Assembly (NCBI GenBank): GCA_020725645.1
Contig: DYEQ01000034.1
Location: forward strand, 43,474 to 107,473
Source: Candidatus Fermentithermobacillaceae bacterium
GTDB lineage: Bacteria; Bacillota; Sulfobacillia; Fermentithermobacillales; DUSS01
Length of the DNA: 64,000 nt
Reading direction: 5' to 3'
Shown: positions 1 through 64,000 of the stretch, in pieces
Layout of the letters: each line of letters begins with the position of its first letter
Position numbering within the stretch: position 1 is the first letter of the stretch
The notes under the pieces: model-generated
Seen by the model: only the letters and a program-made list of their open reading frames with translations
Told to the model about the DNA's origin: nothing
Databases searched by the model: none
Made by a program: the position numbers and the translations under genes

Positions 1-497
1 TCCGGAGGTGCGCAAGGAAGGTATCCGGCGTTATCTTTTACGTCGATGACCAACGCGTCAAGCCCGGAGTCGTCTAGAAACCTGATCAGGGGTAGGAAAA
101 ACTGGGGGTTGCCGGCCGTCCGCATGGTCACGTACAAGCCCCGGGCCTCGAGTCCCCGGTTCATCAGGTCCTTAAGTGCTTGAGCTCTGACTTCTTCCGG
201 ACTCGGCTTGTTCCCGGTACCAGCTTTTTCCCCGTTCCCCGAGGGCTCCTGCGAAATAGGTGGGGCCTCTTGCGGTTTGGGGGAAGATTCCCGGTACGTC
301 CCAGGATATTGAGCGTCCGGCAGATCCGGGCGTTCGCGCCCCACGGGAACGGTCACGGCCAGCATCACCGGCAGTAGGAGGTACAGAGCGACGATGCTCA
401 GGCGACCAAACCTGTTAGAAACCGGGCGACAGTCCGTCGGAGAACCCGTTTCCCCGGGCGGTTTCGTCCTTTTAGCCGACTCGGGATATTCGAACAA
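1..497 (-). CDS. DUF4015-type putative glycoside hydrolase, C-terminus cut by window edge
   Basis: I translated this by hand from the minus strand. It starts at a TTG (497-495) seven bases after a GGAGGT ribosome site, and the reading frame is still open at position 1. The N-terminus has one membrane segment or signal anchor (LSIVALYLLLPVMLAVTV, about residues 34-51), then a Pro/Ser-rich linker. From about residue 125 it matches the start of the DUF4015 fold (GLYVTMRTAGN, then LDALVIDVKDNAGY), a TIM-barrel family proposed to be extracellular glycoside hydrolases. About 165 codons are visible and the catalytic part is missing. The gene lies 91 bases downstream of cheX in the same direction with no obvious terminator between, so it may be read from the che operon. 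The family call is fairly secure; the substrate is unknown. Confidence 0.72.
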   Translation of the reverse strand, partial: MFEYPESAKRTKPPGETGSPTDCRPVSNRFGRLSIVALYLLLPVMLAVTVPVGRERPDLPDAQYPGTYRESSPKPQEAPPISQEPSGNGEKAGTGNKPSPEEVRAQALKDLMNRGLEARGLYVTMRTAGNPQFFLPLIRFLDDSGLDALVIDVKDNAGYLPCAPP

Positions 498-588
498 AGT
501 AGCGACCTCCGGTCCAAGTGAGAGTAGTTTCCCACATTCTTCGTGTTAGACTGGGATTTACCCTTCTTTGTTCCCGGAGGTCGTACCT

Positions 589-1068
589 CTATTTCGGGCC
601 TGTCGAATCATACCTGAGAGCTACCGATATCTCCAGGTAACCGAGCCTCAATTCCAGGGGTATCACCAACCTTTGGATGTCCAGGGTGGAGATGACCACT
701 CCCCGTCCGGCGATTATCGACGGCGGGCTCAACCGGCAGCGGAACCCCTCTTCCTCTAAACCGGAAGCAGCTCTTCCGGTGATGATGTTCCCCATCTCAG
801 CGATGGCCGACTCAGCCAGGGCATCGAAAACCGGCACCGGTTCCCCTATCAATACCGAGGCGATGCTCTTCGCGGTCCTCTCGGACATCGAATACAGTAC
901 AACACCCTCGGCGTCGCCCGTCACCCCTATGGCGACGTTCACCTCTCCGCTCGTGCACTTGGACGAATCGAGCCTGAGCTGACCTCTCGTGACCTCCATG
1001 TTCAAATGTTCCTCGAGGAAGCTGTACGCAGCTTTCAGGAACGGGTTTACTATTTCAGCTTTCAGCAT
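589..1068 (-). CDS. cheX: Chemotaxis protein CheX (CheY-P phosphatase family)
   Basis: This 159-residue protein belongs to the CheC/CheX/FliY family, which dephosphorylates CheY-P in the cytoplasm. The signature helix E91-M-G-N94-I-I-T-G carries the Glu/Asn pair that acts on the phospho-aspartate. A single such helix and the short length fit CheX rather than CheC. It is the last che gene of the cluster and starts 4 bases after the cheR stop. A separate cheC lies upstream in the same operon, so the organism encodes two members of this phosphatase family. Confidence 0.85.
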   Translation of the reverse strand: MLKAEIVNPFLKAAYSFLEEHLNMEVTRGQLRLDSSKCTSGEVNVAIGVTGDAEGVVLYSMSERTAKSIASVLIGEPVPVFDALAESAIAEMGNIITGRAASGLEEEGFRCRLSPPSIIAGRGVVISTLDIQRLVIPLELRLGYLEISVALRYDSTGPK

Positions 1069-1072
1069 TCCA

Positions 1073-1942
1073 TCATCCTCCTCGATGTTTCAGCCCTTTA
1101 GAAGAACCCCAGGGGCCCGGGTCATCCGGCATCCTCCGGTAGAATAGGGGATATTCCTGCTTCAGACCATAAGCACCTGGGGAGAAGATCGCTTCGGTTG
1201 CGCCGGTGAAGAGAAAACCTCCCGGCCTCAGTGAGGAAGAGAGCCCCCGTAAAACCCTTTCTTTCCCCTGGTCTTTAAAGTATATAATCACGTTCCGGCA
1301 GATCACGAGATCGAAACCGGTTGGATATTCCTCGCGGAGTAAATCGTGGTGCCGGAAGGAAACCAAGCTCTTTACGGCGGGCGACACCTCCCAGACGTCG
1401 CCGGCCCGGATAAAAAACCTGTCCTTCATATCCGCGGGAACACCCGCGAGCTCACTGTCGGTGTAACGACCGGTCCGGGCCTTCTCGAGGCTCTTTCGAT
1501 CGATGTCGGTGGCCAGGATCCTGTGATACCTTTCGGGATAAGCGTCCGCCAGGAGTAAAGCCAGAGAGTAGGGTTCATGACCCCCCGAACACCCTGCGCT
1601 CCACGCATTCACCCCTGCGTGCGCCGGGAGGGCTTTTACGATTTCAGGCAAAACTCTCTCCCTGAGAGTTCCCCAGTGCTCTGGGTTTCTGAAAAACTCG
1701 GAAACGTTGATCGTCAGAAAATCCAGGATTTCTCTAAGCTTTGTCGGATCCCGCTGGATAAGCATTCCATAAGCGAAGAAATCGGGCAAGCCCCTTCTGC
1801 GCCTGAAGGCGTCGAGCCTCCTGTGCATCTGCTGGTCCTTGTAATCCGCGAGGTCGATCCCGGAAAGCTCTTTGAGCTTCCGCCGGAAATACGCGTAGTC
1901 CTGCCCGTATTGGCCGATATCATCTTCTAAGGGCTTGCTCAC
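1073..1942 (-). CDS. cheR: Chemotaxis protein methyltransferase CheR
   Basis: CheR methylates glutamates on chemoreceptors using S-adenosylmethionine. The 289-residue protein has the small helical CheR N-domain (about 1-75) and the SAM-binding domain. Motif I reads WSAGCSGGHEPYSLAL (near residues 113-128); most CheR proteins have S-T-G-E-E-P here, so GGHEP is a mild variant. The motif VICRNVIIYF (near 205-215) is typical of the family. Its start overlaps the cheB stop by four bases (ATGA), which implies translational coupling. It counteracts the demethylase CheB encoded just upstream. Confidence 0.93.
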   Translation of the reverse strand: MSKPLEDDIGQYGQDYAYFRRKLKELSGIDLADYKDQQMHRRLDAFRRRRGLPDFFAYGMLIQRDPTKLREILDFLTINVSEFFRNPEHWGTLRERVLPEIVKALPAHAGVNAWSAGCSGGHEPYSLALLLADAYPERYHRILATDIDRKSLEKARTGRYTDSELAGVPADMKDRFFIRAGDVWEVSPAVKSLVSFRHHDLLREEYPTGFDLVICRNVIIYFKDQGKERVLRGLSSSLRPGGFLFTGATEAIFSPGAYGLKQEYPLFYRRMPDDPGPWGSSKGLKHRGG

Positions 1943-2964
1943 CGGCTTTCCAACTCCTTTACCAGAGCGTTAATGGTGGGCGCCATCTGTTCGATGGGCA
2001 GCACCACATCGGCGGAGCCGAGCTCCACCGTAGCCCTGGGCATGCCCCACACTACCGAGGTGCTTTCGTCCTGTACCAGAACCCTGGCCCCCGCCTTCTT
2101 GGCGGCCCTGGCGCCCCTCGCTCCATCAAACCCCATGCCCGTCAGGATCGCTATGATAAGCTTTGGACCCCAGAATCTGGATGCGTCTTCTATGGCCACA
2201 TCCACCGACGGCCTTACGCCGTGAACCGGGCTCCCCTCGTCGAGAAATACTGCTGTCGGCGACGAAAGCCTCAGATGGTAACCACCTTTGGCCACGATGA
2301 CCTTGCCCTTTTCCAACTCCTGTCCGTCGAAAGCTTCCTCCACCCGCAATTTGGATACCGAGTCCAGCCTGCGAGCCAGGGACGACGTGAACCCCGCCGG
2401 CATATGCTGAACGATTATGCCTGATACTCCGGGGTCGATTCCCACCATGATTTCCTCGAGGGCCTGGGGACCACCGGTAGACGCTCCGAGCAGGACAAGG
2501 GATTGGGGCGGCTCGGCGGACGGCGACTTTGCCTCCCTCGTTTCCCTCACTTTACCCATTCTAACCCGGGCATGGGCCACAGCCAGGGTCTTCGATACGA
2601 GTTCTTCGGAAACCTTGGATAGAGAGAGGGGCCCTCCGTCGGGCTTGGGCAGGAAGTCCACCGCCCCCAGGGATAAAGCTTCTATTGTGGTCCGGGCTCC
2701 CTTCTGAGTGCGAGACGAGAACATTAGAACTGGAGTGGGATGGCGCTTCATTATCTGTTTAAGAGCTTCGAGCCCCGACATCCGGGGCATTTCCACGTCC
2801 AGTATTACGACATCCGGATCGAGTTCCAGGACCTTTTCCACGGCCTGGACGCCGTCGGTCGCCTCTCCGACGACGGAAAACCTTGCGTCGCCTTCGAAGC
2901 TCTTCTTCACGATATGTCTCGCGAGAAATGAATCGTCGCAGACCAGAACCCTCACCGGTTTCAT
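1939..2964 (-). CDS. cheB: Chemotaxis response regulator protein-glutamate methylesterase CheB
   Basis: CheB removes methyl groups from chemoreceptors and deamidates receptor glutamines, controlled by phosphorylation from CheA. The 341-residue protein has an N-terminal receiver domain (1-125) with the DD pair in VLVCDDS, phospho-acceptor Asp in VVILDVEMPR and Lys in DFLPKP. The C-terminal esterase domain carries Ser in LGASTGGP, His in VQHMPAGF and Asp in GMGFDGA. Length and architecture are standard. It is translationally coupled to cheR downstream and lies 21 bases after cheY. Confidence 0.95.
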   Translation of the reverse strand: MKPVRVLVCDDSFLARHIVKKSFEGDARFSVVGEATDGVQAVEKVLELDPDVVILDVEMPRMSGLEALKQIMKRHPTPVLMFSSRTQKGARTTIEALSLGAVDFLPKPDGGPLSLSKVSEELVSKTLAVAHARVRMGKVRETREAKSPSAEPPQSLVLLGASTGGPQALEEIMVGIDPGVSGIIVQHMPAGFTSSLARRLDSVSKLRVEEAFDGQELEKGKVIVAKGGYHLRLSSPTAVFLDEGSPVHGVRPSVDVAIEDASRFWGPKLIIAILTGMGFDGARGARAAKKAGARVLVQDESTSVVWGMPRATVELGSADVVLPIEQMAPTINALVKELESR

Positions 2965-2985
2965 GCGGTTTTCTCCGCTCCTTCG

Positions 2986-3348
2986 CTAGGACTCAATCTG
3001 CTTCTTTACCGCCGCCAAAAGCTGTTCTGGCTCAAACGGTTTGAGCACGAAATCCTTGGCACCCGATTTGATGGCCTCCAGCACCATACTTCGCTGTCCG
3101 AGCGCAGTACACATTATCACCCGCGCCTCGGGGTGGTCCGCGAGGATCTTTTTGAGAACTGCTATTCCGTCCATCCCGGGCATCGTTATATCCATGAGGA
3201 CCACGTCCGGTCGTTCTTTGGCATACCTTTCCAGAGCTTCTTCGCCGTTGGAGGCCTCTACCACGCTATAGCCCTCGTCGGTGAGGAGCTTTGACGCTTT
3301 GGTCCGCATGAACACGGCATCGTCGACAACCAAGACCTTGGGCATCAT
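2986..3348 (-). CDS. cheY: Chemotaxis response regulator CheY
   Basis: A single receiver domain of 120 residues carries acidic residues DD at 9-10, phospho-acceptor Asp in VVLMDITMPG, Thr in MCTALGQ and Lys in DFVLKPF. CheY-P would bind the flagellar switch. The start is either of two adjacent ATG codons (3348 or 3345) behind GAGGTG. The 97-base gap to cheD upstream is the largest inside the operon and could hold a secondary promoter or RNA processing site, but no convincing promoter is visible there. Confidence 0.93.
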   Translation of the reverse strand: MMPKVLVVDDAVFMRTKASKLLTDEGYSVVEASNGEEALERYAKERPDVVLMDITMPGMDGIAVLKKILADHPEARVIMCTALGQRSMVLEAIKSGAKDFVLKPFEPEQLLAAVKKQIES

Positions 3349-3445
3349 CGATCACCTCGAATGCTTTAATCGATCTTCGCTCCGTCTACTCGTTGGACTC
3401 TTTTATTTGAATTGCAAGGGTGAGGCACCCGGCGCTCCAGAGGAG

Positions 3446-3988
3446 CTATATCTCCTTTTTGACCCCGAACGCCGTCGCCACCGTCGTCCTACCGGTCCGG
3501 ATCTCCAGTCGCATCGTCCTGCCGCAGTTTCCCCCGACGTCCGAACCCACGATCGGGATGGAATGCTTTTGGAGGATTTCCACCACTGCACTGACGTTTT
3601 GAGCTCCGATGTCCGGCATTTCCCTGAACAGCCCGGGAAATAGACTCGCACCCCCTGCCATCCGCGCCACGAGTCTCTTCCGGCTCGCCCCCTTTCGTTC
3701 CATTCTCTCGATGAGAAGAGGTACGCCTATGTCCGCAAACCGGGGTGCCTCCTCAAGCCGGGAAATTTCGCGCCCGTTGGAGGAAGGGAGAAAAACGTGG
3801 GCCATCCCTCCGATCCGCTCCACCGGATCCCACAATGTCAGCCCTACGCAGGATCCTAGGGAGTACGCAACCAGAAGATCCTCCGGTCTATCCGACCAAG
3901 CTATTTGTCCGAGCTTGACTACGATTACGTTCTGCTTGACTTCCGCCATCGTCCCTTGCCTCTTTGCCTCGGATTTGACTAGCTTCAT
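3446..3988 (-). CDS. cheD: Chemoreceptor glutamine deamidase CheD
   Basis: CheD deamidates receptor glutamines and in Bacillus-type systems partners with CheC to adjust CheY-P levels. The 180-residue protein shows the catalytic Cys in YSLGSCVGLTLWDP, the His in GGMAHVFLP and the Thr/Arg-containing GRTMRLEIRTGR near the C-terminus. Its ATG overlaps the cheC stop by four bases, so cheC and cheD are translated together, in keeping with their physical partnership. A second Met at residue 14 is an alternative start, but the coupled ATG is preferred. Confidence 0.92.
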   Translation of the reverse strand: MKLVKSEAKRQGTMAEVKQNVIVVKLGQIAWSDRPEDLLVAYSLGSCVGLTLWDPVERIGGMAHVFLPSSNGREISRLEEAPRFADIGVPLLIERMERKGASRKRLVARMAGGASLFPGLFREMPDIGAQNVSAVVEILQKHSIPIVGSDVGGNCGRTMRLEIRTGRTTVATAFGVKKEI

Positions 3989-4536
3989 TCAGGAAGGAAT
4001 ATCATTTCCGCTCCGGCATCCGTCTGTCCCAGCTTCATCCTCACATCCACTACGGGGACTTTCTCCGACAAAACCGTTCCGGAAACCAGAGCTGCCTCGA
4101 GGATGGCCCCCGCCATATCCCGAACGATACAGGGCGGTGAGGGTCTGAGAGTGCTTTCCGTCCCGTCCGCGATGGCGTTCAAGGCAGCGGAGCCGAGGAT
4201 GTTTGATACCTCGCTTACGACCGATTCCAGAAGATCTTCCGTCTCCTCCTCTTTGAGCTCGGCGCAGAACTCCGGAGCGAGGGCGCGGGCGAGGTCTTTG
4301 GCGTTATCGGGACGGTACAGGATCAAGATCTGCCCCCGGCAGTCTCCGGAAAACCGGATGTACGACGCAAGGACTACCGAGTCAGGCGCCCCTGCCAGAA
4401 AGGGGACCTCGCTCAAGCTCATCTCGGATCTTTTGACCGACGTCACCTCTACGTCCTTTCCGGTCAGGGTGCCCAGGGTTTTCCTCGCCGACTCAAGACC
4501 CTCGCCGATATGCCTTATGACATCATCATAGTTCAC
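3985..4536 (-). CDS. cheC: CheC-like chemotaxis phosphatase with one degenerate active site
   Basis: This 183-residue member of the CheC/CheX/FliY family has CheC length and position (cheA-cheC-cheD). The second active-site helix is intact, with the Glu/Asn pair in SEVSNILGSAAL. The first site, normally E-I-G-N-I-G-A-G, is replaced by RHIGEGLESA and lacks the Glu-x-x-Asn arrangement, so only one catalytic face seems present. It lies 34 bases after cheA and overlaps cheD by four bases. Assignment as CheC rests on length, synteny and CheD coupling; biochemically it may act more like a single-site variant. Confidence 0.82.
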   Translation of the reverse strand: MNYDDVIRHIGEGLESARKTLGTLTGKDVEVTSVKRSEMSLSEVPFLAGAPDSVVLASYIRFSGDCRGQILILYRPDNAKDLARALAPEFCAELKEEETEDLLESVVSEVSNILGSAALNAIADGTESTLRPSPPCIVRDMAGAILEAALVSGTVLSEKVPVVDVRMKLGQTDAGAEMIFLPE

Positions 4537-4570
4537 TTCGTTCTCACGCCCCCCTCCCGGCCGGGTCGGG

Positions 4571-6790
4571 CTATACCAGGTAGTTCACATCCAAGATGAC
4601 GGCGGGGTCTCCGTCGGCCAGGATCGTAGCTCCGGCGACCCCCCGCACCCGCGAAAGCAAGCGCCCCATCTCTTTGACCACGATTTCCTCCTCACCCAGT
4701 AGGTCGTCCACCGCAAGGGCCATCAGGCTCTTCCCGTTTCTTGTGAGAAGGGCGTATTGGCAGGACTTGCCCACGTTCCACATGGCACCCTCGAGAACGC
4801 CCTGGAGGGATATGAGAGGAAACACCTTTCCCCTCACCACAATGGTGGGTTTTCCCTGTATCGTCTGGAGGTCGTCGCCGGAAAAGTCCACGACCTCCTC
4901 CACAGAAGAAGTGGGAACCGCGTAGATCCACCCTCCAGCCAGGACGAGGAGAGCTCGCATGATCGCCAGCGTGAGGGGAAGCCGCATCGTCACAGTGGTT
5001 CCTTGACCCCTCCTGGTCCTCACTTCGACGGTGCCGTTTACCCGCTCGAGGTTCTCCCTGACCACGTCCATTCCGACTCCACGACCCGAGACCTCGGTGG
5101 GCTTTTCAGCTGTGGAGAAACCGGGGAGGAATATGAGCTCGAGAGCTTGTTTCTCGTCGATCTTGGAGACATCTTCGCTGGACAACAGGCCTTTCTTTAC
5201 CGCTGATTCCTTTACCTTCTCCACGTCCACCCCGGCACCGTCGTCTTCCACCTGAATTAAAACGTGGTTTTCTTGGTGCCAGGCGGACAGGCGAATCACA
5301 CCCCCGGGTGGCTTACCCTTCCTTCGTCGCTCCTCCGGGGTTTCGATACCGTGGTCGACGGCGTTTCTAAGAATGTGGATGAGGGGATCATCTATAGCTT
5401 CAATGACGGTCCTGTCGAGTTCGGTGTCTTCCCCGCTCATCTCGAACCTGATCTGTTTGCCGCACTTTACGCTGAGATCCCTTATGAGCCGCGGGAACTT
5501 GGCGAAGATGTTTTTGAGCGGAAGGAGTCTCGCCCGCATTATACCCTCCTGTAGTTCCTGGCTGATTCTCTGGAGGTGGGCCGCGAGCGTGCCGATGTCC
5601 TGGCCCGTGGCGGCTGTTTCGTCAGCAGCTTGTAGCTTCGAAGCGATCTGGGTGAGCCTGGTCCTCTGTATCACAAGCTCTCCCACAGTATCCATCAGGA
5701 AATCGAGGAGGGAGACATCTACCCGGACTGTTTTGCCCAGGTCGGTCTTCCTGACGAGAGGTGCATGCTGTGCCGGTGCGACAGCTTCTGCCTGTTTTGA
5801 ACCCCCCCGGTTCCCCGTTCCCCGCTCCCCGGTATCTTCGGGGGCCTCTTCGCTTTGTCCTTGAAATTCGCGTCCGCCGTCCGCGACCGAACCACTGTCT
5901 CCGGCCGAACGTCCCCCGGGTACCCCGGTAGCGGTCGTTGGTTCAGCCTGAACCGGGGGTTCGCCGGCTGTGCCGTGTGCCGGAGGTTCGAGCTCTTCCG
6001 GTGCCGGGGAAGTCTCGTCGACTTCCTGAGCCCTTGACTGGTCCACCGGTTCGACCGAAGCCAGGGTCACGTCGGTGACCGAAGAGACGGCCCTTACCAC
6101 TGCTTCCCCTTTCTCCGCCGGGGTGAAGTAAACCGAAAGTTCCTCGCCTACCGCGTCCCTCTCGATTTCCTCCGTCGAAGGAATGGATCCGAGGACGTCA
6201 GCTATCTCGTCCGCATAGGTAATGACCTGGAAGGCCCTGACCGACAAAAAGGGCGCCTCCCGGCGGAACTTCACCTTGAGTACCGCGGGGGTCTTGCCTT
6301 GCGCAAGTGCGTTTTCAATTGCTTCTTCGAGAGGAGGCGGTAATCTCGTTTCACTTCCACCAGTGCCGGAAAGGGAATTCCCGGTGGGCCCGGCCGCCTT
6401 TGACGGCGAAAAGGCCCCTATAGCTTCAAGAAGGCTCACAGGGGAAGGGCGGGAAAGACCCGTCGAAAGAGCTTCTCGCCAGAGCTTGAGCCAGTCCAAG
6501 ACGGAGAACAGGAGATTCACCATGGACGAATCGAGGTGCCTCGACCCGGAACGGACTTCATCGAGGACAGTTTCCATGGCATGTGTGACCTTTACGCCGT
6601 CTTCCAGGCCGAGGGTCGCTGCACCGCCCTTTATGGTATGCATGGCCCTGAAGACCTCGGAGATGAGGCCGGGATCGCCCGGGGACTTTTCCAGCTCTAC
6701 CAAATTAGCTTCGGTGAGCTCTACCATTTCCCCCAGCTCATCCAGGAATATCCTGAATTCCTCAGAATCCTCGATGGACGCCGCTGCCAT
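4571..6790 (-). CDS. cheA: Chemotaxis sensor histidine kinase CheA
   Basis: CheA autophosphorylates in receptor arrays and passes phosphate to CheY and CheB. The 739-residue protein has an HPt domain with phospho-His51 (MHTIKGGAATLG), a poorly conserved P2 region, a long Glu/Gly/Pro/Thr-rich linker (about 255-345), the dimerization domain (VDVSLLDFLMDTVGELV), an HATPase domain with N box LRNAVDHGIE and G boxes EDDGAGV and GRGVGMDV, and a C-terminal CheW-like domain. It shares one base with the upstream cheW stop (TGATG), implying tight coupling. All kinase motifs are intact. Confidence 0.96.
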   Translation of the reverse strand: MAAASIEDSEEFRIFLDELGEMVELTEANLVELEKSPGDPGLISEVFRAMHTIKGGAATLGLEDGVKVTHAMETVLDEVRSGSRHLDSSMVNLLFSVLDWLKLWREALSTGLSRPSPVSLLEAIGAFSPSKAAGPTGNSLSGTGGSETRLPPPLEEAIENALAQGKTPAVLKVKFRREAPFLSVRAFQVITYADEIADVLGSIPSTEEIERDAVGEELSVYFTPAEKGEAVVRAVSSVTDVTLASVEPVDQSRAQEVDETSPAPEELEPPAHGTAGEPPVQAEPTTATGVPGGRSAGDSGSVADGGREFQGQSEEAPEDTGERGTGNRGGSKQAEAVAPAQHAPLVRKTDLGKTVRVDVSLLDFLMDTVGELVIQRTRLTQIASKLQAADETAATGQDIGTLAAHLQRISQELQEGIMRARLLPLKNIFAKFPRLIRDLSVKCGKQIRFEMSGEDTELDRTVIEAIDDPLIHILRNAVDHGIETPEERRRKGKPPGGVIRLSAWHQENHVLIQVEDDGAGVDVEKVKESAVKKGLLSSEDVSKIDEKQALELIFLPGFSTAEKPTEVSGRGVGMDVVRENLERVNGTVEVRTRRGQGTTVTMRLPLTLAIMRALLVLAGGWIYAVPTSSVEEVVDFSGDDLQTIQGKPTIVVRGKVFPLISLQGVLEGAMWNVGKSCQYALLTRNGKSLMALAVDDLLGEEEIVVKEMGRLLSRVRGVAGATILADGDPAVILDVNYLV

Positions 6791-7299
6791 CAGCTATCAC
6801 CCTCGTCCAGAACTGCGTGAGCCAGGTCCATTTCCTTGAGCATCCTCTTTTCTGCGTCGGTGATGATCTTGGCTATGTCGAGAAGGATGATGAGCCTGTC
6901 TTCGGTCTTGGCGATACCGATGAGATACTGCGCTTCGGGCCCCGTGACCATGGGCGAAGGAGGCTCAATGGCGGAATCCGGCACTCTCATCACGGAGAAC
7001 ACCGAATCCACGATGATGCCGACGATTTCGCCGTCCACGTCCGTTACGACGATCCGCTGGTCCTCATCGGGGGGTTTTACGTCAAAACCGAAGTGCTTCC
7101 TGAGATCCAGGACGGGAATGACCCGACCTCTCAAGTTGATGATACCTTGGACGAACTCTGGGGTCCTCGGGACCGGGGTTATCCTTTGCATGACGATGAT
7201 CTCCCGGACGGACGCGATATCCACGCCGTAGGACTCGGTCCCAAGGGAAAAGACGACTATTTGCCTTTCGCTTCCGCCGGTTTGAGTTTCGGCAGCCAA
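6790..7299 (-). CDS. cheW: Chemotaxis coupling protein CheW
   Basis: A 169-residue CheW-domain protein bridging chemoreceptors and CheA. It carries the characteristic SVREIIVMQRITPVPRTP and FVQGIINLRGRVIPVLDLR segments. The start is a TTG (7299-7297) preceded by AAGGGGGG. It is the first gene of the leftward che operon; the region between it and the aminopeptidase terminator (7300-7368) must hold the promoter. The C-terminal tail after the CheW domain is slightly long. Confidence 0.94.
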   Translation of the reverse strand: MAAETQTGGSERQIVVFSLGTESYGVDIASVREIIVMQRITPVPRTPEFVQGIINLRGRVIPVLDLRKHFGFDVKPPDEDQRIVVTDVDGEIVGIIVDSVFSVMRVPDSAIEPPSPMVTGPEAQYLIGIAKTEDRLIILLDIAKIITDAEKRMLKEMDLAHAVLDEGDS

Positions 7300-7320
7300 C
7301 TGACACGCCCCCCTTCGCTC

Positions 7321-7345
7321 CTCTCAAATGATCATCGATTGAGAG
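7321..7345. promoter_or_regulatory. Inverted repeat upstream of cheW
   Basis: Seven-base arms CTCTCAA and TTGAGAG (7321-7327 and 7339-7345) are separated by 11 bases and lie just upstream of the cheW ribosome site. The spacing fits either a dimeric operator for the che operon or a weak 5' UTR hairpin. No regulator is identified, and no clear sigma-28 or sigma-A promoter was recognised beside it. Confidence 0.3.
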
Positions 7346-7368
7346 GACCCATGAATTGAGTCCTTCCT

Positions 7369-7405
7369 AAAAAGACTCCGGGCGCCGGAAGTTCGGCGCC
7401 CGGAG
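7369..7405 (-). terminator. Rho-independent terminator after the M42 peptidase operon
   Basis: A perfect 12-bp GC-rich stem (CTCCGGGCGCCG, 7376-7387, pairing with 7394-7405) with a 6-base loop is followed on the minus strand by GTC and five T residues (7373-7369). It sits 25 bases past the stop of the last M42 gene and separates that operon from cheW. Confidence 0.85.
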
Positions 7406-7430
7406 ATAGCTCTTCGAGAAAACTCGTAAC

Positions 7431-8438
7431 CTAGAAATCGAGGGGACTTTCCACCGCTGCGACGAGTAGGTTTATGCAGGCCTCCACATCGTTCTCGTCC
7501 ACGACTTCGGAGGGACTATGGATGTACCTGCAAGGAACCGAGATAACCGCGGCCGGAACTCCCGCTTTCGTCATTTGAATCGCTCCGGAGTCTGTTCCAC
7601 CGGCCTCGAGAACCTCGAGCTGATAAGGAATGTTCCTCTCCGCGGCGAGCTTTTCCAGGTATTTTCTGAGTCCGGGGTGGCAAATCAAACTCGAGTCCTT
7701 GACCTTTATAGCTGCGCCCTTACCGAGGGAAACGTCCATCGTGATCCCTTTGGGAGTATCGCCCGTACGCGTCACGTCGACCGCGATGCCGGCGTCGGGT
7801 TCTATTCCGAACGCGGCCACTTTCGCACCTCTCAAACCCACCTCTTCCTGAACGGCGAATACCCCGTAAATGGTGTGCATGGGCGATTTCATTCTCCTCA
7901 GAGTCTCCATCACGACCACGCAGCCGATCCGGTCATCCATGGCTTTCGAAACTATGCGGGACCCCATCCTTTCCGCATACCTCTGAAAAGCGGCCATGTC
8001 CCCAACGCGCACCTTCGACTCAGCCTCGGCCTTATCCCTCGCTCCAATGTCTATGAAAAGCTTTTCTAGCTTGATCTCTTTCGGGTCATCGATCTTCTCG
8101 ATCCCCACCACGCCGGTGGTGCCGTTGGCAAAGTACACCCTCTCCCCAAGGGTGATGTAGGGGTTCACCCCGCCCACGTTGGAGAACCTGAGAAAGCCCT
8201 TGTCATCGACGTGGGTCACGATGAGCCCTATTTCGTCCATGTGGGCGTCTAGCAGCACTTTCTTGCCGCCGGCGGGTCCCTTCTTCACGCAGATGAGGTT
8301 CCCGAGCGGGTCGGTTTTCACTTCATCCACGTAGTCCTTGACGCGGTCCTTGATGAACTCCCTGATAGGCTCCTCAGAGCCCGAAGGTCCGAAAGCTTCG
8401 GTTGCGCCCTTGATCAACTGGAACATTTCTTCGGTCAC
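7431..8438 (-). CDS. M42 family metallopeptidase (endoglucanase/aminopeptidase-like), copy 1
   Basis: A cytoplasmic di-metal aminopeptidase of the M42 (TET-type, FrvX/YsdC/CelM) family, 335 residues. Metal and catalytic motifs are visible: LLDAHMDEIG (His, Asp), VQEEVGLRGA (catalytic Glu and Glu ligand), AVDVTRTGD (Asp ligand) and YIHSPSE (His ligand). M42 enzymes form dodecameric shells that trim peptides. It is the last of three tandem paralogs and its ATG overlaps the stop of copy 2 by four bases. The common annotation 'endoglucanase M' is historical; peptidase activity is the safer call. Substrate preference cannot be read from the sequence. Confidence 0.92.
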   Translation of the reverse strand: MTEEMFQLIKGATEAFGPSGSEEPIREFIKDRVKDYVDEVKTDPLGNLICVKKGPAGGKKVLLDAHMDEIGLIVTHVDDKGFLRFSNVGGVNPYITLGERVYFANGTTGVVGIEKIDDPKEIKLEKLFIDIGARDKAEAESKVRVGDMAAFQRYAERMGSRIVSKAMDDRIGCVVVMETLRRMKSPMHTIYGVFAVQEEVGLRGAKVAAFGIEPDAGIAVDVTRTGDTPKGITMDVSLGKGAAIKVKDSSLICHPGLRKYLEKLAAERNIPYQLEVLEAGGTDSGAIQMTKAGVPAAVISVPCRYIHSPSEVVDENDVEACINLLVAAVESPLDF

Positions 8439-9454
8439 GGCCTGAACCCTCCTTCTACGCTTTTCAAGAACAGAACCAAAAGCTTAACCACGCTCTCCAA
8501 ATCCTTTTTGGACGCCACTGAGACCGGAGAGTGGATGTAGCGGCAGGGCACGGACACCGACGCTACGGAACAGCCGCTCCGGGCAAGCTGAATGGCAGCT
8601 GCGTCGTTGCCGCCCGCTCCCGATTCTCTGAACTGCACCGGTATCCCGTTTTCCCTGGCTAGTCTAAGGAGCTCCTCAACCATCCTGCGGGACGGGATGG
8701 AACCCCGGTCCATTACAGAGAGAGCTGCCCCGCCACCCAATTTGGTAACCCACTGGTGTTCTTCGCAACCGGGCAGATCCGAGCAAATGGTGCCTTCCAC
8801 AGCTATGCCCATGTCGGGAGCTACTCCATAGGCAGCTACCCTCGCCCCACGGGTACCCACTTCCTCTTGTGCCGCGAAAACGCAGTATAGCTCGATTTTC
8901 TCCCACTTTTCCTTGAGGAGTTGGAGGAGCACCGCGCAACCCACTCTGTCGTCCAGAGCTTTGGATTTGACGAGGTCGTCCCCGATCTCTTCGTATTCGG
9001 TGTCGAAAACTATGTAGTCACCCACCTTGACCTTCTTTTCAGCTTCCTCTTTGGACTTGGCGCCGATGTCGATGGTCAGGGTGTGCCACGGGATGACTTG
9101 TTCCCATTCCTTCGGTTCCTGCATGTGTATGGCTTTCACGCCTATGACGCCCGGCACCCTTTCTTGCCCGATGAAGACCCGTTTGGATAGAAGGACCCTA
9201 TCGTCGATCCCACCAACCTTCTGGAACCTGACGAACCCGTTCTTTTCGATGGCCGTAACCACCAGGCCGACTTCGTCCATGTGGGCGTCTACCACAACCC
9301 TGGGGCCGGAACCTCCCGCCCTCACTATTCCGTTGCCCAATACGTCGGTCTGAGGTTCATACCCCATTTCCCTTACCCGAGTGATCACGGCCTCTCTAAC
9401 CTTCCCTTCGTGGCCGGATACGCCGGGCAAAGAGGCGAGTTCTTTCAGATCCAT
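8435..9454 (-). CDS. M42 family metallopeptidase, copy 2
   Basis: This is a 339-residue M42 peptidase. I place the start at the ATG 9454-9452 (MDLKELASLPG), which follows GGAGGG by 9 bases; a longer in-frame reading upstream is a shadow of copy 3. Motifs are VVDAHMDEVG, AAQEEVGTRGA and YIHSPVS. The Asp ligand seen in copies 1 and 3 (AVDVT, AIDVC) is replaced by Glu (AVEGTICSD), a known alternative in the family that may change metal or substrate preference. It overlaps copy 3 by 10 bases and copy 1 by four, so all three are co-translated and may form mixed shells. Confidence 0.92.
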   Translation of the reverse strand: MDLKELASLPGVSGHEGKVREAVITRVREMGYEPQTDVLGNGIVRAGGSGPRVVVDAHMDEVGLVVTAIEKNGFVRFQKVGGIDDRVLLSKRVFIGQERVPGVIGVKAIHMQEPKEWEQVIPWHTLTIDIGAKSKEEAEKKVKVGDYIVFDTEYEEIGDDLVKSKALDDRVGCAVLLQLLKEKWEKIELYCVFAAQEEVGTRGARVAAYGVAPDMGIAVEGTICSDLPGCEEHQWVTKLGGGAALSVMDRGSIPSRRMVEELLRLARENGIPVQFRESGAGGNDAAAIQLARSGCSVASVSVPCRYIHSPVSVASKKDLESVVKLLVLFLKSVEGGFRP

Positions 9455-10506
9455 TTGGTCAATCCCTCCACAAAGCCGGCGTCCACCGAAGCTATGAATC
9501 TTGCCAGTATCCTGCCGGCCTTTTCTATGTCGCCTATGGACAGCGTTTCGACGGAGGTGTGCATGTAGCGGAGAGGTATCGATATAAGACCTGTAGCTAC
9601 GCCTTCCCTGGCCATCTGCATAGCCCAGGCATCGGTCCCGGTCGGCCCCGGCGCCACCTCCTGTTGCACGGAAATCCCCAGGTCCGCGGCAGCTTTTGTG
9701 AGTCCCTCGTATACCTTGGGGTGGATGTTCCCACCCATGCACAAAGCTGGGCCCTTCCCCAGGGACTGTGTCCGCCACTCAGGTACTCCGGGGGTATCTC
9801 CTTGACAGACGTCTATTGCGATGGCCACCTCGGGGAAAATCCCGTACGACGAAACGGCCGCGCCTCGCAGTCCAGCTTCTTCCTGAGTAGTAGCCACAGC
9901 GTACACGTCGGCGGTGTACCGGTACTTCTTCAGTTCATCCAGTGCTACCAGGATCGCCGCCACTCCCGCCCTATCATCGAAGGACTTCCCAGCGACGAGA
10001 TCCCCCATGAGCTCCGTAAACTGCCTGTGGTACGTTACCAGATCTCCGACGGACACGAGTTCCCTCACTTTCTCCCCGGGGAGCCCCACATCGATGAAGA
10101 GATCCTCCATCTTGTAGGTTTTGGACATCTCATCCCTGGTCACGACGTGGGGAGGCTTGACTCCCACGATTCCGCGGAGCGGCGTCTTTCCGTGCACGAC
10201 GACTTCGTGTCCCGGAAGAATCCGTGGATCTACTCCCCCCATGTCGGTGAACCGGAGGAAGCCCCGGTCCTCTATTTTGGTGACCATCATACCCACTTCA
10301 TCCATGTGGCCGGCCAGCATGACCTTGGGGTTCCGGGTCTCGGCCTCACCGCGCTTTAGACCTATCAGGTTTCCGAGAGCGTCGGTTTTCACCTCGTCCA
10401 CGAGAGGCGCCATGAACTCCTTGACTATCGGGGCCACGGTGACGTACTCGAAACCGGAAATCCCCGGTGCCTCGGAAACCTTCTTTAAGAACGCCTTGAC
10501 ATCCAC
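9445..10506 (-). CDS. M42 family metallopeptidase, copy 3
   Basis: This 353-residue M42 peptidase starts at GTG 10506-10504 behind GAGGTG. Motifs are LAGHMDEVGMMV, TTQEEAGLRGA, AIDVCQGDTPG and YMHTSVE. The residue before the catalytic His is Gly rather than Asp or Ala, and the last His motif reads YMHTS instead of YIHSP, so this copy is the most divergent of the three. It heads the tandem set; the 121-base gap upstream separates it from the radical SAM gene and shows no strong terminator. Confidence 0.92.
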   Translation of the reverse strand: MDVKAFLKKVSEAPGISGFEYVTVAPIVKEFMAPLVDEVKTDALGNLIGLKRGEAETRNPKVMLAGHMDEVGMMVTKIEDRGFLRFTDMGGVDPRILPGHEVVVHGKTPLRGIVGVKPPHVVTRDEMSKTYKMEDLFIDVGLPGEKVRELVSVGDLVTYHRQFTELMGDLVAGKSFDDRAGVAAILVALDELKKYRYTADVYAVATTQEEAGLRGAAVSSYGIFPEVAIAIDVCQGDTPGVPEWRTQSLGKGPALCMGGNIHPKVYEGLTKAAADLGISVQQEVAPGPTGTDAWAMQMAREGVATGLISIPLRYMHTSVETLSIGDIEKAGRILARFIASVDAGFVEGLTKWI

Positions 10507-10627
10507 CAGCTACCAGCACCTCGCTTTCTCCTTGTAGGGGATCACTACCGGTTATTCTTCGCCTTCCGGAATTATCCTGCACACACCGGTCCTCCAAAAG
10601 TTCCGAACCTGACCCACGGACGGGCAA

Positions 10628-12016
10628 TTACCCCGCCAACATCACCGGAATCCCAGTTACGGCGGAGAAAGCCTTATAAGGTACTCCTGTAAGGTCTCTG
10701 CCCCACACATCGAAAGCTCTCGCCGGCAGGACCACCACGTCCGGACGCCAGTCTCCTGCGGATTCCTCAAATGCCATGAGGAAGTCGGAGAGTACCAAAA
10801 GCCCCGCTGCCAGTATGTTCCCTCCGAAGAAATCGGAGCGGGTCTCCGCGACCCTGACGTCGATATCCAGGCGGGCGGCCAAATCCCTGATAAGGGGTCC
10901 TGCCAGGGCCGAGGTGAGGATCAGGACCTTTCCGGCACGGGTCTCGAGGACTTTCGCTTCCCATTCCTCTACCTCGGAAAGGCCGAGGTCATCGTAGACC
11001 ACGAATCCCGGCGACTGGAACCTGCGCTTTTCCAGGGTAACCTCGAATGTCCCCCCTTCCCTGTATATGGTGAGCACCGGATTTTGGGCGTTCCTCGAAA
11101 GCTCCATTGCGTGCCTGCGGGAAAAAACGGTTGTTTTGTTAACCCTCAGTATCACGTCCCCAGCTTGGAGCCCGGCCTTCCTGGCCGGAGAACCTTTCAG
11201 GCATCCCTCCACCCTCGCCTCGAGACCGGACAGTTCCGGCGGGTCTGCGAGGACAGGGATACCGGTTCCGGCCGTCATGGCACGGGCGAGATCGCGTATC
11301 TCCCCCCATGCAGCTTTCGTGTCAGCTTTCCACAACGGGTGATACCGGGAAAAACCGGGAAGAAGTAGCCTGACCGACCGGGCGCCCAGTTCGATGAGAT
11401 AGCGTACGGTTCTCTCGACGTCTTCGATGCCGAAGAGGTCGGGGAGAGCTACGACCGACCCTTCGAATTCGACGCCTATGGACGCCATCGTTTCCACTTG
11501 GTTTAAGGTGTTACCCGGGTCCGGGTCCTTCATCCACTTGGACCTCAAGCCGGGGTCGGCCGTGTTGAGGGACAGAAGCGCGGTGACACCGAGCTCCTTA
11601 AGGAACCTGGACAGTTCCCCGGTGAGCAGAGTTCCGTTGGTGGTTAGCCGGATCTCCCGGTGCGGAAAGGTCTCCCTGAGAAGTCTCAGGATTTCGGGGA
11701 GACCTTTGTGAGTGAGAGGCTCCCCTTCGGTTACCCGCGTGACCGATTCCCCGATGGTGATGGGACCCCTTGATTCGTCCAGAAATGCAAGGTGTTGCCG
11801 GATATCCTCTATGGTCCTGGGAGCTATTGAGAACGCCTCGAGGCCGGGAGGGTTCCCCGCCGCGGAGCAGAAGGCGCATGAGAGGTTGCACCGGGAGGTC
11901 AGGGGCAGGATCCCGTTCTTTTCAGCTTGGTAAAGCAAGGCCTCGATGTGAGGAGGGGGAATTTTCGGCAGATCGATCTCCACCCCTTCTCGACCACCGG
12001 AATTCCCGGGCCTCAT
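10628..12016 (-). CDS. Radical SAM protein with internal PDZ and C-terminal DUF512-like domain
   Basis: The protein has 462 residues. The N-terminal radical SAM domain carries the 4Fe-4S motif C43-N-L-S-C47-A-F-C50, followed by a GEPL segment and LTTNGTLL typical of MoaA/PqqE-like enzymes. A PDZ-like segment follows at about 262-325 (GCLKGSPARKAGLQAGDVILRV). The C-terminus (about 350-462) resembles DUF512 (FFGGNILAAGLLVLSDFL). The well-known DUF512 proteins have the order PDZ, iron-sulfur/SAM-like, DUF512, so this is a rearrangement with a complete radical SAM domain in front. It shares four bases with tsaD, suggesting linked expression. The substrate is unknown; peptide or tRNA modification are both only inference. 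Confidence 0.75.
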   Translation of the reverse strand: MRPGNSGGREGVEIDLPKIPPPHIEALLYQAEKNGILPLTSRCNLSCAFCSAAGNPPGLEAFSIAPRTIEDIRQHLAFLDESRGPITIGESVTRVTEGEPLTHKGLPEILRLLRETFPHREIRLTTNGTLLTGELSRFLKELGVTALLSLNTADPGLRSKWMKDPDPGNTLNQVETMASIGVEFEGSVVALPDLFGIEDVERTVRYLIELGARSVRLLLPGFSRYHPLWKADTKAAWGEIRDLARAMTAGTGIPVLADPPELSGLEARVEGCLKGSPARKAGLQAGDVILRVNKTTVFSRRHAMELSRNAQNPVLTIYREGGTFEVTLEKRRFQSPGFVVYDDLGLSEVEEWEAKVLETRAGKVLILTSALAGPLIRDLAARLDIDVRVAETRSDFFGGNILAAGLLVLSDFLMAFEESAGDWRPDVVVLPARAFDVWGRDLTGVPYKAFSAVTGIPVMLAG

Positions 12017-13032
12017 GGTCGATTGTCCTCCCAGCTTTTAAGTTCGAGGTCGGCGACGGCGTTCACATCGTAACTTGCCACCTGATCTCGCTGCAAACGG
12101 AAGTAGCCACATGAGGCCACCATGGCGCCGTTATCGGTACAATATTGCGGCTCGGGTAGCAACACGGGAAGCCCGCATTTGTCGCCGAGTCTCTTGACGC
12201 GCTCCCTGACAAGCCTGTTCCTGGAAACCCCGCCCGTCACAGCTACACTCCTGGGACGAAATTCCGTGAGAGCTTCCTCGAGTTTCAGTTCAAGTACCTC
12301 TACGACGGCCTCTCTAAAGCTGGCGGATAGGTTCCTCACTGTTTCTTCGGTCTTTCCCGAAGACTGGATGGCCAAGAGAGCTCTGGTTTTTAGGCCGGAG
12401 AAACTCATGTCGAAAGGACCGCCGCTGACTTTCGGGATCGGGAAGTGAAAAGCTCGGGAATCTCCCTCCTCGGCGACGGCATCCACGTGGGGGCCCCCAG
12501 GATAATCCAGTCCGAGTTCGCGTCCGACTTTATCGAAGACCTCACCGGGAGCGTCGTCCTTCGTGATCCCGAGGACCCGGTACTTGCCGTGCCCTTCCAT
12601 AAGGATGAGGTCTGAATGCCCACCGGAAACCACGAGACATAAGAGGGGAAACTCGGGGACGCCCCGGTCCAGGAAAGACGAGTAAACGTGGGCTTCCAGA
12701 TGATTCACGGCGATGATGGGAATGCGGAGACCAGCCGCGAGACTTTTTCCGAAACTCACGCCCACGAGAAGCGAACCCATGAGCCCGGGACCTTGCGTGA
12801 CCGCCACCCCCGCGATTTCCCCCAGGGTTACACCGGCCTTTTGGAGAGCTTCGGTGAGAACCGGTATCATCATAGCAAGATGGTTCCTGGAAGCTATCTC
12901 GGGGACCACCCCTCCGTATCTCGAATGCAAATCCTCCTGGGAGGATACCACGCTGGACAGTACGCTAACCCCATCCCTAACTATTCCGATGGAGGTGTCA
13001 TCGCAAGATGTATCTATCCCCAGTATGAGCAA
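12013..13032 (-). CDS. tsaD: tRNA N6-adenosine threonylcarbamoyltransferase TsaD
   Basis: TsaD, the catalytic ASKHA subunit of t6A synthesis, transfers the threonylcarbamoyl group to A37 of ANN-decoding tRNAs. The protein has 339 residues with LGIDTSCDDTS at the N-terminus, the metal motif H111-L-E-A-H115, and the nucleotide-binding SGGHSDLILM. Its length is normal. It reads leftward, divergent from pyrF, and is coupled by an ATGA overlap to the radical SAM gene. Its partners tsaB and tsaE lie at 14716-16091 on the other side of the inserted pyrF. Confidence 0.96.
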   Translation of the reverse strand: MLILGIDTSCDDTSIGIVRDGVSVLSSVVSSQEDLHSRYGGVVPEIASRNHLAMMIPVLTEALQKAGVTLGEIAGVAVTQGPGLMGSLLVGVSFGKSLAAGLRIPIIAVNHLEAHVYSSFLDRGVPEFPLLCLVVSGGHSDLILMEGHGKYRVLGITKDDAPGEVFDKVGRELGLDYPGGPHVDAVAEEGDSRAFHFPIPKVSGGPFDMSFSGLKTRALLAIQSSGKTEETVRNLSASFREAVVEVLELKLEEALTEFRPRSVAVTGGVSRNRLVRERVKRLGDKCGLPVLLPEPQYCTDNGAMVASCGYFRLQRDQVASYDVNAVADLELKSWEDNRP

Positions 13033-13228
13033 TCTCGTCTCCCCTTCCGAAAGGCGCAGTCCGGATGGCGCTGATCCAGCCCGGTGCTCCGGCCCAGACG
13101 ATCTCTCAGTGTCCCCCGTGTCCTTCCTGCGGGCCGTCCGGCACAGCCGGAGCTCCGCATGAAGGATCTTCGTCCTGCGAGATAGAAGCGTAGTGTTGCC
13201 ATGGGGTATATTGTTCTTCCCGGGGCAG

Positions 13229-13257
13229 GTTATTCCTTCGACAAGTTATTCCTTCGA
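13229..13257. repeat. 13-bp direct repeat in the pyrF leader
   Basis: The sequence GTTATTCCTTCGA occurs twice, at 13229-13241 and 13245-13257, separated by three bases and ending just before the GAGGTGG ribosome site of pyrF. The 16-base repeat period (about 1.5 helical turns) could support paired protein binding, or an RNA element in the leader. No known pyrimidine regulator site is recognised. Confidence 0.5.
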
Positions 13258-13267
13258 GGTGGGACTA

Positions 13268-14203
13268 TTGGAGAACTCGCTGGATTTCGGAGGCTTCGCC
13301 GAAAGGGTCTCGCAGCGCGTGGCCGAACTTGATTCCAGGCTGGTAGTGGGTATCGACCCGGACCCTGATTTCTTAAACCCTCTTGCCCCCGGAATACGTG
13401 CGGCCTTTGGTGATGAGCCCGAAGCTATCCTGGAGCGGTTTTGCCGGACGGTGCTGGAGGCCGTAAAAGATCAGGCCGTCTGTGTGAAACCGCAGGCAGC
13501 CTTCTTCGAATCATGGGGACTGCCGGGCATGAGCGCGCTGGCGGACTGCATCTCCGAAGCCAGACGCGCGGGAGTACCGGTCATCCTCGACGCGAAACGC
13601 GGCGACGTGGGGAACACGGCAAAAGCTTATGCCAGAGCTTATCTCGACCCCTGTTCCCCCTTTTTCTCTGATGCCCTCACCGTTAACCCCTATTTAGGCG
13701 AAGATGCTCTTCGGCCCTTCGTGGAGGCAGCCTCGAGAAACGGGTGCGGCGTGTTCGTCCTGGTCAGAACCTCTAATCCCGCCAGCGGAACGGTCCAGTC
13801 GCTGCCGCTAAAAACCGGAGGAACCGTGGCGGAAAGCGTCGCTTCGATGGTTCGCCGGCTAAGCGAGGGTCTGACCGGGCCGTCGGGGTATTCGCCGGTA
13901 GGCGCCGTAGTGGGACTCACCCATCCCGAAGACGTCTTGAAACTCAGGATACTCATGCCCCGTTCCCTCTTGCTATTGCCCGGGTTCGGCGCCCAGGGCG
14001 GCCGGGCGGAGGATGCGTCTTGCGCCTTTCACCTCGGGGGGAAGGGAGCTCTCGTTTCAGCGTCCAGGAGCATAACGTCGAGCTTTCTCCGGGCAGGTGA
14101 TGGAGAACTCCTTTCTCACGAGCAGGTGGCCGAGGACATAAGGACCAGAGCTATCCATGCCCGCGAAGAGATAAATCGCGCAGCTCTCAGATCATCCACC
14201 TGA
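13268..14203 (+). CDS. pyrF: Orotidine 5'-phosphate decarboxylase, type 2
   Basis: PyrF converts OMP to UMP, the last step of de novo pyrimidine synthesis. The chosen TTG start (13268) follows GAGGTGG and gives 311 residues, beginning MENSLDFGGFAERV; an earlier in-frame ATG at 13193 would add 25 unlikely residues. The catalytic motif VILDAKRGDVGNTA and the substrate segment LLPGFGAQGG identify the longer type 2 OMP decarboxylase. It is an isolated plus-strand gene with no other pyr genes nearby, and its 3' end overlaps rimI tail-to-tail by 17 bases. Confidence 0.95.
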   Translation: MENSLDFGGFAERVSQRVAELDSRLVVGIDPDPDFLNPLAPGIRAAFGDEPEAILERFCRTVLEAVKDQAVCVKPQAAFFESWGLPGMSALADCISEARRAGVPVILDAKRGDVGNTAKAYARAYLDPCSPFFSDALTVNPYLGEDALRPFVEAASRNGCGVFVLVRTSNPASGTVQSLPLKTGGTVAESVASMVRRLSEGLTGPSGYSPVGAVVGLTHPEDVLKLRILMPRSLLLLPGFGAQGGRAEDASCAFHLGGKGALVSASRSITSSFLRAGDGELLSHEQVAEDIRTRAIHAREEINRAALRSST

Positions 14204-14693
14204 GCCGGTCCTGCATAGGGGGTTCAGGGCCGAGATTATACTTCCACATGATGATGGCGTCTTCGTTCGTGTCGCTGTAATACCCCTTTCTCATCCCCTT
14301 GGCCTCAAACCCGAGCTTGCGATACAGGTTCTGGGCAGCGATGTTGGATACCCTCACCTCCAAGGTCATCCGAGTCGCACCCATCTTGCGGGCTTCGTCG
14401 AAGCAGTAAGTCATGAGCTTTTCGCCTATCCCTTGTCTCCTGTGATCAGGATGAACTGCCACGTTGGTAATATGAGCTTCTTCCAGGATCACCCACATTC
14501 CGATGTAGCCTACGATCGATCGCCCTTTTCTCGCCACAAAGTACCTGGCGTAAGCATTGCCGGTGAGTTCGGACTCAAAGGCCCTTCTGGACCACGGGGT
14601 GGGGTACGAAACTGTTTCGATGCTGAGGACCTCGTCCAGGTCGTCCAGGGTCATCGGTTCGATGGTCACGTCCTCCGCGCGCATCTCGTCCAT
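14187..14693 (-). CDS. rimI: Ribosomal protein S18 alanine N-acetyltransferase RimI-like
   Basis: A GNAT acetyltransferase of 168 residues, carrying the acetyl-CoA loop VHPDHRRQGIGEKL and the RimI-like tail with LYRKLGFEAKGMRKGYY and EDAIIM. RimI acetylates the N-terminal alanine of S18; in Bacillota it commonly sits between tsaB and tsaD, as here. The start codon ATG follows AGAGGAGCGTGG and lies 22 bases after the tsaB stop. The 3' end overlaps convergent pyrF. Confidence 0.9.
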   Translation of the reverse strand: MDEMRAEDVTIEPMTLDDLDEVLSIETVSYPTPWSRRAFESELTGNAYARYFVARKGRSIVGYIGMWVILEEAHITNVAVHPDHRRQGIGEKLMTYCFDEARKMGATRMTLEVRVSNIAAQNLYRKLGFEAKGMRKGYYSDTNEDAIIMWKYNLGPEPPMQDRLRWMI

Positions 14694-14715
14694 GCTCCCA
14701 CGCTCCTCTGTTCAA

Positions 14716-15585
14716 TCAGACACGACTTTCCGTAACACCCCTCCGAGCGGGAGACTTCCGGTAATACCTGGGAAGGGCTTTTTCCGGAGGAACCGCTTTT
14801 CCCTGAAGGAACAACGCCCGCCCGATCCTAGCCAGCACCCCCGGACGGGGGAGAGCCAGATACGGGTCAGCCGGTAACAGAATCAAGTCCCTGGTCCAGC
14901 CCGAGCACGAGCTTCCCCTTCGACGCGCCCACTCTTCAAGAAGCGCCTGTGCGGCGTCTCCCAGACACAACATCTCCGCCGGGGACCCCGTTTCCGCGTG
15001 AACCTCTCTGATTCGTTCCGCCGCTTCATCCAGGAAGCACCCGAGACTCCTATCCCTTGCTTCCAACAATTCCCTCGCCCCGCCGCGTCCGTCCGTAAGG
15101 TAGAGAGCTGTAATGGCTGAGTCTCGGGAAGAACCGGCTGCGAGAAGAGCGCCCCCTTTCCAGCCCGCCATGGATATCCCGGCGGACAGTACAAAAAAAC
15201 TCGACACGGGCATTACCGGCTTCGACCAGGCCACCGCAAGTCCCTGGGCAGTTGCAAAGCCGATTCTGAGACCCGTGAACGACCCGGGACCCTCTGACAC
15301 CACGAGGCAGAGGATATCTGCGGGTCCTACATCCCCGAGCTTCATAGCTTCCAGGGCAGCCGGGAGAAGCCAGGTCGAATGAATTCTGGGTTTCTCCGCT
15401 GCGAGTTCCACCACCACCGTCTCGCCGCACATGAGAGCTACACCCGCGCGGACCGTGGACGATTCGATGGCCAGGACCGCCCCGGTGTCATGGGACTCCG
15501 AATTCGAGCCTTCCGGCGAACTCGACCGGCAGGAGATATCTTGGCCTTTCGTGGGACTCGCCCGGGCACGGGACCCGGAGATCAT
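14716..15585 (-). CDS. tsaB: tRNA threonylcarbamoyladenosine synthesis dimerization protein TsaB
   Basis: TsaB is the inactive ASKHA paralog that scaffolds TsaD and TsaE. The motif AVLAIESSTVRAGVAL marks the conserved start of the fold, followed by VSEGPGSFTGLRIG. The ATG at 15585 overlaps the tsaE stop by four bases (ATGA) and gives 289 residues, so about 36 unconserved Ser/Arg-rich residues precede the domain. No better start with a ribosome site lies nearer the domain, so either this extension is real or a non-standard start is used. The C-terminal half is larger than in many TsaB proteins. Confidence 0.9.
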   Translation of the reverse strand: MISGSRARASPTKGQDISCRSSSPEGSNSESHDTGAVLAIESSTVRAGVALMCGETVVVELAAEKPRIHSTWLLPAALEAMKLGDVGPADILCLVVSEGPGSFTGLRIGFATAQGLAVAWSKPVMPVSSFFVLSAGISMAGWKGGALLAAGSSRDSAITALYLTDGRGGARELLEARDRSLGCFLDEAAERIREVHAETGSPAEMLCLGDAAQALLEEWARRRGSSCSGWTRDLILLPADPYLALPRPGVLARIGRALFLQGKAVPPEKALPRYYRKSPARRGVTESRV

Positions 15586-16091
15586 TTGGAGGTCCCCCCC
15601 CGCCATCTTTCGATAGCTTTCCGGATTATCTGACCTTGGGACGGGATATCCCAGGATATCGTCATCTTACGGGCATTCGGATCTTCACAGTACTCCATAT
15701 CCACGCGTATCATGCCCGGTGTAGGGTCGCCAATCCGTTCCCCCCACTCCACTGCGAGGACGTCTTTCGGCCCGGCTTCCAGGGAGTTCCAGAACTCGGC
15801 CGCCTCGCTCGGATCTAACCTGTAAAGATCAATGTGTCTCAGCGTCGTGCGACCCGTGTAGATCTTTTCCAACACAAAACTGGGACTGGTCACATCCCGA
15901 AGAACGCCAAGACCCTTCGCCAGCCCTTTCACTAGCGTGGTCTTACCCGACCCCAGGGGACCTTCCAGAAAGAGGACCTCGCCGCCTTCGAAAAACCGGC
16001 CCAGTTCAAAACCGAGTTTCATGGTGTCCTCGGGGGAATCCGACACGACCGTGATGGAGCTTTCCCTTTCCCCTCTTACGGCCACCCGCAT
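15582..16091 (-). CDS. tsaE: tRNA threonylcarbamoyladenosine synthesis ATPase TsaE
   Basis: TsaE is the P-loop ATPase that resets the TsaB-TsaD complex after each cycle. I chose the ATG at 16091 (MRVAVRGERESS), which follows GAGGAG by 6-7 bases and starts 10 bases after the uracil-DNA glycosylase stop; it gives 169 residues. Walker A is EGPLGSGKTTLVKGLA; TSPSFVLEKIY and HIDLYRL are family hallmarks, and VEWGER contains the conserved tryptophan region. Confidence 0.95.
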   Translation of the reverse strand: MRVAVRGERESSITVVSDSPEDTMKLGFELGRFFEGGEVLFLEGPLGSGKTTLVKGLAKGLGVLRDVTSPSFVLEKIYTGRTTLRHIDLYRLDPSEAAEFWNSLEAGPKDVLAVEWGERIGDPTPGMIRVDMEYCEDPNARKMTISWDIPSQGQIIRKAIERWRGGTSK

Positions 16092-16101
16092 CCCACGCTC
16101 C

Positions 16102-16824
16102 TCAGGTTTCCCTGAGCAGGGGAATCCTGCCCTCTTTCTCATCGGAAAGCATTTCGATATAGACTTTCCTCAGCGCCTGAAAGTCTTCGAGCATAGGCTT
16201 TTTCTTGTTTTCATCCCGCAAGACAGCTGCAGGATGGTAGGTTACGAGATACTTACGGGAGTCCTTCGTCCACCACCTGCCCCTGTCCCGGGTGACGCGG
16301 ATCGAGGGATCGACCAGCGTCTGGGCGGAAAGAGCGCCCAGACACACCACAACCCTCGGGTTTATTATGCGTATTTGGGCCTTCAGGTGTGGAAAGCAAG
16401 CGACCACTTCATCGGGAAGGGGCAGCCGGTTTTCGGGGGGTCTGCACTTAACGATGTTGGCGATAAAGACGCTGTCCCTCTGGAAACCAGCGGATCTGAG
16501 CATCGCATCGAGGAAGCGCCCAGCTTTACCCACAAAGGGCCTACCCATCTCATCTTCGGTGGCACCCGGACCTTCCCCCACGAGCATGACGTGGGCCTGG
16601 GGATTGCCCTCACCGAAAACCACCCCCCGGGCCCCCTCCCTCAGCCGGCAGTCACGGCAAAGTGTGACTTTCTCCCTGAGGACTTCGAGGTCGTCCAGAC
16701 CTTCCCAAGCGTTTTCCCTGCAAGGGTGAGTTTCAGCGTGAAAAAGCGTAGGTTCGCTTCCGGGGGCGAACCCTTCTTCGGAGAAGAGCGGTACGAGAAA
16801 GGGAGATTTTCGTCCCTGCTTCAT
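16102..16824 (-). CDS. Family 4 uracil-DNA glycosylase (4Fe-4S)
   Basis: This removes uracil from DNA, an iron-sulfur glycosylase type common in thermophiles. The protein has 240 residues. Four cysteines (C56, C59, C127, C143) fit the 4Fe-4S ligand pattern. Motif A is GEGPGATEDEMGRPFVGKAG and motif B contains YHPAAVLR. About 45 N-terminal residues precede the usual domain start. It is coupled by four bases to the DUF483-like gene upstream and is followed by tsaE. Confidence 0.93.
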   Translation of the reverse strand: MKQGRKSPFLVPLFSEEGFAPGSEPTLFHAETHPCRENAWEGLDDLEVLREKVTLCRDCRLREGARGVVFGEGNPQAHVMLVGEGPGATEDEMGRPFVGKAGRFLDAMLRSAGFQRDSVFIANIVKCRPPENRLPLPDEVVACFPHLKAQIRIINPRVVVCLGALSAQTLVDPSIRVTRDRGRWWTKDSRKYLVTYHPAAVLRDENKKKPMLEDFQALRKVYIEMLSDEKEGRIPLLRET

Positions 16825-17831
16825 CCCTGGCCCGCCTCCCCGTGGTCCTCGTCCCCCCGTGCGGTCCCGTCGTAGCTCCTCTGGTCCTGCTTCGTCGATT
16901 GCACTCGCGTTCTCTCAAGTTCCTGGGCTCGTTGTCTGGCCACGTCAGGATACTTGAGTACGAAGGAGACGTTTTCCTGCACACGTTTTTCGTACAGTGT
17001 CGGGAGTTGGGAGTCTATCTGCCCGAGCTCATGCATGAGCTTCTTTCCGAGGGCGGAAGCTTCCTCACACCAGGGAGTGCAAGGGAGAAAATCCCTGACG
17101 AAATAGGCGAAAACGTCGGGTTTCTCGTTTTCCCCCATCTCCTTGAGCTGATTGGACGCCCGCTCTTCCGGGCTGAGTATCCGGGACTTCCTGTCGAAAA
17201 CGTACCGCTCGACGCAGCACGAAGGGTACCCCAGGAGTTTGCCCAGCGCTCGCACAAACTCGGGATGGAACTGCTCGGGAAAGGCCATCTCCACAGGCGG
17301 GACTCCTTGAGGAGCTCTTCTCGACGCCTCGTAACGCAGGTCTTTTCTCAGGTCCTGAAGCGCATCCAGGCTCGAAGAAATGTCGGATGACTTAAACAGA
17401 AAGATCTCGCGAATGGTGGGCCTTGACTGGAGCTGGCGATTCTTCAGCCCGAGCTTGCCGGCCCAAGACATGAAGCTATCGTAAGACGGGGAACTTTTGA
17501 CCACTTCCTCGTAAATATCCGATAGCAGGTTAGCCTTGTACCGTGCTTCGGCCGCAGGCGACCTTTTCAAGAGTTTTCTCGCCTTGCGGGATAAGTAATC
17601 GCCTATCGAGTCGCCGGGCACCCACTTCCCCTGAATCTTTTGACGAAACCTCTCATCGATGGTGGCACCCAGTATAGATGCATCCGGCAGGTCATATGGA
17701 AATACCATCATCGAAGCTTGCCGCACTCCGAGAACGACTGCGAGGTAGTCCTCGATCTTCGTTCCCACCGGGATCAGGGGCTCTCTCATGAAATCCGCGA
17801 TCGTGTCCCTCTGCAAGGAAGCCACCCCCAT
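16821..17831 (-). CDS. DUF483-like cysteine-containing protein of unknown function
   Basis: The protein has 336 residues and no function I recognise. The centre contains GYPSCCVERYVF (near residue 205) and DFLPCTPWCEEASALGKK (near residue 248); the pairing of a YPxCC motif with a PCxxxC motif is reminiscent of DUF483, a family mainly annotated in archaea. Four cysteines in this arrangement suggest a metal or iron-sulfur site. The C-terminal 30 residues are Arg/Gln/Asp-rich and probably disordered. The start (ATG 17831) has a weak ribosome site. It is the first gene of the operon that continues with the uracil-DNA glycosylase (four-base overlap) and tsaE. Confidence 0.5.
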   Translation of the reverse strand: MGVASLQRDTIADFMREPLIPVGTKIEDYLAVVLGVRQASMMVFPYDLPDASILGATIDERFRQKIQGKWVPGDSIGDYLSRKARKLLKRSPAAEARYKANLLSDIYEEVVKSSPSYDSFMSWAGKLGLKNRQLQSRPTIREIFLFKSSDISSSLDALQDLRKDLRYEASRRAPQGVPPVEMAFPEQFHPEFVRALGKLLGYPSCCVERYVFDRKSRILSPEERASNQLKEMGENEKPDVFAYFVRDFLPCTPWCEEASALGKKLMHELGQIDSQLPTLYEKRVQENVSFVLKYPDVARQRAQELERTRVQSTKQDQRSYDGTARGDEDHGEAGQG

Positions 17832-17921
17832 TCACTTAAGGTCTTAGCTTTTCGAGGAATTACTATGAAATCCCTCTACGGTCCCCGGTAATCCGGTGCG
17901 CGGCAGTAAGCTCGAATCCAA

Positions 17922-17946
17922 ACGGGCGCCCTGGACAGGCGCCCGT
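17922..17946 (-). terminator. GC-rich hairpin between the MutL-type operon and the DUF483-like gene
   Basis: A perfect 9-bp stem (ACGGGCGCC with GGCGCCCGT, 7-base loop) lies 56 bases past the stop of the 18002-19123 gene. On the minus strand it is followed by only three T residues, so it is a weak intrinsic terminator or a 3'-end stabilising structure. Together with the neighbouring hairpin at 17965-17995 it probably closes the operon. Confidence 0.55.
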
Positions 17947-17964
17947 CACCGTTCCCAATCTCTT

Positions 17965-17995
17965 TCGGTCCCGTGACCTGGTCATCCGGGACCGA
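17965..17995 (-). terminator. Hairpin directly after the last gene of the MutL-type operon
   Basis: A perfect 9-bp stem (TCGGTCCCG with CGGGACCGA, 13-base loop) begins 7 bases after the stop codon ending at 18002. There is no T tract after it on the minus strand, so termination by it alone is doubtful; it may act with the hairpin at 17922-17946. Confidence 0.45.
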
Positions 17996-18001
17996 ACCCG
18001 C

Positions 18002-19123
18002 CTACTCTTCGATGATTTCGACGTTGGCCCGAGGTATCGTGACAACCGTCCCGTCCTCCAGCTTCGCGCGGAGGATTCGCACCTTAGCTTCGGTTTCTAT
18101 GACCTGAAGCTCCGGCGGAAGGTCCACTACCACGGCCAGCTTTCCGAAATAGGGCTGCCTGATGATCCGCACAGGTGTACCGGGGACGAGCCCGACGGAA
18201 AGATCCTGAGCTCCGAGGCTCCTCTTGGGTTTGTATCCGGGCACGACCACCTCCGGCCTCATGACGCCGGCTCTTATTTGCGTCGCGCCGTTTATCGAAG
18301 CTTTCATTCCCGAGAGATCCTTGAGAAGCCCGAAGGTCCTGTCGGCCATGCGCATTTTGCCGAATCCTTCCGTGACGATCACCGTTACCGGCACGTCTTC
18401 GTGACCGGTGATGGCCACGCCTATGTCGTGCCCGAGGTAAGCGATAAGGTCTGTGTCGATGATCCCGCCGGCAACGACCCCTACCGCGCCTACCTCCGCA
18501 GCCCTTTTGATGGCCCCAGCTGTCACAAGCGAACCACCCACGAGGATCTTTCCCTTGTGTTCCGGGCCAATGCTCTTGGCGTCCAAAACGTCATCGGGGT
18601 TCGACGCGAGGGCGGCGATTTGTCCTGTGGTCTCCCCGCCCACGCCGAAAATCCCCTGAATGAACGCACCTTCTGTCTTCACAACCACCCCTTCCCGGGG
18701 TAGGACGGATTCAACGGTTCCCTCGATGTAACCCGTCACTTCGATGGGAATGGGATCCTCCCTCAGTGTAACCTGACCTGTAACGGTTGATATCATCTCC
18801 AGGGTGCCATCGACGGGAGACTCTACCGTCTTGCGTACGAGCCCGAAAAAGGCCTTATATTCCGCAATGACCTCGCCCTTCTTGACCCGGTCCCCCTCGT
18901 TTTTGACCATGTACCACTGTATATCGCCGGGCTCGACCGCGAGCAGGTTGGCAATGCTAAGGGCTTGCGGATTACCGGGGATTTTCGTTCGGGCCACGAT
19001 GGTGTCGGGTGACACCGGGTCCCCTTCGGCAACCAGGACTTCGCCGGGAATGGGAAGGCGCCTGGTTTTACGAATTATCGCTTTCTCGGTCACTTTTAGA
19101 CCAGGAGTATACGCATGTGCCAT
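18002..19123 (-). CDS. Barrel-sandwich/KOW-like partner of MutL-family ATPase, module 1 (unknown function)
   Basis: The protein has 373 residues and no known function. The N-terminal half alternates short beta-rich segments typical of barrel-sandwich hybrid (biotinyl/lipoyl-like) folds (IPGEVLVAEGDPV, EGDRVKKGEVIAEY, ESPVDGTLEMI). No MK motif for lipoyl or biotin attachment is seen. A middle alpha/beta region contains GKILVGGSLVTAGAIKRA and ITGHEDVPVTVIVTEGFGKM. The C-terminus is KOW-like (VRIIRQPYFGKLA ... VTIPRANVEII). It is paralogous to 21628-22986; both end with the same TEAKV ... PRxNVEI block. The ATG lies 9 bases after AAGGAGGG, 15 bases behind the module 1 ATPase gene, and each paralog follows its own ATPase, so the pair very likely works together. 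Confidence 0.6.
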   Translation of the reverse strand: MAHAYTPGLKVTEKAIIRKTRRLPIPGEVLVAEGDPVSPDTIVARTKIPGNPQALSIANLLAVEPGDIQWYMVKNEGDRVKKGEVIAEYKAFFGLVRKTVESPVDGTLEMISTVTGQVTLREDPIPIEVTGYIEGTVESVLPREGVVVKTEGAFIQGIFGVGGETTGQIAALASNPDDVLDAKSIGPEHKGKILVGGSLVTAGAIKRAAEVGAVGVVAGGIIDTDLIAYLGHDIGVAITGHEDVPVTVIVTEGFGKMRMADRTFGLLKDLSGMKASINGATQIRAGVMRPEVVVPGYKPKRSLGAQDLSVGLVPGTPVRIIRQPYFGKLAVVVDLPPELQVIETEAKVRILRAKLEDGTVVTIPRANVEIIEE

Positions 19124-19138
19124 TTCAGCCTTCCCTCC

Positions 19139-21001
19139 TTAACTCGCCCTGGCGTACTTGCCAAGAGCTTCTTCTGGATACATGTCCACAGACTTGAACC
19201 ACTCGAGGAGCTTCGCTCGTCTTTCCTTGTCGTTCTCAGGCAAGCTGAGCGGCCTGCCACGGCAATCGATCAGCACCCCGACTACGCCGCCTGTGAGATC
19301 CGTCTCGACGGTATGACCGTTCCCCTTGCCCACGTCGAACTGCCTGGACGGGTGGACTTCCGCTTTTACTTTTTCGTCCACGCCGAGGGGAATTCGCTTT
19401 ATGGCACCGAAGGGCACTTGATGAACTTCTTCCTGGCCATTTTCTCTCTCGATCTTCACGGTGACGCACGGGTCGCCCGGCTTTACCCCGCCCGAAGGAC
19501 CCTTGGGGGATATCGAGGTCCCTAGTTTAATGAGGCAGTCTCTGTCGAACACCTGCATCGAAGCTTTGGGATGGATCGTCGAAAGAATCCCCAGCTGCGG
19601 CATCATGAATATCGAGTCCACAGCTAGCATCGTCATGCCTTCAGGTTGGAACGCGTCCAGGAGCATCATCGCAGCTTGCACCCGGCGAGGAGCGTGAGAT
19701 AGGACACCGCCCGATCCGATGAGCATGCCCAGTTGCATCATGTCGATGTAGCTCTGTCCGGTCCCCGTTTGCTCGAAAGTATCCGCGATAGTCCTCTCGA
19801 TTTTGATTCCTTTCAGGCCTACCGCCAGGGATTTATGGTGAATGAAGGCCAGCCGCAAAGCTTCCCTGGAAATGGCCTGCTCGATGACGAGCTCATCCAG
19901 CGTTTGAGGGATGGTCGTAGGCCGGATCATTTTATTCCGTATCCTGTTTCTGAGATCCGCCTCATCTATGGCAAAGGGGATCCACCTCATGATGTTCTTG
20001 ATCCCGGCCTCCAGCAGCACGTTGCAGATGGAGTAGCTCATCCCGAGGTTTGCCGACACGGTCCTGTTGAAATACTCGCCGAACACCGAGAACACGTCCG
20101 TCGTGGCGCCGCCGATGTCCACACCGATAACGCTAGTGTCGTACTCCCTGGCAGCCGTCTGCATGGCAAGCCCGACTGCGCCGGGAGTGGGCATGATGGG
20201 AACGGGTGTCCACTGCATGAGCTTGTTATATCCCGGCGCCTGGGCCATGACGTGCTCCATGAACAGGTTGTGAATTTCCTCCCTCGCAGGACCGAGGACC
20301 TCTTTCTCCAGGACTGGTCTCAAGTTGTCTACGACCCGGAGATCTGTTTTCTCGCCCAGGACATTTCGTACGTGGACCCTGGCGTCTTTGTTTCCCGCAT
20401 AAATGACGGGGAGTTTGAACCCCGTCCCCAACCTCGGCTTGGGCTCTGCGGCAGCTATGAGCTCAGCTATCTGGGCGACGTGGGTGATGGTACCCCCGTC
20501 AACCCCTCCTGATAGGAGAATCATGTCCGGCCGCAGGTTTCGGATGCGATTGATTTTCTCGTGAGGTTTTCTGCCGTCATCCACGGCGATGACGTCCATG
20601 ACGATCGCACCGGCGCCCAGGGCTGCCCGGGTCGCCGACTCGGCCGTCATCGTTTTCACGACCCCCGCCACCATCATTTGGAGGCCGCCGCCCGCCGACG
20701 AGGTGGACATGTAAATGTCCACACCCGAGCCGTCCTTTTGCCTCGGAGTGATGACGCCCTGGTCGTTCAACAGTTTTCTCCCCGTGAGCTCTTCCACCTC
20801 ACGGATGGCGTTCCTGGCGCCCATCGTGACGTCTTCGAACGGAGCTTCAACCGTAGTCGGAGCTTCGCCTCTGACGATCAGTCTGTACTCGTCTCCGACT
20901 TTCTCGATGAGGATGGCTTTGGTCGTGGTGGAACCGCAGTCCGTCGCCAGGATCGAGTTGATCTCTCCGTGAAGCTGGAAGCCCGGCTTTTCGTTGGCCA
21001 C
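19139..21001 (-). CDS. MutL/GlmL-family ASKHA ATPase-like protein, module 1
   Basis: This 620-residue protein belongs to the family named for MutL/GlmL, the accessory protein encoded with glutamate mutase, not the mismatch-repair MutL. Phosphate-binding loop 1 is D21-C-G-S-T-T-T-K28 and loop 2 is D295-I-G-G-A-T-T-D-V303, as in actin/Hsp70-fold ATPases. RGEAPTTVEAP, STSSAGGGLQMMVAG and MPTPGAVG are further conserved blocks. It is longer than typical GlmL (about 460 residues) through a C-terminal extension. No mutase, cobalamin or amino-acid fermentation genes lie nearby, so reactivation of a mutase is unlikely to be its job here. The GTG start follows GGAGGG. Confidence 0.8.
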   Translation of the reverse strand: MANEKPGFQLHGEINSILATDCGSTTTKAILIEKVGDEYRLIVRGEAPTTVEAPFEDVTMGARNAIREVEELTGRKLLNDQGVITPRQKDGSGVDIYMSTSSAGGGLQMMVAGVVKTMTAESATRAALGAGAIVMDVIAVDDGRKPHEKINRIRNLRPDMILLSGGVDGGTITHVAQIAELIAAAEPKPRLGTGFKLPVIYAGNKDARVHVRNVLGEKTDLRVVDNLRPVLEKEVLGPAREEIHNLFMEHVMAQAPGYNKLMQWTPVPIMPTPGAVGLAMQTAAREYDTSVIGVDIGGATTDVFSVFGEYFNRTVSANLGMSYSICNVLLEAGIKNIMRWIPFAIDEADLRNRIRNKMIRPTTIPQTLDELVIEQAISREALRLAFIHHKSLAVGLKGIKIERTIADTFEQTGTGQSYIDMMQLGMLIGSGGVLSHAPRRVQAAMMLLDAFQPEGMTMLAVDSIFMMPQLGILSTIHPKASMQVFDRDCLIKLGTSISPKGPSGGVKPGDPCVTVKIERENGQEEVHQVPFGAIKRIPLGVDEKVKAEVHPSRQFDVGKGNGHTVETDLTGGVVGVLIDCRGRPLSLPENDKERRAKLLEWFKSVDMYPEEALGKYARAS

Positions 21002-21130
21002 TGACGATTTCCCTCCCCCTCTGATACCGTTGGAAGATTATCTTTGAAAGCGAGAACGAATACGAAAAGAATACGACAACGATGCGGGAAAATCCTGTTC
21101 CGGAATTACCGGTCGGAAAAAAAGATATCA

Positions 21131-21547
21131 TCACCGCTTCTCCTCGCCGGTTCCGCGCTGCGCATGTTCCCGCATGCGCCGGGCTTCTTCCATCATCCGC
21201 CGGCGCTTCTCCTTCTCCTGCTTCCGCAGCTCCTTTGCTTTCCGCTCCTCCTCCTGCTCTTCCAGGGCCATCGCTTCCAACCTCTGTATGAGGAGTTCCA
21301 CGTTCTTCCTATCCTCGAAAAAGTAGGCGTAGTCGTCAAAGGTGTTGAAGAACGCCCCGATTATCGGCGCAAAAAAGTGCATGGCCTGTGAACCCAGGTA
21401 TGAGACGGGCTTATTCATTTCCAGAAAGAAGATGGCCGGGACGATCATGCCGAACTGCTTCACTCGTTTTGCGATCGCCTCGATCAGCTCGTCCCTCCGC
21501 TTTTCGTCAATGGGCTGAGGGAACTCAGGTTTAATGAGCCTGAACAT
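21131..21547 (-). CDS. Small protein with hydrophobic segment and long C-terminal coiled coil
   Basis: A 138-residue protein with no recognised family. After a charged N-terminus, residues about 33-67 are hydrophobic with a conserved-looking FFLEMNKPVSYLGSQ stretch, suggesting one or two membrane or membrane-associated helices. Residues about 82-125 are almost entirely Glu/Lys/Arg/Ala and should form a long coiled coil. I prefer the ATG at 21547 behind GGGGGTGG; a GTG nine bases upstream is possible. It lies between the two MutL-type modules, after a strong intergenic hairpin and 129 bases before module 1, so it probably belongs to the same system. Confidence 0.6.
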   Translation of the reverse strand: MFRLIKPEFPQPIDEKRRDELIEAIAKRVKQFGMIVPAIFFLEMNKPVSYLGSQAMHFFAPIIGAFFNTFDDYAYFFEDRKNVELLIQRLEAMALEEQEEERKAKELRKQEKEKRRRMMEEARRMREHAQRGTGEEKR

Positions 21548-21587
21548 CGGTACCACCCCCTTCTCTCCGGTTTACTGGCCAACGCCA

Positions 21588-21619
21588 AAGCGCGGGGCGT
21601 TGTAATACGCCCCGCGCTT
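21588..21619 (-). terminator. Strong intergenic hairpin after module 2
   Basis: A perfect 13-bp stem (AAGCGCGGGGCGT with its complement, loop TGTAAT) begins 8 bases after the stop of the module 2 partner gene. On the minus strand only three T residues follow, so it could be a partial terminator or an RNA-processing and stability element that sets different levels of the upstream and downstream parts of this operon. Module 1 has equivalent hairpins after its partner gene. Confidence 0.65.
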
Positions 21620-21627
21620 GGACCCGT

Positions 21628-22986
21628 TCAAAAGATCTCCACGTTGGGCCTGGGTACGACTACCGACTCGCCCGAACTCAGCAGGACCCTCACCGTCGGC
21701 ACCTTAGCTTCGGTTTCGATGAGCTGCGGCTGTTTGATGATCTCCTGGATCGTTCCGATGGCGCCGAAATAAGGCTCGTTGATGAGCCTTACGCGCATGC
21801 CCACCTTTAGATCCTCGTCCACGACCGCCATCTGTTTGATTTCCCCGTCCCAATCGGGGAAACTCACGATGACTTCCGGACGGATTGCGCCGGCACGGAT
21901 TTGAGTGGCGCCGTTCATCGAAACGGTGTATCCTTCGAGTTCCTTCAGAAGCTCCCACACTTCCCTCCGCATGGACAGCTGGCCGAAGCCCTCCATGAGA
22001 ATCACCGTGATATTCACATCTTCCTGGCCGGTTATCCCCACGCCCAGTTTCACGCCGAGCGACTGGGTCAAATTGAAGTAGTTTACAGTTCCGGTGATGA
22101 CGCCTTTCACCCCGATGTCCAGCGCCCGGGCTAAAGCTTCATTGGTGGCAAACGAACCACCGACGATGATTTTCCCGGCCACGTCATCCGGGATCATATC
22201 GGGGGCCAGTATTTCATCGGGCCCTTTGGTGAGAACCCTGAGCTCACCATGGGTTTCCCTACCGAGCCCGAAAATGCCGTTCACCTTAACACCCGGGGTT
22301 TCTACGACGCAGCCTCTATCCGGAATGATTTCGACTACCTTCCCCTGGATGTACGCCGGCACTATTACTTCCTTAAACGGCCTGGATATGGTGACCTTTC
22401 CCGTCTTCGTGTCGATGTGAGAAACGACACCCGAAACAGGCGCCACCGCGGTCTTGGTGAAAAAGGCCTGGGACTCGCCTTTTTTGGCGATCATTTGGCC
22501 TTTTTTAACTTCCTGCCCCACTTGCCTGATCATGTACTTGGGAAGGTCCTCGGGCCTGCAACCGAGCTCAAAAGCGAGGTCAAAAGTAACCGGCGGGTCT
22601 TCCTTTCTGAACTCTTCCCGGATGGTCACCCGTCCGGAACGACCGGATATGTCCTCAACGGTCCCGTCCGTGGGTGAAGTTATTTCCTTCCGGCCGTAAA
22701 GGCCACGCTCCGTCCTGGCTATGACGTCTTGCGTCCTGACCCTATCTCCGACCTTCACGAGCATGGCTGCGGGAAGTTCCTCGGGTTCGATGCCGAGCAG
22801 CCTGGCCGCGGGGATCACCCAGGGAATGCCGGGGCGAACGGCCAGCCGGGCGACGGGATCGTCCGGTTCCACCATTTGCCCCTCTTTAACCAGCACCTCG
22901 CCAGGAAGCGGCAGCTTCCTGGTTTTCCTGATAAGGGTGATATTATCTCGAATCCTAGCTGAGAATTCTGCCGAAGAGACCGCCAC
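21628..22986 (-). CDS. Barrel-sandwich/KOW-like partner of MutL-family ATPase, module 2 (unknown function)
   Basis: Paralog of the 18002-19123 product, 452 residues from the GTG at 22986, which lies 7 bases after GGGAGGG. The same order is seen: IRKTRKLPLPGEVLV, two barrel-sandwich-like segments (GDRVRTQDVIART; GQEVKKGQMIAKK), the middle block GKIIVGGSFATNEALARA and ITGQEDVNITVILMEGFG, then a KOW-like end (LINEPYFGAIG ... VVPRPNVEIF). It contains one more barrel-sandwich-like repeat than module 1, which explains the extra 80 residues. The start overlaps the end of the module 2 ATPase gene by 32 bases. No lipoyl-lysine motif is seen. Confidence 0.6.
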   Translation of the reverse strand: MAVSSAEFSARIRDNITLIRKTRKLPLPGEVLVKEGQMVEPDDPVARLAVRPGIPWVIPAARLLGIEPEELPAAMLVKVGDRVRTQDVIARTERGLYGRKEITSPTDGTVEDISGRSGRVTIREEFRKEDPPVTFDLAFELGCRPEDLPKYMIRQVGQEVKKGQMIAKKGESQAFFTKTAVAPVSGVVSHIDTKTGKVTISRPFKEVIVPAYIQGKVVEIIPDRGCVVETPGVKVNGIFGLGRETHGELRVLTKGPDEILAPDMIPDDVAGKIIVGGSFATNEALARALDIGVKGVITGTVNYFNLTQSLGVKLGVGITGQEDVNITVILMEGFGQLSMRREVWELLKELEGYTVSMNGATQIRAGAIRPEVIVSFPDWDGEIKQMAVVDEDLKVGMRVRLINEPYFGAIGTIQEIIKQPQLIETEAKVPTVRVLLSSGESVVVPRPNVEIF

Positions 22987-24859
22987 GTTTCTTCCCTCCC
23001 TGGACCTCCGCGACTTTGACGGGGAATTCGTTTTGGAACCGGAGAATTGCATCCACCGGGTAGGCGTTCATAGCTTGAATCCATGAGGTGAGAGCTTTGA
23101 CTCTTTCCCTCGGGTCCTCAGGTATTTCGATGGGACGCCCGCGCCCGTCGAATATGATACCCACAAGTCCTCCGTGGAGGCGCGTTTCAAAGGAGTGGCC
23201 TCTACCCGCCCCCACGTCTACTGCCCCGGCCGGATGGATCTTGCAAACCGCTTCCTGTCCGACGCCAAGCGGGATGCGCCGGAGCTCACCGGCGATTATC
23301 TTTTCCTCAACCGTGCTTCCATCCGGGAACGTGATCTTGACCGTCGCCATGGGGGAGCCACGCCTGACCTGTCCCACGGGGCAAATGGCCGTCCCGAGAC
23401 GCACGAGACAGTCTTTATCGAACACCTCCGCCGCGATTTCCGGATACAAGGTCGAAAGGACACCCAGGTGAGGCATCATGAAGATGGAGTCTACGGCCAG
23501 TTGCGTAACCCCCTCGGGCTGGAAAGCGTCCAACAACATGAGGGCCGCCTGCTCCCTCCGGGGCGCGTGGGATAGAACTCCTCCCGAACCCACCAGCATG
23601 TCTAGCTTCATCATCTGGATTACTTCGCGGCCGGCAGCTTTCAGCATCTCCGTTCGGGCTCTCCACAGCATGGAGATTTCCTCTTTCTCCACCTTCCGCG
23701 CGAGGCTCTTGTGATGTTCAAAGGAGAGCCTCAAAGCTTCTCTGGCAAGGGCCTGCTCGAGAACAAGGTGGTAGAGAGTCTGCGGGATGGTAGTCGGGCG
23801 AACCATCTTATTAGCTATCCAGTCGGATATTTTAGCTTCATCCATCCCGAAGGGTATCCACCGCAGGATATTCTGAAAGCCCGCTTCCTCCAGCACATTG
23901 CATATGGAGTAGCTCATCCCAAGGTTCGCCGATACCGTTCGCGTAAATGTATCCTCAAAACTGGAGAACACGTCGGTTGTGGCACCGCCGATATCCACAC
24001 CTACGATGTTCGCCTTGTACTGTTCCGCCATCAGGCTGATGATTTTCCCAACCGCACCCGGCGTCGGCATGATCGTCGTGTCAACCCATTGCATGAGCTC
24101 GCCGTAACCGGGTGCCTGGGCCATCACGTGGTTCATGAAAATCTCGTGGATAGCTTCCCTGGCCGGCCCGAGATTCTCCACGTCATGCCTGGGCCGGAGG
24201 TTCTCCACCAGGTGGACGTCCATGTCGTTTCCGCAGACGGCCTGGACGATATCCTGAGCGTCAACGTTTCCGGCGTATATCAGCGGCAGCTTGTAAGTAG
24301 CGCCGAAGCGCGGTTGCGGGTTGGCCTGCTTTACGATTTCCGCTATCGCGGCGATGTAGGCGACCGACCCTCCGTCCACCCCGCCGGACATGAGTATTAT
24401 GTCCGGTCGAAGCTCCGTGATCCTCGTAATCTGTTCCGACTGGGTTCGACCGTCGTCTACGGCGATCACGTCCAGTACCACGGCGCCGGCACCCAGCGCT
24501 GCCCTGTTGGCAGAACTCGCGCTGATGCTCTTGACGAGCCCCGCCACCATCATCTGCAGACCGCCACCGGCCGACGAGGTGGAAACGTAATAGTCAACTC
24601 CCCTGTTGCCTTGTTTCGGCCTGACCAGGTGACCCGTGTCGTCGAGGATGGGGCGGTCGACTAGCTCTTCGACCCGCCTCACCGCCTTCCTCACCCCGAT
24701 CATCACGTTTTCCCAGGGCGCTTCCACGGTCGTCGGCATCTCGCCTCTGGTTACGAGCCGGTACTCGTCTCCTCGCCTTTCTATGAGGATAGCTTTAGTC
24801 GTGGTGGAACCCACGTCCGTTGCGAGGATGGACTCAACTGGCTTGCCTCGATCTCCCAT
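22955..24859 (-). CDS. MutL/GlmL-family ASKHA ATPase-like protein, module 2
   Basis: This 634-residue paralog of the 19139-21001 product has loop 1 D15-V-G-S-T-T-T-K22 and a second loop DIGGATTDV. It shares long blocks with module 1, such as STSSAGGGLQMMVAG, ANLGMSYSICNVL, GSGGVLSHAPRR and VDSIFMMP. The C-terminal tail is basic (GGKKRGGLFGRILS). The ATG start follows GAGGAGGT by 6 bases. It overlaps its partner gene by 32 bases, indicating coupled translation and probably a complex. Retention of two full-length, motif-intact copies in one operon suggests a hetero-oligomer rather than redundancy. Confidence 0.8.
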   Translation of the reverse strand: MGDRGKPVESILATDVGSTTTKAILIERRGDEYRLVTRGEMPTTVEAPWENVMIGVRKAVRRVEELVDRPILDDTGHLVRPKQGNRGVDYYVSTSSAGGGLQMMVAGLVKSISASSANRAALGAGAVVLDVIAVDDGRTQSEQITRITELRPDIILMSGGVDGGSVAYIAAIAEIVKQANPQPRFGATYKLPLIYAGNVDAQDIVQAVCGNDMDVHLVENLRPRHDVENLGPAREAIHEIFMNHVMAQAPGYGELMQWVDTTIMPTPGAVGKIISLMAEQYKANIVGVDIGGATTDVFSSFEDTFTRTVSANLGMSYSICNVLEEAGFQNILRWIPFGMDEAKISDWIANKMVRPTTIPQTLYHLVLEQALAREALRLSFEHHKSLARKVEKEEISMLWRARTEMLKAAGREVIQMMKLDMLVGSGGVLSHAPRREQAALMLLDAFQPEGVTQLAVDSIFMMPHLGVLSTLYPEIAAEVFDKDCLVRLGTAICPVGQVRRGSPMATVKITFPDGSTVEEKIIAGELRRIPLGVGQEAVCKIHPAGAVDVGAGRGHSFETRLHGGLVGIIFDGRGRPIEIPEDPRERVKALTSWIQAMNAYPVDAILRFQNEFPVKVAEVQGGKKRGGLFGRILS

Positions 24860-24921
24860 CCGACTACCTCCTCACCCCTGCCTTCTGTTAACGACCATAT
24901 ACCCGGCCCTCGTGGCGATGG

Positions 24922-24943
24922 GGACCGGCACGGGTCCCGGTCC
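24922..24943 (-). terminator. Short hairpin between two-TM gene and module 2 ATPase gene
   Basis: Seven-base arms GGACCGG (24922-24928) and CCGGTCC (24937-24943) lie in the 98-base gap. There is no T tract, so this is at most a weak attenuating or stabilising structure, and transcription probably continues into the MutL-type genes. Confidence 0.3.
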
Positions 24944-24957
24944 TTTGACCGGCCCGC

Positions 24958-25677
24958 TTAATCCGGAGACGACTCTCCAGGGGGGTTCTTTTGCCTTAGC
25001 CTGCGAACCCTCGAAATCGCGCCGAGGAGTCCGCCTCTGGAACTTACCTCGGCCGTTTGCGGTCGCCCTGAAAGAGCTTCCTTGGCTGGTCTCAATTTGG
25101 ACGAAACGATCCTTAAGATCTCATCCTTATGCTCAAGCTTTTCGTCGTAGTAAAGGAAAATCCCCTCGCGCATTCGTCCCGTTATGGTCCTCGGGTCGTG
25201 CATCAGCATTATCCCGTCGGGATATTCGTGGTAGCAGAAGAGCTCATTCCACTGTTTCGTGTTCGAGGCCAGATATGTTCTAAAGCTTACTGTAGCATCT
25301 TTGAGTTCGTATTTCATTGGAAATATATAGGGGCCTATCCGGTTTAAGACGAGTATAGCTATTAGTATCGTGAACACCCATTGAGGGACGGCCCAGTAAG
25401 CTAGAGCTACCATGCCGATCAAAGAGGATACCACCAGTACGGATTTTAGAGGATTCCGCGGAAGCAGCCACACGCGCCAACTCAACAGGATTTCGTCTTT
25501 TGCATCAACCTGGTCGACGGCCGCCTGACACGCTTTTCTTCCGCTCTCATCGGGAGCTTTTTCTGTTTCCCGTGGTGCTTCTAGGTCCTCCCGGCGGGTA
25601 CCCGCACCCCGGAGATAAGCTGGTCTCCGCGAAACGTTCCTTGACCGGCCTTCGCTCGAACTCTCTTTTTGCCGCAT
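24958..25677 (-). CDS. Two-TM membrane protein, possibly PH-like, heading the MutL-type operon
   Basis: A 239-residue protein starting at ATG 25677 after GGGGAGGAAGG; a GTG 39 bases upstream is less likely. A charged N-terminus of about 65 residues precedes two membrane helices (SVLVVSSLIGMVALAYWAV and WVFTILIAILVLNRIG). A soluble domain then begins MKYELKDATVSFRTYL ... IMLMHDPRTITGRMREGIFLYY, which looks like a PH-type or YcxB-like beta sandwich. The end is basic. I do not recognise a specific family. It lies directly upstream of the module 2 ATPase on the same strand and could be its membrane anchor; this is inference from position. Confidence 0.5.
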   Translation of the reverse strand: MRQKESSSEGRSRNVSRRPAYLRGAGTRREDLEAPRETEKAPDESGRKACQAAVDQVDAKDEILLSWRVWLLPRNPLKSVLVVSSLIGMVALAYWAVPQWVFTILIAILVLNRIGPYIFPMKYELKDATVSFRTYLASNTKQWNELFCYHEYPDGIMLMHDPRTITGRMREGIFLYYDEKLEHKDEILRIVSSKLRPAKEALSGRPQTAEVSSRGGLLGAISRVRRLRQKNPPGESSPD

Positions 25678-25800
25678 GCCCTTCCTCCCCGAACGTATTT
25701 TGAACGTGGGAGTCACGATTTTTAAGTAGTTCGACGAAATCTCCCAATATCCTTCTTGCTTACCCGGCAGATTCCCACGAAACTTTAGCTGCGCCGGTAC

Positions 25801-26925
25801 TCATAAGTCTCCGGCGTGTGGGTTCCGCACTTTCCTGCGGTATTTCTCGAGGATGGCGAGGACCTCCGCCACAGGTAAAGCTTCTCTCACGTTTCCGTCC
25901 CGACCCACCATGGTCTCGGCCCGGAAGAGAGCGTTTAAAACCGCTTCTTCCGTTGCTTCGGAGGCCGATCGAAACACGGAGGAGAAGCCCGGAGAATCAT
26001 CCCGAACGACGCTCAGAGTGACAAAGCCCCGCTGACGATGGGGTATCCGGTACGCCGTGGAAAACGCCAGCACGAAATCCCCGCTGGAATTCGAAAAGGT
26101 TGATCCTACCCGGGCCAGCCCGGCGGTACACCGTCTGGCCACCCTCCCGAGTTGCCGCGAAGAAAGAGGTGCGTCCGTAGCTACGATGACTATGACAGAC
26201 CCGGCCGGCGCATTTCCCCGCACCTCGGTAGAGATCTCCCGGCCCACCGGTACCCCTGCTATCGTCAAGTCCTCTTTAGAGCCGAAGTTGGCCAGTACCA
26301 GGATTCCCAGGGTCCTCCCCTCAAGTTCCCCTTCCAGGGCTCTCGAAGCTGTTCCGATTCCGCCCTTGAAACCCAGACACGACATGCCCGTACCCGCTCC
26401 GACGTTGCCCTCGGGCACGGGACCCCCCGACGCCGACCGCAAAGCTTCGAGGACGTGCTCGGGTTTCACGTGCCTTCCCCGGATATCGTTGAGGAACCCG
26501 TCGTTACACTCGAGCACCACGGGGTTTACCGTGCCCGTGCCGACCCCGATATCGGGGTTTTCTTCCAACATGTATCCACACAGAGCGTCCCAGGCGGTCC
26601 CTACGCTTAAAGTGTTGGTGAGGACGATGGGGGTTTCGATTACACCGAGCTCCATTATCTGAGCCAGTCCCGTAGCTTTGCCGAAACCGTTTATCACGAA
26701 GACGGCGGCTGGTACTTTATCCTCGAATACGTTATCCCGGTGAGGGAGGATTGCAGTAACGCCCGTTCTGACCGGACCCTTACCCGGGATGAGAACTCCC
26801 TCGCCCCGGACCAGCGTGACGTGCCCTACTGCGACACCAGGCACATCGGTAATAGCGTTCAGCGGACCGGGACACATCTTCCCGAGTACTAGCCCTATAT
26901 CCCTCGCCCGAGGCCTTCCGGTCAC
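25801..26925 (-). CDS. P1 (DmpA/S58) family aminopeptidase-esterase
   Basis: The protein has 374 residues with the family's hallmark segments: ITDVPGVAVGHVTL near the N-terminus, ECNDGFLNDIRG, NVGAGTGMSCLGFKGGIGTASR around the autoprocessing and catalytic region, and VIVATDAPLSSRQL. P1 enzymes are self-cleaving N-terminal nucleophile hydrolases that act on N-terminal residues, D-amino acid esters or beta-peptides; the exact substrate cannot be read here. It overlaps the upstream amidotransferase-like gene by four bases, suggesting a joint role in small-peptide or amino-acid-derivative breakdown. Confidence 0.88.
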   Translation of the reverse strand: MTGRPRARDIGLVLGKMCPGPLNAITDVPGVAVGHVTLVRGEGVLIPGKGPVRTGVTAILPHRDNVFEDKVPAAVFVINGFGKATGLAQIMELGVIETPIVLTNTLSVGTAWDALCGYMLEENPDIGVGTGTVNPVVLECNDGFLNDIRGRHVKPEHVLEALRSASGGPVPEGNVGAGTGMSCLGFKGGIGTASRALEGELEGRTLGILVLANFGSKEDLTIAGVPVGREISTEVRGNAPAGSVIVIVATDAPLSSRQLGRVARRCTAGLARVGSTFSNSSGDFVLAFSTAYRIPHRQRGFVTLSVVRDDSPGFSSVFRSASEATEEAVLNALFRAETMVGRDGNVREALPVAEVLAILEKYRRKVRNPHAGDL

Positions 26926-27623
26926 GCCTTTTTCGCCGCCTTTAGCAGAGCCTCAAAAGGTCTTAAGAACAGCTTGTCCTTCCGCCACATACATTCGGGG
27001 TGAAACTGGAGGCATAGGCAAAAGTTCCCCGACTTAGACTCCACAGCTTCGACCACCCCGTCGAGGGCGCGCCCGCTGATTTTGAGGCCGTCTCCCGGCG
27101 TTCTTACGCATTGATGGTGAAATGAGTTCACAACGATCTGTCGCTGTCCGAACACCTCCAGCACCAGTGATTCCTCGTCCAAAATGACCTTATGAGTGCC
27201 ATACCACCTGGGCGCCTCCTGATAATGCTTCATAGCGCCACCCACCTGAGAGGGTATGTCTTGAACGAGCGTGCCGCCGGCGGCGACCGCCACGACCTGG
27301 GCGCCTCTACATATCCCCAGTACCGGGGTTCCGCGTGCCAGAGCTTCCCGAGCCAACGGGATTTCCAGGGCATCTCTGGAGGGGCTCACTCTACCCATCT
27401 TTGGATGAGGTCTTTCATCGTAAAACGCCGGGTCGATATCGACTCCGCCTGTGAACACCAGGCCTTCCACGGACGAAAGGACGGCACCGATGTCTTCGAT
27501 ATTAGGAGGGATTAAAAGGGGTATTCCCCCCGCTTTCAAAATGGCATCGCTGTAATCCAGGGAAAGCCTGGCTTCTCCGTTTTCCTCGTCTACGCTCGAG
27601 GTGATACCGATCAACGGTCGCAT
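26922..27623 (-). CDS. Class I glutamine amidotransferase-like hydrolase (PuuD-type)
   Basis: This 233-residue protein belongs to the gamma-glutamyl-GABA hydrolase family. The nucleophile elbow is GIC105RGAQ and the His-Glu pair is in LQFHPECMW near residue 210. FTGGVDIDPAFY is typical of PuuD-like proteins. Such enzymes cleave gamma-glutamyl amides; the natural substrate could be a gamma-glutamyl polyamine or another gamma-glutamyl compound. No other polyamine genes are nearby. The overlap with the P1 peptidase gene points to a shared pathway. Confidence 0.85.
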   Translation of the reverse strand: MRPLIGITSSVDEENGEARLSLDYSDAILKAGGIPLLIPPNIEDIGAVLSSVEGLVFTGGVDIDPAFYDERPHPKMGRVSPSRDALEIPLAREALARGTPVLGICRGAQVVAVAAGGTLVQDIPSQVGGAMKHYQEAPRWYGTHKVILDEESLVLEVFGQRQIVVNSFHHQCVRTPGDGLKISGRALDGVVEAVESKSGNFCLCLQFHPECMWRKDKLFLRPFEALLKAAKKA

Positions 27624-27704
27624 TGCGGTTCCTCCCTTGTCTCCCGATGAGGCGGCGAAGAACGCTCGACGTCCGGTTCCGGGCTCTTACCGTACTCGTG
27701 CGAG

Positions 27705-28052
27705 CTAGATAGGCTTGAGGCCGACGGAAATGGCTAGAGCCTCGTCCACCTTCGCCATGATCTCCTCATCCAGCTTCGATACGTGCCGCTTCAGCCTTCG
27801 CTTGTCAATGGTCCTTATTTGCTCCAGAAGGATAACGGAGTTTTTCTCGAGGCCGGAAAGGTGAGCCGGGATTTCAACGTGGGTCGGGAGTCTTGCCTTG
27901 TCTATTTGAGAGGTGATGGCCGAAACGATCGTGGTCGGGCTGTACCTATTTCCGATATCGTTTTGAATGATGAGCACGGGCCTAAACCCGCCCTGCTCAG
28001 ACCCGATGACCGGCGAGAGATCGGCGTAAAATATATCGCCTCGCGAAGGCAT
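27705..28052 (-). CDS. mazF: Type II toxin MazF/NdoA endoribonuclease
   Basis: MazF is a sequence-specific mRNA interferase neutralised by the antitoxin encoded upstream. The protein has 115 residues with [31 protein letters not shown] and the VSAITSQ segment, all characteristic of the Bacillus NdoA/EndoA branch. The ATG at 28052 shares one base with the antitoxin stop; an in-frame GTG one codon earlier is equally possible. This pair is usually chromosomal and stable in Bacillota, near acpS (and often alr), as here. Confidence 0.95.
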
Positions 28053-28369
28053 CACCGACCGTTCCCGTCCCCTTCCCCAACGTCGCCAGTGGGCTCCGCA
28101 GGTGTCCTGCGAGTAAGTTCTGCGGTAGCAAGCTCGTCCATGGCAAGGCGACTCATCTCTTCGGCCAACAGCACGTTCAACTCGCCCATTTCTTGATATC
28201 CCAGTTTCATTTGTTCCCTGAGTTTTATACGTTTCAACTCATCTAGATATCGTACGCACGCTTCCCTGATCAGTTCGGACCTGCGTCCGGAAATCCCGGA
28301 AGCTAGGAGGTCGAGATCTTCCAGCACATCCTCGGGTAAGCCCACCACGACTCGCTTCATTTTCGACAC
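28052..28369 (-). CDS. mazE: Ribbon-helix-helix antitoxin MazE/NdoAI-like
   Basis: A 105-residue ribbon-helix-helix protein. The N-terminal [13 protein letters not shown] strand (here [17 protein letters not shown]) and [14 protein letters not shown] form the DNA-binding dimer; the acidic C-terminus would block the MazF active site. Bacillus antitoxins are about 93 residues; this one has an extra Gly/Asp-rich tail. The start is GTG 28369 or the ATG three codons later. It lies 37 bases downstream of nnr. Confidence 0.88.
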
Positions 28370-28406
28370 TTTGTGGCAGCTCCGCCCTCCAAACGCGGAG
28401 CTACCC

Positions 28407-29987
28407 TCACCTCCCCTCTACGATGATGCGCCGGGCTCGAGGAATGGCCCGAACGATATCTCCGGATAGCACTCCGACCTGGCCCACCTTTGCCGCGCAT
28501 ACCTCGCCTGCAAGCCCGTGCCAGTAAACTCCGAGCCAGGCTGCGTCGAACGGTTCGAGCCCCTGAGCCAGCAAAGCACCCACCATGCCCGAAAGCACGT
28601 CGCCGGCCCCGGCCGTCGCCATCGCAGGGTGGCCCGAGGTATTCACCACATACTTCCCCTGCGGGTGAGCTGTCACCGTTCCCGCGCCCTTCAGAGCTAC
28701 CACGGACCCGCACTCCCCCGCGGCCCGCTGTGCCCACTTCACCCTGGAGGACTGGATCTCAGTCGTCGAGACACTCAGGAGCCTCGCCATTTCTCCAGGG
28801 TGAGGGGTCAGAACACTTACTTTAACCTCCTCTTCCCAGGTGCGAAGGCTCCCCGGAAGGTCCTTCAGCGCGGCGAGAGCGTCGGCGTCGACAACGCAAG
28901 GGAGTTTCGCCACATCCTTTAATATTTCCTGCAAGAACAATGTTTGATCCGCACCCCTGCCCCATCCGGGCCCGAGTACGGCGGCGTCGGCCCGCTCCAG
29001 CTCCCGTCGAACGACCGGCACCGAGGAGACGTCGAAGGTGGCGCCGTCTCCCGCGGGTACGACCATCACTTCCTTAACCATTGATGCAGCCGGAGGATAG
29101 GCACCACCGGGAACCACGAGGGTCACCGTTCCCGCCCCGGCCCTCAGCGAACTCGACGCCGCAAGACAGGCCGCTCCCACCATGCCGATGGAACCGGCCA
29201 CCACGCAAACGTGCCCGGAAAGCCCCTTGTGGTGATCGGAATCTCTTTTCGGCATGAGTTCCCGAGCTTCGTCCATCTCCGGCGTCCTCCCGGTCCACGA
29301 GGGAGGAAATGCAGACGGCGGAAACCCGAGGTTCGCCACTACTAATTCCCCTGTGAATTTCCGGCCGGGATAGGTGACGAGTCCCACCTTGGCGAAGCCC
29401 ATCGTGACGGTGAGGGATGCCCGGATCGCCGGCGTACCCGGCGTGCCCGTGTCGGCGTCGAGTCCCGAAGGGATGTCGCAGGCCAGGATGGGACAACCGG
29501 CGGAGTTCGCCCACTCGATAGCTTCCCGGATGGGACTCCTCGGATTTCCTGAGGAACCGGTGCCGAGCAGCGCATCGATAATCAAATCCGGTGACGGAAG
29601 CTTCTCCAGTACCTCGTCCGCGGTGAGAGTATCCATTTCGAAGCAGGGGATTTCAAAGGCCTCCAGCATGAGCCTGCACCGTGCTGCCTCCGGAGGAAGT
29701 GACGATCTTTTGGCGAACAGAGCTACCGCCACATCATAACCCCTGGCTGAAAGATGCCTTGCCGCAGCGAGGCCGTCGCCCCCGTTTTGCCCGGGGCCGC
29801 ACAAAACCACAACCGTAGGTCCCTTTCCCGACCGGAACCTGGGTCCTTTACCCGCCCGGGAAAGCATCCCTACCGCCGCGTCCGCCACAGCTCTCCCCGC
29901 GTTTTCCATCAGGATCTGAGCGGGAACGCCTCTTGCCTGGGCAGCTTGGTCTACCGCTCTCATCTCATCTCTCGTGACCAGGATCAT
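28407..29987 (-). CDS. nnr: Bifunctional NAD(P)H-hydrate epimerase and ADP-dependent dehydratase
   Basis: This repairs hydrated NAD(P)H. The 526-residue fusion has the YjeF_N epimerase domain first (about 1-215; GPGQNGGDGLAAARHL is the NAD(P)HX-binding segment and ALLGTG follows). The ribokinase-like dehydratase domain is second (about 235-526; GHVCVVAGSIGMVGAA, VVDADALAAL, TPHPGEMARLL and the ATP-binding ATAGAGDVLSGMVGALL). Both active regions appear intact. The gene overlaps acpS by 23 bases, a common arrangement in Bacillota. Confidence 0.95.
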   Translation of the reverse strand: MILVTRDEMRAVDQAAQARGVPAQILMENAGRAVADAAVGMLSRAGKGPRFRSGKGPTVVVLCGPGQNGGDGLAAARHLSARGYDVAVALFAKRSSLPPEAARCRLMLEAFEIPCFEMDTLTADEVLEKLPSPDLIIDALLGTGSSGNPRSPIREAIEWANSAGCPILACDIPSGLDADTGTPGTPAIRASLTVTMGFAKVGLVTYPGRKFTGELVVANLGFPPSAFPPSWTGRTPEMDEARELMPKRDSDHHKGLSGHVCVVAGSIGMVGAACLAASSSLRAGAGTVTLVVPGGAYPPAASMVKEVMVVPAGDGATFDVSSVPVVRRELERADAAVLGPGWGRGADQTLFLQEILKDVAKLPCVVDADALAALKDLPGSLRTWEEEVKVSVLTPHPGEMARLLSVSTTEIQSSRVKWAQRAAGECGSVVALKGAGTVTAHPQGKYVVNTSGHPAMATAGAGDVLSGMVGALLAQGLEPFDAAWLGVYWHGLAGEVCAAKVGQVGVLSGDIVRAIPRARRIIVEGR

Positions 29988-30369
29988 TCCCTTGCCCCTC
30001 CCCGACTCCGAGAGCTACTGCTAAAGCTAAGCCACCGTCATGGCTCAGCGATATCGATATCTCCTTGATCTTCAATTCCTTCATCGCAGCGAGGGCCCGG
30101 CCCCCTGCTTCAACCCTCGGACGCCCTGCGGCATCCCTTAGTATCTCTAAGCTCGTCCACGGTAATTGCGGCCAACCGGCGCCCAAGACTTTCATACACG
30201 CTTCTTTAGCTGCGATCCGCCCGGCCATGTGAAGAGCATCCTTTTTCGGCATGGCACAAAGCTCCCTGCCGGTAAAAAACCGCCGGACGAATATGTCCCC
30301 GAACAGCCGGAGACTTCTCTCCACCCGGCTCACGGGGACGACGTCTATGCCTACCCTGAACGATACCAA
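29965..30369 (-). CDS. acpS: Holo-[acyl-carrier-protein] synthase
   Basis: AcpS transfers 4'-phosphopantetheine from CoA to ACP. This 134-residue protein has the metal motif GIDVVPVSRVE at the N-terminus and the catalytic AGRIAAKEACMKVLGAG. Its length is standard. It starts four bases after the glmS stop and overlaps nnr. Confidence 0.95.
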   Translation of the reverse strand: MVSFRVGIDVVPVSRVERSLRLFGDIFVRRFFTGRELCAMPKKDALHMAGRIAAKEACMKVLGAGWPQLPWTSLEILRDAAGRPRVEAGGRALAAMKELKIKEISISLSHDGGLALAVALGVGEGQGNDPGHER

Positions 30370-30373
30370 AAGA

Positions 30374-32206
30374 TCACTCCACCGTCACTGATTTGGCCAG
30401 GTTTCGCGGTTTATCGATATCGGTACCCCGCTCGCGAGCTGTATAGTACGCCAGGAGCTGAAGGGGGATCACGGCGACCGCCGGTGATACCAGCGGATAG
30501 CTGGCGGGCACCTGGATCTCCGCATCGGACGGACCCGGCGGGAACGCGCCGCTCGTAAGCGGGGTGGTCACGGATATAATTCGCCCTCCCCTGGCCTTTA
30601 CCTCCATAACGTTGGACGCCGTCTTTTCCGCGACGGAGGGGTCGGTGAGCACCGCGACAACGGGCACCCCCTGTTCGATCAGGGCGAGAGTCCCGTGTTT
30701 GAGCTCACCGGCGGCGTATGCTTCGGCGTGGATGTAAGAGATTTCTTTGAGCTTGAGCTGGCCTTCCATGGCCGTGTGGTAGTCTACGCCCCGCCCGATG
30801 AAGAACACATCCTCGAACCGGCTCACGTGGGAAGCTATCTCCTTCACCCGAGCTTCCGATTCGAGAGCTATCCGAGCCTGTTCGGGAACTCTCTCAAGCC
30901 AGCTCGTAATCTTCCTAGCTTCCTCCAAGGACAAATTCCCGGTGGAAATCCCCATATGGACTGCGAGAAGCGCAAGACACAGGACCTGCGTTGCATAAGC
31001 TTTGGTGGAAGCTACAGCTATTTCGATCCCCGCCCTCTGGTAAACGACACTTTCAGCTTCGCGGGCCAGCGAACTCACGGGCGAGTTCGTAACGGCAAGA
31101 ACCCTCGCACCCCTAGCTCTAGCTTCTCTCATAGCTGCCAAAGTATCGGCAGTCTCTCCCGATTGGCTTACAGCTATTACCAGAGACTCGGGCGGTACCA
31201 GCGGCTCTCTGTACCTGAACTCGGAAGCGAGATCAACCTCAGTCGGGATTTTAGCGAGTCTCTCGAAAAGCGTCTTGCCTGTGAGGGAAGCATGGTACGC
31301 CGTCCCGCAAGCGACGATGAAGATCCTCTGGAGCTTTCTAACCTCTTCCGCACTCCACCGAAACTCTTCCGGCTCGAAATGGGGAAGCCCCTCCTTGACC
31401 CTTGCCGAGAGCACCCTCGCCAAAGCTTCGGGCTGCTCGTGGATCTCTTTGAGCATGAAATGGGGGAAGTTTTCCTTCATCGCCACGTCGATGTCCGCGT
31501 TTATAAGCCGCACGTCGGGAATTACGGGATTTCCGGAAACATCGTAGACCTCCAGGTCATACCTAGTTATGCTGGCACACTGGCCGTCGGCCAGGACCGC
31601 GATCTTGCGGGTATGAGAGAGCACCGCCGGGATATCGGAAGCCAGGATCTTCTCGCCTTCGCCCAGCCCCACTATAAGGGGACTCGAATGGCGGAACGCC
31701 ACTATGCGCCCGGGCTCTTTCGCGCTGACCACGGCCAGGGCAAAGGAGCCCTTAAGTTGCCGGCAAGCTCTTCTCACGGCGGAAGCCAGGTCCCCATCGT
31801 AGGCTTCCTCAATCAGGTGGACGATGACCTCCGTATCCGTTTCCGACGTAAAGGTATGGCCTCTGGCAACCAGCTCCTCCCGCAGCTCCCGGTGGTTTTC
31901 GATTATCCCGTTGTGGACGAGAGCGATCTCGTGCCTGCAATCTACGTGGGGGTGGGCGTTTTCCCGGCTGGGCTTGCCGTGCGTCGCCCACCTGGTATGC
32001 CCGATTCCCGTCGTCGCCGGCGGCAAATCCTCGAGAAGCTCTCGAAGCTTGGAAAGCCTTCCTTCCACTTTGGCGGTGAGGATTCCTTTGCCGTCGAGCA
32101 CGGCGACGCCGCACGAATCGTATCCGCGGTATTCCAGATTGGATAGACCCTGGTAGAGGATGGGCACTGCCTGTCTACCCCCGACGTATCCAACGATGCC
32201 GCACAC
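30374..32206 (-). CDS. glmS: Glutamine-fructose-6-phosphate aminotransferase (isomerizing)
   Basis: GlmS makes glucosamine-6-phosphate from fructose-6-phosphate and glutamine, the entry step to cell-wall aminosugars. The GTG at 32206 places Cys as residue 2 (CGIVGYVGG), which becomes the N-terminal nucleophile after Met removal; it follows AAGGGGTG by 8 bases. The 610 residues comprise the N-terminal amidotransferase domain (HTRWATHG, RGHTFTSETDTE) and two SIS domains (FIVACGTAYHA, SQSGETADT), ending with the canonical NLAKSVTVE. A glmS ribozyme lies directly upstream, and glmM precedes it, so synthesis and use of glucosamine-6-phosphate are co-expressed. Confidence 0.97.
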   Translation of the reverse strand: MCGIVGYVGGRQAVPILYQGLSNLEYRGYDSCGVAVLDGKGILTAKVEGRLSKLRELLEDLPPATTGIGHTRWATHGKPSRENAHPHVDCRHEIALVHNGIIENHRELREELVARGHTFTSETDTEVIVHLIEEAYDGDLASAVRRACRQLKGSFALAVVSAKEPGRIVAFRHSSPLIVGLGEGEKILASDIPAVLSHTRKIAVLADGQCASITRYDLEVYDVSGNPVIPDVRLINADIDVAMKENFPHFMLKEIHEQPEALARVLSARVKEGLPHFEPEEFRWSAEEVRKLQRIFIVACGTAYHASLTGKTLFERLAKIPTEVDLASEFRYREPLVPPESLVIAVSQSGETADTLAAMREARARGARVLAVTNSPVSSLAREAESVVYQRAGIEIAVASTKAYATQVLCLALLAVHMGISTGNLSLEEARKITSWLERVPEQARIALESEARVKEIASHVSRFEDVFFIGRGVDYHTAMEGQLKLKEISYIHAEAYAAGELKHGTLALIEQGVPVVAVLTDPSVAEKTASNVMEVKARGGRIISVTTPLTSGAFPPGPSDAEIQVPASYPLVSPAVAVIPLQLLAYYTARERGTDIDKPRNLAKSVTVE

Positions 32207-32299
32207 GAAAAAACACCCCTTTCGGCGATCGCGTTCTTGTTTTGGGACGCGCCCATAATCAGATGGAAAAGCGGTGGATTTGTCTTGAGGGTTTCGTGC

Positions 32300-32483
32300 G
32301 CGAGAAATTCCCCGGGGTGAGTCCTCACCCCCCCGGGCCACCCGCCGCCATTTGTTCTCTGGTCACCCGGAGGTTTTGTGGCGCTCTTACGGCCGTGGCC
32401 GGCCGTGGGGCACCCGCCGAATCTTTCGATTAACCCCAACCTCGTCAACTTGCCGCCGTACCCGGCCCGGCAAGTCCAGGCGC
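32300..32483 (-). ncRNA. glmS ribozyme (glucosamine-6-phosphate-activated self-cleaving riboswitch)
   Basis: On the minus strand the leader begins GCGCCTGGAC just after three A residues, then has TTGACGAGGTTGGGG, TTAATCGAAAGATTCGG and CGGGTGCCCC. These are the core signatures of the glmS ribozyme: the GCGCC cleavage-site strand, the GACGAGG and ATCGA core, and the CGGCGGxTGCC strand. The P3/P4 part and AGAACAAATGGCGG follow, and GGGGAATTTC closes the 3' side. Cleavage is expected between A 32484 and G 32483. The 3' boundary is approximate. On sensing glucosamine-6-phosphate it would cut the message and lower GlmS. Confidence 0.93.
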
Positions 32484-32486
32484 TTT

Positions 32487-33842
32487 TTACCCTATCTTCT
32501 CGCCCACGTCTTCCTCAGTCTCTGCGCTCCGTATCACCTCCGCAATACGCCTCGCCCATTTTTGGGCCGTTTCTCTTTCGGGAGCTTCCACCATCACCCG
32601 AACGACCGGTTCGGTGCCGGATGGGCGCACGAACACCCTACCCTTCCCGCCTAATTGCGCCCGAGCTTCATCCATTTCCCTCTTCAAAGTCGAAGACGCC
32701 ATAGCTTGAGTCTTGTCCCTCACCGGGATATTCAGGAGCACCTGGGGGATCGAAGGTATGCCCGCGGTGAGATCTTCGAGCTTCATTCCCGTGCGGACGA
32801 GGACCTCGGTTAAAAGCAAAGAGGTCATGATTCCGTCCCCGGTGGGTGTGATGTCCCTGAAGATGATGTGCCCGGATTGTTCTCCTCCAAGGGAATATCC
32901 GCCGCGGTCCATTTCATCCAGGACGTATCTGTCGCCCACCGCCGTTCTCACAAACCTGATTCCAAGAGAGGTCAGGTAGAGCTCGAGACCCAGATTAGAC
33001 ATGACCGTGCCGACTACAGTGTTTCCGTTGAGGTGCCCGCGCTCTTTCATGTCTTTGGCCATGACTCCCATAATCCGGTCGCCGTCTTCCACGCCCCCGA
33101 GGGAATTGACGGCGATGCACCGGTCACCGTCACCGTCGTGGGCGAACCCGACGTCGAAACCTTCGTCTTTCATCTTTTCGGCGAGGATTTCGGGGTGAGT
33201 AGAGCCGCAGCGAAAGTTGATCATCTCCCCGTCGCCACCGGAGTTGAGCGTCTTCACCCGAGCTCCGAGGCTTTCCCACACCTGCCGGGCCAACCGACCC
33301 GTTGCACCGTTGGCGCAATCCACCATCACCTTTAGCCCCGAAAAAGAGACTCGAGGAATTCCTGAAAGGAACTCCACGTACCTGGAGACCTCTCCCTCGG
33401 CACGGGTCACTCTTCCCACGCCATTGCCGGTGGGCCTCCCCGCGCGTTTGCCGTCGCTCAAAATGAAGGCGGAGATCTTCTCCTCCAGAGAATCGTCGAT
33501 TTTCCTTCCGGTAGGGCCGAAAACCTTGAGTCCGTTGAACTCACCCGGGTTATGGGAGGCGGATATCATCACTCCCCCGTCGAGACGGGTTTCCCTTATG
33601 AGGTACGCGAGGCCGGGGGTGGTGAGGACGCCGAAAGTGACCGCCCGGCATCCGGAAGCGCACAACCCCGCGACGACTGCAGCCTCCAGCATATCCCCGG
33701 AAGCTCGGGTGTCCTTCGCCACCCCCACTTTACCTCCGGGTACAACATAAAGACCAAGCGCAAGGCCCAGTTTGAAAGCCATCTCCGGAGTCAGATCGTC
33801 GTTGGCGACGCCCCTGATTCCATCGGTACCGAACAGATTCAC
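32487..33842 (-). CDS. glmM: Phosphoglucosamine mutase
   Basis: GlmM interconverts glucosamine-6-phosphate and glucosamine-1-phosphate for UDP-GlcNAc synthesis. The 451 residues carry the four alpha-D-phosphohexomutase domains: FGTDGIRG, the phospho-serine loop ISAS96HNP, the metal loop AHDGDGDR, the sugar loop GGEQSGHI and the phosphate-binding RPSGTEPVVRVM. In Bacillota GlmM binds and is restrained by the diadenylate cyclase CdaA, which is encoded upstream in the same operon. The stop codon is only three bases from the predicted ribozyme cleavage site. Confidence 0.97.
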   Translation of the reverse strand: MNLFGTDGIRGVANDDLTPEMAFKLGLALGLYVVPGGKVGVAKDTRASGDMLEAAVVAGLCASGCRAVTFGVLTTPGLAYLIRETRLDGGVMISASHNPGEFNGLKVFGPTGRKIDDSLEEKISAFILSDGKRAGRPTGNGVGRVTRAEGEVSRYVEFLSGIPRVSFSGLKVMVDCANGATGRLARQVWESLGARVKTLNSGGDGEMINFRCGSTHPEILAEKMKDEGFDVGFAHDGDGDRCIAVNSLGGVEDGDRIMGVMAKDMKERGHLNGNTVVGTVMSNLGLELYLTSLGIRFVRTAVGDRYVLDEMDRGGYSLGGEQSGHIIFRDITPTGDGIMTSLLLTEVLVRTGMKLEDLTAGIPSIPQVLLNIPVRDKTQAMASSTLKREMDEARAQLGGKGRVFVRPSGTEPVVRVMVEAPERETAQKWARRIAEVIRSAETEEDVGEKIG

Positions 33843-33876
33843 TCTTCGCCCGTTCTCCTTTCAGCGTCCTTTGATC

Positions 33877-35088
33877 TCACCAGCGCGTTAGGCGAAGGGT
33901 CAAACTCGAGGGTTCAACCGTTTTAACGCTGACCCCTTCGCCCCCCTCAACCTTAGCTCTTACGAGAACTTGGTGCTCCCCCTCGGGCAAACCCTGCGCA
34001 TCAACGTATGCTCTGATGTCCTCGATGGTCACTTTATCCACGAGGTCGCGCCTGCCTTCGATCACCACGTCAACTTCGCTTTTCGGACTTAAATCCCAGC
34101 CGAGACCAGGTGACCGGTTTTGGACAATGACGGGTATGTTGGAGAAACGTTTGGTGGTGATATCCTCAACTATCTCCACGGAAACCGTGACCGACGTATA
34201 CTGCACGGGAGTTACGCCCTGAGGCAGGGCCAGAGGGACCACGGTCGTAAAAGAGCTGGATTGTCCTGTGAGTTTGACGGGCTTGGTCGGGATCACCGAC
34301 GGTGAGGAGCCTGCCGACGAAAGCCGGACCTTCACCGAAGACGGACTAACCGTAATCGACTTCACGCGGTAGCCCGGGGCGGGCGAACCATCCTGCGTGA
34401 CCTGCACCGGGAGCGTTCTAGACGGTGGAAGCGCGATCATGGGTACCCTGGCTTCGGTTTCCGAGGGTGTAACGGCCAGACCCGGGACTTCCGCGCCCGT
34501 TGAATCCCGCGGCACCAGTTTGACTCTCCTCACAACATTACTTTGCGCCCCGGTGACGTCGATCTCGGCGGAGGCAACCTCCACCCTTTCCACAAGCCTT
34601 TTCGGTCCCGATACGGTGACCTCGGCCACCGTGAGAAAGGGCGCTCCTTGCTGGTAGTCCTCATGAGGCTTGCCGGTGACCAGCACTCTTACAGGCACTT
34701 CCCTTGAAACCACCGGGTCTACGTCCACCTGGACCACAGCCGGCGATATCTCAAGCACCCGGAGACCGGGAGGCGGGGTGACCGTTGGCTTCATCTCAAG
34801 CGGTCCGGGAGAAAGTTGCACGGAAGATAAGTCCACCGAAGCTTCAATCTGTCCCAGGTCGGATCTTTGAAAGGTTTTGACACGACCTCCCAGGGTGACC
34901 CTGATTCGCTCGGGAAACACGGAAAGGACCCGCCAGCCCTCGGCCAGATTCACCACCTTCACGGGAACGTCGATGACCTGCCTGGTAAGGGGATTTTGCT
35001 CGTTGATCACCTGCAACCATACGAAGGCCGCCAGGACCACAGCTAGTACTTTGGGAATTACCTCTTTGTCCTTGAACCAGCTTCTCAT
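33877..35088 (-). CDS. cdaR: CdaA regulatory protein CdaR (YbbR-repeat protein)
   Basis: CdaR is a membrane-anchored extracytoplasmic regulator of the diadenylate cyclase. I chose the ATG at 35088 (MRSWFKDKEVIPKVLAVVLA), giving 403 residues with one N-terminal membrane helix; an upstream TTG at 35172 would add 28 unlikely residues. Tandem YbbR-type beta domains follow, each with the pattern P-V-x-V/I ... V-x-V-x-G near residues 50-130, 135-215, 220-300 and 310-395. The position between cdaA and glmM is the standard one. Confidence 0.93.
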   Translation of the reverse strand: MRSWFKDKEVIPKVLAVVLAAFVWLQVINEQNPLTRQVIDVPVKVVNLAEGWRVLSVFPERIRVTLGGRVKTFQRSDLGQIEASVDLSSVQLSPGPLEMKPTVTPPPGLRVLEISPAVVQVDVDPVVSREVPVRVLVTGKPHEDYQQGAPFLTVAEVTVSGPKRLVERVEVASAEIDVTGAQSNVVRRVKLVPRDSTGAEVPGLAVTPSETEARVPMIALPPSRTLPVQVTQDGSPAPGYRVKSITVSPSSVKVRLSSAGSSPSVIPTKPVKLTGQSSSFTTVVPLALPQGVTPVQYTSVTVSVEIVEDITTKRFSNIPVIVQNRSPGLGWDLSPKSEVDVVIEGRRDLVDKVTIEDIRAYVDAQGLPEGEHQVLVRAKVEGGEGVSVKTVEPSSLTLRLTRW

Positions 35089-35196
35089 CTTCTCCGGATC
35101 ACTCTCCCCGCTCCGTCCCAACTGTCCATTCCGGACAACCGCGTGGTTCGGCCGGCTACCCGAACGACGCAACGGTGATCCTGCTGGATGCCCATC

Positions 35197-35952
35197 CTAG
35201 CGACCTATTTTCTGAAACAGCGACGGGACGGACGGAATCATGAGCTCCTCTAATTTTGCCTTGAGGGTTTTCTTGTCAAGGCCCCTTATAAGCCTGCCCG
35301 CGGAGGCCAGGGATATCGTCCCCGTCTCCTCTGAAACCACCACGGAAACGGCGTCGGACACCTCGGTTATTCCGATGGCCGCCCGGTGTCTGGAGCCCAG
35401 TTCGACGCTGACCCTCTCCTGCGTAAACGGGAGAAAAGAAGCGGCCGCCACGATCCTGTCGCCCCTAATTATGACGGCGCCGTCGTGCAGGGGAGTTCCA
35501 GGAACAAATATGTTTTGCAGGAGTTCCGATGACACGACGGCGTCGAGCTTCACTGATTCCTCGATATACTCGCCGAGACCGCTTTCCCTCTCGAGCACCA
35601 CGAGGGCGCCGGTTTTCGAGCTCGATAGACTGGATACCGCTTCCACCACTTCCGAGATGACCTTCGTCGAAGTCGTGGCAGGAGCCCACAAACTACCCCG
35701 GGCAAAGATCCTCCCCCGCCCGATTTGCTCCAGGGCTCTTCTAAGCTCGGGCTGAAATACCACGGGAATAGCTATCACCAGCATGGTTCTGAGCTGAGAC
35801 AGAATCCAGTGTATCGTGTAGAGCCTGAGCCACTGGGAGACGGATACGAGCACCAGAAGCACGGCGATGCCCTTTAGCAGTTCCACCGCCCTGGTGCCCC
35901 TGATCAAAATGAAAACCCGGTAGAACAGGTAAGCTACGACAGCTATATCCAC
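35197..35952 (-). CDS. cdaA: Diadenylate cyclase CdaA
   Basis: CdaA makes the second messenger c-di-AMP from two ATP at the membrane. From GTG 35952 it has 251 residues: membrane helices in the first 65 residues, then the DAC domain with D157-G-A159 and the R188-H-R190 motif. Typical CdaA is about 270 residues with a short extra N-terminus before the first helix. The reading frame continues upstream with family-like sequence (LLQYFTWYDIVLAIVDIAVVAY), but no ATG, GTG or TTG occurs there. The true start may therefore be a rarer codon near 36003. It is the first gene of cdaA-cdaR-glmM-glmS. Confidence 0.93.
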   Translation of the reverse strand: MDIAVVAYLFYRVFILIRGTRAVELLKGIAVLLVLVSVSQWLRLYTIHWILSQLRTMLVIAIPVVFQPELRRALEQIGRGRIFARGSLWAPATTSTKVISEVVEAVSSLSSSKTGALVVLERESGLGEYIEESVKLDAVVSSELLQNIFVPGTPLHDGAVIIRGDRIVAAASFLPFTQERVSVELGSRHRAAIGITEVSDAVSVVVSEETGTISLASAGRLIRGLDKKTLKAKLEELMIPSVPSLFQKIGR

Positions 35953-36048
35953 GATAGCCAGGACTATGTCGTACCAGGTAAAATACTGTAGAAGACCGGA
36001 GATCGTAGCTTGAGCCCGCCTTTCCTCAAATTAAAAAGGTCTTATTCA

Positions 36049-36076
36049 AGAATATCATTCGAGAGGACGATGTAAA
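36049..36076 (-). promoter_or_regulatory. Candidate sigma-A promoter for cdaA-cdaR-glmM-glmS
   Basis: On the minus strand a -35 box TTTACA (36076-36071, five of six consensus bases) is spaced 16 bases from -10 TATTCT (36054-36049). A GAGGAAAGG ribosome-like site follows at 36027-36019. The position is right for the first gene of the c-di-AMP and aminosugar operon. Confidence 0.5.
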
Positions 36077-36114
36077 ACCCTTTCCGCGCTCAAGGCCAGT
36101 TAGTAACCGGGCAC

Positions 36115-36135
36115 CCGTAGATTGGATCTCTACGG
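36115..36135 (+). other. Leader hairpin followed by AAGGAGG upstream of the 36235 gene
   Basis: Seven-base arms CCGTAGA and TCTACGG enclose a 7-base loop and run directly into AAGGAGG, although no start codon follows that site within a useful distance. About 100 bases separate it from the downstream start codon. It could be part of a leader regulatory structure; no known riboswitch class was recognised. Confidence 0.25.
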
Positions 36136-36234
36136 AAGGAGGATAGGGTTCTCTTAAATCGAATACTGTCCTGAAAGGCACAATTTACTTCGGTACGGCG
36201 ATTCAGCGGACGGAAAGGAGGCGTCAGGCAGCGG

Positions 36235-36819
36235 GTGCCTCTTAGACCCGCTTCAGTCATGACGGTCTACTTTGACAAACCAGGGCCTCACAACACGGCA
36301 AAGGTGGCCGAACTCGTTGAGGCGAGATCTCGTGAATTCGGCATTCGCCACGTGGTCGTGGCCTCTAACACCGGCTTTACGGCGAGGCATTTTAAGAGTA
36401 AGGACTTTCACGTTGTCGTAGTCACCCACCACGTGGGCTTCAAAGGACCCGGCATCGACGAAATGGGCCCCGACGTCAGGGAGGAGCTTCGCCGGGAGGG
36501 GATGGATGTCCTCACTCAGACCCACCTCTTTGGTAACGTGGAGAGGGCCGTGACTTCGAAGTACGGAGGATTGTACCCGGGCGGCATAATCGCCAATGCA
36601 CTCAGGATGTTCTCTCAAGGAACCAAGGTCGCGGTGGAAATAGCTGTGATGGCTTTGGACGCCGGTCTTATCCCGTACGGAGTGCCCGTAATCGCGGTAG
36701 GCGGGACATCGCGCGGAGCGGATACCGCTTTGGTCCTCAAGCCATCTCACGCCAAAACCATCTTTGATACCGAGATTTTGGAGATAATCGCGAAGCCGAG
36801 AAGTCCGAAGGAAGAATAA
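36235..36819 (+). CDS. Pyruvate kinase C-terminal (alpha/beta) domain-like protein
   Basis: A stand-alone 194-residue protein matching the C-terminal domain of pyruvate kinase without the catalytic barrel (MTVYFDKPGPHNTAKVAELV, HVVVASNTGFTARHF, IAVGGTSRGADTALVL). Such stand-alone domains occur in archaea and Bacillota and have no assigned reaction. The GTG at 36235 follows AAAGGAGG at 13 bases; an internal ATG at 36259 matches the usual protein start but lacks a ribosome site. It leads a plus-strand operon with PGI, rapZ, yvcK and whiA, so a role in sensing a sugar-phosphate or nucleotide is a reasonable guess. Confidence 0.75.
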   Translation: MPLRPASVMTVYFDKPGPHNTAKVAELVEARSREFGIRHVVVASNTGFTARHFKSKDFHVVVVTHHVGFKGPGIDEMGPDVREELRREGMDVLTQTHLFGNVERAVTSKYGGLYPGGIIANALRMFSQGTKVAVEIAVMALDAGLIPYGVPVIAVGGTSRGADTALVLKPSHAKTIFDTEILEIIAKPRSPKEE

Positions 36820-36840
36820 CTTGTGGAGGTGGTACGAAGC

Positions 36841-37725
36841 GTGTCCGGCGAAGAACGGAAGATCGTGGGAACCCCGGAACCGGGACCGGTGAGAGAAACG
36901 AGTCCGCTCGCACAGGCGGAGGAGAATACCGAGGTCCTGCTACCGCTGGCCGGATTCGAGGTTTACCTCAAGCCCGACGGGGGTCTCAGGTTCGGAGAAG
37001 GAGTGGTCGAACCTGAGCCGGACCTCAGAACGAAGGACGACGCCCGGGATGTTTGCCTCTACCCGCACGGGGACGGACCTTCCATTCTCTACTGGATGTA
37101 CAGAGGAACCGGCGAAGCTTCTGTTCTCCGGGCCATGGAGCGGGAGGGCATCAGGTACGATATCACGGTTCTTGCGCCGGGAAAGGTCGGTTCGGAGTAC
37201 GTGAAAACCGTGGGTCACATTCACCCCGTCGCGCCCGGGGGGATGTGGACCTATCCCGAGGTGTACCAGGTCCTTCACGGTAAAGCTCATTTCCTCCTCC
37301 AGCGCGGTGGGGAGCTTTCCGGCGAAGTGGAGGATTTCGCCGTCGCCGATTTCGAAACCGGAGACGTCCTCGTGGTATGGCCTAACTACGGGCACGTCAC
37401 TGTGAACCCGGGCGACTCGTATCTGGTAATGGCCAACTTCGTTGCGAGAAACTTCAAATCCATCTACGACCCAATTAGGCAGCGCAAGGGGCTCGCCTAC
37501 TACAATGTGGAGCACAAGGACCAGTCCATCTTCATCCCCAACGACAATTACTCCCGTCATCCCCGCCCCAAGCTCATAAAGGCCCGGGACTGGCAGGAGT
37601 TCGGATTGGAGCGGGGCACGAGCATGTACTCGCTATGGAAATCCGGTCGGGCTCGGATGGACTTCCTGACGGATCCTGCACGTTACCAGGAAGTATGGGA
37701 GCGAGAAGGGATACGCCCGCTATGA
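36841..37725 (+). CDS. Cupin-type glucose-6-phosphate isomerase
   Basis: This interconverts glucose-6-phosphate and fructose-6-phosphate using a metal cupin fold unrelated to the common PGI. The GTG at 36841 follows GGAGGT and gives 294 residues. Probable metal ligands are H126 and H128 (GHIHP), E140 (YPEVYQVL) and H185 (YGHVTVNPG). The family is best known from archaea, where it is about 190 residues; this protein has about 100 extra residues split between both ends. It shares ATGA with rapZ, linking sugar-phosphate supply with the GlmS/aminosugar control genes that follow. Confidence 0.85.
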   Translation: MSGEERKIVGTPEPGPVRETSPLAQAEENTEVLLPLAGFEVYLKPDGGLRFGEGVVEPEPDLRTKDDARDVCLYPHGDGPSILYWMYRGTGEASVLRAMEREGIRYDITVLAPGKVGSEYVKTVGHIHPVAPGGMWTYPEVYQVLHGKAHFLLQRGGELSGEVEDFAVADFETGDVLVVWPNYGHVTVNPGDSYLVMANFVARNFKSIYDPIRQRKGLAYYNVEHKDQSIFIPNDNYSRHPRPKLIKARDWQEFGLERGTSMYSLWKSGRARMDFLTDPARYQEVWEREGIRPL

Positions 37726-38615
37726 GACGGGAAACGGCACCCGAAACCAACCTGGTCATCATCACCGGAGTGTCGGGAGCTGGTAAAAGCTCGGCGTTAC
37801 GAGCTTTGGAGGACATGGGCTTCTTTTGCGTTGATAATCTTCCACCGAGCCTCATACCCAAGTTTGCGGAACTTTGCGCCCAAGCTAGGGAAAAAATAAC
37901 CAGGATAGCTATGGTCGTGGATGTGAGGGGCGGAGAGTTCTTCGGGACGCTGTCCCAATCGCTAGAGGACCTGGACGAGATGGGGATAAAGCCCGTCATC
38001 GTCTTCTTGGACGCAGACGACGAAACCCTGGTCAGGCGATTCAAGGAAACCCGCCGGCGGCATCCGTTAAGTCCGCGCGAGGGAGTCCTCGATGGAATCC
38101 GCATGGAGCGCCAAATGCTCAAAGAGATTAGAGGCCGGGCTCATTTGGTGATAGATACATCCAACTTGAGCCCTCAAAACTTCCGTAAATATCTTGCGGA
38201 CAAGCTCTCTTATGGAGCAGGCCTGGAGACGCTGGTCATCACCGTTATGACTTTTGGATACAAGCACGGACTCCCGATGGACGCCGATCTGGTTTTCGAC
38301 GTAAGGTTCCTGCCCAATCCCTATTACGTCGACGCGCTCAAGCCCCTCTCGGGGCTGGATGACCCGGTAATCCAATACGTCATGGGTTTCCCTGTGACCA
38401 ACCGTTTCCTCAACCGCCTTAAATCATTCCTGGATTTTCTCGTCCCTCAGTACGTTGCCGAAGGGAAAAGCCACCTTACGATAGCTATAGGGTGTACAGG
38501 GGGGCGTCACAGGTCGGTTGTGATAGCAGAGCATCTCAAGGAACACTTCAAAACGCAGGGACGTACCGTCGTAGTGGAGCACCGCGATATGGATCGAGGG
38601 GAAACCGGAGGGTAG
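37722..38615 (+). CDS. rapZ: RNase adapter/nucleotide-binding protein RapZ (YvcJ)
   Basis: This 297-residue protein starts at the ATG that overlaps the PGI stop (ATGA); an earlier in-frame ATG is a shadow. Walker A is GVSGAGKSS (16-24), and the C-terminal domain has the conserved TFGYKHGLP, DVRFLPNPYY and GCTGGRHRSV blocks. In Gram-negatives RapZ senses glucosamine-6-phosphate and controls glmS mRNA; in Bacillota (YvcJ) the role is less clear. The cluster rapZ-yvcK-whiA is standard for Bacillota. Confidence 0.95.
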   Translation: MRRETAPETNLVIITGVSGAGKSSALRALEDMGFFCVDNLPPSLIPKFAELCAQAREKITRIAMVVDVRGGEFFGTLSQSLEDLDEMGIKPVIVFLDADDETLVRRFKETRRRHPLSPREGVLDGIRMERQMLKEIRGRAHLVIDTSNLSPQNFRKYLADKLSYGAGLETLVITVMTFGYKHGLPMDADLVFDVRFLPNPYYVDALKPLSGLDDPVIQYVMGFPVTNRFLNRLKSFLDFLVPQYVAEGKSHLTIAIGCTGGRHRSVVIAEHLKEHFKTQGRTVVVEHRDMDRGETGG

Positions 38616-38619
38616 CTGT

Positions 38620-39621
38620 TTGAATCCAACGTCTGAGATCCCGAGAGTTGTAGCTGTAGGGGGCGGGACGGGCCTCTCGACGTTGTTGAGAGGGCTCAAG
38701 AAGCTTCCGTGCCACGTTACGGCCATCGTCACCGTAGCCGATGACGGGGGTAGCTCGGGAAGACTCAGGCGAGACATGGGGATACTCCCTCCCGGAGATA
38801 TAAGGAACTGCCTCTTAGCCCTTGCTGAAGCTGAACCAGAGATGAGACAGCTCTTCAATCACCGGTTTTCCAAAGGTGAGTTCGAAGGGCACAACTTCGG
38901 CAACCTGTTCCTCGCAGCGATGACGGAGATGACCGGAGATTTTCAACTGGCCGTCCGCGCCATGTCCAGGATCCTCGCGGTAAAAGGTAAGGTTCTCCCA
39001 GCTACTCTGGAGGACGTGGTTCTCGAGGCGTCGCTGGAGGATGGACGGGTCATTCGGGGCGAACACTTAATACCTGAGGCGAGAGGGAAGATCCGGGACG
39101 TACGACTGGTACCTCCTGATGCCCCGGCCCTGGAGGAGGCGTTAAATGAGATCGGTTTGGCCGACCTCGTCGTCCTGGGACCGGGGAGTCTTTACACGTC
39201 CGTAATACCGAATCTGCTGGTTCAAGACATAGCCCGCGCAATAGGGTCTTCCCGGGCCCTGAAGTTCTACGTGGTCAACCTCATGACCCAGCCAGGGGAA
39301 ACCGACGGTTACTCCGCCGCCGACCATGTGAGAGCCATTCTCAACGTGGGGGGCCCGGGTTTCATAGACGTGGTAGTCGTAAACGTGGGTCAGGTTCCTC
39401 CCGGCGTCGAGCAACGCTATGTGGAGGAAGGACGGTACCTCGTCGATCCCTCCCTGGATGCCATAGGTAAGCTCGGGGTTTCGATCATCGCCGGCGATTT
39501 CGGTGCCCCGGGGGAACTTGCCAGGCATGACCCGGATAAACTGGCCGGCGTGATCTTGAATGCGTGGGAGGAGGTACACCACCGAGGTGAAAAGAGATCT
39601 GACGTTTTCCCGGTCGGTTAA
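38620..39621 (+). CDS. yvcK: Gluconeogenesis/cell-wall factor YvcK (MgfK)
   Basis: A 333-residue CofD-like protein that binds UDP-GlcNAc and is needed for correct peptidoglycan synthesis on gluconeogenic carbon sources. Motifs are VVAVGGGTGLSTLLRGLK, TVADDGGSSGRLR, DIRNCL and HNFGNLFLAAM. The start is a TTG at 38620 behind GGAGGG, five bases after rapZ. Its 3' end overlaps whiA by 35 bases. Confidence 0.95.
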   Translation: MNPTSEIPRVVAVGGGTGLSTLLRGLKKLPCHVTAIVTVADDGGSSGRLRRDMGILPPGDIRNCLLALAEAEPEMRQLFNHRFSKGEFEGHNFGNLFLAAMTEMTGDFQLAVRAMSRILAVKGKVLPATLEDVVLEASLEDGRVIRGEHLIPEARGKIRDVRLVPPDAPALEEALNEIGLADLVVLGPGSLYTSVIPNLLVQDIARAIGSSRALKFYVVNLMTQPGETDGYSAADHVRAILNVGGPGFIDVVVVNVGQVPPGVEQRYVEEGRYLVDPSLDAIGKLGVSIIAGDFGAPGELARHDPDKLAGVILNAWEEVHHRGEKRSDVFPVG

Positions 39622-40492
39622 GCAAGAGCTCTCCGCTATTCGGGTCAGGGACCGTAAAGTGGCGCAGGCGGAGCTGGCCGGCATCACAGCTTGCCGGTCT
39701 TCGGGTCAGCCAAGGGGGGGAACGTTCCTGATCACCAGCGAGCCTCATCTCGCCCGGCGGTTTCTTTATCTCTCCAAACTCGTTGCAGGCGGTTCCCGGG
39801 AAAATAGGGTTTCTTTCTCGCGCCCTTCAGGAGGACGGAAGCAACCACCAAGGATATCGGTGTCGGTGACGCTACGGCCCGGTCTCGGAGAACCCGATCT
39901 TTCCCGCCGGGAGACCCGCCGCGCTTTCCTGCGGGGGGTTTTTATCGGGCGCGGTTCCATGTCCGCCCCGTCTTCCGGGCCCCATCTCGAAATCGTGTTT
40001 GGGTCGCGGGAACAAGCTGACAGGGTTGCCTCCCTCATACAGTCGGAAGGACTCTCGCCGGGTGTTCTCAAGAGGCGGGGCGAATGGGTGGTCTACCTCA
40101 AAAACGGCGACGAAATCGTAGACTTCCTCAAACTCATAGGAGCTTCCCGGGGCGTCATAGAATACGAGGATCAGCGAGCCAGAAGAAACCTCCGGGGTAC
40201 GGTAAACCGGCTGGTGAACATGGATGGAGCTAACCTCAGCCGCTCTGTGGAGGCATCTTTAAGGCAGATAGATAACATACGCATCATCGATGAGCTTCTG
40301 GGAATAGATCGTCTTCCCGCAGCTCTCCGGGAAATCGCCAGGGCGCGTTTGGAGAACCCCGAGCTCACGCTGGAGGAGTTGGGGGCAGCTTTGCGGAGAC
40401 CTGTTTCCAAGTCGGCGGTGAATCACAGGCTGCGCCGTCTTTCCAAGCTAGCAAAAAAGCTTTTGCAGACGTCTGAAGTTCGCCGGATGTAA
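39587..40492 (+). CDS. whiA: DNA-binding protein WhiA
   Basis: WhiA couples an inactive LAGLIDADG-like domain to a helix-turn-helix; it affects division and chromosome segregation in Bacillus and sporulation in Streptomyces. The GTG at 39587 follows GGGAGGAGGT and gives 301 residues. Visible blocks are TFSRSVKQELSAI, RRAFLRGVFIGRGSM, NRLVNMDGANLSRSV and the C-terminal NHRLRRLSKLA helix. It overlaps yvcK and is the last gene before the terminator. Confidence 0.93.
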   Translation: MKRDLTFSRSVKQELSAIRVRDRKVAQAELAGITACRSSGQPRGGTFLITSEPHLARRFLYLSKLVAGGSRENRVSFSRPSGGRKQPPRISVSVTLRPGLGEPDLSRRETRRAFLRGVFIGRGSMSAPSSGPHLEIVFGSREQADRVASLIQSEGLSPGVLKRRGEWVVYLKNGDEIVDFLKLIGASRGVIEYEDQRARRNLRGTVNRLVNMDGANLSRSVEASLRQIDNIRIIDELLGIDRLPAALREIARARLENPELTLEELGAALRRPVSKSAVNHRLRRLSKLAKKLLQTSEVRRM

Positions 40493-40508
40493 ATTGCTTC
40501 ACAGACAG

Positions 40509-40541
40509 GCGGGGAGCTCTTCTCGAGCTCCCCGCTCTTTT
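40509..40541 (+). terminator. Rho-independent terminator of the rapZ-yvcK-whiA operon
   Basis: A perfect 11-bp stem GCGGGGAGCTC (40509-40519) pairs with GAGCTCCCCGC (40525-40535) around the loop TTCTC and is followed by TCTTTT. It sits 17 bases after the whiA stop. It also separates the converging DUF4097 gene, but no T tract exists for the opposite strand. Confidence 0.9.
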
Positions 40542-40549
40542 CACCAGGG

Positions 40550-41713
40550 TCAGAACGAAATCTCTATTCTACCCACGGACGTGGAAGCTTTGAGGGTTGC
40601 CTTTTGGGCAGCTTCGCCAAACCCGGCACTCCTCGCATGGTACCTTTTGGGACCCCAGCGCCGTCCTCTGTCGTCGTAAAGAACCTCGGCTGTGTCGAGC
40701 CCGCCTACGGTGATGGATCCCATATTGGTGGAGGCGTCCACCTCGTAAGCTACACCGGGGGCCTTTTCCACGACGACTTCGATCCGGCCATTCGCCGTTT
40801 CGAACTGCCAGTCCCCTGCGCCCCTCAGCCTCGCCTCGATCCGGCCGTTCGCCGTATCAGCTTTCAGGCGCTTGGATTCCCCGCGGTATTCTACCCTGCC
40901 GTTGGCTGTACCGATGGAAGTCTCGGTAAAGGATGAAGTATCTACGTCCACCCGGCCGTTGGCCGTGTCAGCTACGAGCCGGCTCCCTTCCACTCCGTCC
41001 ACCTCGATCCTGCCGTTAGCTGTATCGAGGTTGAGGGAAGCTTTCCTCCCCCGGGGCAGCTTCAACCGGAAGGCACAAGAGGCCCCCGTTCGCCACGCGA
41101 ACGAATCCTTGCTCTTGCCCCTGAGGATGAGTCCTTCCTGGCTGAATTCGTATATGTCCTCGCACTTTTCTCGAGCTTCTTCTTCGGTCGCGGCCCTCAC
41201 TCTTTTGATGACCTCTAGGGTGTATCCGGGTTGGTCGGCCACACCCACTTCGATTCTGCCGTTAGTGGTGCGGAGGTTAACCTGGATCTCCCCTTCGGCA
41301 GGGAACTCGCCGTTGATGGTGTCGACGAATTCGTACTCGTCTGCAGGAGACCCGAGCCCTTCAAACCAGCCCATGCCCCCCCGGAACAACCCTTCGAAGA
41401 CACCCCTGAGGCTCTCGCCGACCGTCTCGGATACCGCTTTTCCGATGTACTCAGCTCTCTTCCCCGCTTCCTCGGCGAGGTATTCCGCCCGCTCTGCAGC
41501 AGCTTTAGCTGCTTGCTCCGCTTTTTCCTGTGTGCGTTTTATCTTTTCCTCCCATGTGTCCTCGGGTCGTTCAGGTCTTTCCGGTCTTCCGGACCTTCCC
41601 CGAGTTTCCTCTCCTCCAGGAGACAGAGCTTTCAGGAGCTCAACCCCCTGTTCCGGCGTAATCTTGCCCTCCGCCACCATCCGCAGAATCTCGAGCTTTT
41701 CCTCCTCTGCCAT
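40550..41713 (-). CDS. DUF4097-type beta-repeat protein with N-terminal SHOCT-like helix pair
   Basis: This 387-residue protein starts with a short helical module (EILRMVAEGKITPEQGVELLKAL) of the type that oligomerises or binds partners, then a charged Ala/Glu helix (55-105). The C-terminal part is a beta-solenoid typical of DUF4097, in which the motif TANGR-I/V-E recurs about five times between residues 230 and 320. There is no signal peptide. DUF4097 proteins are often encoded with DUF2089 or LiaR-type envelope-stress regulators; a DUF2089 gene lies 202 bases upstream here. Function unknown; a role in envelope stress or scaffolding is inference. Confidence 0.8.
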   Translation of the reverse strand: MAEEEKLEILRMVAEGKITPEQGVELLKALSPGGEETRGRSGRPERPERPEDTWEEKIKRTQEKAEQAAKAAAERAEYLAEEAGKRAEYIGKAVSETVGESLRGVFEGLFRGGMGWFEGLGSPADEYEFVDTINGEFPAEGEIQVNLRTTNGRIEVGVADQPGYTLEVIKRVRAATEEEAREKCEDIYEFSQEGLILRGKSKDSFAWRTGASCAFRLKLPRGRKASLNLDTANGRIEVDGVEGSRLVADTANGRVDVDTSSFTETSIGTANGRVEYRGESKRLKADTANGRIEARLRGAGDWQFETANGRIEVVVEKAPGVAYEVDASTNMGSITVGGLDTAEVLYDDRGRRWGPKRYHARSAGFGEAAQKATLKASTSVGRIEISF

Positions 41714-41915
41714 TTCTCTTCTTCCTCCTCCTGCAACCCTGTTGTGCCTTTATCCCCCGGCTGGGTTGCTCACTTTTTAAGGAGCAGGTCTTCCCCGTTC
41801 TTAGAATCAAACCACCCGGTATGACGGCATCACCTTCATGGACCAGCCCGGAACGTCCTCCTCCGATCGTTGACGTCCGGCGTCCCGGGACTGCTCCACC
41901 CGTCCCGAACAGCCT

Positions 41916-42311
41916 TCACTGAAGAGATCTGAGCATCCTCGCAGCTTCCTTCGCCGTGATCTCGCCGGCTCCGAGCTTCTGGAGGATCTCCTTCTGCCGA
42001 GACGCTTTCCAGTCCTCATCGACCTGGGCTTCGGAACCGGTGGACACGGGATAACCTAGAGCTTGTATCACCGCCTCCAGGCGTGACCTGACGGTGGGAT
42101 ACGAGATTCCCAGCTCCCTTTCCACTTCTCTTATATTGCCCCGGCATTTGATGAAGATCTCGGTGAAGGCCCTCTGCTCCGGAGTGAGCTTGGCAAACTT
42201 GTCCATATGGAAGTAGCCAGATATCCTGGTATTGCATGACGGGCAATGGATCTCCGTCACTTCCATGCTTCCGCCGCACACCGGGCATGTTCCGATGACC
42301 TCTCTAGGCAC
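41916..42311 (-). CDS. DUF2089 zinc-ribbon helix-turn-helix regulator
   Basis: A 131-residue protein with an N-terminal zinc ribbon (C-P-V-C and C-P-S-C pairs at residues 9-12 and 23-26). A helix-turn-helix with sigma-factor-like features follows (NIREVERELGISYPTVRSRLEAV), then a C-terminal SHOCT-like helix pair (QKEILQKLGAGEITAKEAARML). That last module resembles the N-terminus of the DUF4097 protein encoded next, suggesting the two proteins contact each other. The start is GTG 42311 after AAGGAGGGG, driven by the good promoter at 42334-42363. Confidence 0.85.
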   Translation of the reverse strand: MPREVIGTCPVCGGSMEVTEIHCPSCNTRISGYFHMDKFAKLTPEQRAFTEIFIKCRGNIREVERELGISYPTVRSRLEAVIQALGYPVSTGSEAQVDEDWKASRQKEILQKLGAGEITAKEAARMLRSLQ

Positions 42312-42333
42312 GGGGGGCCCCTCCTTGTACAGA

Positions 42334-42363
42334 AATATAAATGTGGTACCTGGTCAATGTCAA
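42334..42363 (-). promoter_or_regulatory. Sigma-A promoter for DUF2089-DUF4097 genes
   Basis: On the minus strand a perfect -35 TTGACA (42363-42358) is separated by 18 bases from -10 TATATT (42339-42334), about 22 bases ahead of the GTG start. A second TTGAC lies six bases into the spacer (TTGACATTGACC), so two RNA polymerase registers or a regulator half-site pair are possible. Confidence 0.65.
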
Positions 42364-42394
42364 TAAAGTCCTTAAAACATTTAATCCCGGACTT

Positions 42395-44314
42395 TTAACT
42401 CTTGGATGTTGGCTGGTCTTCTTTCGGATGCCCGGTAGCTCCTTTTGCCGATAGCGATTCTAGTATTTTTGCAGCTAGCACCGGCCCTATCCCCGGGAGC
42501 TTCTGGATTTCTTCAGGGGAGGCTCGGGCGATACTCTCCACGCTGCCGAAGTGAGCTAAGAGCGCCTTTTTCCTTTCCTCGCCCAAACCCGGCACGTCGT
42601 CCAGGGCGGACCGGCGAGCTTTTTTGCTTCTGAGCTTTCTGTGGTAACTTACGGCGAACCGATGAGCTTCGTTTCTCAGGCGCATAACCAGGAAAAGAGC
42701 GCCCGAATCCCGCGGTAAAATGAGAGGATCTTCCCGTCCGGGAATGTATATCTCCTCGTTTTTCTTGGCCAGTCCCACCACGGGAATGTCGAGGCCCAGT
42801 TCCCTCATGACTTTCGAAGCGACCGATACCTGGCCTTTCCCTCCATCGACAAGGACCAGATCGGGGAAGACCGTAAATTTCCCAGACTTCCCTTTGCGCC
42901 TCTCTTCGAGCCCCCTGGAAAACCTGCGCCGGAGAGCTTCCTCCATCATCGCGTAATCGTCGGGTTCGTCCAAGCTGATCTTAAAACGCCTGTACGAGGA
43001 CTTGTCCGGCTTGCCGTCCTGTAACACCACAAGGGAAGCTGAGGCATCCTTCCCACCGGTGTTGGAGACGTCGTACCCCTCTATCCGCCTGGGTAGGACG
43101 GACAAGCTGAGCTCCCTGGCCAGATCCTCCATGGCCTTCTCGTTTTCCGCTTTCTTTCGCTCGTCGAGAGGTACGAGTTCCGATACCAGCACCCGTGCGT
43201 TGTCCATGGCCATGCTCACAAGGTCCTTTTTGAAACCGCGTTTCGGGGCCAGCACTTTTACGACGTGGCCCGAAACTTGCTGAAGGAGATCCTCCAGGGA
43301 GGCGGTGTCGGCTCCGGCGTCGGGGATCAGGATTTCTTCGGGGACCGCGGCAGCTCGAGAGCTGTAGTACTGGGCGACGAAGGCCGCAAGCACTTCCGAG
43401 AGGGGCTCGTCCCGAGTCCCGGTAAGCTTGAAGCCCTCCCTACCCAAGAGCCGTCCTTCCCTAATCACCAGGACGGCCATGTAACCGTCGTCTCCGTAGG
43501 GATGAAACCCGAGGACGTCTCCGTCTTTCATGTCGGCCCTGATGGCCTTCTTAGCCGACATGATCTGGTCGAGAGCCCGGATCTGGTCCCGGAGCTTCGC
43601 CGCCCCCTCAAAGTCCAGGGACTCCGCCCGGGCCCTCATCCTTCGTTCGAGACTCTCCCGCACTTCCCGGTGTTTGCCTTCGAGAAATCTAACTACCTCT
43701 TCAATGGTTTCCATGTATGCTTCTCGCGAGCAGAGGCCGGCGCATGGAGCGGGACATCTCCCGACGTGATATTCCAGGCACGGCCTGGCCTGGGTCTTGA
43801 ACGTGGTATCCTTGCATGTCCTGTAAGGGAAAATCTTCCTTAAGAGTTTAAGGGTCTCCCGCACCGCTCCGGCCCTTGTAAACGGTCCAAAGTATCTTGC
43901 GCCGTCCTTTTTCGTCCGCCTTGCGATGGTGACTCCCGGCCACTCGTCAGCTAAACCGACCCGTAGGTACGGATAGTGCTTATCGTCTTTCAGCCGGATG
44001 TTGTAGCGAGGCTTATGCTTCTTGACGAGGTTGGACTCGAGTATCAAAGCTTCTGTTTCCGAACCGGTCGTGATGAATTCGACGTCGGTCGCTCGCTCCA
44101 TCATCGTCCGGGTCTTGGGGGATAGGTCTTGACCAAAATAGGAGCGAACCCTGTTCCTCAGAGAGCGGGCTTTTCCCACATACAGGACTTCTCCGCCCTC
44201 CCCTTTAAAGACGTACACTCCCGGGCCTTCGGGGGCTTCAAGGGCCTTTCGCCGGAGATCGTCGCGGGAAGAGTCCCGGACGACCATGCGCTCGGTACGA
44301 AGCTCGTCAATCAC
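42395..44314 (-). CDS. uvrC: Excinuclease ABC subunit C
   Basis: UvrC makes both incisions in nucleotide excision repair. The GTG at 44314 overlaps the uvrA end by 8 bases and follows GGGAGGTGG by 9 bases, giving 640 residues; a longer upstream reading is a shadow of uvrA. Domains are GIY-YIG ([20 protein letters not shown]), a UvrB-binding UVR helix pair ([15 protein letters not shown]), the RNase H-like endonuclease ([19 protein letters not shown]-type VLVDGGKGQ) and a C-terminal helix-hairpin-helix ([13 protein letters not shown]). It is complete. Confidence 0.96.
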
Positions 44315-47180
44315 CGGAGGAAACCACCTCCCGGACGGACCGGGGAGAGGCCAGCACCTTTCTGAGGTAAAGACCGGTGTAAGAACCGTGAGTGGCGGCG
44401 ATCTCTTCCGGTGTGCCTTCGCCGACCAGGTACCCTCCGGCATCGCCGCCCTCAGGGCCCAGATCGATGACATAATCGGCACTTTTCACCACGTCCAGGT
44501 TATGCTCGATCACCAGGACCGTCGACCCGGCATCCACCAGCCTCTGGAGGACCTCGATGAGTCTGTGAACGTCCTGGAAGTGCAGGCCGGTCGTAGGCTC
44601 GTCCAGGATGTAAAGGGTTCTCTCGTTGCCCCTTCTCGAAAGCTCGGTGGCGAGCTTCACCCGCTGAGCTTCCCCCCCGGAAAGGGTTGTAGCAGGCTGA
44701 CCGAGCTTGATGTAGCCGAGGCCGACGTCGTACAGAGTGGTCAGCTTGTGCCGTATCCGGGGCATGCTGGAGAACAGACCCATAGCCTCCTCAACCGTCA
44801 TGTCCAGGACATCCGCGATGTTCTTTCCGTGATACCGAACCTCCAGAGTCTGACTGTTATAGCGCTTGCCACCGCACACCTCGCACTGGACATATACGTC
44901 GGGGAGAAACTGCATTTCGATCCTGATGATACCCTCGCCGCGACAGGCCTCGCACCGTCCTCCCCGGAGGTTGAAGCTGAACCTGCCCTGCTTGTACCCT
45001 CTCATCCTCGCCTCCGGAGTCATTGCGAAAAGTTCCCTTATGTCGGTAAACACTCCGGTGTAAGTAGCCGGGTTCGATCTGGGAGTCCTTCCTATGGGAG
45101 ACTGATCGATTTTAATTACTTTGTCCAGGTATTCCAGGCCGTCTATGCGGTCGTGGGCACCCGGCTTCAGATGCGCGCCATGTAAAAGAAGCGCAGCTTT
45201 ACGATAGAGGATGTCGTCTACGAGTGTGCTCTTGCCCGACCCGGATACTCCTGTAACGCATACGAAGAGACCCAGGGGGATCTTCACGTCTATGTTTTTC
45301 AGGTTATGCTCTCTAGCGCCTTTTATTTCGAGATATCTCCCATCCGGCTTCCTGCGCGGGGGTACTTCGATCTTTATCTTGCCGCTCAGGTACTTCCCCG
45401 TGACGGACGCCGGGTTCGCCATGATCTCCTCGATGGTACCCTGAGCAACTACCCGTCCGCCGTGTTCCCCGGCTCCGGGGCCGATATCGATTATGTGGTC
45501 CGCCCGCCTCATGGTCTCCTCATCGTGCTCCACCACGAGCAGGGTATTGCCCAGATCCCTGAGCTTTTCCAGAGTATCTAGAAGTCTTCCGGCATCTCTC
45601 GGATGCAGGCCCACGGTGGGCTCGTCGAGTACGTAGAGCACCCCTACCAGCCCGGACCCGATTTGGGTTGCCAGTCTAATCCTCTGAGCTTCGCCCCCCG
45701 CAAGAGTACCGGCAGTCCGGGAAAGGGTGAGGTAACCCAGACCCACATCTCTGAGGAAGGTGAGCCTCGCCCGGATTTCCTTGAGGACCTGGCCGGCGAT
45801 GGCTTCTTCTCTGGGGGTGAGGCGGAGCGAGGTCACGAAGGACAGCGCCTGCTCTACCCACATGGCGGTGACCTCAGCTATGTTCTTGTCCGCTACGGTG
45901 ACCGCGAGAGCTTCGGGACGCAGTCGCGTTCCGTTGCAGGCGGGACACGGTTTGAAGGCCATATACTCCTCTATCTCCATCCGCGCCCAGTCCGAATCAG
46001 CTTGCTTGTACCTGCGTTCGAGGTTGCGTACGACCCCTTCGAATTCGATCCAGTTTTCCCTCACGCGTCCGTAGGTGTTTTCGTACCTGAAGAGGATGCG
46101 CTCCCCCGGAGCTCCGTACAGGATTATGTTGAGTTGCTCGTCGGTGAGCTCTCCGACGGGCACCTCCGTAGAAAACCCGTAATGAGCTGCCACTGCCTCG
46201 AGCAACTGGGCGTAGTACCCGTCCGGCGAACCGTTCCAGGGGGCGATGGCTCCGTCCGCTATGGACTTTCGCTTATCCGGGATGACCAGGTCGGGGTCGA
46301 TTTCCATGTTGACACCCAGGCCGTTGCACACTTTACAAGCTCCAAACGGATTGTTAAAGGAAAAGAGCCTCGGCTCGAGCTCAGCTATGCTGACGCCGCA
46401 ATCGGGGCAATAAAGCTCGGGACTCCAAAGCATGTCTTCCTGTCCGGGTATTTCTATCCCCACGAGCTTGCCCGACAGGGACAAGGCAGCTTCCAGCGAG
46501 TCGATGAGCCGCTCCCGGATACCCGGTTTGACCACGAGCCTGTCGACCACCGCCTCTATGTTGTGCTTCTTCTGCTTCTCCAGGCGTTTGCCGATGAACT
46601 CGGATACCTCGGCGGTGACTCCATCCACCCTGACCCTGAGGTAACCGGCCCGCTGCACATCCTGAAAGACCTTCTCGTATTCGCCTTTCCGTCCTCTCAC
46701 CAGCGGGGCCAGAACCGAAAACCTGGTCCCCTCCGGCAGTGACATTATCTGGTCAGCGATCTGGTCCACCGTTTGCTTGGAAATGGGTTTGCCGCACGAA
46801 GGGCAGTGAGGATGTCCTATCCTGGCAAACAAAAGCCGCAGGTAATCATAGATTTCCGTAACAGTCGCCACGGTCGACCTGGGGTTTCGGGAACCAGCTT
46901 TCTGGTCGATGGATATCGCCGGAGAAAGGCCCTCGATGTAGTCGACATCGGGTTTGTCCATGAGCCCCAGGAACTGTCTGGCATAAGCGGAAAGGGACTC
47001 GATGTACCGCCTCTGTCCTTCGGCGTAAATGGTGTCAAAAGCCAGCGAGCTCTTCCCCGACCCCGAAATCCCGGTGATCACCGTCAGGGTGTTTCTGGGG
47101 ATTTCAAGGTCGATGTTCTTGAGGTTGTGCTGGCGTGCGCCCTTTATGACTATTCTACCCTCTGTCATCCGTGCCACCAT
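44307..47180 (-). CDS. uvrA: Excinuclease ABC subunit A
   Basis: UvrA is the damage-recognition ATPase of nucleotide excision repair. The 957-residue protein has two ABC modules ([15 protein letters not shown] and [15 protein letters not shown]), two signature motifs ([14 protein letters not shown] and [14 protein letters not shown]), and zinc modules with CPSCGKP, CPDCG and CEAC/CEVC pairs. The start is the ATG at 47180 or the one 12 bases later. It is 10 bases after uvrB and 8 bases into uvrC, so all three excision genes form one unit under the uvrB promoter. Confidence 0.97.
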
Positions 47181-47190
47181 CCCCGGTACC

Positions 47191-49182
47191 CTATATCGCC
47201 TTAAGCCCGAACCTTTCTTGAAGCTCGAATATCATGTCCCTCAAAAGAGCTGCCCTCTCGAACTCGAGGTTCTTCGAAGCTTCTTTCATCTCCCGGGCGA
47301 GCTTCTTAGCCAGAGCCGGCGCGTCTCTCTTTGAAATGCTGGATATATCACGCCCTTCCCAGTACGCAGAACGACTCTTGATGGGATGGGCAGCTTCTAT
47401 TACGTCTCTTACCGCCTTTTCTACGGTGGCCGGCGTGATATTGTGCTTTAGATTGTACTCCATTTGCTTTTTCCTGCGCCTGTTCGTCTCGTCTATCGCC
47501 TGGCGCATGCTATCGGTGATCGTGTCCGCGTACATGATGACGTGACCGTGGACATTCCGGGCCGCCCTGCCTATCGTCTGAATTAGCGAAGTGGTCGACC
47601 GCAGATATCCTTCTTTATCGGCGTCGAGGATCGCCACCAGGGAAACCTCGGGGAGGTCTAGCCCCTCTCTAAGCAGGTTGATCCCAACCAGAACGTCGAA
47701 GACGCCCAGACGCAGGTCCCTAACTATTTCCATGCGTTCGAGCGTGTCGATCTCGGAGTGGAGGTAGCGGACCTTCACCCCGGCGTCCCGCAGGAAATCG
47801 GCCAAGTCTTCCGCCATCCTTTTGGTGAGGGTGGTTATGAGCACCCTCTCGCCCCTGGCGGTGACTTTCTCGATTTCCGAGAGAATGTCGTCAACCTGCC
47901 CCTTCGTAGGCCGGACCTCCACCTCCGGGTCCGCCAGGCCGGTAGGCCTGACAACCTGTTCCACGACCCTCTCCGCCCTGGAAAGCTCATAAGGGCCGGG
48001 GGTGGCGGATACGTATATCACCTGGCCTACCTTTCTCTCGAACTCTTCGAAGTTGAGGGGCCTGTTATCGAAGGCAGACGGAAGCCGGAATCCGTGCTCC
48101 ACCAGGGAAACTTTCCTCGAGTGATCCCCCTCGTACATGCCCCGGATCTGCGGAATCGTCACGTGAGACTCGTCGATGACCACCAGGAAATCCTCGGGGA
48201 AGAAGTCCAGCAAAGTATAAGGAGGCTCTCCGGGCGCCCTTCCCGTGAGGTGCCTCGAGTAGTTCTCTATCCCCGGGCAATAACCCACTTCCCGCAGCAT
48301 ATCCAGGTCATATTTGGTCCGCTGTTCCAACCTGTATGCTTCGAGGATCTTTCCCTTCTCCCTGAGATATTTCAGTCGCTCCTCGAGCTCAGCTTCGATG
48401 GAAGCTATTGCAGCTTCCATCCGGGCGTAAGGTGTGACGTAGTGCTTTGCAGGGTAAATAGCTACGTGATTCCGCTCAAACAGGTCGTATCCGTTCAGTA
48501 CGTCGAACTCGGTTATCCGTTCGATTTCATCTCCCCACATAGACACCCTTATGGCGCGATCCTGGTACGATGCGGGGAATATCTCTACCACATCACCCCG
48601 CGCCCGGAAAGTGCCCCGGGAAAAGTCCACATCGTTCCTGGTGTATTGGATATCCACGAGCTTGCGAAGGATTTCCTCTCGGGATATTTCCTGCGCGCGC
48701 CTGAGAGAGACCACCATGTCCCTGTAATCTTCCGGAGATCCCAGCCCATAGATGCACGACACGCTCGCTACGATGAGAACATCCCTGCGCTCGAATAGGG
48801 CGCACGTAGCCGAATGCCGCAACTTGTCGATGTCGTCATTGATCAGAGAATCTTTTTCGATGTAGGTGTCTGTCTCCGGGATATACGCTTCGGGTTGGTA
48901 GTAATCGTAATAGCTCACGAAGTATTCCACCGCGTTGGAAGGGAAGAAGCTTTTGAACTCACCTGAGAGTTGCGCCGCCAGAGTTTTGTTGTGGGAAATG
49001 ACCAGCGTGGGTCGGTTTATCCTTGCCACGACATTAGCTATCGTGAAAGTCTTGCCCGACCCTGTGACGCCCAAAAGAACCTGATGCTTAAGGCCCTTGT
49101 GGATGCCGTCCACCAGAGCTTCTATAGCTTCCGGCTGGTCCCCTTTGGGAGCAAACTCCGTTCTCAGTTCGAACCGAGACAA
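47191..49182 (-). CDS. uvrB: Excinuclease ABC subunit B
   Basis: UvrB is the damage-verifying helicase-like subunit. The 663-residue protein carries Walker [16 protein letters not shown], the beta-hairpin region [21 protein letters not shown], the helicase motifs [12 protein letters not shown] and QTIGRAARN, and a C-terminal UVR domain ([16 protein letters not shown]). The start is a TTG at 49182. A very good promoter with an overlapping LexA-like operator lies only 20 bases upstream. Confidence 0.97.
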
Positions 49183-49202
49183 GCCTCATCCCCCGATTTA
49201 GT

Positions 49203-49238
49203 ATTATACACTCGAGGAGACCACCCAACAAATGTTCG
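49203..49238 (-). promoter_or_regulatory. uvrB promoter with overlapping LexA (SOS) box
   Basis: On the minus strand the sequence CGAACATTTGTTGG (49238-49225) closely resembles the Gram-positive LexA/DinR box CGAACRNRYGTTYG, with an intact CGAAC half and a GTT half that deviates in two places. It overlaps a -35 TTGTTG (49231-49226), 17 bases from a perfect -10 TATAAT (49208-49203). Repressor binding here would block the uvrB-uvrA-uvrC operon until DNA damage, as known for uvrBA in Bacillus. Confidence 0.75.
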
Positions 49239-49397
49239 AACCCCCGGGGTTATCTTTCCGGCACCGGGGCCAAACGAAGGTCCTGGGTGGACCGGGCCGA
49301 TGCAGCTACGCATTATGGCACTAAAGAGCACCGCTCTGGTAGTTGCTATCTCGTCCTTCGGGAGAAATCCGTGAGGTGTATCTTTCGCAGTTGCCGT

Positions 49398-50654
49398 TCA
49401 AGTTCTCTTTCGGAGAATCCTCTTGATGAACCACAGGAGGGGGCTCTGGCGCCCCAATTCCACCAGAGGCTGATCCCCTGGCATTGGCGCCGTGAAAAAC
49501 CCAAACGGCGCGTTTCCTTGTCTTGACAGGTGCACCGTGGTCCGCTGAGGATCTTCCGGAGACCGGACCACTTCGAGGACCACGTCATTCATCTCCCGGA
49601 GGCTTGAAAGAGTTTGTCGAGTCACCGCCATACCAGATATGGAGGTTATGATATTGCCTCGCTTGAGCCCAACTCTGGACGCCTCAGAGCCGGGGATGAC
49701 CTCGAGGACCGTCGCGCCGGTTCCTTCGGTGGACACGTAATAGGGCTTACCTTCCTGCTCCTTCCTGATACCCGTCCGTATCACGAGCTCGTGGGCGAGC
49801 GGAGCAAAGAGGGCGGCGACCCACTGAACCCAGGTCACGTGCGCCGACAGAATCGAAAGACCGAGGAGCACCACGCTATATAGAGCCAGCGTACGCGAGG
49901 TTTCCCTGGATCTCTCCTCCGGAGAGGTTGTGAGAGCCAGGTCGGAATAGCCAAGTCCCGCCATGATGGGGGTCATCACGAAGATGGGAACACCGGGGCC
50001 CTGGGGTACCGGGCCGCGTAGGAGAGGCCACCAGTCGGGAAGGCTTATCACGTCCCCGGGCAGGGCCGAGGTTTCCGGCACTATAGTGAGAGCCAGCAGT
50101 ATAAGAGGCACCGGCCAAAAGCGTTGCAAAACGAAGCCCCCTACGACGTCGCCCTCTTTCCGCTGCAAGACCACGGGACTAGCGCACGTGGAGCCGCTTA
50201 ATCTTATCAAGAGGGATTCCACGGCATGGAGGCAAGCGACGAGACCTGTGACGACGGGCACGTTCACCTGGGGCCGCCCGATGATGAGGTGGAGAGCGCT
50301 GAGGATTCCGCCGGCGTACGAGAAGCACAGGAACCTGGGGTTTATTAGGTATAGTACAACGGCCACAGGGAGCAGGTACTGAATGCCGCTGCCGGTAAGT
50401 GACACTCCGATGAGTACCAATAAGATGGAAGACAAAAGCCCTCCCAGAAGCCCGAAAGCCATAGCTTTAACCGTCTGAGGAAGGGCTTTATTGAGGGCTT
50501 GACCGAATATCTTCTTCTCATTGGTTTCGATCCGCCTGTACTGATCTCCTACGATCATTAGAACGATGAGGAACAAAAAACCCATCACAGGGTCAAGTAA
50601 CAGGTGTCCGTAAGACCTGATAACCGCCTTAACGAGCTCAGCAAAAGCTCCCAC
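49398..50654 (-). CDS. MinJ-like polytopic membrane protein with C-terminal PDZ domain
   Basis: This 418-residue protein has multiple predicted membrane helices (for example VMGFLFLIVLMIVG, GLLGGLLSSILLVLIGV, VPLILLALTIV and LYSVVLLGLSIL). A C-terminal PDZ domain follows (about 320-385; GATVLEVIPGSEASRVGLKRGNIITSI). This architecture and the place next to ctpB and ftsEX match B. subtilis MinJ, which links DivIVA to MinD at division sites. Sequence similarity to MinJ itself was not tested. The GTG at 50654 follows GGGAGGTT by 9 bases. It lies 44 bases downstream of ctpB in the same operon. Confidence 0.75.
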   Translation of the reverse strand: MGAFAELVKAVIRSYGHLLLDPVMGFLFLIVLMIVGDQYRRIETNEKKIFGQALNKALPQTVKAMAFGLLGGLLSSILLVLIGVSLTGSGIQYLLPVAVVLYLINPRFLCFSYAGGILSALHLIIGRPQVNVPVVTGLVACLHAVESLLIRLSGSTCASPVVLQRKEGDVVGGFVLQRFWPVPLILLALTIVPETSALPGDVISLPDWWPLLRGPVPQGPGVPIFVMTPIMAGLGYSDLALTTSPEERSRETSRTLALYSVVLLGLSILSAHVTWVQWVAALFAPLAHELVIRTGIRKEQEGKPYYVSTEGTGATVLEVIPGSEASRVGLKRGNIITSISGMAVTRQTLSSLREMNDVVLEVVRSPEDPQRTTVHLSRQGNAPFGFFTAPMPGDQPLVELGRQSPLLWFIKRILRKRT

Positions 50655-50698
50655 GCTAAAACAACCTCCCTGCGTCCGGGGGCCTTTCACTCCTCATT

Positions 50699-51835
50699 TT
50701 ACGTAGGACGCCTCAGCGCCTCTCTGGCCAGCTCCAGTGCCTTTTCCAGCTGCTTGTCAGTTTCTTCGCCGGGGGCGGGGTTCTCCACCACAACGTCGGG
50801 AACGATGCCTTTTTCGTGAATCGACCTGCCTGCAGGCGTGAAATACTCAAAGGTCGTTACCTTAACGCATGAGCCGTCCGACTGGGGGAAGAGCTGTTGA
50901 ACAACCCCTTTCCCAAAAGTGGTGACGCCTACGATAGTACCGCTTTTGGTGTCCTGTATCGCCCCGGCCAGGATCTCCGAAGCGCTAGCTGTAAGGTCAT
51001 TGACCAGAACCACCAAGGGCATTCCCAGCCCTTCGCCCCCGGCCCGGTAAGTCTTGGGAGGATAAGCTCTTCCCTTGAGAGTGACGACCGGCCCTTCGGG
51101 GATGAAAAGGCCGGCGACCTTCACGCACTGGTCTAGGTCCCCTCCTCCGTTGTCCCGGAGGTCCAGGATAAGGGCTTTAGCCCCTCTTCCCTTAAGGTCC
51201 TGTATAGCTTCGGCCGTGTCATGATATGCCCGTTCGGTAAAACTGATGAGTTTCACGTACCCTATCTCCGGTTCCGCCATCCGCCATTCTGCGGCCGGTA
51301 CCACGATGACCGCCCTGGTCAACGTGAAGGTTATCCTTTGTTCCCCGCGCAGCACCGTGATGTTAACCTGGGTCCCTTCGGGCCCTCTTATCCGCACCGC
51401 CGCATCATCGCTGGATTTCACCGGAGTACCATCCACTTCGATGATTACATCCTTGGGAAGGATCCCGGCCTTTTCGGCGGGGCTCCCCTTCATAGGGGAA
51501 ACCACTATTATCCTACCATCTTTATCCTGCTGGATGGTGATTCCCACTCCGGAATATTCCCCGGCGCTCCTCACCTTGAACTCCCGCCATTCAGCTGCGG
51601 TCAGATATTGAGAATAGGGATCTCCCAGCGACTCAAGGAGACCCCGGGCCGCTCCTTCCGGCAGGATGGCGGAATCCACCGGCTTGTAAAAAGTGGCCTC
51701 TACCAGTCTGGAAATGCGGACGAGTTTTCCCCAGGGACTCCACAGGAGGATTCCGACACCCGCGCCGAGAGCGCCGGCAGCGAGGGCGATGATGACCGTC
51801 GCGGCGCAAAGCAAAAAAACTCTTCTTTTAGGCAT
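50699..51835 (-). CDS. ctpB: S41 carboxy-terminal processing protease (CtpA/CtpB)
   Basis: An exported, membrane-anchored serine protease of 378 residues. It has an N-terminal membrane helix (10-32), a PDZ domain (about 95-170; GSPAEKAGILPKDVIIEVDG) and the S41 domain with Ser286 (TASASEIL), Lys309 (TFGKG) and Gln313, the usual Ser-Lys-Gln set. In Bacillus CtpB cleaves SpoIVFA during sporulation signalling; Ctp proteases also control wall hydrolases. The position between the M23 protein and MinJ-like gene suggests action near the septum. Confidence 0.93.
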   Translation of the reverse strand: MPKRRVFLLCAATVIIALAAGALGAGVGILLWSPWGKLVRISRLVEATFYKPVDSAILPEGAARGLLESLGDPYSQYLTAAEWREFKVRSAGEYSGVGITIQQDKDGRIIVVSPMKGSPAEKAGILPKDVIIEVDGTPVKSSDDAAVRIRGPEGTQVNITVLRGEQRITFTLTRAVIVVPAAEWRMAEPEIGYVKLISFTERAYHDTAEAIQDLKGRGAKALILDLRDNGGGDLDQCVKVAGLFIPEGPVVTLKGRAYPPKTYRAGGEGLGMPLVVLVNDLTASASEILAGAIQDTKSGTIVGVTTFGKGVVQQLFPQSDGSCVKVTTFEYFTPAGRSIHEKGIVPDVVVENPAPGEETDKQLEKALELAREALRRPT

Positions 51836-52084
51836 GAGTCGTCACCACTCCGATTGATACAGCTTTTCGGACCGACCGGCACACGATGAACGAAACACCC
51901 AGCGCCTCGTCCGGCTGCTAGAGTTTCCCGGCGATACTGCGAGCCCTTTAAAGCCGGTTTTACGACAATGCTAGTGTAGCATACCTTAACCGGGGGGACT
52001 ACGGGCGGATGCTGGAGGACCTCCTTTGGGAAAAAGCTACCGGTATCCGCAGTTCAGGCCGGAATGGATTTAAACTCGTTCCGG

Positions 52085-53275
52085 TCAAGGCAAATAGTTC
52101 AGGGGATTTGTGGGTTGGCCTTGGACCCGGACCTCGAAGTGAAGGTGCGGCCCGGTGCTCAGTCCGGTGCTACCGACCTTCGCGATTACCTGCCCGCGGG
52201 TAACCTCCTGACCCACCTTAACGAGAAGGGTTTCGCAATGGGCGTACACCGTGGATATCCCGCCCCCATGGTCCAGGACCACATAGTTTCCGTATCCGCT
52301 GTCGTGCCTCGCCACCAGAACCCTGCCGTCCTCCGCTGCCCCTATGGGGGTTCCGTACCCCGCCGCTATGTCGATCCCTGCATGGAAACGGGCGTATCCC
52401 AAAATCGGATGGATGCGGTTACCGAAGTACGACGTGATTCTTCCCTGGACGGGCCAGATCATCGAAAGGTTCGCTTTACCCGGTCTGGACGACTGCGCCT
52501 GTAGTCTCTCGATTTCCTTGGCGAGGAGCTCGGACTCCCTCTCGAGCTCATCCAGGGCCTCTTCCAGTTTCTTTCTGTCCGACTGGATCTGGGCGAGATA
52601 TCTCTCCCTATCCTGAGCTCTGGAAGCTACCTGAGCGACCTTTCTCTCCCGATCCAGCCTCAGGTTTGCGAGCTCCTGTATGTCATCCTCGAGACTCTGC
52701 CTTAGGGCATTGAGCTGGTCTTTCGTCTTCTTGTACTCTTCGATAATGGATGCATCCTGGCGGGCGATTTCCTTAAGGTATCTGGCGCGAGCCATTAGAT
52801 CCGTAAGACTCCTGGCGCTGAGAAGGAGTTCCACATGGGAAACGCTTCCGGCCTTGTACATGGCGACCAGGCGATCCTCGAACAGTTTTTGCTGAGCTTG
52901 GAGTTTTTCCTCGGTGGCTGCGATTTCTTTTCTCGCCTTACCGAGCTTCGCGTTTAAGTATTCCGTTCGTACCTCTATGTAAGTGATCTCTTTCTTCGTC
53001 AACTCGATTTCCCGTTCAAGGCGGGCGATTTCCGCGGAGATCGAGCGTTCCGTCCTTTTCTTCGATTCGATGTCTTTCTTGTATTGTTCTATTTCCCTTT
53101 GAAGCTCGTCCAGTTGCTTGAGCTTTTCATCGAGCACGTCACCAGAGGCGAGACAGTTATGAAGAGGAGCTCTCAAAGCCGCCAAAAGGAGTGCGATTAG
53201 GACGGCGAAAAGAACCGGGCGGATTAAGCCGTGTCGGCTTTCCCGTTGGCGTCTCTTCTCTTTCGTGCTCCCCAA
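52085..53275 (-). CDS. FtsEX-associated coiled-coil M23 peptidoglycan hydrolase (EnvC/CwlO-type)
   Basis: This 396-residue exported protein has an N-terminal membrane or signal segment (VLFAVLIALLLAALRA), two long coiled-coil stretches (about 45-250), then a LytM/M23 domain. The Zn ligands of M23 are visible as FHAGIDIA (H, D) and HLHFEV (catalytic H and ligand H), so unlike EnvC it should be catalytically active. Coiled-coil/M23 proteins encoded next to ftsEX are the hydrolases switched by the FtsEX transporter. The start is a TTG after GGAGGCGG, 12 bases from ftsX. Confidence 0.92.
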   Translation of the reverse strand: MGSTKEKRRQRESRHGLIRPVLFAVLIALLLAALRAPLHNCLASGDVLDEKLKQLDELQREIEQYKKDIESKKRTERSISAEIARLEREIELTKKEITYIEVRTEYLNAKLGKARKEIAATEEKLQAQQKLFEDRLVAMYKAGSVSHVELLLSARSLTDLMARARYLKEIARQDASIIEEYKKTKDQLNALRQSLEDDIQELANLRLDRERKVAQVASRAQDRERYLAQIQSDRKKLEEALDELERESELLAKEIERLQAQSSRPGKANLSMIWPVQGRITSYFGNRIHPILGYARFHAGIDIAAGYGTPIGAAEDGRVLVARHDSGYGNYVVLDHGGGISTVYAHCETLLVKVGQEVTRGQVIAKVGSTGLSTGPHLHFEVRVQGQPTNPLNYLP

Positions 53276-53287
53276 GAGGACCGCCTC

Positions 53288-54163
53288 CTAGGCAAGGTAT
53301 TTTCTCAGCGACAAAGCGGACCCGAGCCCGCCTACGGCGAGACCGGTGATTCCCAGGATGGTTAGGATGTCGGTAGCTAAACGACTGTCCAAAGGAACAA
53401 CTGGCAGGTAAGGTAAGATCACCACGAGCCACCCCGAGAGCCAGTAATACGCCCCGATGAGCATTCCGGAAGCGGCGAGCGCTCCGAAAAACCCGAGCAG
53501 TAATCCTTCAAAGAAGAACGGGGCTGTGATGAACCCGTCGGTAGCGCCGACCAGCTTCATGATGGCCACTTCATGGCGGCGGGCGATGATCGTAAGCCTG
53601 ATGCTGTTGCCGATAACCAGGACCGAAACCACGCCTATGGAAATGACTCCTGCAACACCCGCCATCTGAAGAGCTCTTCCTATAGCCTCGAGCTTTTCCT
53701 GAGCTTCTTTCTGGTAGATAACATCTTCTACGCCTGGTATCTCTCTTAGAGAGGAAGCTACAGAGACTATTTCCTCGACGCCCGTGGTTTTGACCTCGAT
53801 TTTCGGCGGAAGCGGGTTATTCGTCTCAAGACCGTCCAGCACGGACGCCATATCCTGAAAGATTTCCCGCAATTCTTTCAGACCATCCTCGGGGCTTACG
53901 TACGTTACCTCACGTACCCCCGGTATTTCCTTGGCAGCCGCGAGTATTTGATCGATCTCCATTGCGGAAACGCCCTTTTTCAGAAACGCCTGAACGTCCA
54001 CCCCCTGTTCGACCGTTTTGAACATATACCTCAGGTTCGCTTCCACGAGAAACGTCGCGCCCAGGAGGGAGAGGGCGATAAATGTCGTCAGCAGAGACAA
54101 GAACGAAGAAAGGCCGTTCCTCCTCAAGCCTCTCCATGCTTCAGCAAACGCATAAAACATCAC
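53288..54163 (-). CDS. ftsX: Cell division protein FtsX
   Basis: This 291-residue permease-like protein has an N-terminal helix (SSFLSLLTTFIALSLLGATFLV), an extracytoplasmic loop (about 50-165) that should contact the M23 hydrolase, and three more membrane helices, ending in LRKYLA. It is not a transporter; it passes ATP-driven movement from FtsE to wall hydrolases. The start is GTG 54163 or the adjacent ATG. It follows ftsE by 7 bases. Confidence 0.95.
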   Translation of the reverse strand: MMFYAFAEAWRGLRRNGLSSFLSLLTTFIALSLLGATFLVEANLRYMFKTVEQGVDVQAFLKKGVSAMEIDQILAAAKEIPGVREVTYVSPEDGLKELREIFQDMASVLDGLETNNPLPPKIEVKTTGVEEIVSVASSLREIPGVEDVIYQKEAQEKLEAIGRALQMAGVAGVISIGVVSVLVIGNSIRLTIIARRHEVAIMKLVGATDGFITAPFFFEGLLLGFFGALAASGMLIGAYYWLSGWLVVILPYLPVVPLDSRLATDILTILGITGLAVGGLGSALSLRKYLA

Positions 54164-54170
54164 AACGACC

Positions 54171-54851
54171 TCACTCGGAGTAAGATCCGCGACGAACGTC
54201 CCGCACGATTCTGCCGTCTCTTAATTCGACCACGCGTTTCTTCATCGCATCCACGAAAGCTCGGGCGTGCGTCGCCACCACCACGGTGGTGCCGTAAAGG
54301 TTGGCCCGTTCGAGGAGCCGGAAAATCTCCATCGAGGTTGAAGGGTCCAAGTTACCCGTAGGTTCGTCGGCCAGAAGTATCTCGGGCTTCCTCACCAGCG
54401 CCCTGGCAATGGCCACCCGCTGCTGTTCTCCCCCGGAAAGTTCCTGCGGATAGGCGTCGCGTCTATCTCGAAGGTTTACAATATGCAGAGCGTTTATTAC
54501 CCGTTTCTGTATCTCCCGGGAGGGACAGTCTGTCACGCGCAAAGCAAAGGCCACGTTCTCATAGACGGTCCTGTCCTCGAGAAGCTTGAAGTCCTGAAAT
54601 ACTACCCCTATCCTGCGTCTGAAAAAGGGAATCCGGCTCCTCCGCATGCTGCCAAGATCCTCCCCCAGAACGGATACTTCTCCTTTGGTGGGCACTTCTT
54701 CCCGGTAAAGGAGCTTTATCAGGGTAGACTTTCCCGCCCCGCTGGGGCCGACCAAGAAGACGAACTCGCCTTTATCCACCTGCAAGTTGATGCCGGAAAG
54801 GGCGGTGATGTGTCCGTTATACGTCTTCTCGACGTTTTTAAGGCAAATCAA
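54171..54851 (-). CDS. ftsE: Cell division ATP-binding protein FtsE
   Basis: FtsE is the ATPase partner of FtsX. I chose TTG 54851 ([13 protein letters not shown]), which follows GGAGAGG and gives the normal 226 residues; a longer start at 54947 would add 32 non-family residues. Walker [16 protein letters not shown], signature [15 protein letters not shown], Walker [12 protein letters not shown] and the H-loop [10 protein letters not shown] are intact. It heads the ftsE-ftsX-M23-ctpB-minJ-like series. The 249 bases upstream (54852-55100) hold no gene I can support and must contain its promoter, though none stands out. Confidence 0.95.
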
Positions 54852-55100
54852 AACCCTCTCCTCCTGAATCTCTCTGCCAAACCCGCTCTCGAGCGGACGG
54901 AGAACCGCTTGTCCGGATGCCATATATTCTTCGACAGCGCTCGACACGATCCTGTTCCATAAAGCGCCTTAGAAGTGTGGAAATTCGTGACACACCTGTT
55001 ACCAGGGGTTTCACATTGCAGAGCCTGCGTAGATTCCGGACTCCGGCAGAAGTACAGCCTTTCGGCGAGAACGAGGAATGTTACAGATCCTACCCGTTCG

Positions 55101-56108
55101 TCACATCCGCGTTCTTAGGTCCGGTCGCTTGAGGCTAAGAGCTTTACGGGCTGCCTGAGCAACCTTTTCCGCCGTTAGCCCGTATTCGGTCAAAAGCTCC
55201 TCGGGCGTTCCCGACTGGCCGAACTTGTCCCGAACTCCGACACGCACCACGGGACAAGGACGGTTTTCCGAGAGAAACTCCGTCACGGCGCCCCCTAGCC
55301 CTCCTATTACACTGTGCTCTTCGGCGGTAACGAAGGCCCCGCACCGGTCAGCGAGTTCGAGGAGGGTTTTCTCATCCAGCGGCTTTACGAAAGCTACGTC
55401 GACCACCACCGATGTAATCCCTTCCGCAGCCAGGATCTCCCAGGCCTCCAGACACTTAGAAACCATTATTCCGTTGGCTAGAATAGCTACGTCCGCGTCG
55501 AGACCATCCCTCGTGCCTGCCGGCCCCATCGCCTCGAACCCGCGTCCCTTCGCGTCCTTCACGATGCTCGCTTTTCCCGGCTGGATCGGGGCGCCCTGGG
55601 GAAATACATCGGGAACTGGCGATCTGCCGAGTCTTATGTAGACCGGTCCATCGTGTGCGGCTGCCCACCGTACCACCTGCCTCGTCTCCTCTGCGTCTGC
55701 CGGCACTATCACGGTCATGCCGGGTATGACCCGCATCAACGCGATGTCCTCGAGGGCCTGATGGGATGCGCCGTCCGGACCTACCGTCAGTCCGCCGTGA
55801 GACGCAGTGATTTTGACGTTGAACCCTGGATAAGCAATGGACTGCCTAACCTGGTCATAAGCTCTCCCGGAGGCGAACACCGCAAAAGTGGAGGCAAACG
55901 GCACCTTTCCCGACCTGGCGAGGCCCGCCGCGGCACCCATCATATTGGCCTCGGCGATCCCGAAGTTAAAGAATCTCTCGGGAAACTCCTTGGCAAACTT
56001 GGATGTCATAGTCGAAGAGGAGAGGTCGGCATCCAGCACCACGATCTCGGGGCGCTCTCTTCCGAGTTCAACAAGGGTTTCTCCGTAGGCTTCTCGAGTC
56101 GCTTTCAT
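55101..56108 (-). CDS. Transketolase, C-terminal subunit (pyrimidine and C domains)
   Basis: Split transketolase of the two-polypeptide type. The 335-residue subunit holds the pyrimidine-binding domain with the catalytic Glu region FFNFGIAEANMMGAA and SHGGLTVGPDGASHQ, then the C-terminal domain (ADVAILANGIMV, VTAEEHSVIGGLGGAV). It works with the N-terminal subunit encoded upstream (gap 16 bases) to move two-carbon units in the non-oxidative pentose phosphate pathway. Related two-subunit enzymes also include DXS-like or E1 components, but the motifs fit transketolase best. Confidence 0.9.
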   Translation of the reverse strand: MKATREAYGETLVELGRERPEIVVLDADLSSSTMTSKFAKEFPERFFNFGIAEANMMGAAAGLARSGKVPFASTFAVFASGRAYDQVRQSIAYPGFNVKITASHGGLTVGPDGASHQALEDIALMRVIPGMTVIVPADAEETRQVVRWAAAHDGPVYIRLGRSPVPDVFPQGAPIQPGKASIVKDAKGRGFEAMGPAGTRDGLDADVAILANGIMVSKCLEAWEILAAEGITSVVVDVAFVKPLDEKTLLELADRCGAFVTAEEHSVIGGLGGAVTEFLSENRPCPVVRVGVRDKFGQSGTPEELLTEYGLTAEKVAQAARKALSLKRPDLRTRM

Positions 56109-56124
56109 CTGCGCATCCTCCCAG

Positions 56125-56988
56125 CTAAGCTCTCCCTACTTCCTCCAGCGCACGGGACAATTCCTCGCCTGTTGGCGCCTTTCCGTGCCACTCTCTCTGT
56201 CCCTCCATAAAGGAGACGCCTTTTCCCTTTACGGTTTTGGCGATGATCGCTGTGGGAGCTCCTCGAGATTCCGATGCGCAGGAAGCTGCCTCGAGCAGGG
56301 CGTCCACGTCGTGCCCGTCGACTTCCAGTACGCACCAGCCGAACGCCCGCCACTTGTCAGCTAGTGGTGACGGATTCATTATCTCCTCTACCCGGCCGTC
56401 GATTTGAAGACCGTTGAAATCGATGAACGCCGCAAGATTATCGAGCTTATAATGTGAAGCTGCCATCGCCGCTTCCCAAACCTGTCCTTCCTGGCACTCG
56501 CCGTCCCCGAGGAGCGCCCATACCCGGTATCCCCTCCGGTCCAGCTTTCCCGCCAAAGCCATCCCCACCGCCATCGAAAGCCCCTGGCCGAGGGAACCGG
56601 TAGATACTTCTACCCCGGGGGTCTTTTTGGCGTCGGGGTGACCCTGAAGCGGCGATCCGAACTTTCGCAACGTCGGTAGCAACTCTTTCGGAAAAAAGCC
56701 CTTTTCAGCGAGGACGGCGTAAAGGGTGGGGGCGGCATGGCCTTTGGACAATATGAACCTATCCCTATCGGGCCAGTTCGGATCTTCGGGGTTTACCCGC
56801 ATAACACCGAAATAAAGCGTCGAGACGATCTCGACGCAGGACAGGGACCCTCCAGGATGACCCGACCCGGCGGCGCCTATCATCGCCACCACGTTTTTTC
56901 TCACTTCCCGGCACACCCGCCGGATTTCTTCCGCCTTTTCCGAACGTTGCGTCTGCCTTATGCTTTCACATTTCCCGTCTTGTCCCAT
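56125..56988 (-). CDS. Transketolase, N-terminal thiamine-diphosphate subunit
   Basis: This 287-residue subunit carries the thiamine diphosphate motif GDGECQEGQVWEAAMAA ... DFNGLQIDG, plus ILSKGHAAPTLYAVL and TGSLGQGLSMAVGMAL, which bind substrate and cofactor in transketolase. It is complete and pairs with the downstream C-terminal subunit. It begins right after the stop of the WecG/TagA glycosyltransferase gene, so sugar-phosphate supply and envelope glycan synthesis are transcribed together. Confidence 0.92.
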   Translation of the reverse strand: MGQDGKCESIRQTQRSEKAEEIRRVCREVRKNVVAMIGAAGSGHPGGSLSCVEIVSTLYFGVMRVNPEDPNWPDRDRFILSKGHAAPTLYAVLAEKGFFPKELLPTLRKFGSPLQGHPDAKKTPGVEVSTGSLGQGLSMAVGMALAGKLDRRGYRVWALLGDGECQEGQVWEAAMAASHYKLDNLAAFIDFNGLQIDGRVEEIMNPSPLADKWRAFGWCVLEVDGHDVDALLEAASCASESRGAPTAIIAKTVKGKGVSFMEGQREWHGKAPTGEELSRALEEVGRA

Positions 56989-57747
56989 TCACTCTTCGCC
57001 AGCCTTTCCCTGAACCTTGTCAGAAGCTTTGGATGCCCGTAACACCCTCAGGACGAACTCCAGGAGCAACAGGTCTTTCGGTAACCTCCTGGGCTCCCTG
57101 ATGAGACGATACAGCCACTCAAGGCCCATACGCTGGAACCTTTCCGGCGCCCTCGGTACCTTTCCCGCCAATACATCGAGGACACCGCCGAGGCCGATAC
57201 CAACCCTCGCCCCCAGCGTCCTCGAGTTCCTCGAGATAAACTTCTCTTGGACGGGACTCCCCATGCAAGCAAAGAGGATGCGGGCGCCGGATCCCTTCAC
57301 TTCGGAAACGACTCGCTCTTCTTCCTCGCGCCGGAAGTACCCATGATGGGTACCGAGGATCTTTACCGCCGGGTTCTCCCGCCTGACCCGCTCGGCCGCA
57401 TCTTCGGCAATTCCGGGCTTTCCTCCGAGGAAAAAATAGCCCGCGTCAGGCCTGTTTTGGAACAAGGCATGGACCAGGTCAACTCCGGTTAGCCGTTCGG
57501 GTAAGAAACCCCCGAGCTTCTTTGCCGCCCACAGGATCCCCTGACCATCCGGAGTAATGAGGTCAGCGTCGTCTAAGACCGCCCGGAATTCCGGGTCTCT
57601 CAGGGCTTGGCAAAGCATGATCGGATTGGCGGTGATGACCAACCTCGTGATTCCGTCGTCTCGTTCCAGCATCCAATCGATGGCGTTAAGCGCACCCTTG
57701 AGGGTTAGCGGGTAGAATTCCACTCCGAGTATGACGGTCCCACGCAC
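56989..57747 (-). CDS. WecG/TagA/CpsF family glycosyltransferase
   Basis: A 252-residue GT26 enzyme, which usually adds N-acetylmannosamine or a related sugar to undecaprenyl-linked GlcNAc in wall-polymer synthesis. Conserved parts are NPIMLCQALRD ... ADLITPDGQGILWAAKKLGG, FFLGGKPGIAEDAAERV, VKILGTHHGYF and CMGSPVQEKFISRN. The GTG at 57747 follows GGAAAGGTGG by 7 bases and is preferred over an upstream TTG. csaB lies divergently upstream, consistent with a secondary cell-wall polymer pathway. Confidence 0.92.
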   Translation of the reverse strand: MRGTVILGVEFYPLTLKGALNAIDWMLERDDGITRLVITANPIMLCQALRDPEFRAVLDDADLITPDGQGILWAAKKLGGFLPERLTGVDLVHALFQNRPDAGYFFLGGKPGIAEDAAERVRRENPAVKILGTHHGYFRREEEERVVSEVKGSGARILFACMGSPVQEKFISRNSRTLGARVGIGLGGVLDVLAGKVPRAPERFQRMGLEWLYRLIREPRRLPKDLLLLEFVLRVLRASKASDKVQGKAGEE

Positions 57748-57795
57748 CCCGGATCCACCTTTCCGGAATTGGTCTCGTTCCGACAAACCATTTCA

Positions 57796-57824
57796 ATAAT
57801 AGACCAAAGTGCTTCAGGGATGAA
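57796..57824 (-). promoter_or_regulatory. Candidate promoter for the wecG-type/transketolase operon
   Basis: On the minus strand -35 TTCATC (57824-57819) is spaced 17 bases from -10 TATTAT (57801-57796, five of six consensus bases), about 50 bases ahead of the GTG start. The -35 box is weak. The remaining bases of the divergent gap to 57991 must hold the csaB promoter, which I could not place. Confidence 0.4.
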
Positions 57825-57991
57825 CACAGGCGGTCAGGCGATAGGGCCAAGTTTACACAGGATGTAGGCGGATGCTATCATCATTCTCGAACAATCCTTT
57901 GGATTTGCCTTTTTCGCGGCGGCGGCCGGATTCGGCGGTATCCCCGGGGAAACCAGCCTGAAGAAGGAGCTGGTGACGAAGGAGCTTCGTT

Positions 57992-59083
57992 ATGAAAAAG
58001 ATCGTCCTCGCCGGCTACTATGGTATGTACAACACGGGAGATGAGGCAATCCTCGCTGCCACGGTGGGCGCTTTGAGACAAGCCCGGAACGATTTTCGAC
58101 TGGTGGTGTTGTCCGCCGATCCCCAAGGAACATCGGCCAGTTACGGCCTGGAAGCTTTTCACCGTATGTCGCCCGCCGGAGTTTTCAGAGCTCTCCTCCG
58201 TGCAGACCTGGTTCTCTTCGGGGGCGGCAGTTTGTTGCAGGACGTAACCTCCAAACGGTCCCTTCTCTATTACCTGACCGTTCTCAAGCTCGCCCGGATC
58301 CTGGCGCGCCGCGTGATGATTTACGCCAACGGGGTCGGCCCCGTTCGATGGCCCACCGGAAGGAAGATGGTGGCAGATGCCGTTTCCAAAGCTGACATCA
58401 TAACCGTAAGAGACGAGGATTCAGCTCGAGAGCTTCGAGCCATGGGCGTCGCCGGGCGGGAGATCCACGTTACAGCTGACCCCGTTTTCCTCCTAGAACC
58501 TGGTTCCAGGGAAGTAGCCATCGCCACCCTCCGGTCCCACGGATTGACCGGGGCGAAAATATTGTGGCTTTCCTTGAGGCCCGCTTCGGGGGAAACCTGG
58601 ACATCTTCGGTAATCGATCTCATCCTGGGCGCGAAAAACCGCGGGCTCCAACCGGTATTCTTCCTCATGCAGGAAGAGAGGGACGGCAAAGAAGCTTCCC
58701 GGCTAAATTCCCTGCTGGAGGCCTCGGGCAAACCACCGGTTCCCATAGTAAAAGCACCTAGACCGGAAGATGCATTGGCCCTTATCAGTGAGGGGAAATT
58801 CCTCGTCGGGATGAGGCTTCATTCGCTCATCCTGGCGGCAATGGGCGGCGTCCCGGCCGCCGGAGTGGAACTGGACCCAAAGATAAGCTCATTTCTCAAA
58901 GCTGCGGGACTTGTGCCCGCCCCTGCTCCGTCGAAAGCGAGGCCGGGTGAGCTTTCCGCCGTCCTAGACGATCTCATCGCAAAGGAAGAGACGTTCAAAA
59001 AGTCGCTTGAGGCGAAACTGCCCGAATTCCAAACCCTCGCCAGGCGGAACCTGGACCTGGCCCTTTCCCTTTTACACCCGTGA
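57992..59083 (+). CDS. csaB: Polysaccharide pyruvyl transferase CsaB
   Basis: CsaB adds ketal pyruvate to the secondary cell-wall polymer so that SLH-domain S-layer proteins can bind. The 363 residues show KIVLAGYYGMYNTGDEAILAA at the N-terminus, LVLFGGGSLLQD, ITVRDEDSARELRAMG and the C-terminal VGMRLHSLILAAMGGVPAAG with the conserved His. It is transcribed alone on the plus strand and converges on prfB, with 12 bases of 3' overlap. Its presence implies a pyruvylated wall polymer and probably SLH proteins elsewhere in the genome. Confidence 0.93.
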   Translation: MKKIVLAGYYGMYNTGDEAILAATVGALRQARNDFRLVVLSADPQGTSASYGLEAFHRMSPAGVFRALLRADLVLFGGGSLLQDVTSKRSLLYYLTVLKLARILARRVMIYANGVGPVRWPTGRKMVADAVSKADIITVRDEDSARELRAMGVAGREIHVTADPVFLLEPGSREVAIATLRSHGLTGAKILWLSLRPASGETWTSSVIDLILGAKNRGLQPVFFLMQEERDGKEASRLNSLLEASGKPPVPIVKAPRPEDALALISEGKFLVGMRLHSLILAAMGGVPAAGVELDPKISSFLKAAGLVPAPAPSKARPGELSAVLDDLIAKEETFKKSLEAKLPEFQTLARRNLDLALSLLHP

Positions 59084-60200
59084 TCTTTCCGCCAACCCCC
59101 GCTTTTCCAGATCGGTCTTGAGAAAAGCATATATGAAGTCATCGATATCCCCGTCCAGCACTCTCTCGGCGTTTCCCGTCTCGTGGTCGGTACGGTGGTC
59201 TTTCACCAGCGTGAACGGCTGGAGGACGTAAGAACGGATCTGGTTTCCCCATGCGATTTCCTTATGGGGACCGCGGAGACTTTCGATTTCTTTTCTACGC
59301 TCCTCTTCCTTAAGAGCCAGGAGCTTCGCCTTTAGAATCCTCATCGCCACCAGCCTGTTGGAATGCTGGGATCTTTCGTTTTGGCAAGTGACGACGATCC
59401 CCGTGGGTAAGTGGGTTATCCTGACCGCCGAATCGGTCTTGTTGACATGCTGACCCCCGGCACCGGACGACCGGAAAGTATCGATCTTGAGATCGTCCGG
59501 GTTGATCTCAACCTCCACATCTTCCTCGAAATCTGGCAAGACGTCCACGGAAGCGAAGGACGTGTGTCGCCTGCCCGAAGCGTCAAAGGGGGAAATCCTG
59601 ACGAGCCTGTGAACACCCTTTTCCCCCCGAAGGTAACCGTAAGCGTAGTTGCCTTTCACGAGAAAGCTGACGCTCTTCAGCCCGGCCTCTTCCCCCGGTA
59701 GCATATCGAGGATCTCAACGGAGTATCCCCGCCGCTCGGCCCAGCGCGTGTACATCCGGCAAAGCATTTCCACCCAGTCCATGGCATCCGTTCCCCCTGC
59801 TCCTGAGTGAAGGGACAAGATGGCGTCGGATGCGTCATACTTGCCCGAGAGGTACACGCGGAGCTCCATCTCGCGAGTAAGATTCTCAAGGGTCGCTGCG
59901 GTGTTGGTGAGCTCGTCGAGAAGCGAAGGATCCCCTTCTTCGTCCGCCATTTTCGCGAGCCCGGCGGCGTTCTGAATCCGGGATTCGAGATCCGAAAAGC
60001 TCTTAACCAGGGTCTCCTCTCTTTTCAGCTTCGAACTGATGGAAGCGGCCTCCTCGGGCCTCGACCAAACAGCTGGATCTTCGAGACGTGCTTTCAGCTC
60101 CCGAATCTCTTCTTCCCTTTTAGGGATGTCAAAGGGACCTCCTTAAGCTGGAAGTCTTCTCTGTGAGCAACTCAAGTCTCCTCAAAACATCCTCGTACAC
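59072..60200 (-). CDS. prfB: Peptide chain release factor 2, programmed +1 frameshift
   Basis: RF2 terminates at UGA and UAA. Translation starts at GTG 60200, 15 bases after the secA stop, and runs 23 codons to an in-frame TGA (60131-60129). A +1 shift continues the frame (next codon GAC, 60130-60128) to 59072, giving about 375 residues, the normal RF2 length. The main frame has the GGQ loop SSGAGGQHVNKTDSAVRITH and the tail seen in RF2. Without the frameshift only a fragment starting near 59950 would appear. The signal is described in the adjacent entry. Confidence 0.95.
60128..60143 (-). promoter_or_regulatory. prfB +1 frameshift signal
   Basis: On the minus strand an internal Shine-Dalgarno-like AGGAGGT (60143-60137) lies two bases ahead of the slippery CTTTGAC (60134-60128). 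This matches the classic RF2 autoregulatory element: low RF2 makes ribosomes pause at UGA and shift +1, restoring RF2 synthesis. Confidence 0.93.
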
Positions 60201-60215
60201 CGCGTTTCTCTCCCT

Positions 60216-63050
60216 TCAAAGCTTACCGCAGCAATTCTTGTATTTCTTGCCGCTACCGCACGGGCAGGGATCATTCCTTCCGACCTTTTTAGCTCCCCGT
60301 GGGACCGGAGGCGCATTCCCTGCGCCTCGCGCTTCCGCAGTTCCTCCCCGGGACGTAACCCGTGCCTGGCCGCGGCTTTCCCGGTTTTCCATACCACCGG
60401 TCCTTCCCTGGCTGATTTCACGGCGGCCACCCTGTCCGCCCCGGACGGGCGCCTCCCCTTCCGACCTCTCCCGGACCGTCATCCGGAAGATATACCTCAC
60501 CACATCCTCCTCAATGCTCTGCACCATACGGTTGAAAAACTCAAACGCCTCCATTTGATATTCAACCAGCGGATCCTTCTGCCCGTAGGCGCGGAGCCCT
60601 ATCCCTTCCCTCAAGTCCTCCATAGCCGACAGGTGGTCCACCCACTTCGAGTCGATCACCCGTAAAAGGACCAGCCTCTCCAGCAGCTTCATGTTCTGCC
60701 CGAGACTACGGGATTTTCCGAGGTAAACCGCCTTAATCGTGGAAAACACCCGTTCGGTGACGTCTTCCACGAGAGTCTTGTTGCCCCTGCGCTCCAAAAG
60801 CGCGGGGATGCTTGCAAGACGCCGGTCGTCTGCGGAAAGCTCGGGGCACAGCTCCGAGACGTAGGCCAAGAACCCCTTGACGTCAGCTTCCTCGCCCGTG
60901 ACCGGTGAGAGATAGGTGCCGGCGGCCCGCTCTACACATCTTCCGACCATTCCCAGGATCATTTCGGACAAATCGTCCGCCTCGAGGACTTTCGTCCTTT
61001 CCCGGTAAACCGTCTCCCTTTGTTTATTCAAAACGTTGTCGTATTCGAGAACGCTCTTCCTGATGGAGAAGTTATGGGACTCGAGCCGCTTCTGGGCGGT
61101 CTCCACCGCCTTGGTAACAATTGGGTGCTCGATGGGTTCATCTTCCTCGAAACCCAGCCGCTCCATCAACCCGGAAATCTGGTCTCCTCCGAACAGCCTC
61201 ATGAGATCATCTTCGAGGGACAGGTAGAACCGGGAAGAACCGGGGTCCCCTTGACGACCGGCGCGGCCTCGTAACTGGTTGTCGATCCTCCGAGCTTCGT
61301 GTCGCTCGGTGCCGATGACGTGGAGCCCTCCCAAGCTAACCACCCGGTCGTGTTCAGCATCGGTGATCTCTTTAGCTTCACGGTAAAACCGGGAGTAAAG
61401 CTCCCGCGCCTCGACCACTTGCTTTGCGAAGTCATCCGGATTGCCTGATTCGATTTGCCTTCTCACTTCCTCCGGGAGCACGTATTCGGAAGCTACCTGG
61501 ATTACCTCGGGTGGATAACCCTTTTGCCTGAGCTTCTCTTTGACCAGAAAAGCAGGGTTTCCGCCCAGAAGGATGTCGGTACCGCGGCCAGCCATGTTCG
61601 TAGCTATGGTGACGGCGCCGAGCCTTCCAGCTTGCGCCACTATCTCAGCTTCCCGTTCATGGTGTTTGGCGTTGAGAACCTGGTGGGGTATGCCTTCTTT
61701 CTTCAAGAGCTCCGAAAGCTTCTCGGACTTTTCGATGGAAATCGTCCCCACCAGCACCGGCCTGCCCTTTTTATGACACTCGCGGATCTCCTCGACCACT
61801 GCCTTGAACTTCGCTCTCTCCGTCTTCCAGATGGAATCGGGATAGTTGGTCCTTATGAGAGGTTTGTTGGTGGGTATCGACACCACGTCGAGCCCGTAAA
61901 TCTCTATGAACTCGGCTTCCTCGGTCATCGCAGTTCCCGTCATGCCCGCAAGCTTCTTGTACATGCGGAAGAAGTTCTGAACGGTGATGGTGGCGAGGGT
62001 TTGAGCTTCAACCCGGCACTGAACACCCTCTTTAGCTTCGATAGCTTGATGGAGCCCGTCGGAAAAGCGCCTGCCGTACAGGATTCTTCCTGTAAACTCG
62101 TCGACTATCAGGACCTCCCCATCTTTGACGATGTAGTCTACATCCCTCTTCATCAGTTCCTTGGCTCTTATAGCCTGCGTTAGATAGTGAGAAAGGTCCA
62201 TGTGCTCCTGGGAATAGAGGTTTTCGATCCCCAGCCATCTTTCGGCGAAAGCTACTCCTTCTTCGGTGAGGGCGACCACCCTGGTCTTTTCCTCCACCGT
62301 ATAGTGCTGGCCTCTTTTCATCAGAGAGGCAAGCCTCGCGAATCTTCTATAAACCTCCTCTGTTCCCGAAGCTTCTCCCGAGATGATCAGAGGAGTCCTC
62401 GCTTCATCGATGAGGATGGAGTCCACTTCGTCGATGATGGCGTAGTCGAGGACGCCCTGGACCATATCCTCCTTGTGCCAGCACATGTGGTCTCTGAGAT
62501 AGTCGAAGCCGAACTCGGTGTTGGTCCCGTAAATGATGGGGCACTTGTACGACGCCTTTTTCGCGTCGGTGGTCATCCCCGGGATGACCAACCCGACGTC
62601 AAGGTCGAGGAATCTGTAGACCTGGCCCATCCATTCCCGGTCCCGGCGGGCCAGATAGTCGTTGACCGTGACGACATGCACCGTTCTGCCGGCCACGGCG
62701 TTGAGATACGCGGGCATGGTAGCTACGAGGGTTTTACCCTCACCGGTCTGCATTTCGGCAATGCGTCCCTGGTGGAGCACTATTCCTCCCATGACCTGCA
62801 CATCGAAGGGGCGCATGTCCAGAGTCCGCCTGGCGGTTTCTCTCACGACCGCAAAAGCTTCCGGCAGGATGGAATCGGGGCTCTCACCCCGGGCTATCCT
62901 TCCCCTGAACTCAGCTGTCTTCGCCTTGAGTTGGTCATCGGATAGAACCATCACCTCCGGCTCCCGCGAGTTGACCGCTTCCACGAGGGGCCGGAGTTTT
63001 CTCAATTCCCTCTCATTAGCATTGAGTAAACCAGCTATCGCTTTAATCAT
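60216..63050 (-). CDS. secA: Preprotein translocase ATPase SecA
   Basis: SecA drives protein export through SecYEG. The ATG at 63050 ([10 protein letters not shown]) follows GAGG by 9 bases and gives 944 residues; an ATG nine bases upstream is the alternative. Motifs are [16 protein letters not shown] (Walker A), the DEVD box in [29 protein letters not shown] and [13 protein letters not shown]. The C-terminal linker is Arg/Gly-rich and ends in the zinc-binding [13 protein letters not shown]. The gene is complete and followed by prfB. Confidence 0.97.
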
Positions 63051-63159
63051 ATTTCTCATCCTCTATAGTTGCTGTATCAACTCTAGAGATCTCTACTAAA
63101 AGACCTATGACCTGGAACAAAAAGCCGGCTGTAGCCAGGAAAGGCACTGCCGGTATCCG

Positions 63160-63732
63160 TCAGTTATCCATTGTACCATGGGGACCGGTGGACGAAAACC
63201 TCCCCTTCATCCCCCGGACGATGAAAGGAATGAGTCCGGCCGCCATGAGTGCATCTCCGAGGCTGAAAGCTTTGGGAGTCCTTTGAAGAAACGAGAATTT
63301 GAAGATATCGCATAGAAACAGAAGCCGGGTAGATGAATCCATTATCTTGTGGGTTAAACTGACATTGGAAAAGAGGACCGCGTTGGAGGGATCGAGTGGA
63401 TCGATCGCTTGAGCAAGGACCGGCATTCTTCCACCGTTTACGACGATGACGAGGAAGTTAAGGAAGCTTCCCAGCGCGATGACGCGGAATTCGGGTATGG
63501 CAAAATTAAGGTAAAGGCCATAGAGCAGAAGGCCGTACGATATCACGTGAGTACCGGCGCACAGCGGAACCGAGGGAGGCATTTTCCCGGTCAGCAAAAC
63601 GGCGACGAGTCTTACCCCCAGCGAGGCGATGATGTACGGGAATCCCCGAAACTCGACCCGGGTCAGGTTCGAGACTTTCCCACCTAGCACAAATCCCAGA
63701 GCAAGGGCGATGACGCCGGCGACAAGAAACAT
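63160..63732 (-). CDS. DUF5317-type integral membrane protein
   Basis: From ATG 63732 this protein has 190 residues and several membrane helices (FLVAGVIALALGFVLGG, YIIASLGVRLVAVLLTG, GTHVISYGLLLYGLYL and IALGSFLNFLVIVVNGGRMPV). The segment VVNGGRMPV followed by a short polar loop is typical of DUF5317. No function is known for the family. An in-frame GTG at 63744 could add four residues. It begins one base after the HD-GYP stop, and DUF5317 genes are often found beside HD-GYP signalling proteins, so it may help sense or respond to a membrane signal. Confidence 0.7.
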   Translation of the reverse strand: MFLVAGVIALALGFVLGGKVSNLTRVEFRGFPYIIASLGVRLVAVLLTGKMPPSVPLCAGTHVISYGLLLYGLYLNFAIPEFRVIALGSFLNFLVIVVNGGRMPVLAQAIDPLDPSNAVLFSNVSLTHKIMDSSTRLLFLCDIFKFSFLQRTPKAFSLGDALMAAGLIPFIVRGMKGRFSSTGPHGTMDN

Positions 63733-63733
63733 T

Positions 63734-64000
63734 TCACCATGCACGTCCCCGAAGTTTGACGGGCGTATCTTTTTGTGCAGCAAGTTTATCGATGACTTTA
63801 AGCATCGCCTTCACCACTTCTGGATCGAACTGCGCTCCGCTCTTGTCCAGGAGTTCCTTCTTGGCCGACTCCCAGGTAATCGCATCCTTGTAAGGCCTAT
63901 CAGATGTCATAGCGTCAAAAGAGTCTGCACACGCGATGATCCTGGCACCGAGGGGAATATCTTCCTCCTTGAGTCCTTGCGGATACCCGGTCCCGTCCCA
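63734..64000 (-). CDS. HD-GYP domain protein, C-terminal part
   Basis: Only the last 88 codons lie in the window; the N-terminus is beyond position 64000. Translation shows WDGTGYPQGLKEEDIPLGAR ... ACADSFDAMTSDRPYK ... GAQFDPEVV, the second half of an HD-GYP domain, which usually hydrolyses cyclic di-GMP. The GYP motif and the AD metal-ligand region are present; the HD pair would be upstream, outside the window. The stop TGA is one base from the DUF5317 start, implying coupling. Confidence 0.9.
   Translation of the reverse strand, partial: WDGTGYPQGLKEEDIPLGARIIACADSFDAMTSDRPYKDAITWESAKKELLDKSGAQFDPEVVKAMLKVIDKLAAQKDTPVKLRGRAW

Follow-up and report, generated by a model that had tools for sequence, protein, structure and literature searches.

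Long MutL-type ATPases and their partner proteins as likely cytoplasmic engines of a membrane complex completed by a four-gene DUF6754 unit

Introduction

ASKHA ATPases comprise kinases, Hsp70s, actins and enzyme activators, and to our knowledge none of them has been shown to power a membrane transporter. A common energising module that serves several membrane units is found in the group II ECF transporters. The closest described relatives of the ATPases considered here are the GlmL/MutL and Or-4 proteins (PF13941, NF040745, NF040744), and PMC4682846 presents MutL/GlmL as a chaperone for the reactivation of glutamate mutase. The long ATPases share the Pfam family and the nucleotide motifs of these proteins, but they are ~130-160 residues longer, through a C-terminal extension, and what accompanies them is not a mutase but a partner protein together with a membrane unit. 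The accessible portions of the literature on GlmL, MutL and glutamate mutase, including PMC5167688, PMC10215811 and PMC4682846, do not describe such a system, and no account of DUF6754 was found in a search whose coverage excluded most subscription journals and bioRxiv. The system is nevertheless widespread, and its ATPase bears the Pfam name of mutase helpers, yet is not found alongside their mutases. Recognising which parts form a set opens the function to testing and allows the long ATPases to be told apart from genuine GlmL proteins when genomes are annotated.

Results

The window, that is, the whole 64 kb stretch of DNA analysed, had been interpreted in a sequence-only reading as carrying two tandem modules of MutL/GlmL-family ATPases with their partners and two accessory genes, and all six genes were recovered as open reading frames on the minus strand (Table 1). 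Along the coding strand the ATPase precedes its partner in both pairs, and the open frame of partner B extends to 23052, beyond its ATG. The cluster begins with the two-TM protein, which has no Pfam or NCBIfam match and whose family also heads the cluster in 33 of the 78 loci compared. The small protein, for which a Pfam search returned nothing significant, combines a conserved core with a tail that is charged and looks helical, and its family is present in 53/78 loci.

Table 1. Features of the duplicated ATPase-partner cluster (positions in the window)
Feature	Coordinates	Strand	Basis
Two-TM protein	24958..25677	-	ORF; two predicted TM segments
Long MutL-type ATPase B, 634 aa	22955..24859	-	Pfam MutL 1.5e-123
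ATPase B phosphate-1 motif DVGSTTTK	24794..24817	-	sequence; motif name presumed
ATPase B phosphate-2 motif GVDIGGATTD	23972..24001	-	sequence; motif name presumed
ATPase B adenosine motif GSGGVL	23573..23590	-	sequence; motif name presumed
Partner B, 452 aa from ATG at 22986	21628..22986	-	RnfC_N 2.6e-11
Small protein, 138 aa	21131..21547	-	ORF
Long MutL-type ATPase A, 620 aa	19139..21001	-	Pfam MutL 1.6e-124
ATPase A phosphate-1 motif DCGSTTTK	20918..20941	-	sequence; motif name presumed
ATPase A phosphate-2 motif GVDIGGATTD	20096..20125	-	sequence; motif name presumed
ATPase A adenosine motif GSGGVL	19700..19717	-	sequence; motif name presumed
Partner A, 373 aa	18002..19123	-	predicted model, fold matches

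The long MutL-type ATPases are a subfamily apart from the mutase-linked GlmL/Or-4 proteins. ATPases A and B (59% identity) match Pfam MutL (PF13941) end to end and keep intact what we take to be the phosphate-1, phosphate-2 and adenosine motifs, in line with the phosphate loops reported earlier. Their scores lie well below the NCBIfam equivalog cut-offs for GlmL (215.6 and 224.6 vs 475) and Or-4 (200.7 and 220.3 vs 600), and also under that of glmL_fam. The excess of about 160 residues previously ascribed to them is roughly right: long copies measure 514-644 aa (median 616; n=75 from the loci fetched, some of them cut by contig ends), against mostly ~455-490 aa for the canonical MutL open frames in 199 genomes of the phylum. 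In these genomes a partner gene lies within 1.5 kb of all 30 counted long ATPases and of none of 15 canonical MutL copies, the long ATPases having been chosen by eye from open frame and score, with G068:C52 (two pieces, frame 554, no partner match), the partial G109:C82 and the split copy of G009 not counted; at G063:C30 the adjoining partner match covers 43 residues and contains a stop.

Among the 15 partner-bearing genomes, each of the 14 strong mutase matches has a canonical short MutL at a distance of 150-2255 bp, and no long ATPase occurs within 24 kb of any of them on the same contig; these counts leave out weak glutamate mutase matches in G000, G009, G136 and G166 (E 9.4e-7 to 9.9e-4) and one weak ornithine mutase match in G129 (1.3e-4). 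Four of the 15 pair-bearing genomes lack both the glutamate mutase and the ornithine aminomutase family. Neither of these two families was found in the window, as already noted for the 64 kb, and the ornithine aminomutase of the same genome sits outside it with its own canonical MutL. A strict role as GlmL-type mutase accessory proteins, suggested by the Pfam match and by product names derived from MutL, can thus be given almost no credence: apart from the scores under the GlmL, Or-4 and glmL_fam cut-offs and the four genomes with neither mutase family, it was rejected because the strong matches to these two families sit with canonical MutL and never near a long ATPase in the 15 genomes. The earlier view that the pairs are not mutase helpers was borne out.

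Partners A and B share 45% identity, B being a longer form with extra barrel-sandwich-like sequence. The barrel-sandwich family RnfC_N passes the Pfam cut-off in partner B only, over two stretches, and stays under it in partner A (2.4e-4). In the predicted model of partner A (mean pLDDT 88.8), a barrel-sandwich domain (~49-124) is followed by swivel (~129-297) and KOW (~310-373) domains. Hence the description of the partners as barrel-sandwich/KOW-like proteins stands for the first element, through RnfC_N in B, and for the second by predicted fold, where KOW is clear, but hardly by sequence, where it is weak (0.27). Scoring of 8000 candidates gave 2587 homologues of partner B. By sequence and profile comparison neither partner matches a characterised family over its full length (partner B, rnfC, 26 vs 245.95 bits; partner A, nqrA, 12.8 vs 321.05), in agreement with their having been regarded as proteins of no assigned function; on this basis, characterised families provide no known role for the partner. 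Fold matches of partner A include RraA, with pyruvate kinase and rifampin phosphotransferase ranking close to it. An RNA or transcription factor, to which the RraA-like fold and a KOW domain as in NusG/Spt5 might point, is nonetheless highly improbable, as swivel and KOW folds are encountered in a wide range of contexts and the genes are linked to those of membrane proteins.

Judging from the sequences, ATPase and partner were duplicated jointly and anciently. The same duplication is carried by 15 tandem loci and recovered in both trees (all 32 tandem or third-module pairs plus 21/41 single pairs), where ATPase B shares a clade with the upstream copies found at other tandem loci and ATPase A groups with single copies of other Bacillota. 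A recent, unfixed duplication, which the sequence-only reading had named as a possible objection, was rejected on these grounds. A third long ATPase-partner pair lies ~26 kb off on the same contig. FtsX/ABC genes are found at this third module, an observation made without a control.

In relatives, which span many bacterial phyla and archaea, a four-gene unit encodes a DUF6754 protein along with three further membrane proteins, two of them multi-TM and one with 2 TM segments and a domain predicted to be external and Rossmann-like. The genome under study has three DUF6754 units outside the window, on other contigs, one truncated where its contig stops, and three DUF6754 matches accompany the long pairs in this genome. 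The idea of a two-module, membrane-linked assembly therefore keeps its tie to membrane proteins but not its stand-alone character, there being three long pairs in this genome and a four-gene membrane unit outside the window. Homologues of DUF6754 numbered 7,902 among 7,999 candidates scored, and many carry an N-terminal Fn3 domain. Family c5 has 5-6 TM segments in 34/37 sequences; c6 has two in 33/34, with its domain placed outside by charge in 33/34, conserved residues that point to no known site and unspecific fold matches. No relation of DUF6754 to c6 or to the partner was detectable (hhalign probability 0.7 and 0.1 per cent).

The long ATPase is directly upstream of the partner in 63/78 loci; all four membrane genes are present in 26/78, and three Bacillota loci (L013, L015, L018) hold the whole set in a single cluster. 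Across the 199 genomes, the partner occurs in 15 (20 with matches, five of E 1.8e-4 to 7e-4 being set aside), DUF6754 in 16, the long ATPase in 14 and all three in 14, with G009 showing a partner without DUF6754 and G019 and G095 the reverse. Where the partner mostly has no membrane gene beside it, DUF6754 is found elsewhere in 35/43 genomes, and the remaining 8 show none, genome completeness not being given. This set represents 41 of the 46 loci that have none of the c4, c6 and c8 genes (L007, L012, L021, L035 and L066 left out) plus L022 and L024, which hold some, and it overlaps the 199, as G109 = G224 and G145 = G236 by coordinates. Partners without an adjoining ATPase have a long ATPase elsewhere in 12 of 15 genomes, over at least 490 of 606 positions.

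Membrane units can outnumber engines. Among the matches listed, the complete genome G199 has 14 DUF6754 matches vs 5 partner loci, and G207 has 27 vs 6; G063 shows the opposite imbalance, with one DUF6754 and four long ATPases. In G199, the order c4-c5-c6-c8 is kept in 12/12 orphan units (the 12 listed of the 14 DUF6754 matches). The 22 genomes fetched from outside the Bacillota that have a single partner match carry 0 to 6 DUF6754 matches apiece, and for this reason the two modules are a Bacillota elaboration.

Hints about a cargo were sought in the gene surroundings. Around 12 units of G199 (76 proteins), peptidases or amidohydrolases numbered 13, compared with 3 around 12 controls (86 proteins; the first 12 of 14 random positions), among the matches listed (Fisher 0.007, which like the co-occurrence tests ignores kinship); the category was picked after the data had been seen, from the best 25 of 58-67 families per table. 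Counted per region, again among the matches listed, the ratio was 6/12 vs 3/12 (P 0.40). M20 lay within 2.5 kb of 3/12 units (P 0.02; 0.06 at 4 kb). The corresponding figures within 4 kb were 2/7 in G204, 0/8 in G205 and 1/27 in G207 (expected 0.53, 0.86 and 2.44), and the link to peptide metabolism, which did not replicate in these genomes, deserves little weight. At L101, M20 is present outside the best 25 families. Genes for ABC transporters turn up repeatedly close to some loci, Dpp-like ones in L036 and L043, again with no control.

Discussion

Gene order, co-occurrence and the joint duplication make it quite probable that long ATPases, partners and membrane unit work as one system. The ATPase-partner pairs likely act as engines, on the cytoplasmic side, of a membrane complex not described before; the four-gene DUF6754 unit would make up its other half. 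That the system is a transporter falls somewhat short of an even chance; the physical complex, ATP hydrolysis, its coupling, transport and a cargo are what we infer. In such a scheme, the barrel-sandwich domain of the partner would dock the engine on the cytoplasmic face of the DUF6754 protein. The swivel domain would be moved as the ASKHA cleft binds and hydrolyses ATP. Its movement would in turn open, or drive, a route across the multi-TM proteins for a cargo that the external domain holds. As topology predictions for DUF6754 are split (N-out 20, N-in 12, tie 4; n=36), the docking face is a guess. Several genomes hold more units than engines, and a small number of engines may therefore serve several units of differing specificity.

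One engine for many units would fit a chaperone too, and the shared family with MutL/GlmL, the mutase-reactivating chaperone described in PMC4682846, makes a GlmL-like reactivase or assembly factor possible, if on the doubtful side: the four-gene unit would form a membrane-bound enzyme, which the pair would load, repair or reactivate. However, no enzyme family is recognised among the unit proteins, DUF6754 and c6 have no sequence match to any solved enzyme, and the constant one-to-one pairing of ATPase and partner would need explaining.

The superfamily of the long ATPases is actin-like, and PilM, GspL, FtsA and MreB organise membrane complexes. An envelope scaffold or polymer assembly, in which an actin-fold ATPase organises the membrane complex and nothing is pumped, would accommodate the small and two-TM accessory genes and the Fn3 domain of many DUF6754 proteins, but it is rather unlikely: the pilM and MreB-like profiles give negligible matches (0.08 and 0.032), and the presence of many complete four-gene units in a genome fits specificity more readily than a single scaffold.

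Returning to the pairs as engines of membrane units, their partners share the barrel-sandwich domain, by sequence in B and in the model of A, with RnfC and NqrA, peripheral subunits of the Rnf and Nqr redox pumps, whereas the predicted model of the partner continues with swivel and KOW domains. A new class of primary active transporter, in which an ASKHA ATPase and a barrel-sandwich/swivel/KOW subunit would energise interchangeable DUF6754 units in bacteria and archaea, each engine catering for many specificities and masked until now by a name taken from glutamate mutase, can be put forward only tentatively, the chances being against it. The group II ECF transporters offer a parallel confined to how both would work, transport on our side being putative: a small number of energising modules is combined with many membrane units encoded apart from them, driven there by ABC ATPases and here by an ASKHA ATPase.

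Results

The Pfam MutL profile is covered end to end by both window ATPases, which retain the nucleotide motifs and fall far below the GlmL and Or-4 equivalog cut-offs and below the glmL_fam subfamily cut-off as well. Homologues of partner B made up 2587 of the 8000 candidates scored.

Genes of the window cluster and observations on its flanks
Gene	Positions	Strand	Remarks
Two-TM protein	25677-24958	-	ORF; first in coding order
ATPase B	24859-22955	-	ORF; second
Partner B	22986-21628	-	ORF; third
Small protein	21547-21131	-	ORF; fourth
ATPase A	21001-19139	-	ORF; fifth
Partner A	19123-18002	-	ORF; last
DUF483-containing protein	16821-17831		Immediately after cluster (Pfam 7.6e-8); family in 15 loci, mostly Bacillota
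Peptidase S58 and peptidase C26	25801-27623		Ahead of cluster, a placement that related Bacillota keep; the two families occur in 14 and 15 loci
MazF-like toxin with RHH antitoxin-like gene	27705-28369		Near cluster; pair seen again in related loci

A partner profile scan of the genome collection confirmed 286 relatives, the best 78 loci being retained. Their record titles place them in Bacillota, Latescibacterota, Eisenbacteria, WOR-3, Coatesbacteria, Zixibacteria, Elusimicrobia, Armatimonadetes, Planctomycetes, Poribacteria, Riflebacteria, Fermentibacteria, Gemmatimonadetes and archaea. In profile maps the recurrent order is small protein, long ATPase and partner, followed by a unit of four membrane genes: c4 (the DUF6754 protein), c5 (5-6 predicted TM in 34/37 sequences), c6 (2 predicted TM in 33/34) and the multi-TM c8, whose counts vary with a simple TM predictor. 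Over these 78 loci, many of which end at contig ends, the ATPase lies immediately upstream of the partner in 63, the small protein is present in 53, the two-TM protein in 33, a c4, c6 or c8 gene in 32, and all four membrane genes in 26. In three Bacillota loci (L013, L015, L018) a single cluster holds the entire set, with both ATPase-partner pairs and also the two-TM gene. A TldD/PmbA metallopeptidase pair immediately precedes the small-ATPase-partner-unit cluster of a Latescibacterota locus (L048 3938-6729), and a PmbA-type gene is also close to the cluster in L039 and L054. MutL domains were found in apparent fusions, within open frames of 1245 aa (G080:C156:22377-23924) and 1232 aa (G111:C59:3818-5365).

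At 90.6% completeness, the window's genome (2.1 Mb in 111 contigs) contains four MutL genes, two of them within the window. A third long ATPase (590 aa), located ~26 kb off the window pairs on the same contig, has its own partner, and this pair (L006 11170-14016, contig C108 of G000) neighbours an ABC ATPase gene as well as two permease genes of the FtsX type; the remaining copy is canonical and adjoins ornithine aminomutase genes. The genome thus has a long ATPase with its partner three times over, and a single true mutase helper. The same FtsX/ABC ATPase arrangement, judged by gene lengths, occurs at a pair in L021. In the window's genome, three membrane units map to other contigs, those of C70 and C100 complete and that of C77 ending at the contig end.

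Mutases were searched in 15 partner-bearing genomes with glutamate mutase E and ornithine aminomutase alpha, giving strong matches in 3 and 11 genomes, respectively. All 14 strong mutase genes lie 150-2255 bp from a canonical MutL, and none has a long ATPase within 24 kb on the same contig. A partner match was found at 1.5 kb or less from 30/30 long copies versus 0/15 canonical ones. Four of the 15 genomes (G030, G072, G109, G145) match neither mutase family searched and show no full-length canonical MutL copy, which bears out the sequence-only reading in that the pair is not always accompanied by these mutases.

Among 199 genomes of the phylum, the partner is found in 15 (strong matches), DUF6754 in 16 and the long ATPase in 14, all three together in 14; G009, with a partner and a split ATPase, falls outside this set, and G019 (78% complete) and G095 (partial match) show DUF6754 only. 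DUF6754 was not found in 14 named control genomes. In 43 partner-bearing genomes examined, nearly all without a membrane gene beside the partner, DUF6754 occurs elsewhere in 35 and was not seen in 8. Where the partner has no adjoining ATPase (15 genomes), a long ATPase covering at least 490/606 positions lies elsewhere in 12, the other three having it, one each, in pieces, as a C-terminal piece only, and not at all.

Trees of 53 ATPases and the 53 partners adjoining them, built by a quick method, concur on the main groups. Module A (ATPase and partner A) belongs to a group of 20 rows that also takes in single copies from other Bacillota (support 97 and 96 in the two trees), module B is a single clade (16 rows, 100 and 100), and module C, a third pair type, a separate one (2 rows, 100 and 100). 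The trees disagree on the position of module C, placed with B by the partner tree under a long-branch warning, and on some archaeal and Bacillota rows. Both set modules A and B apart across 15 tandem loci, which upholds the view that the duplication is not recent; on the simplest reading of these sequences, ATPase and partner would have duplicated jointly, before the lineages of those loci split.

Discussion

The most likely model is that the long ATPase and its partner would form an engine docked on the membrane unit, spending ATP to gate or drive it. By analogy with the Rnf and Nqr complexes, the barrel-sandwich domain of the partner may be the docking element. Second in rank to this model, and its strongest rival, is a reactivase of the GlmL kind serving a membrane enzyme; a scaffold role ranks third. 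As regards the engine model, units exceed engines in several genomes, so that units of differing specificity probably share engines. The complete chromosome of Ca. Fermentithermobacillus carboniphilus (G199) has 14 DUF6754 matches, 12/12 fetched loci being complete four-gene units in identical order, and partners at 5 loci among the matches listed (9 of 10 matches); G207 has 27 DUF6754 matches versus partners at 6 loci among the matches listed. Fetched non-Bacillota genomes with one partner match have 0 to 6 DUF6754 matches each, and the ratio is reversed in G063, with four long ATPases and one DUF6754.

The flanks of orphan units in G199 are rich in peptidases and amidohydrolases, a signal found post hoc that was not replicated for M20 peptidases. 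PMC10215811 describes this organism as fermenting peptides and amino acids and as having several peptide ABC importers, so peptidases would be common there regardless. One orphan unit (L105) adjoins a ClpP-like SDH-type serine proteinase gene (7562-8500, 3.8e-126), with a TldD/PmbA-type pair on its opposite flank.

Finally, no described relative of the eight-family system was found in the open-licence literature searched, and within that scope the set would be new as a system; the long ATPase is a subfamily within a known family.
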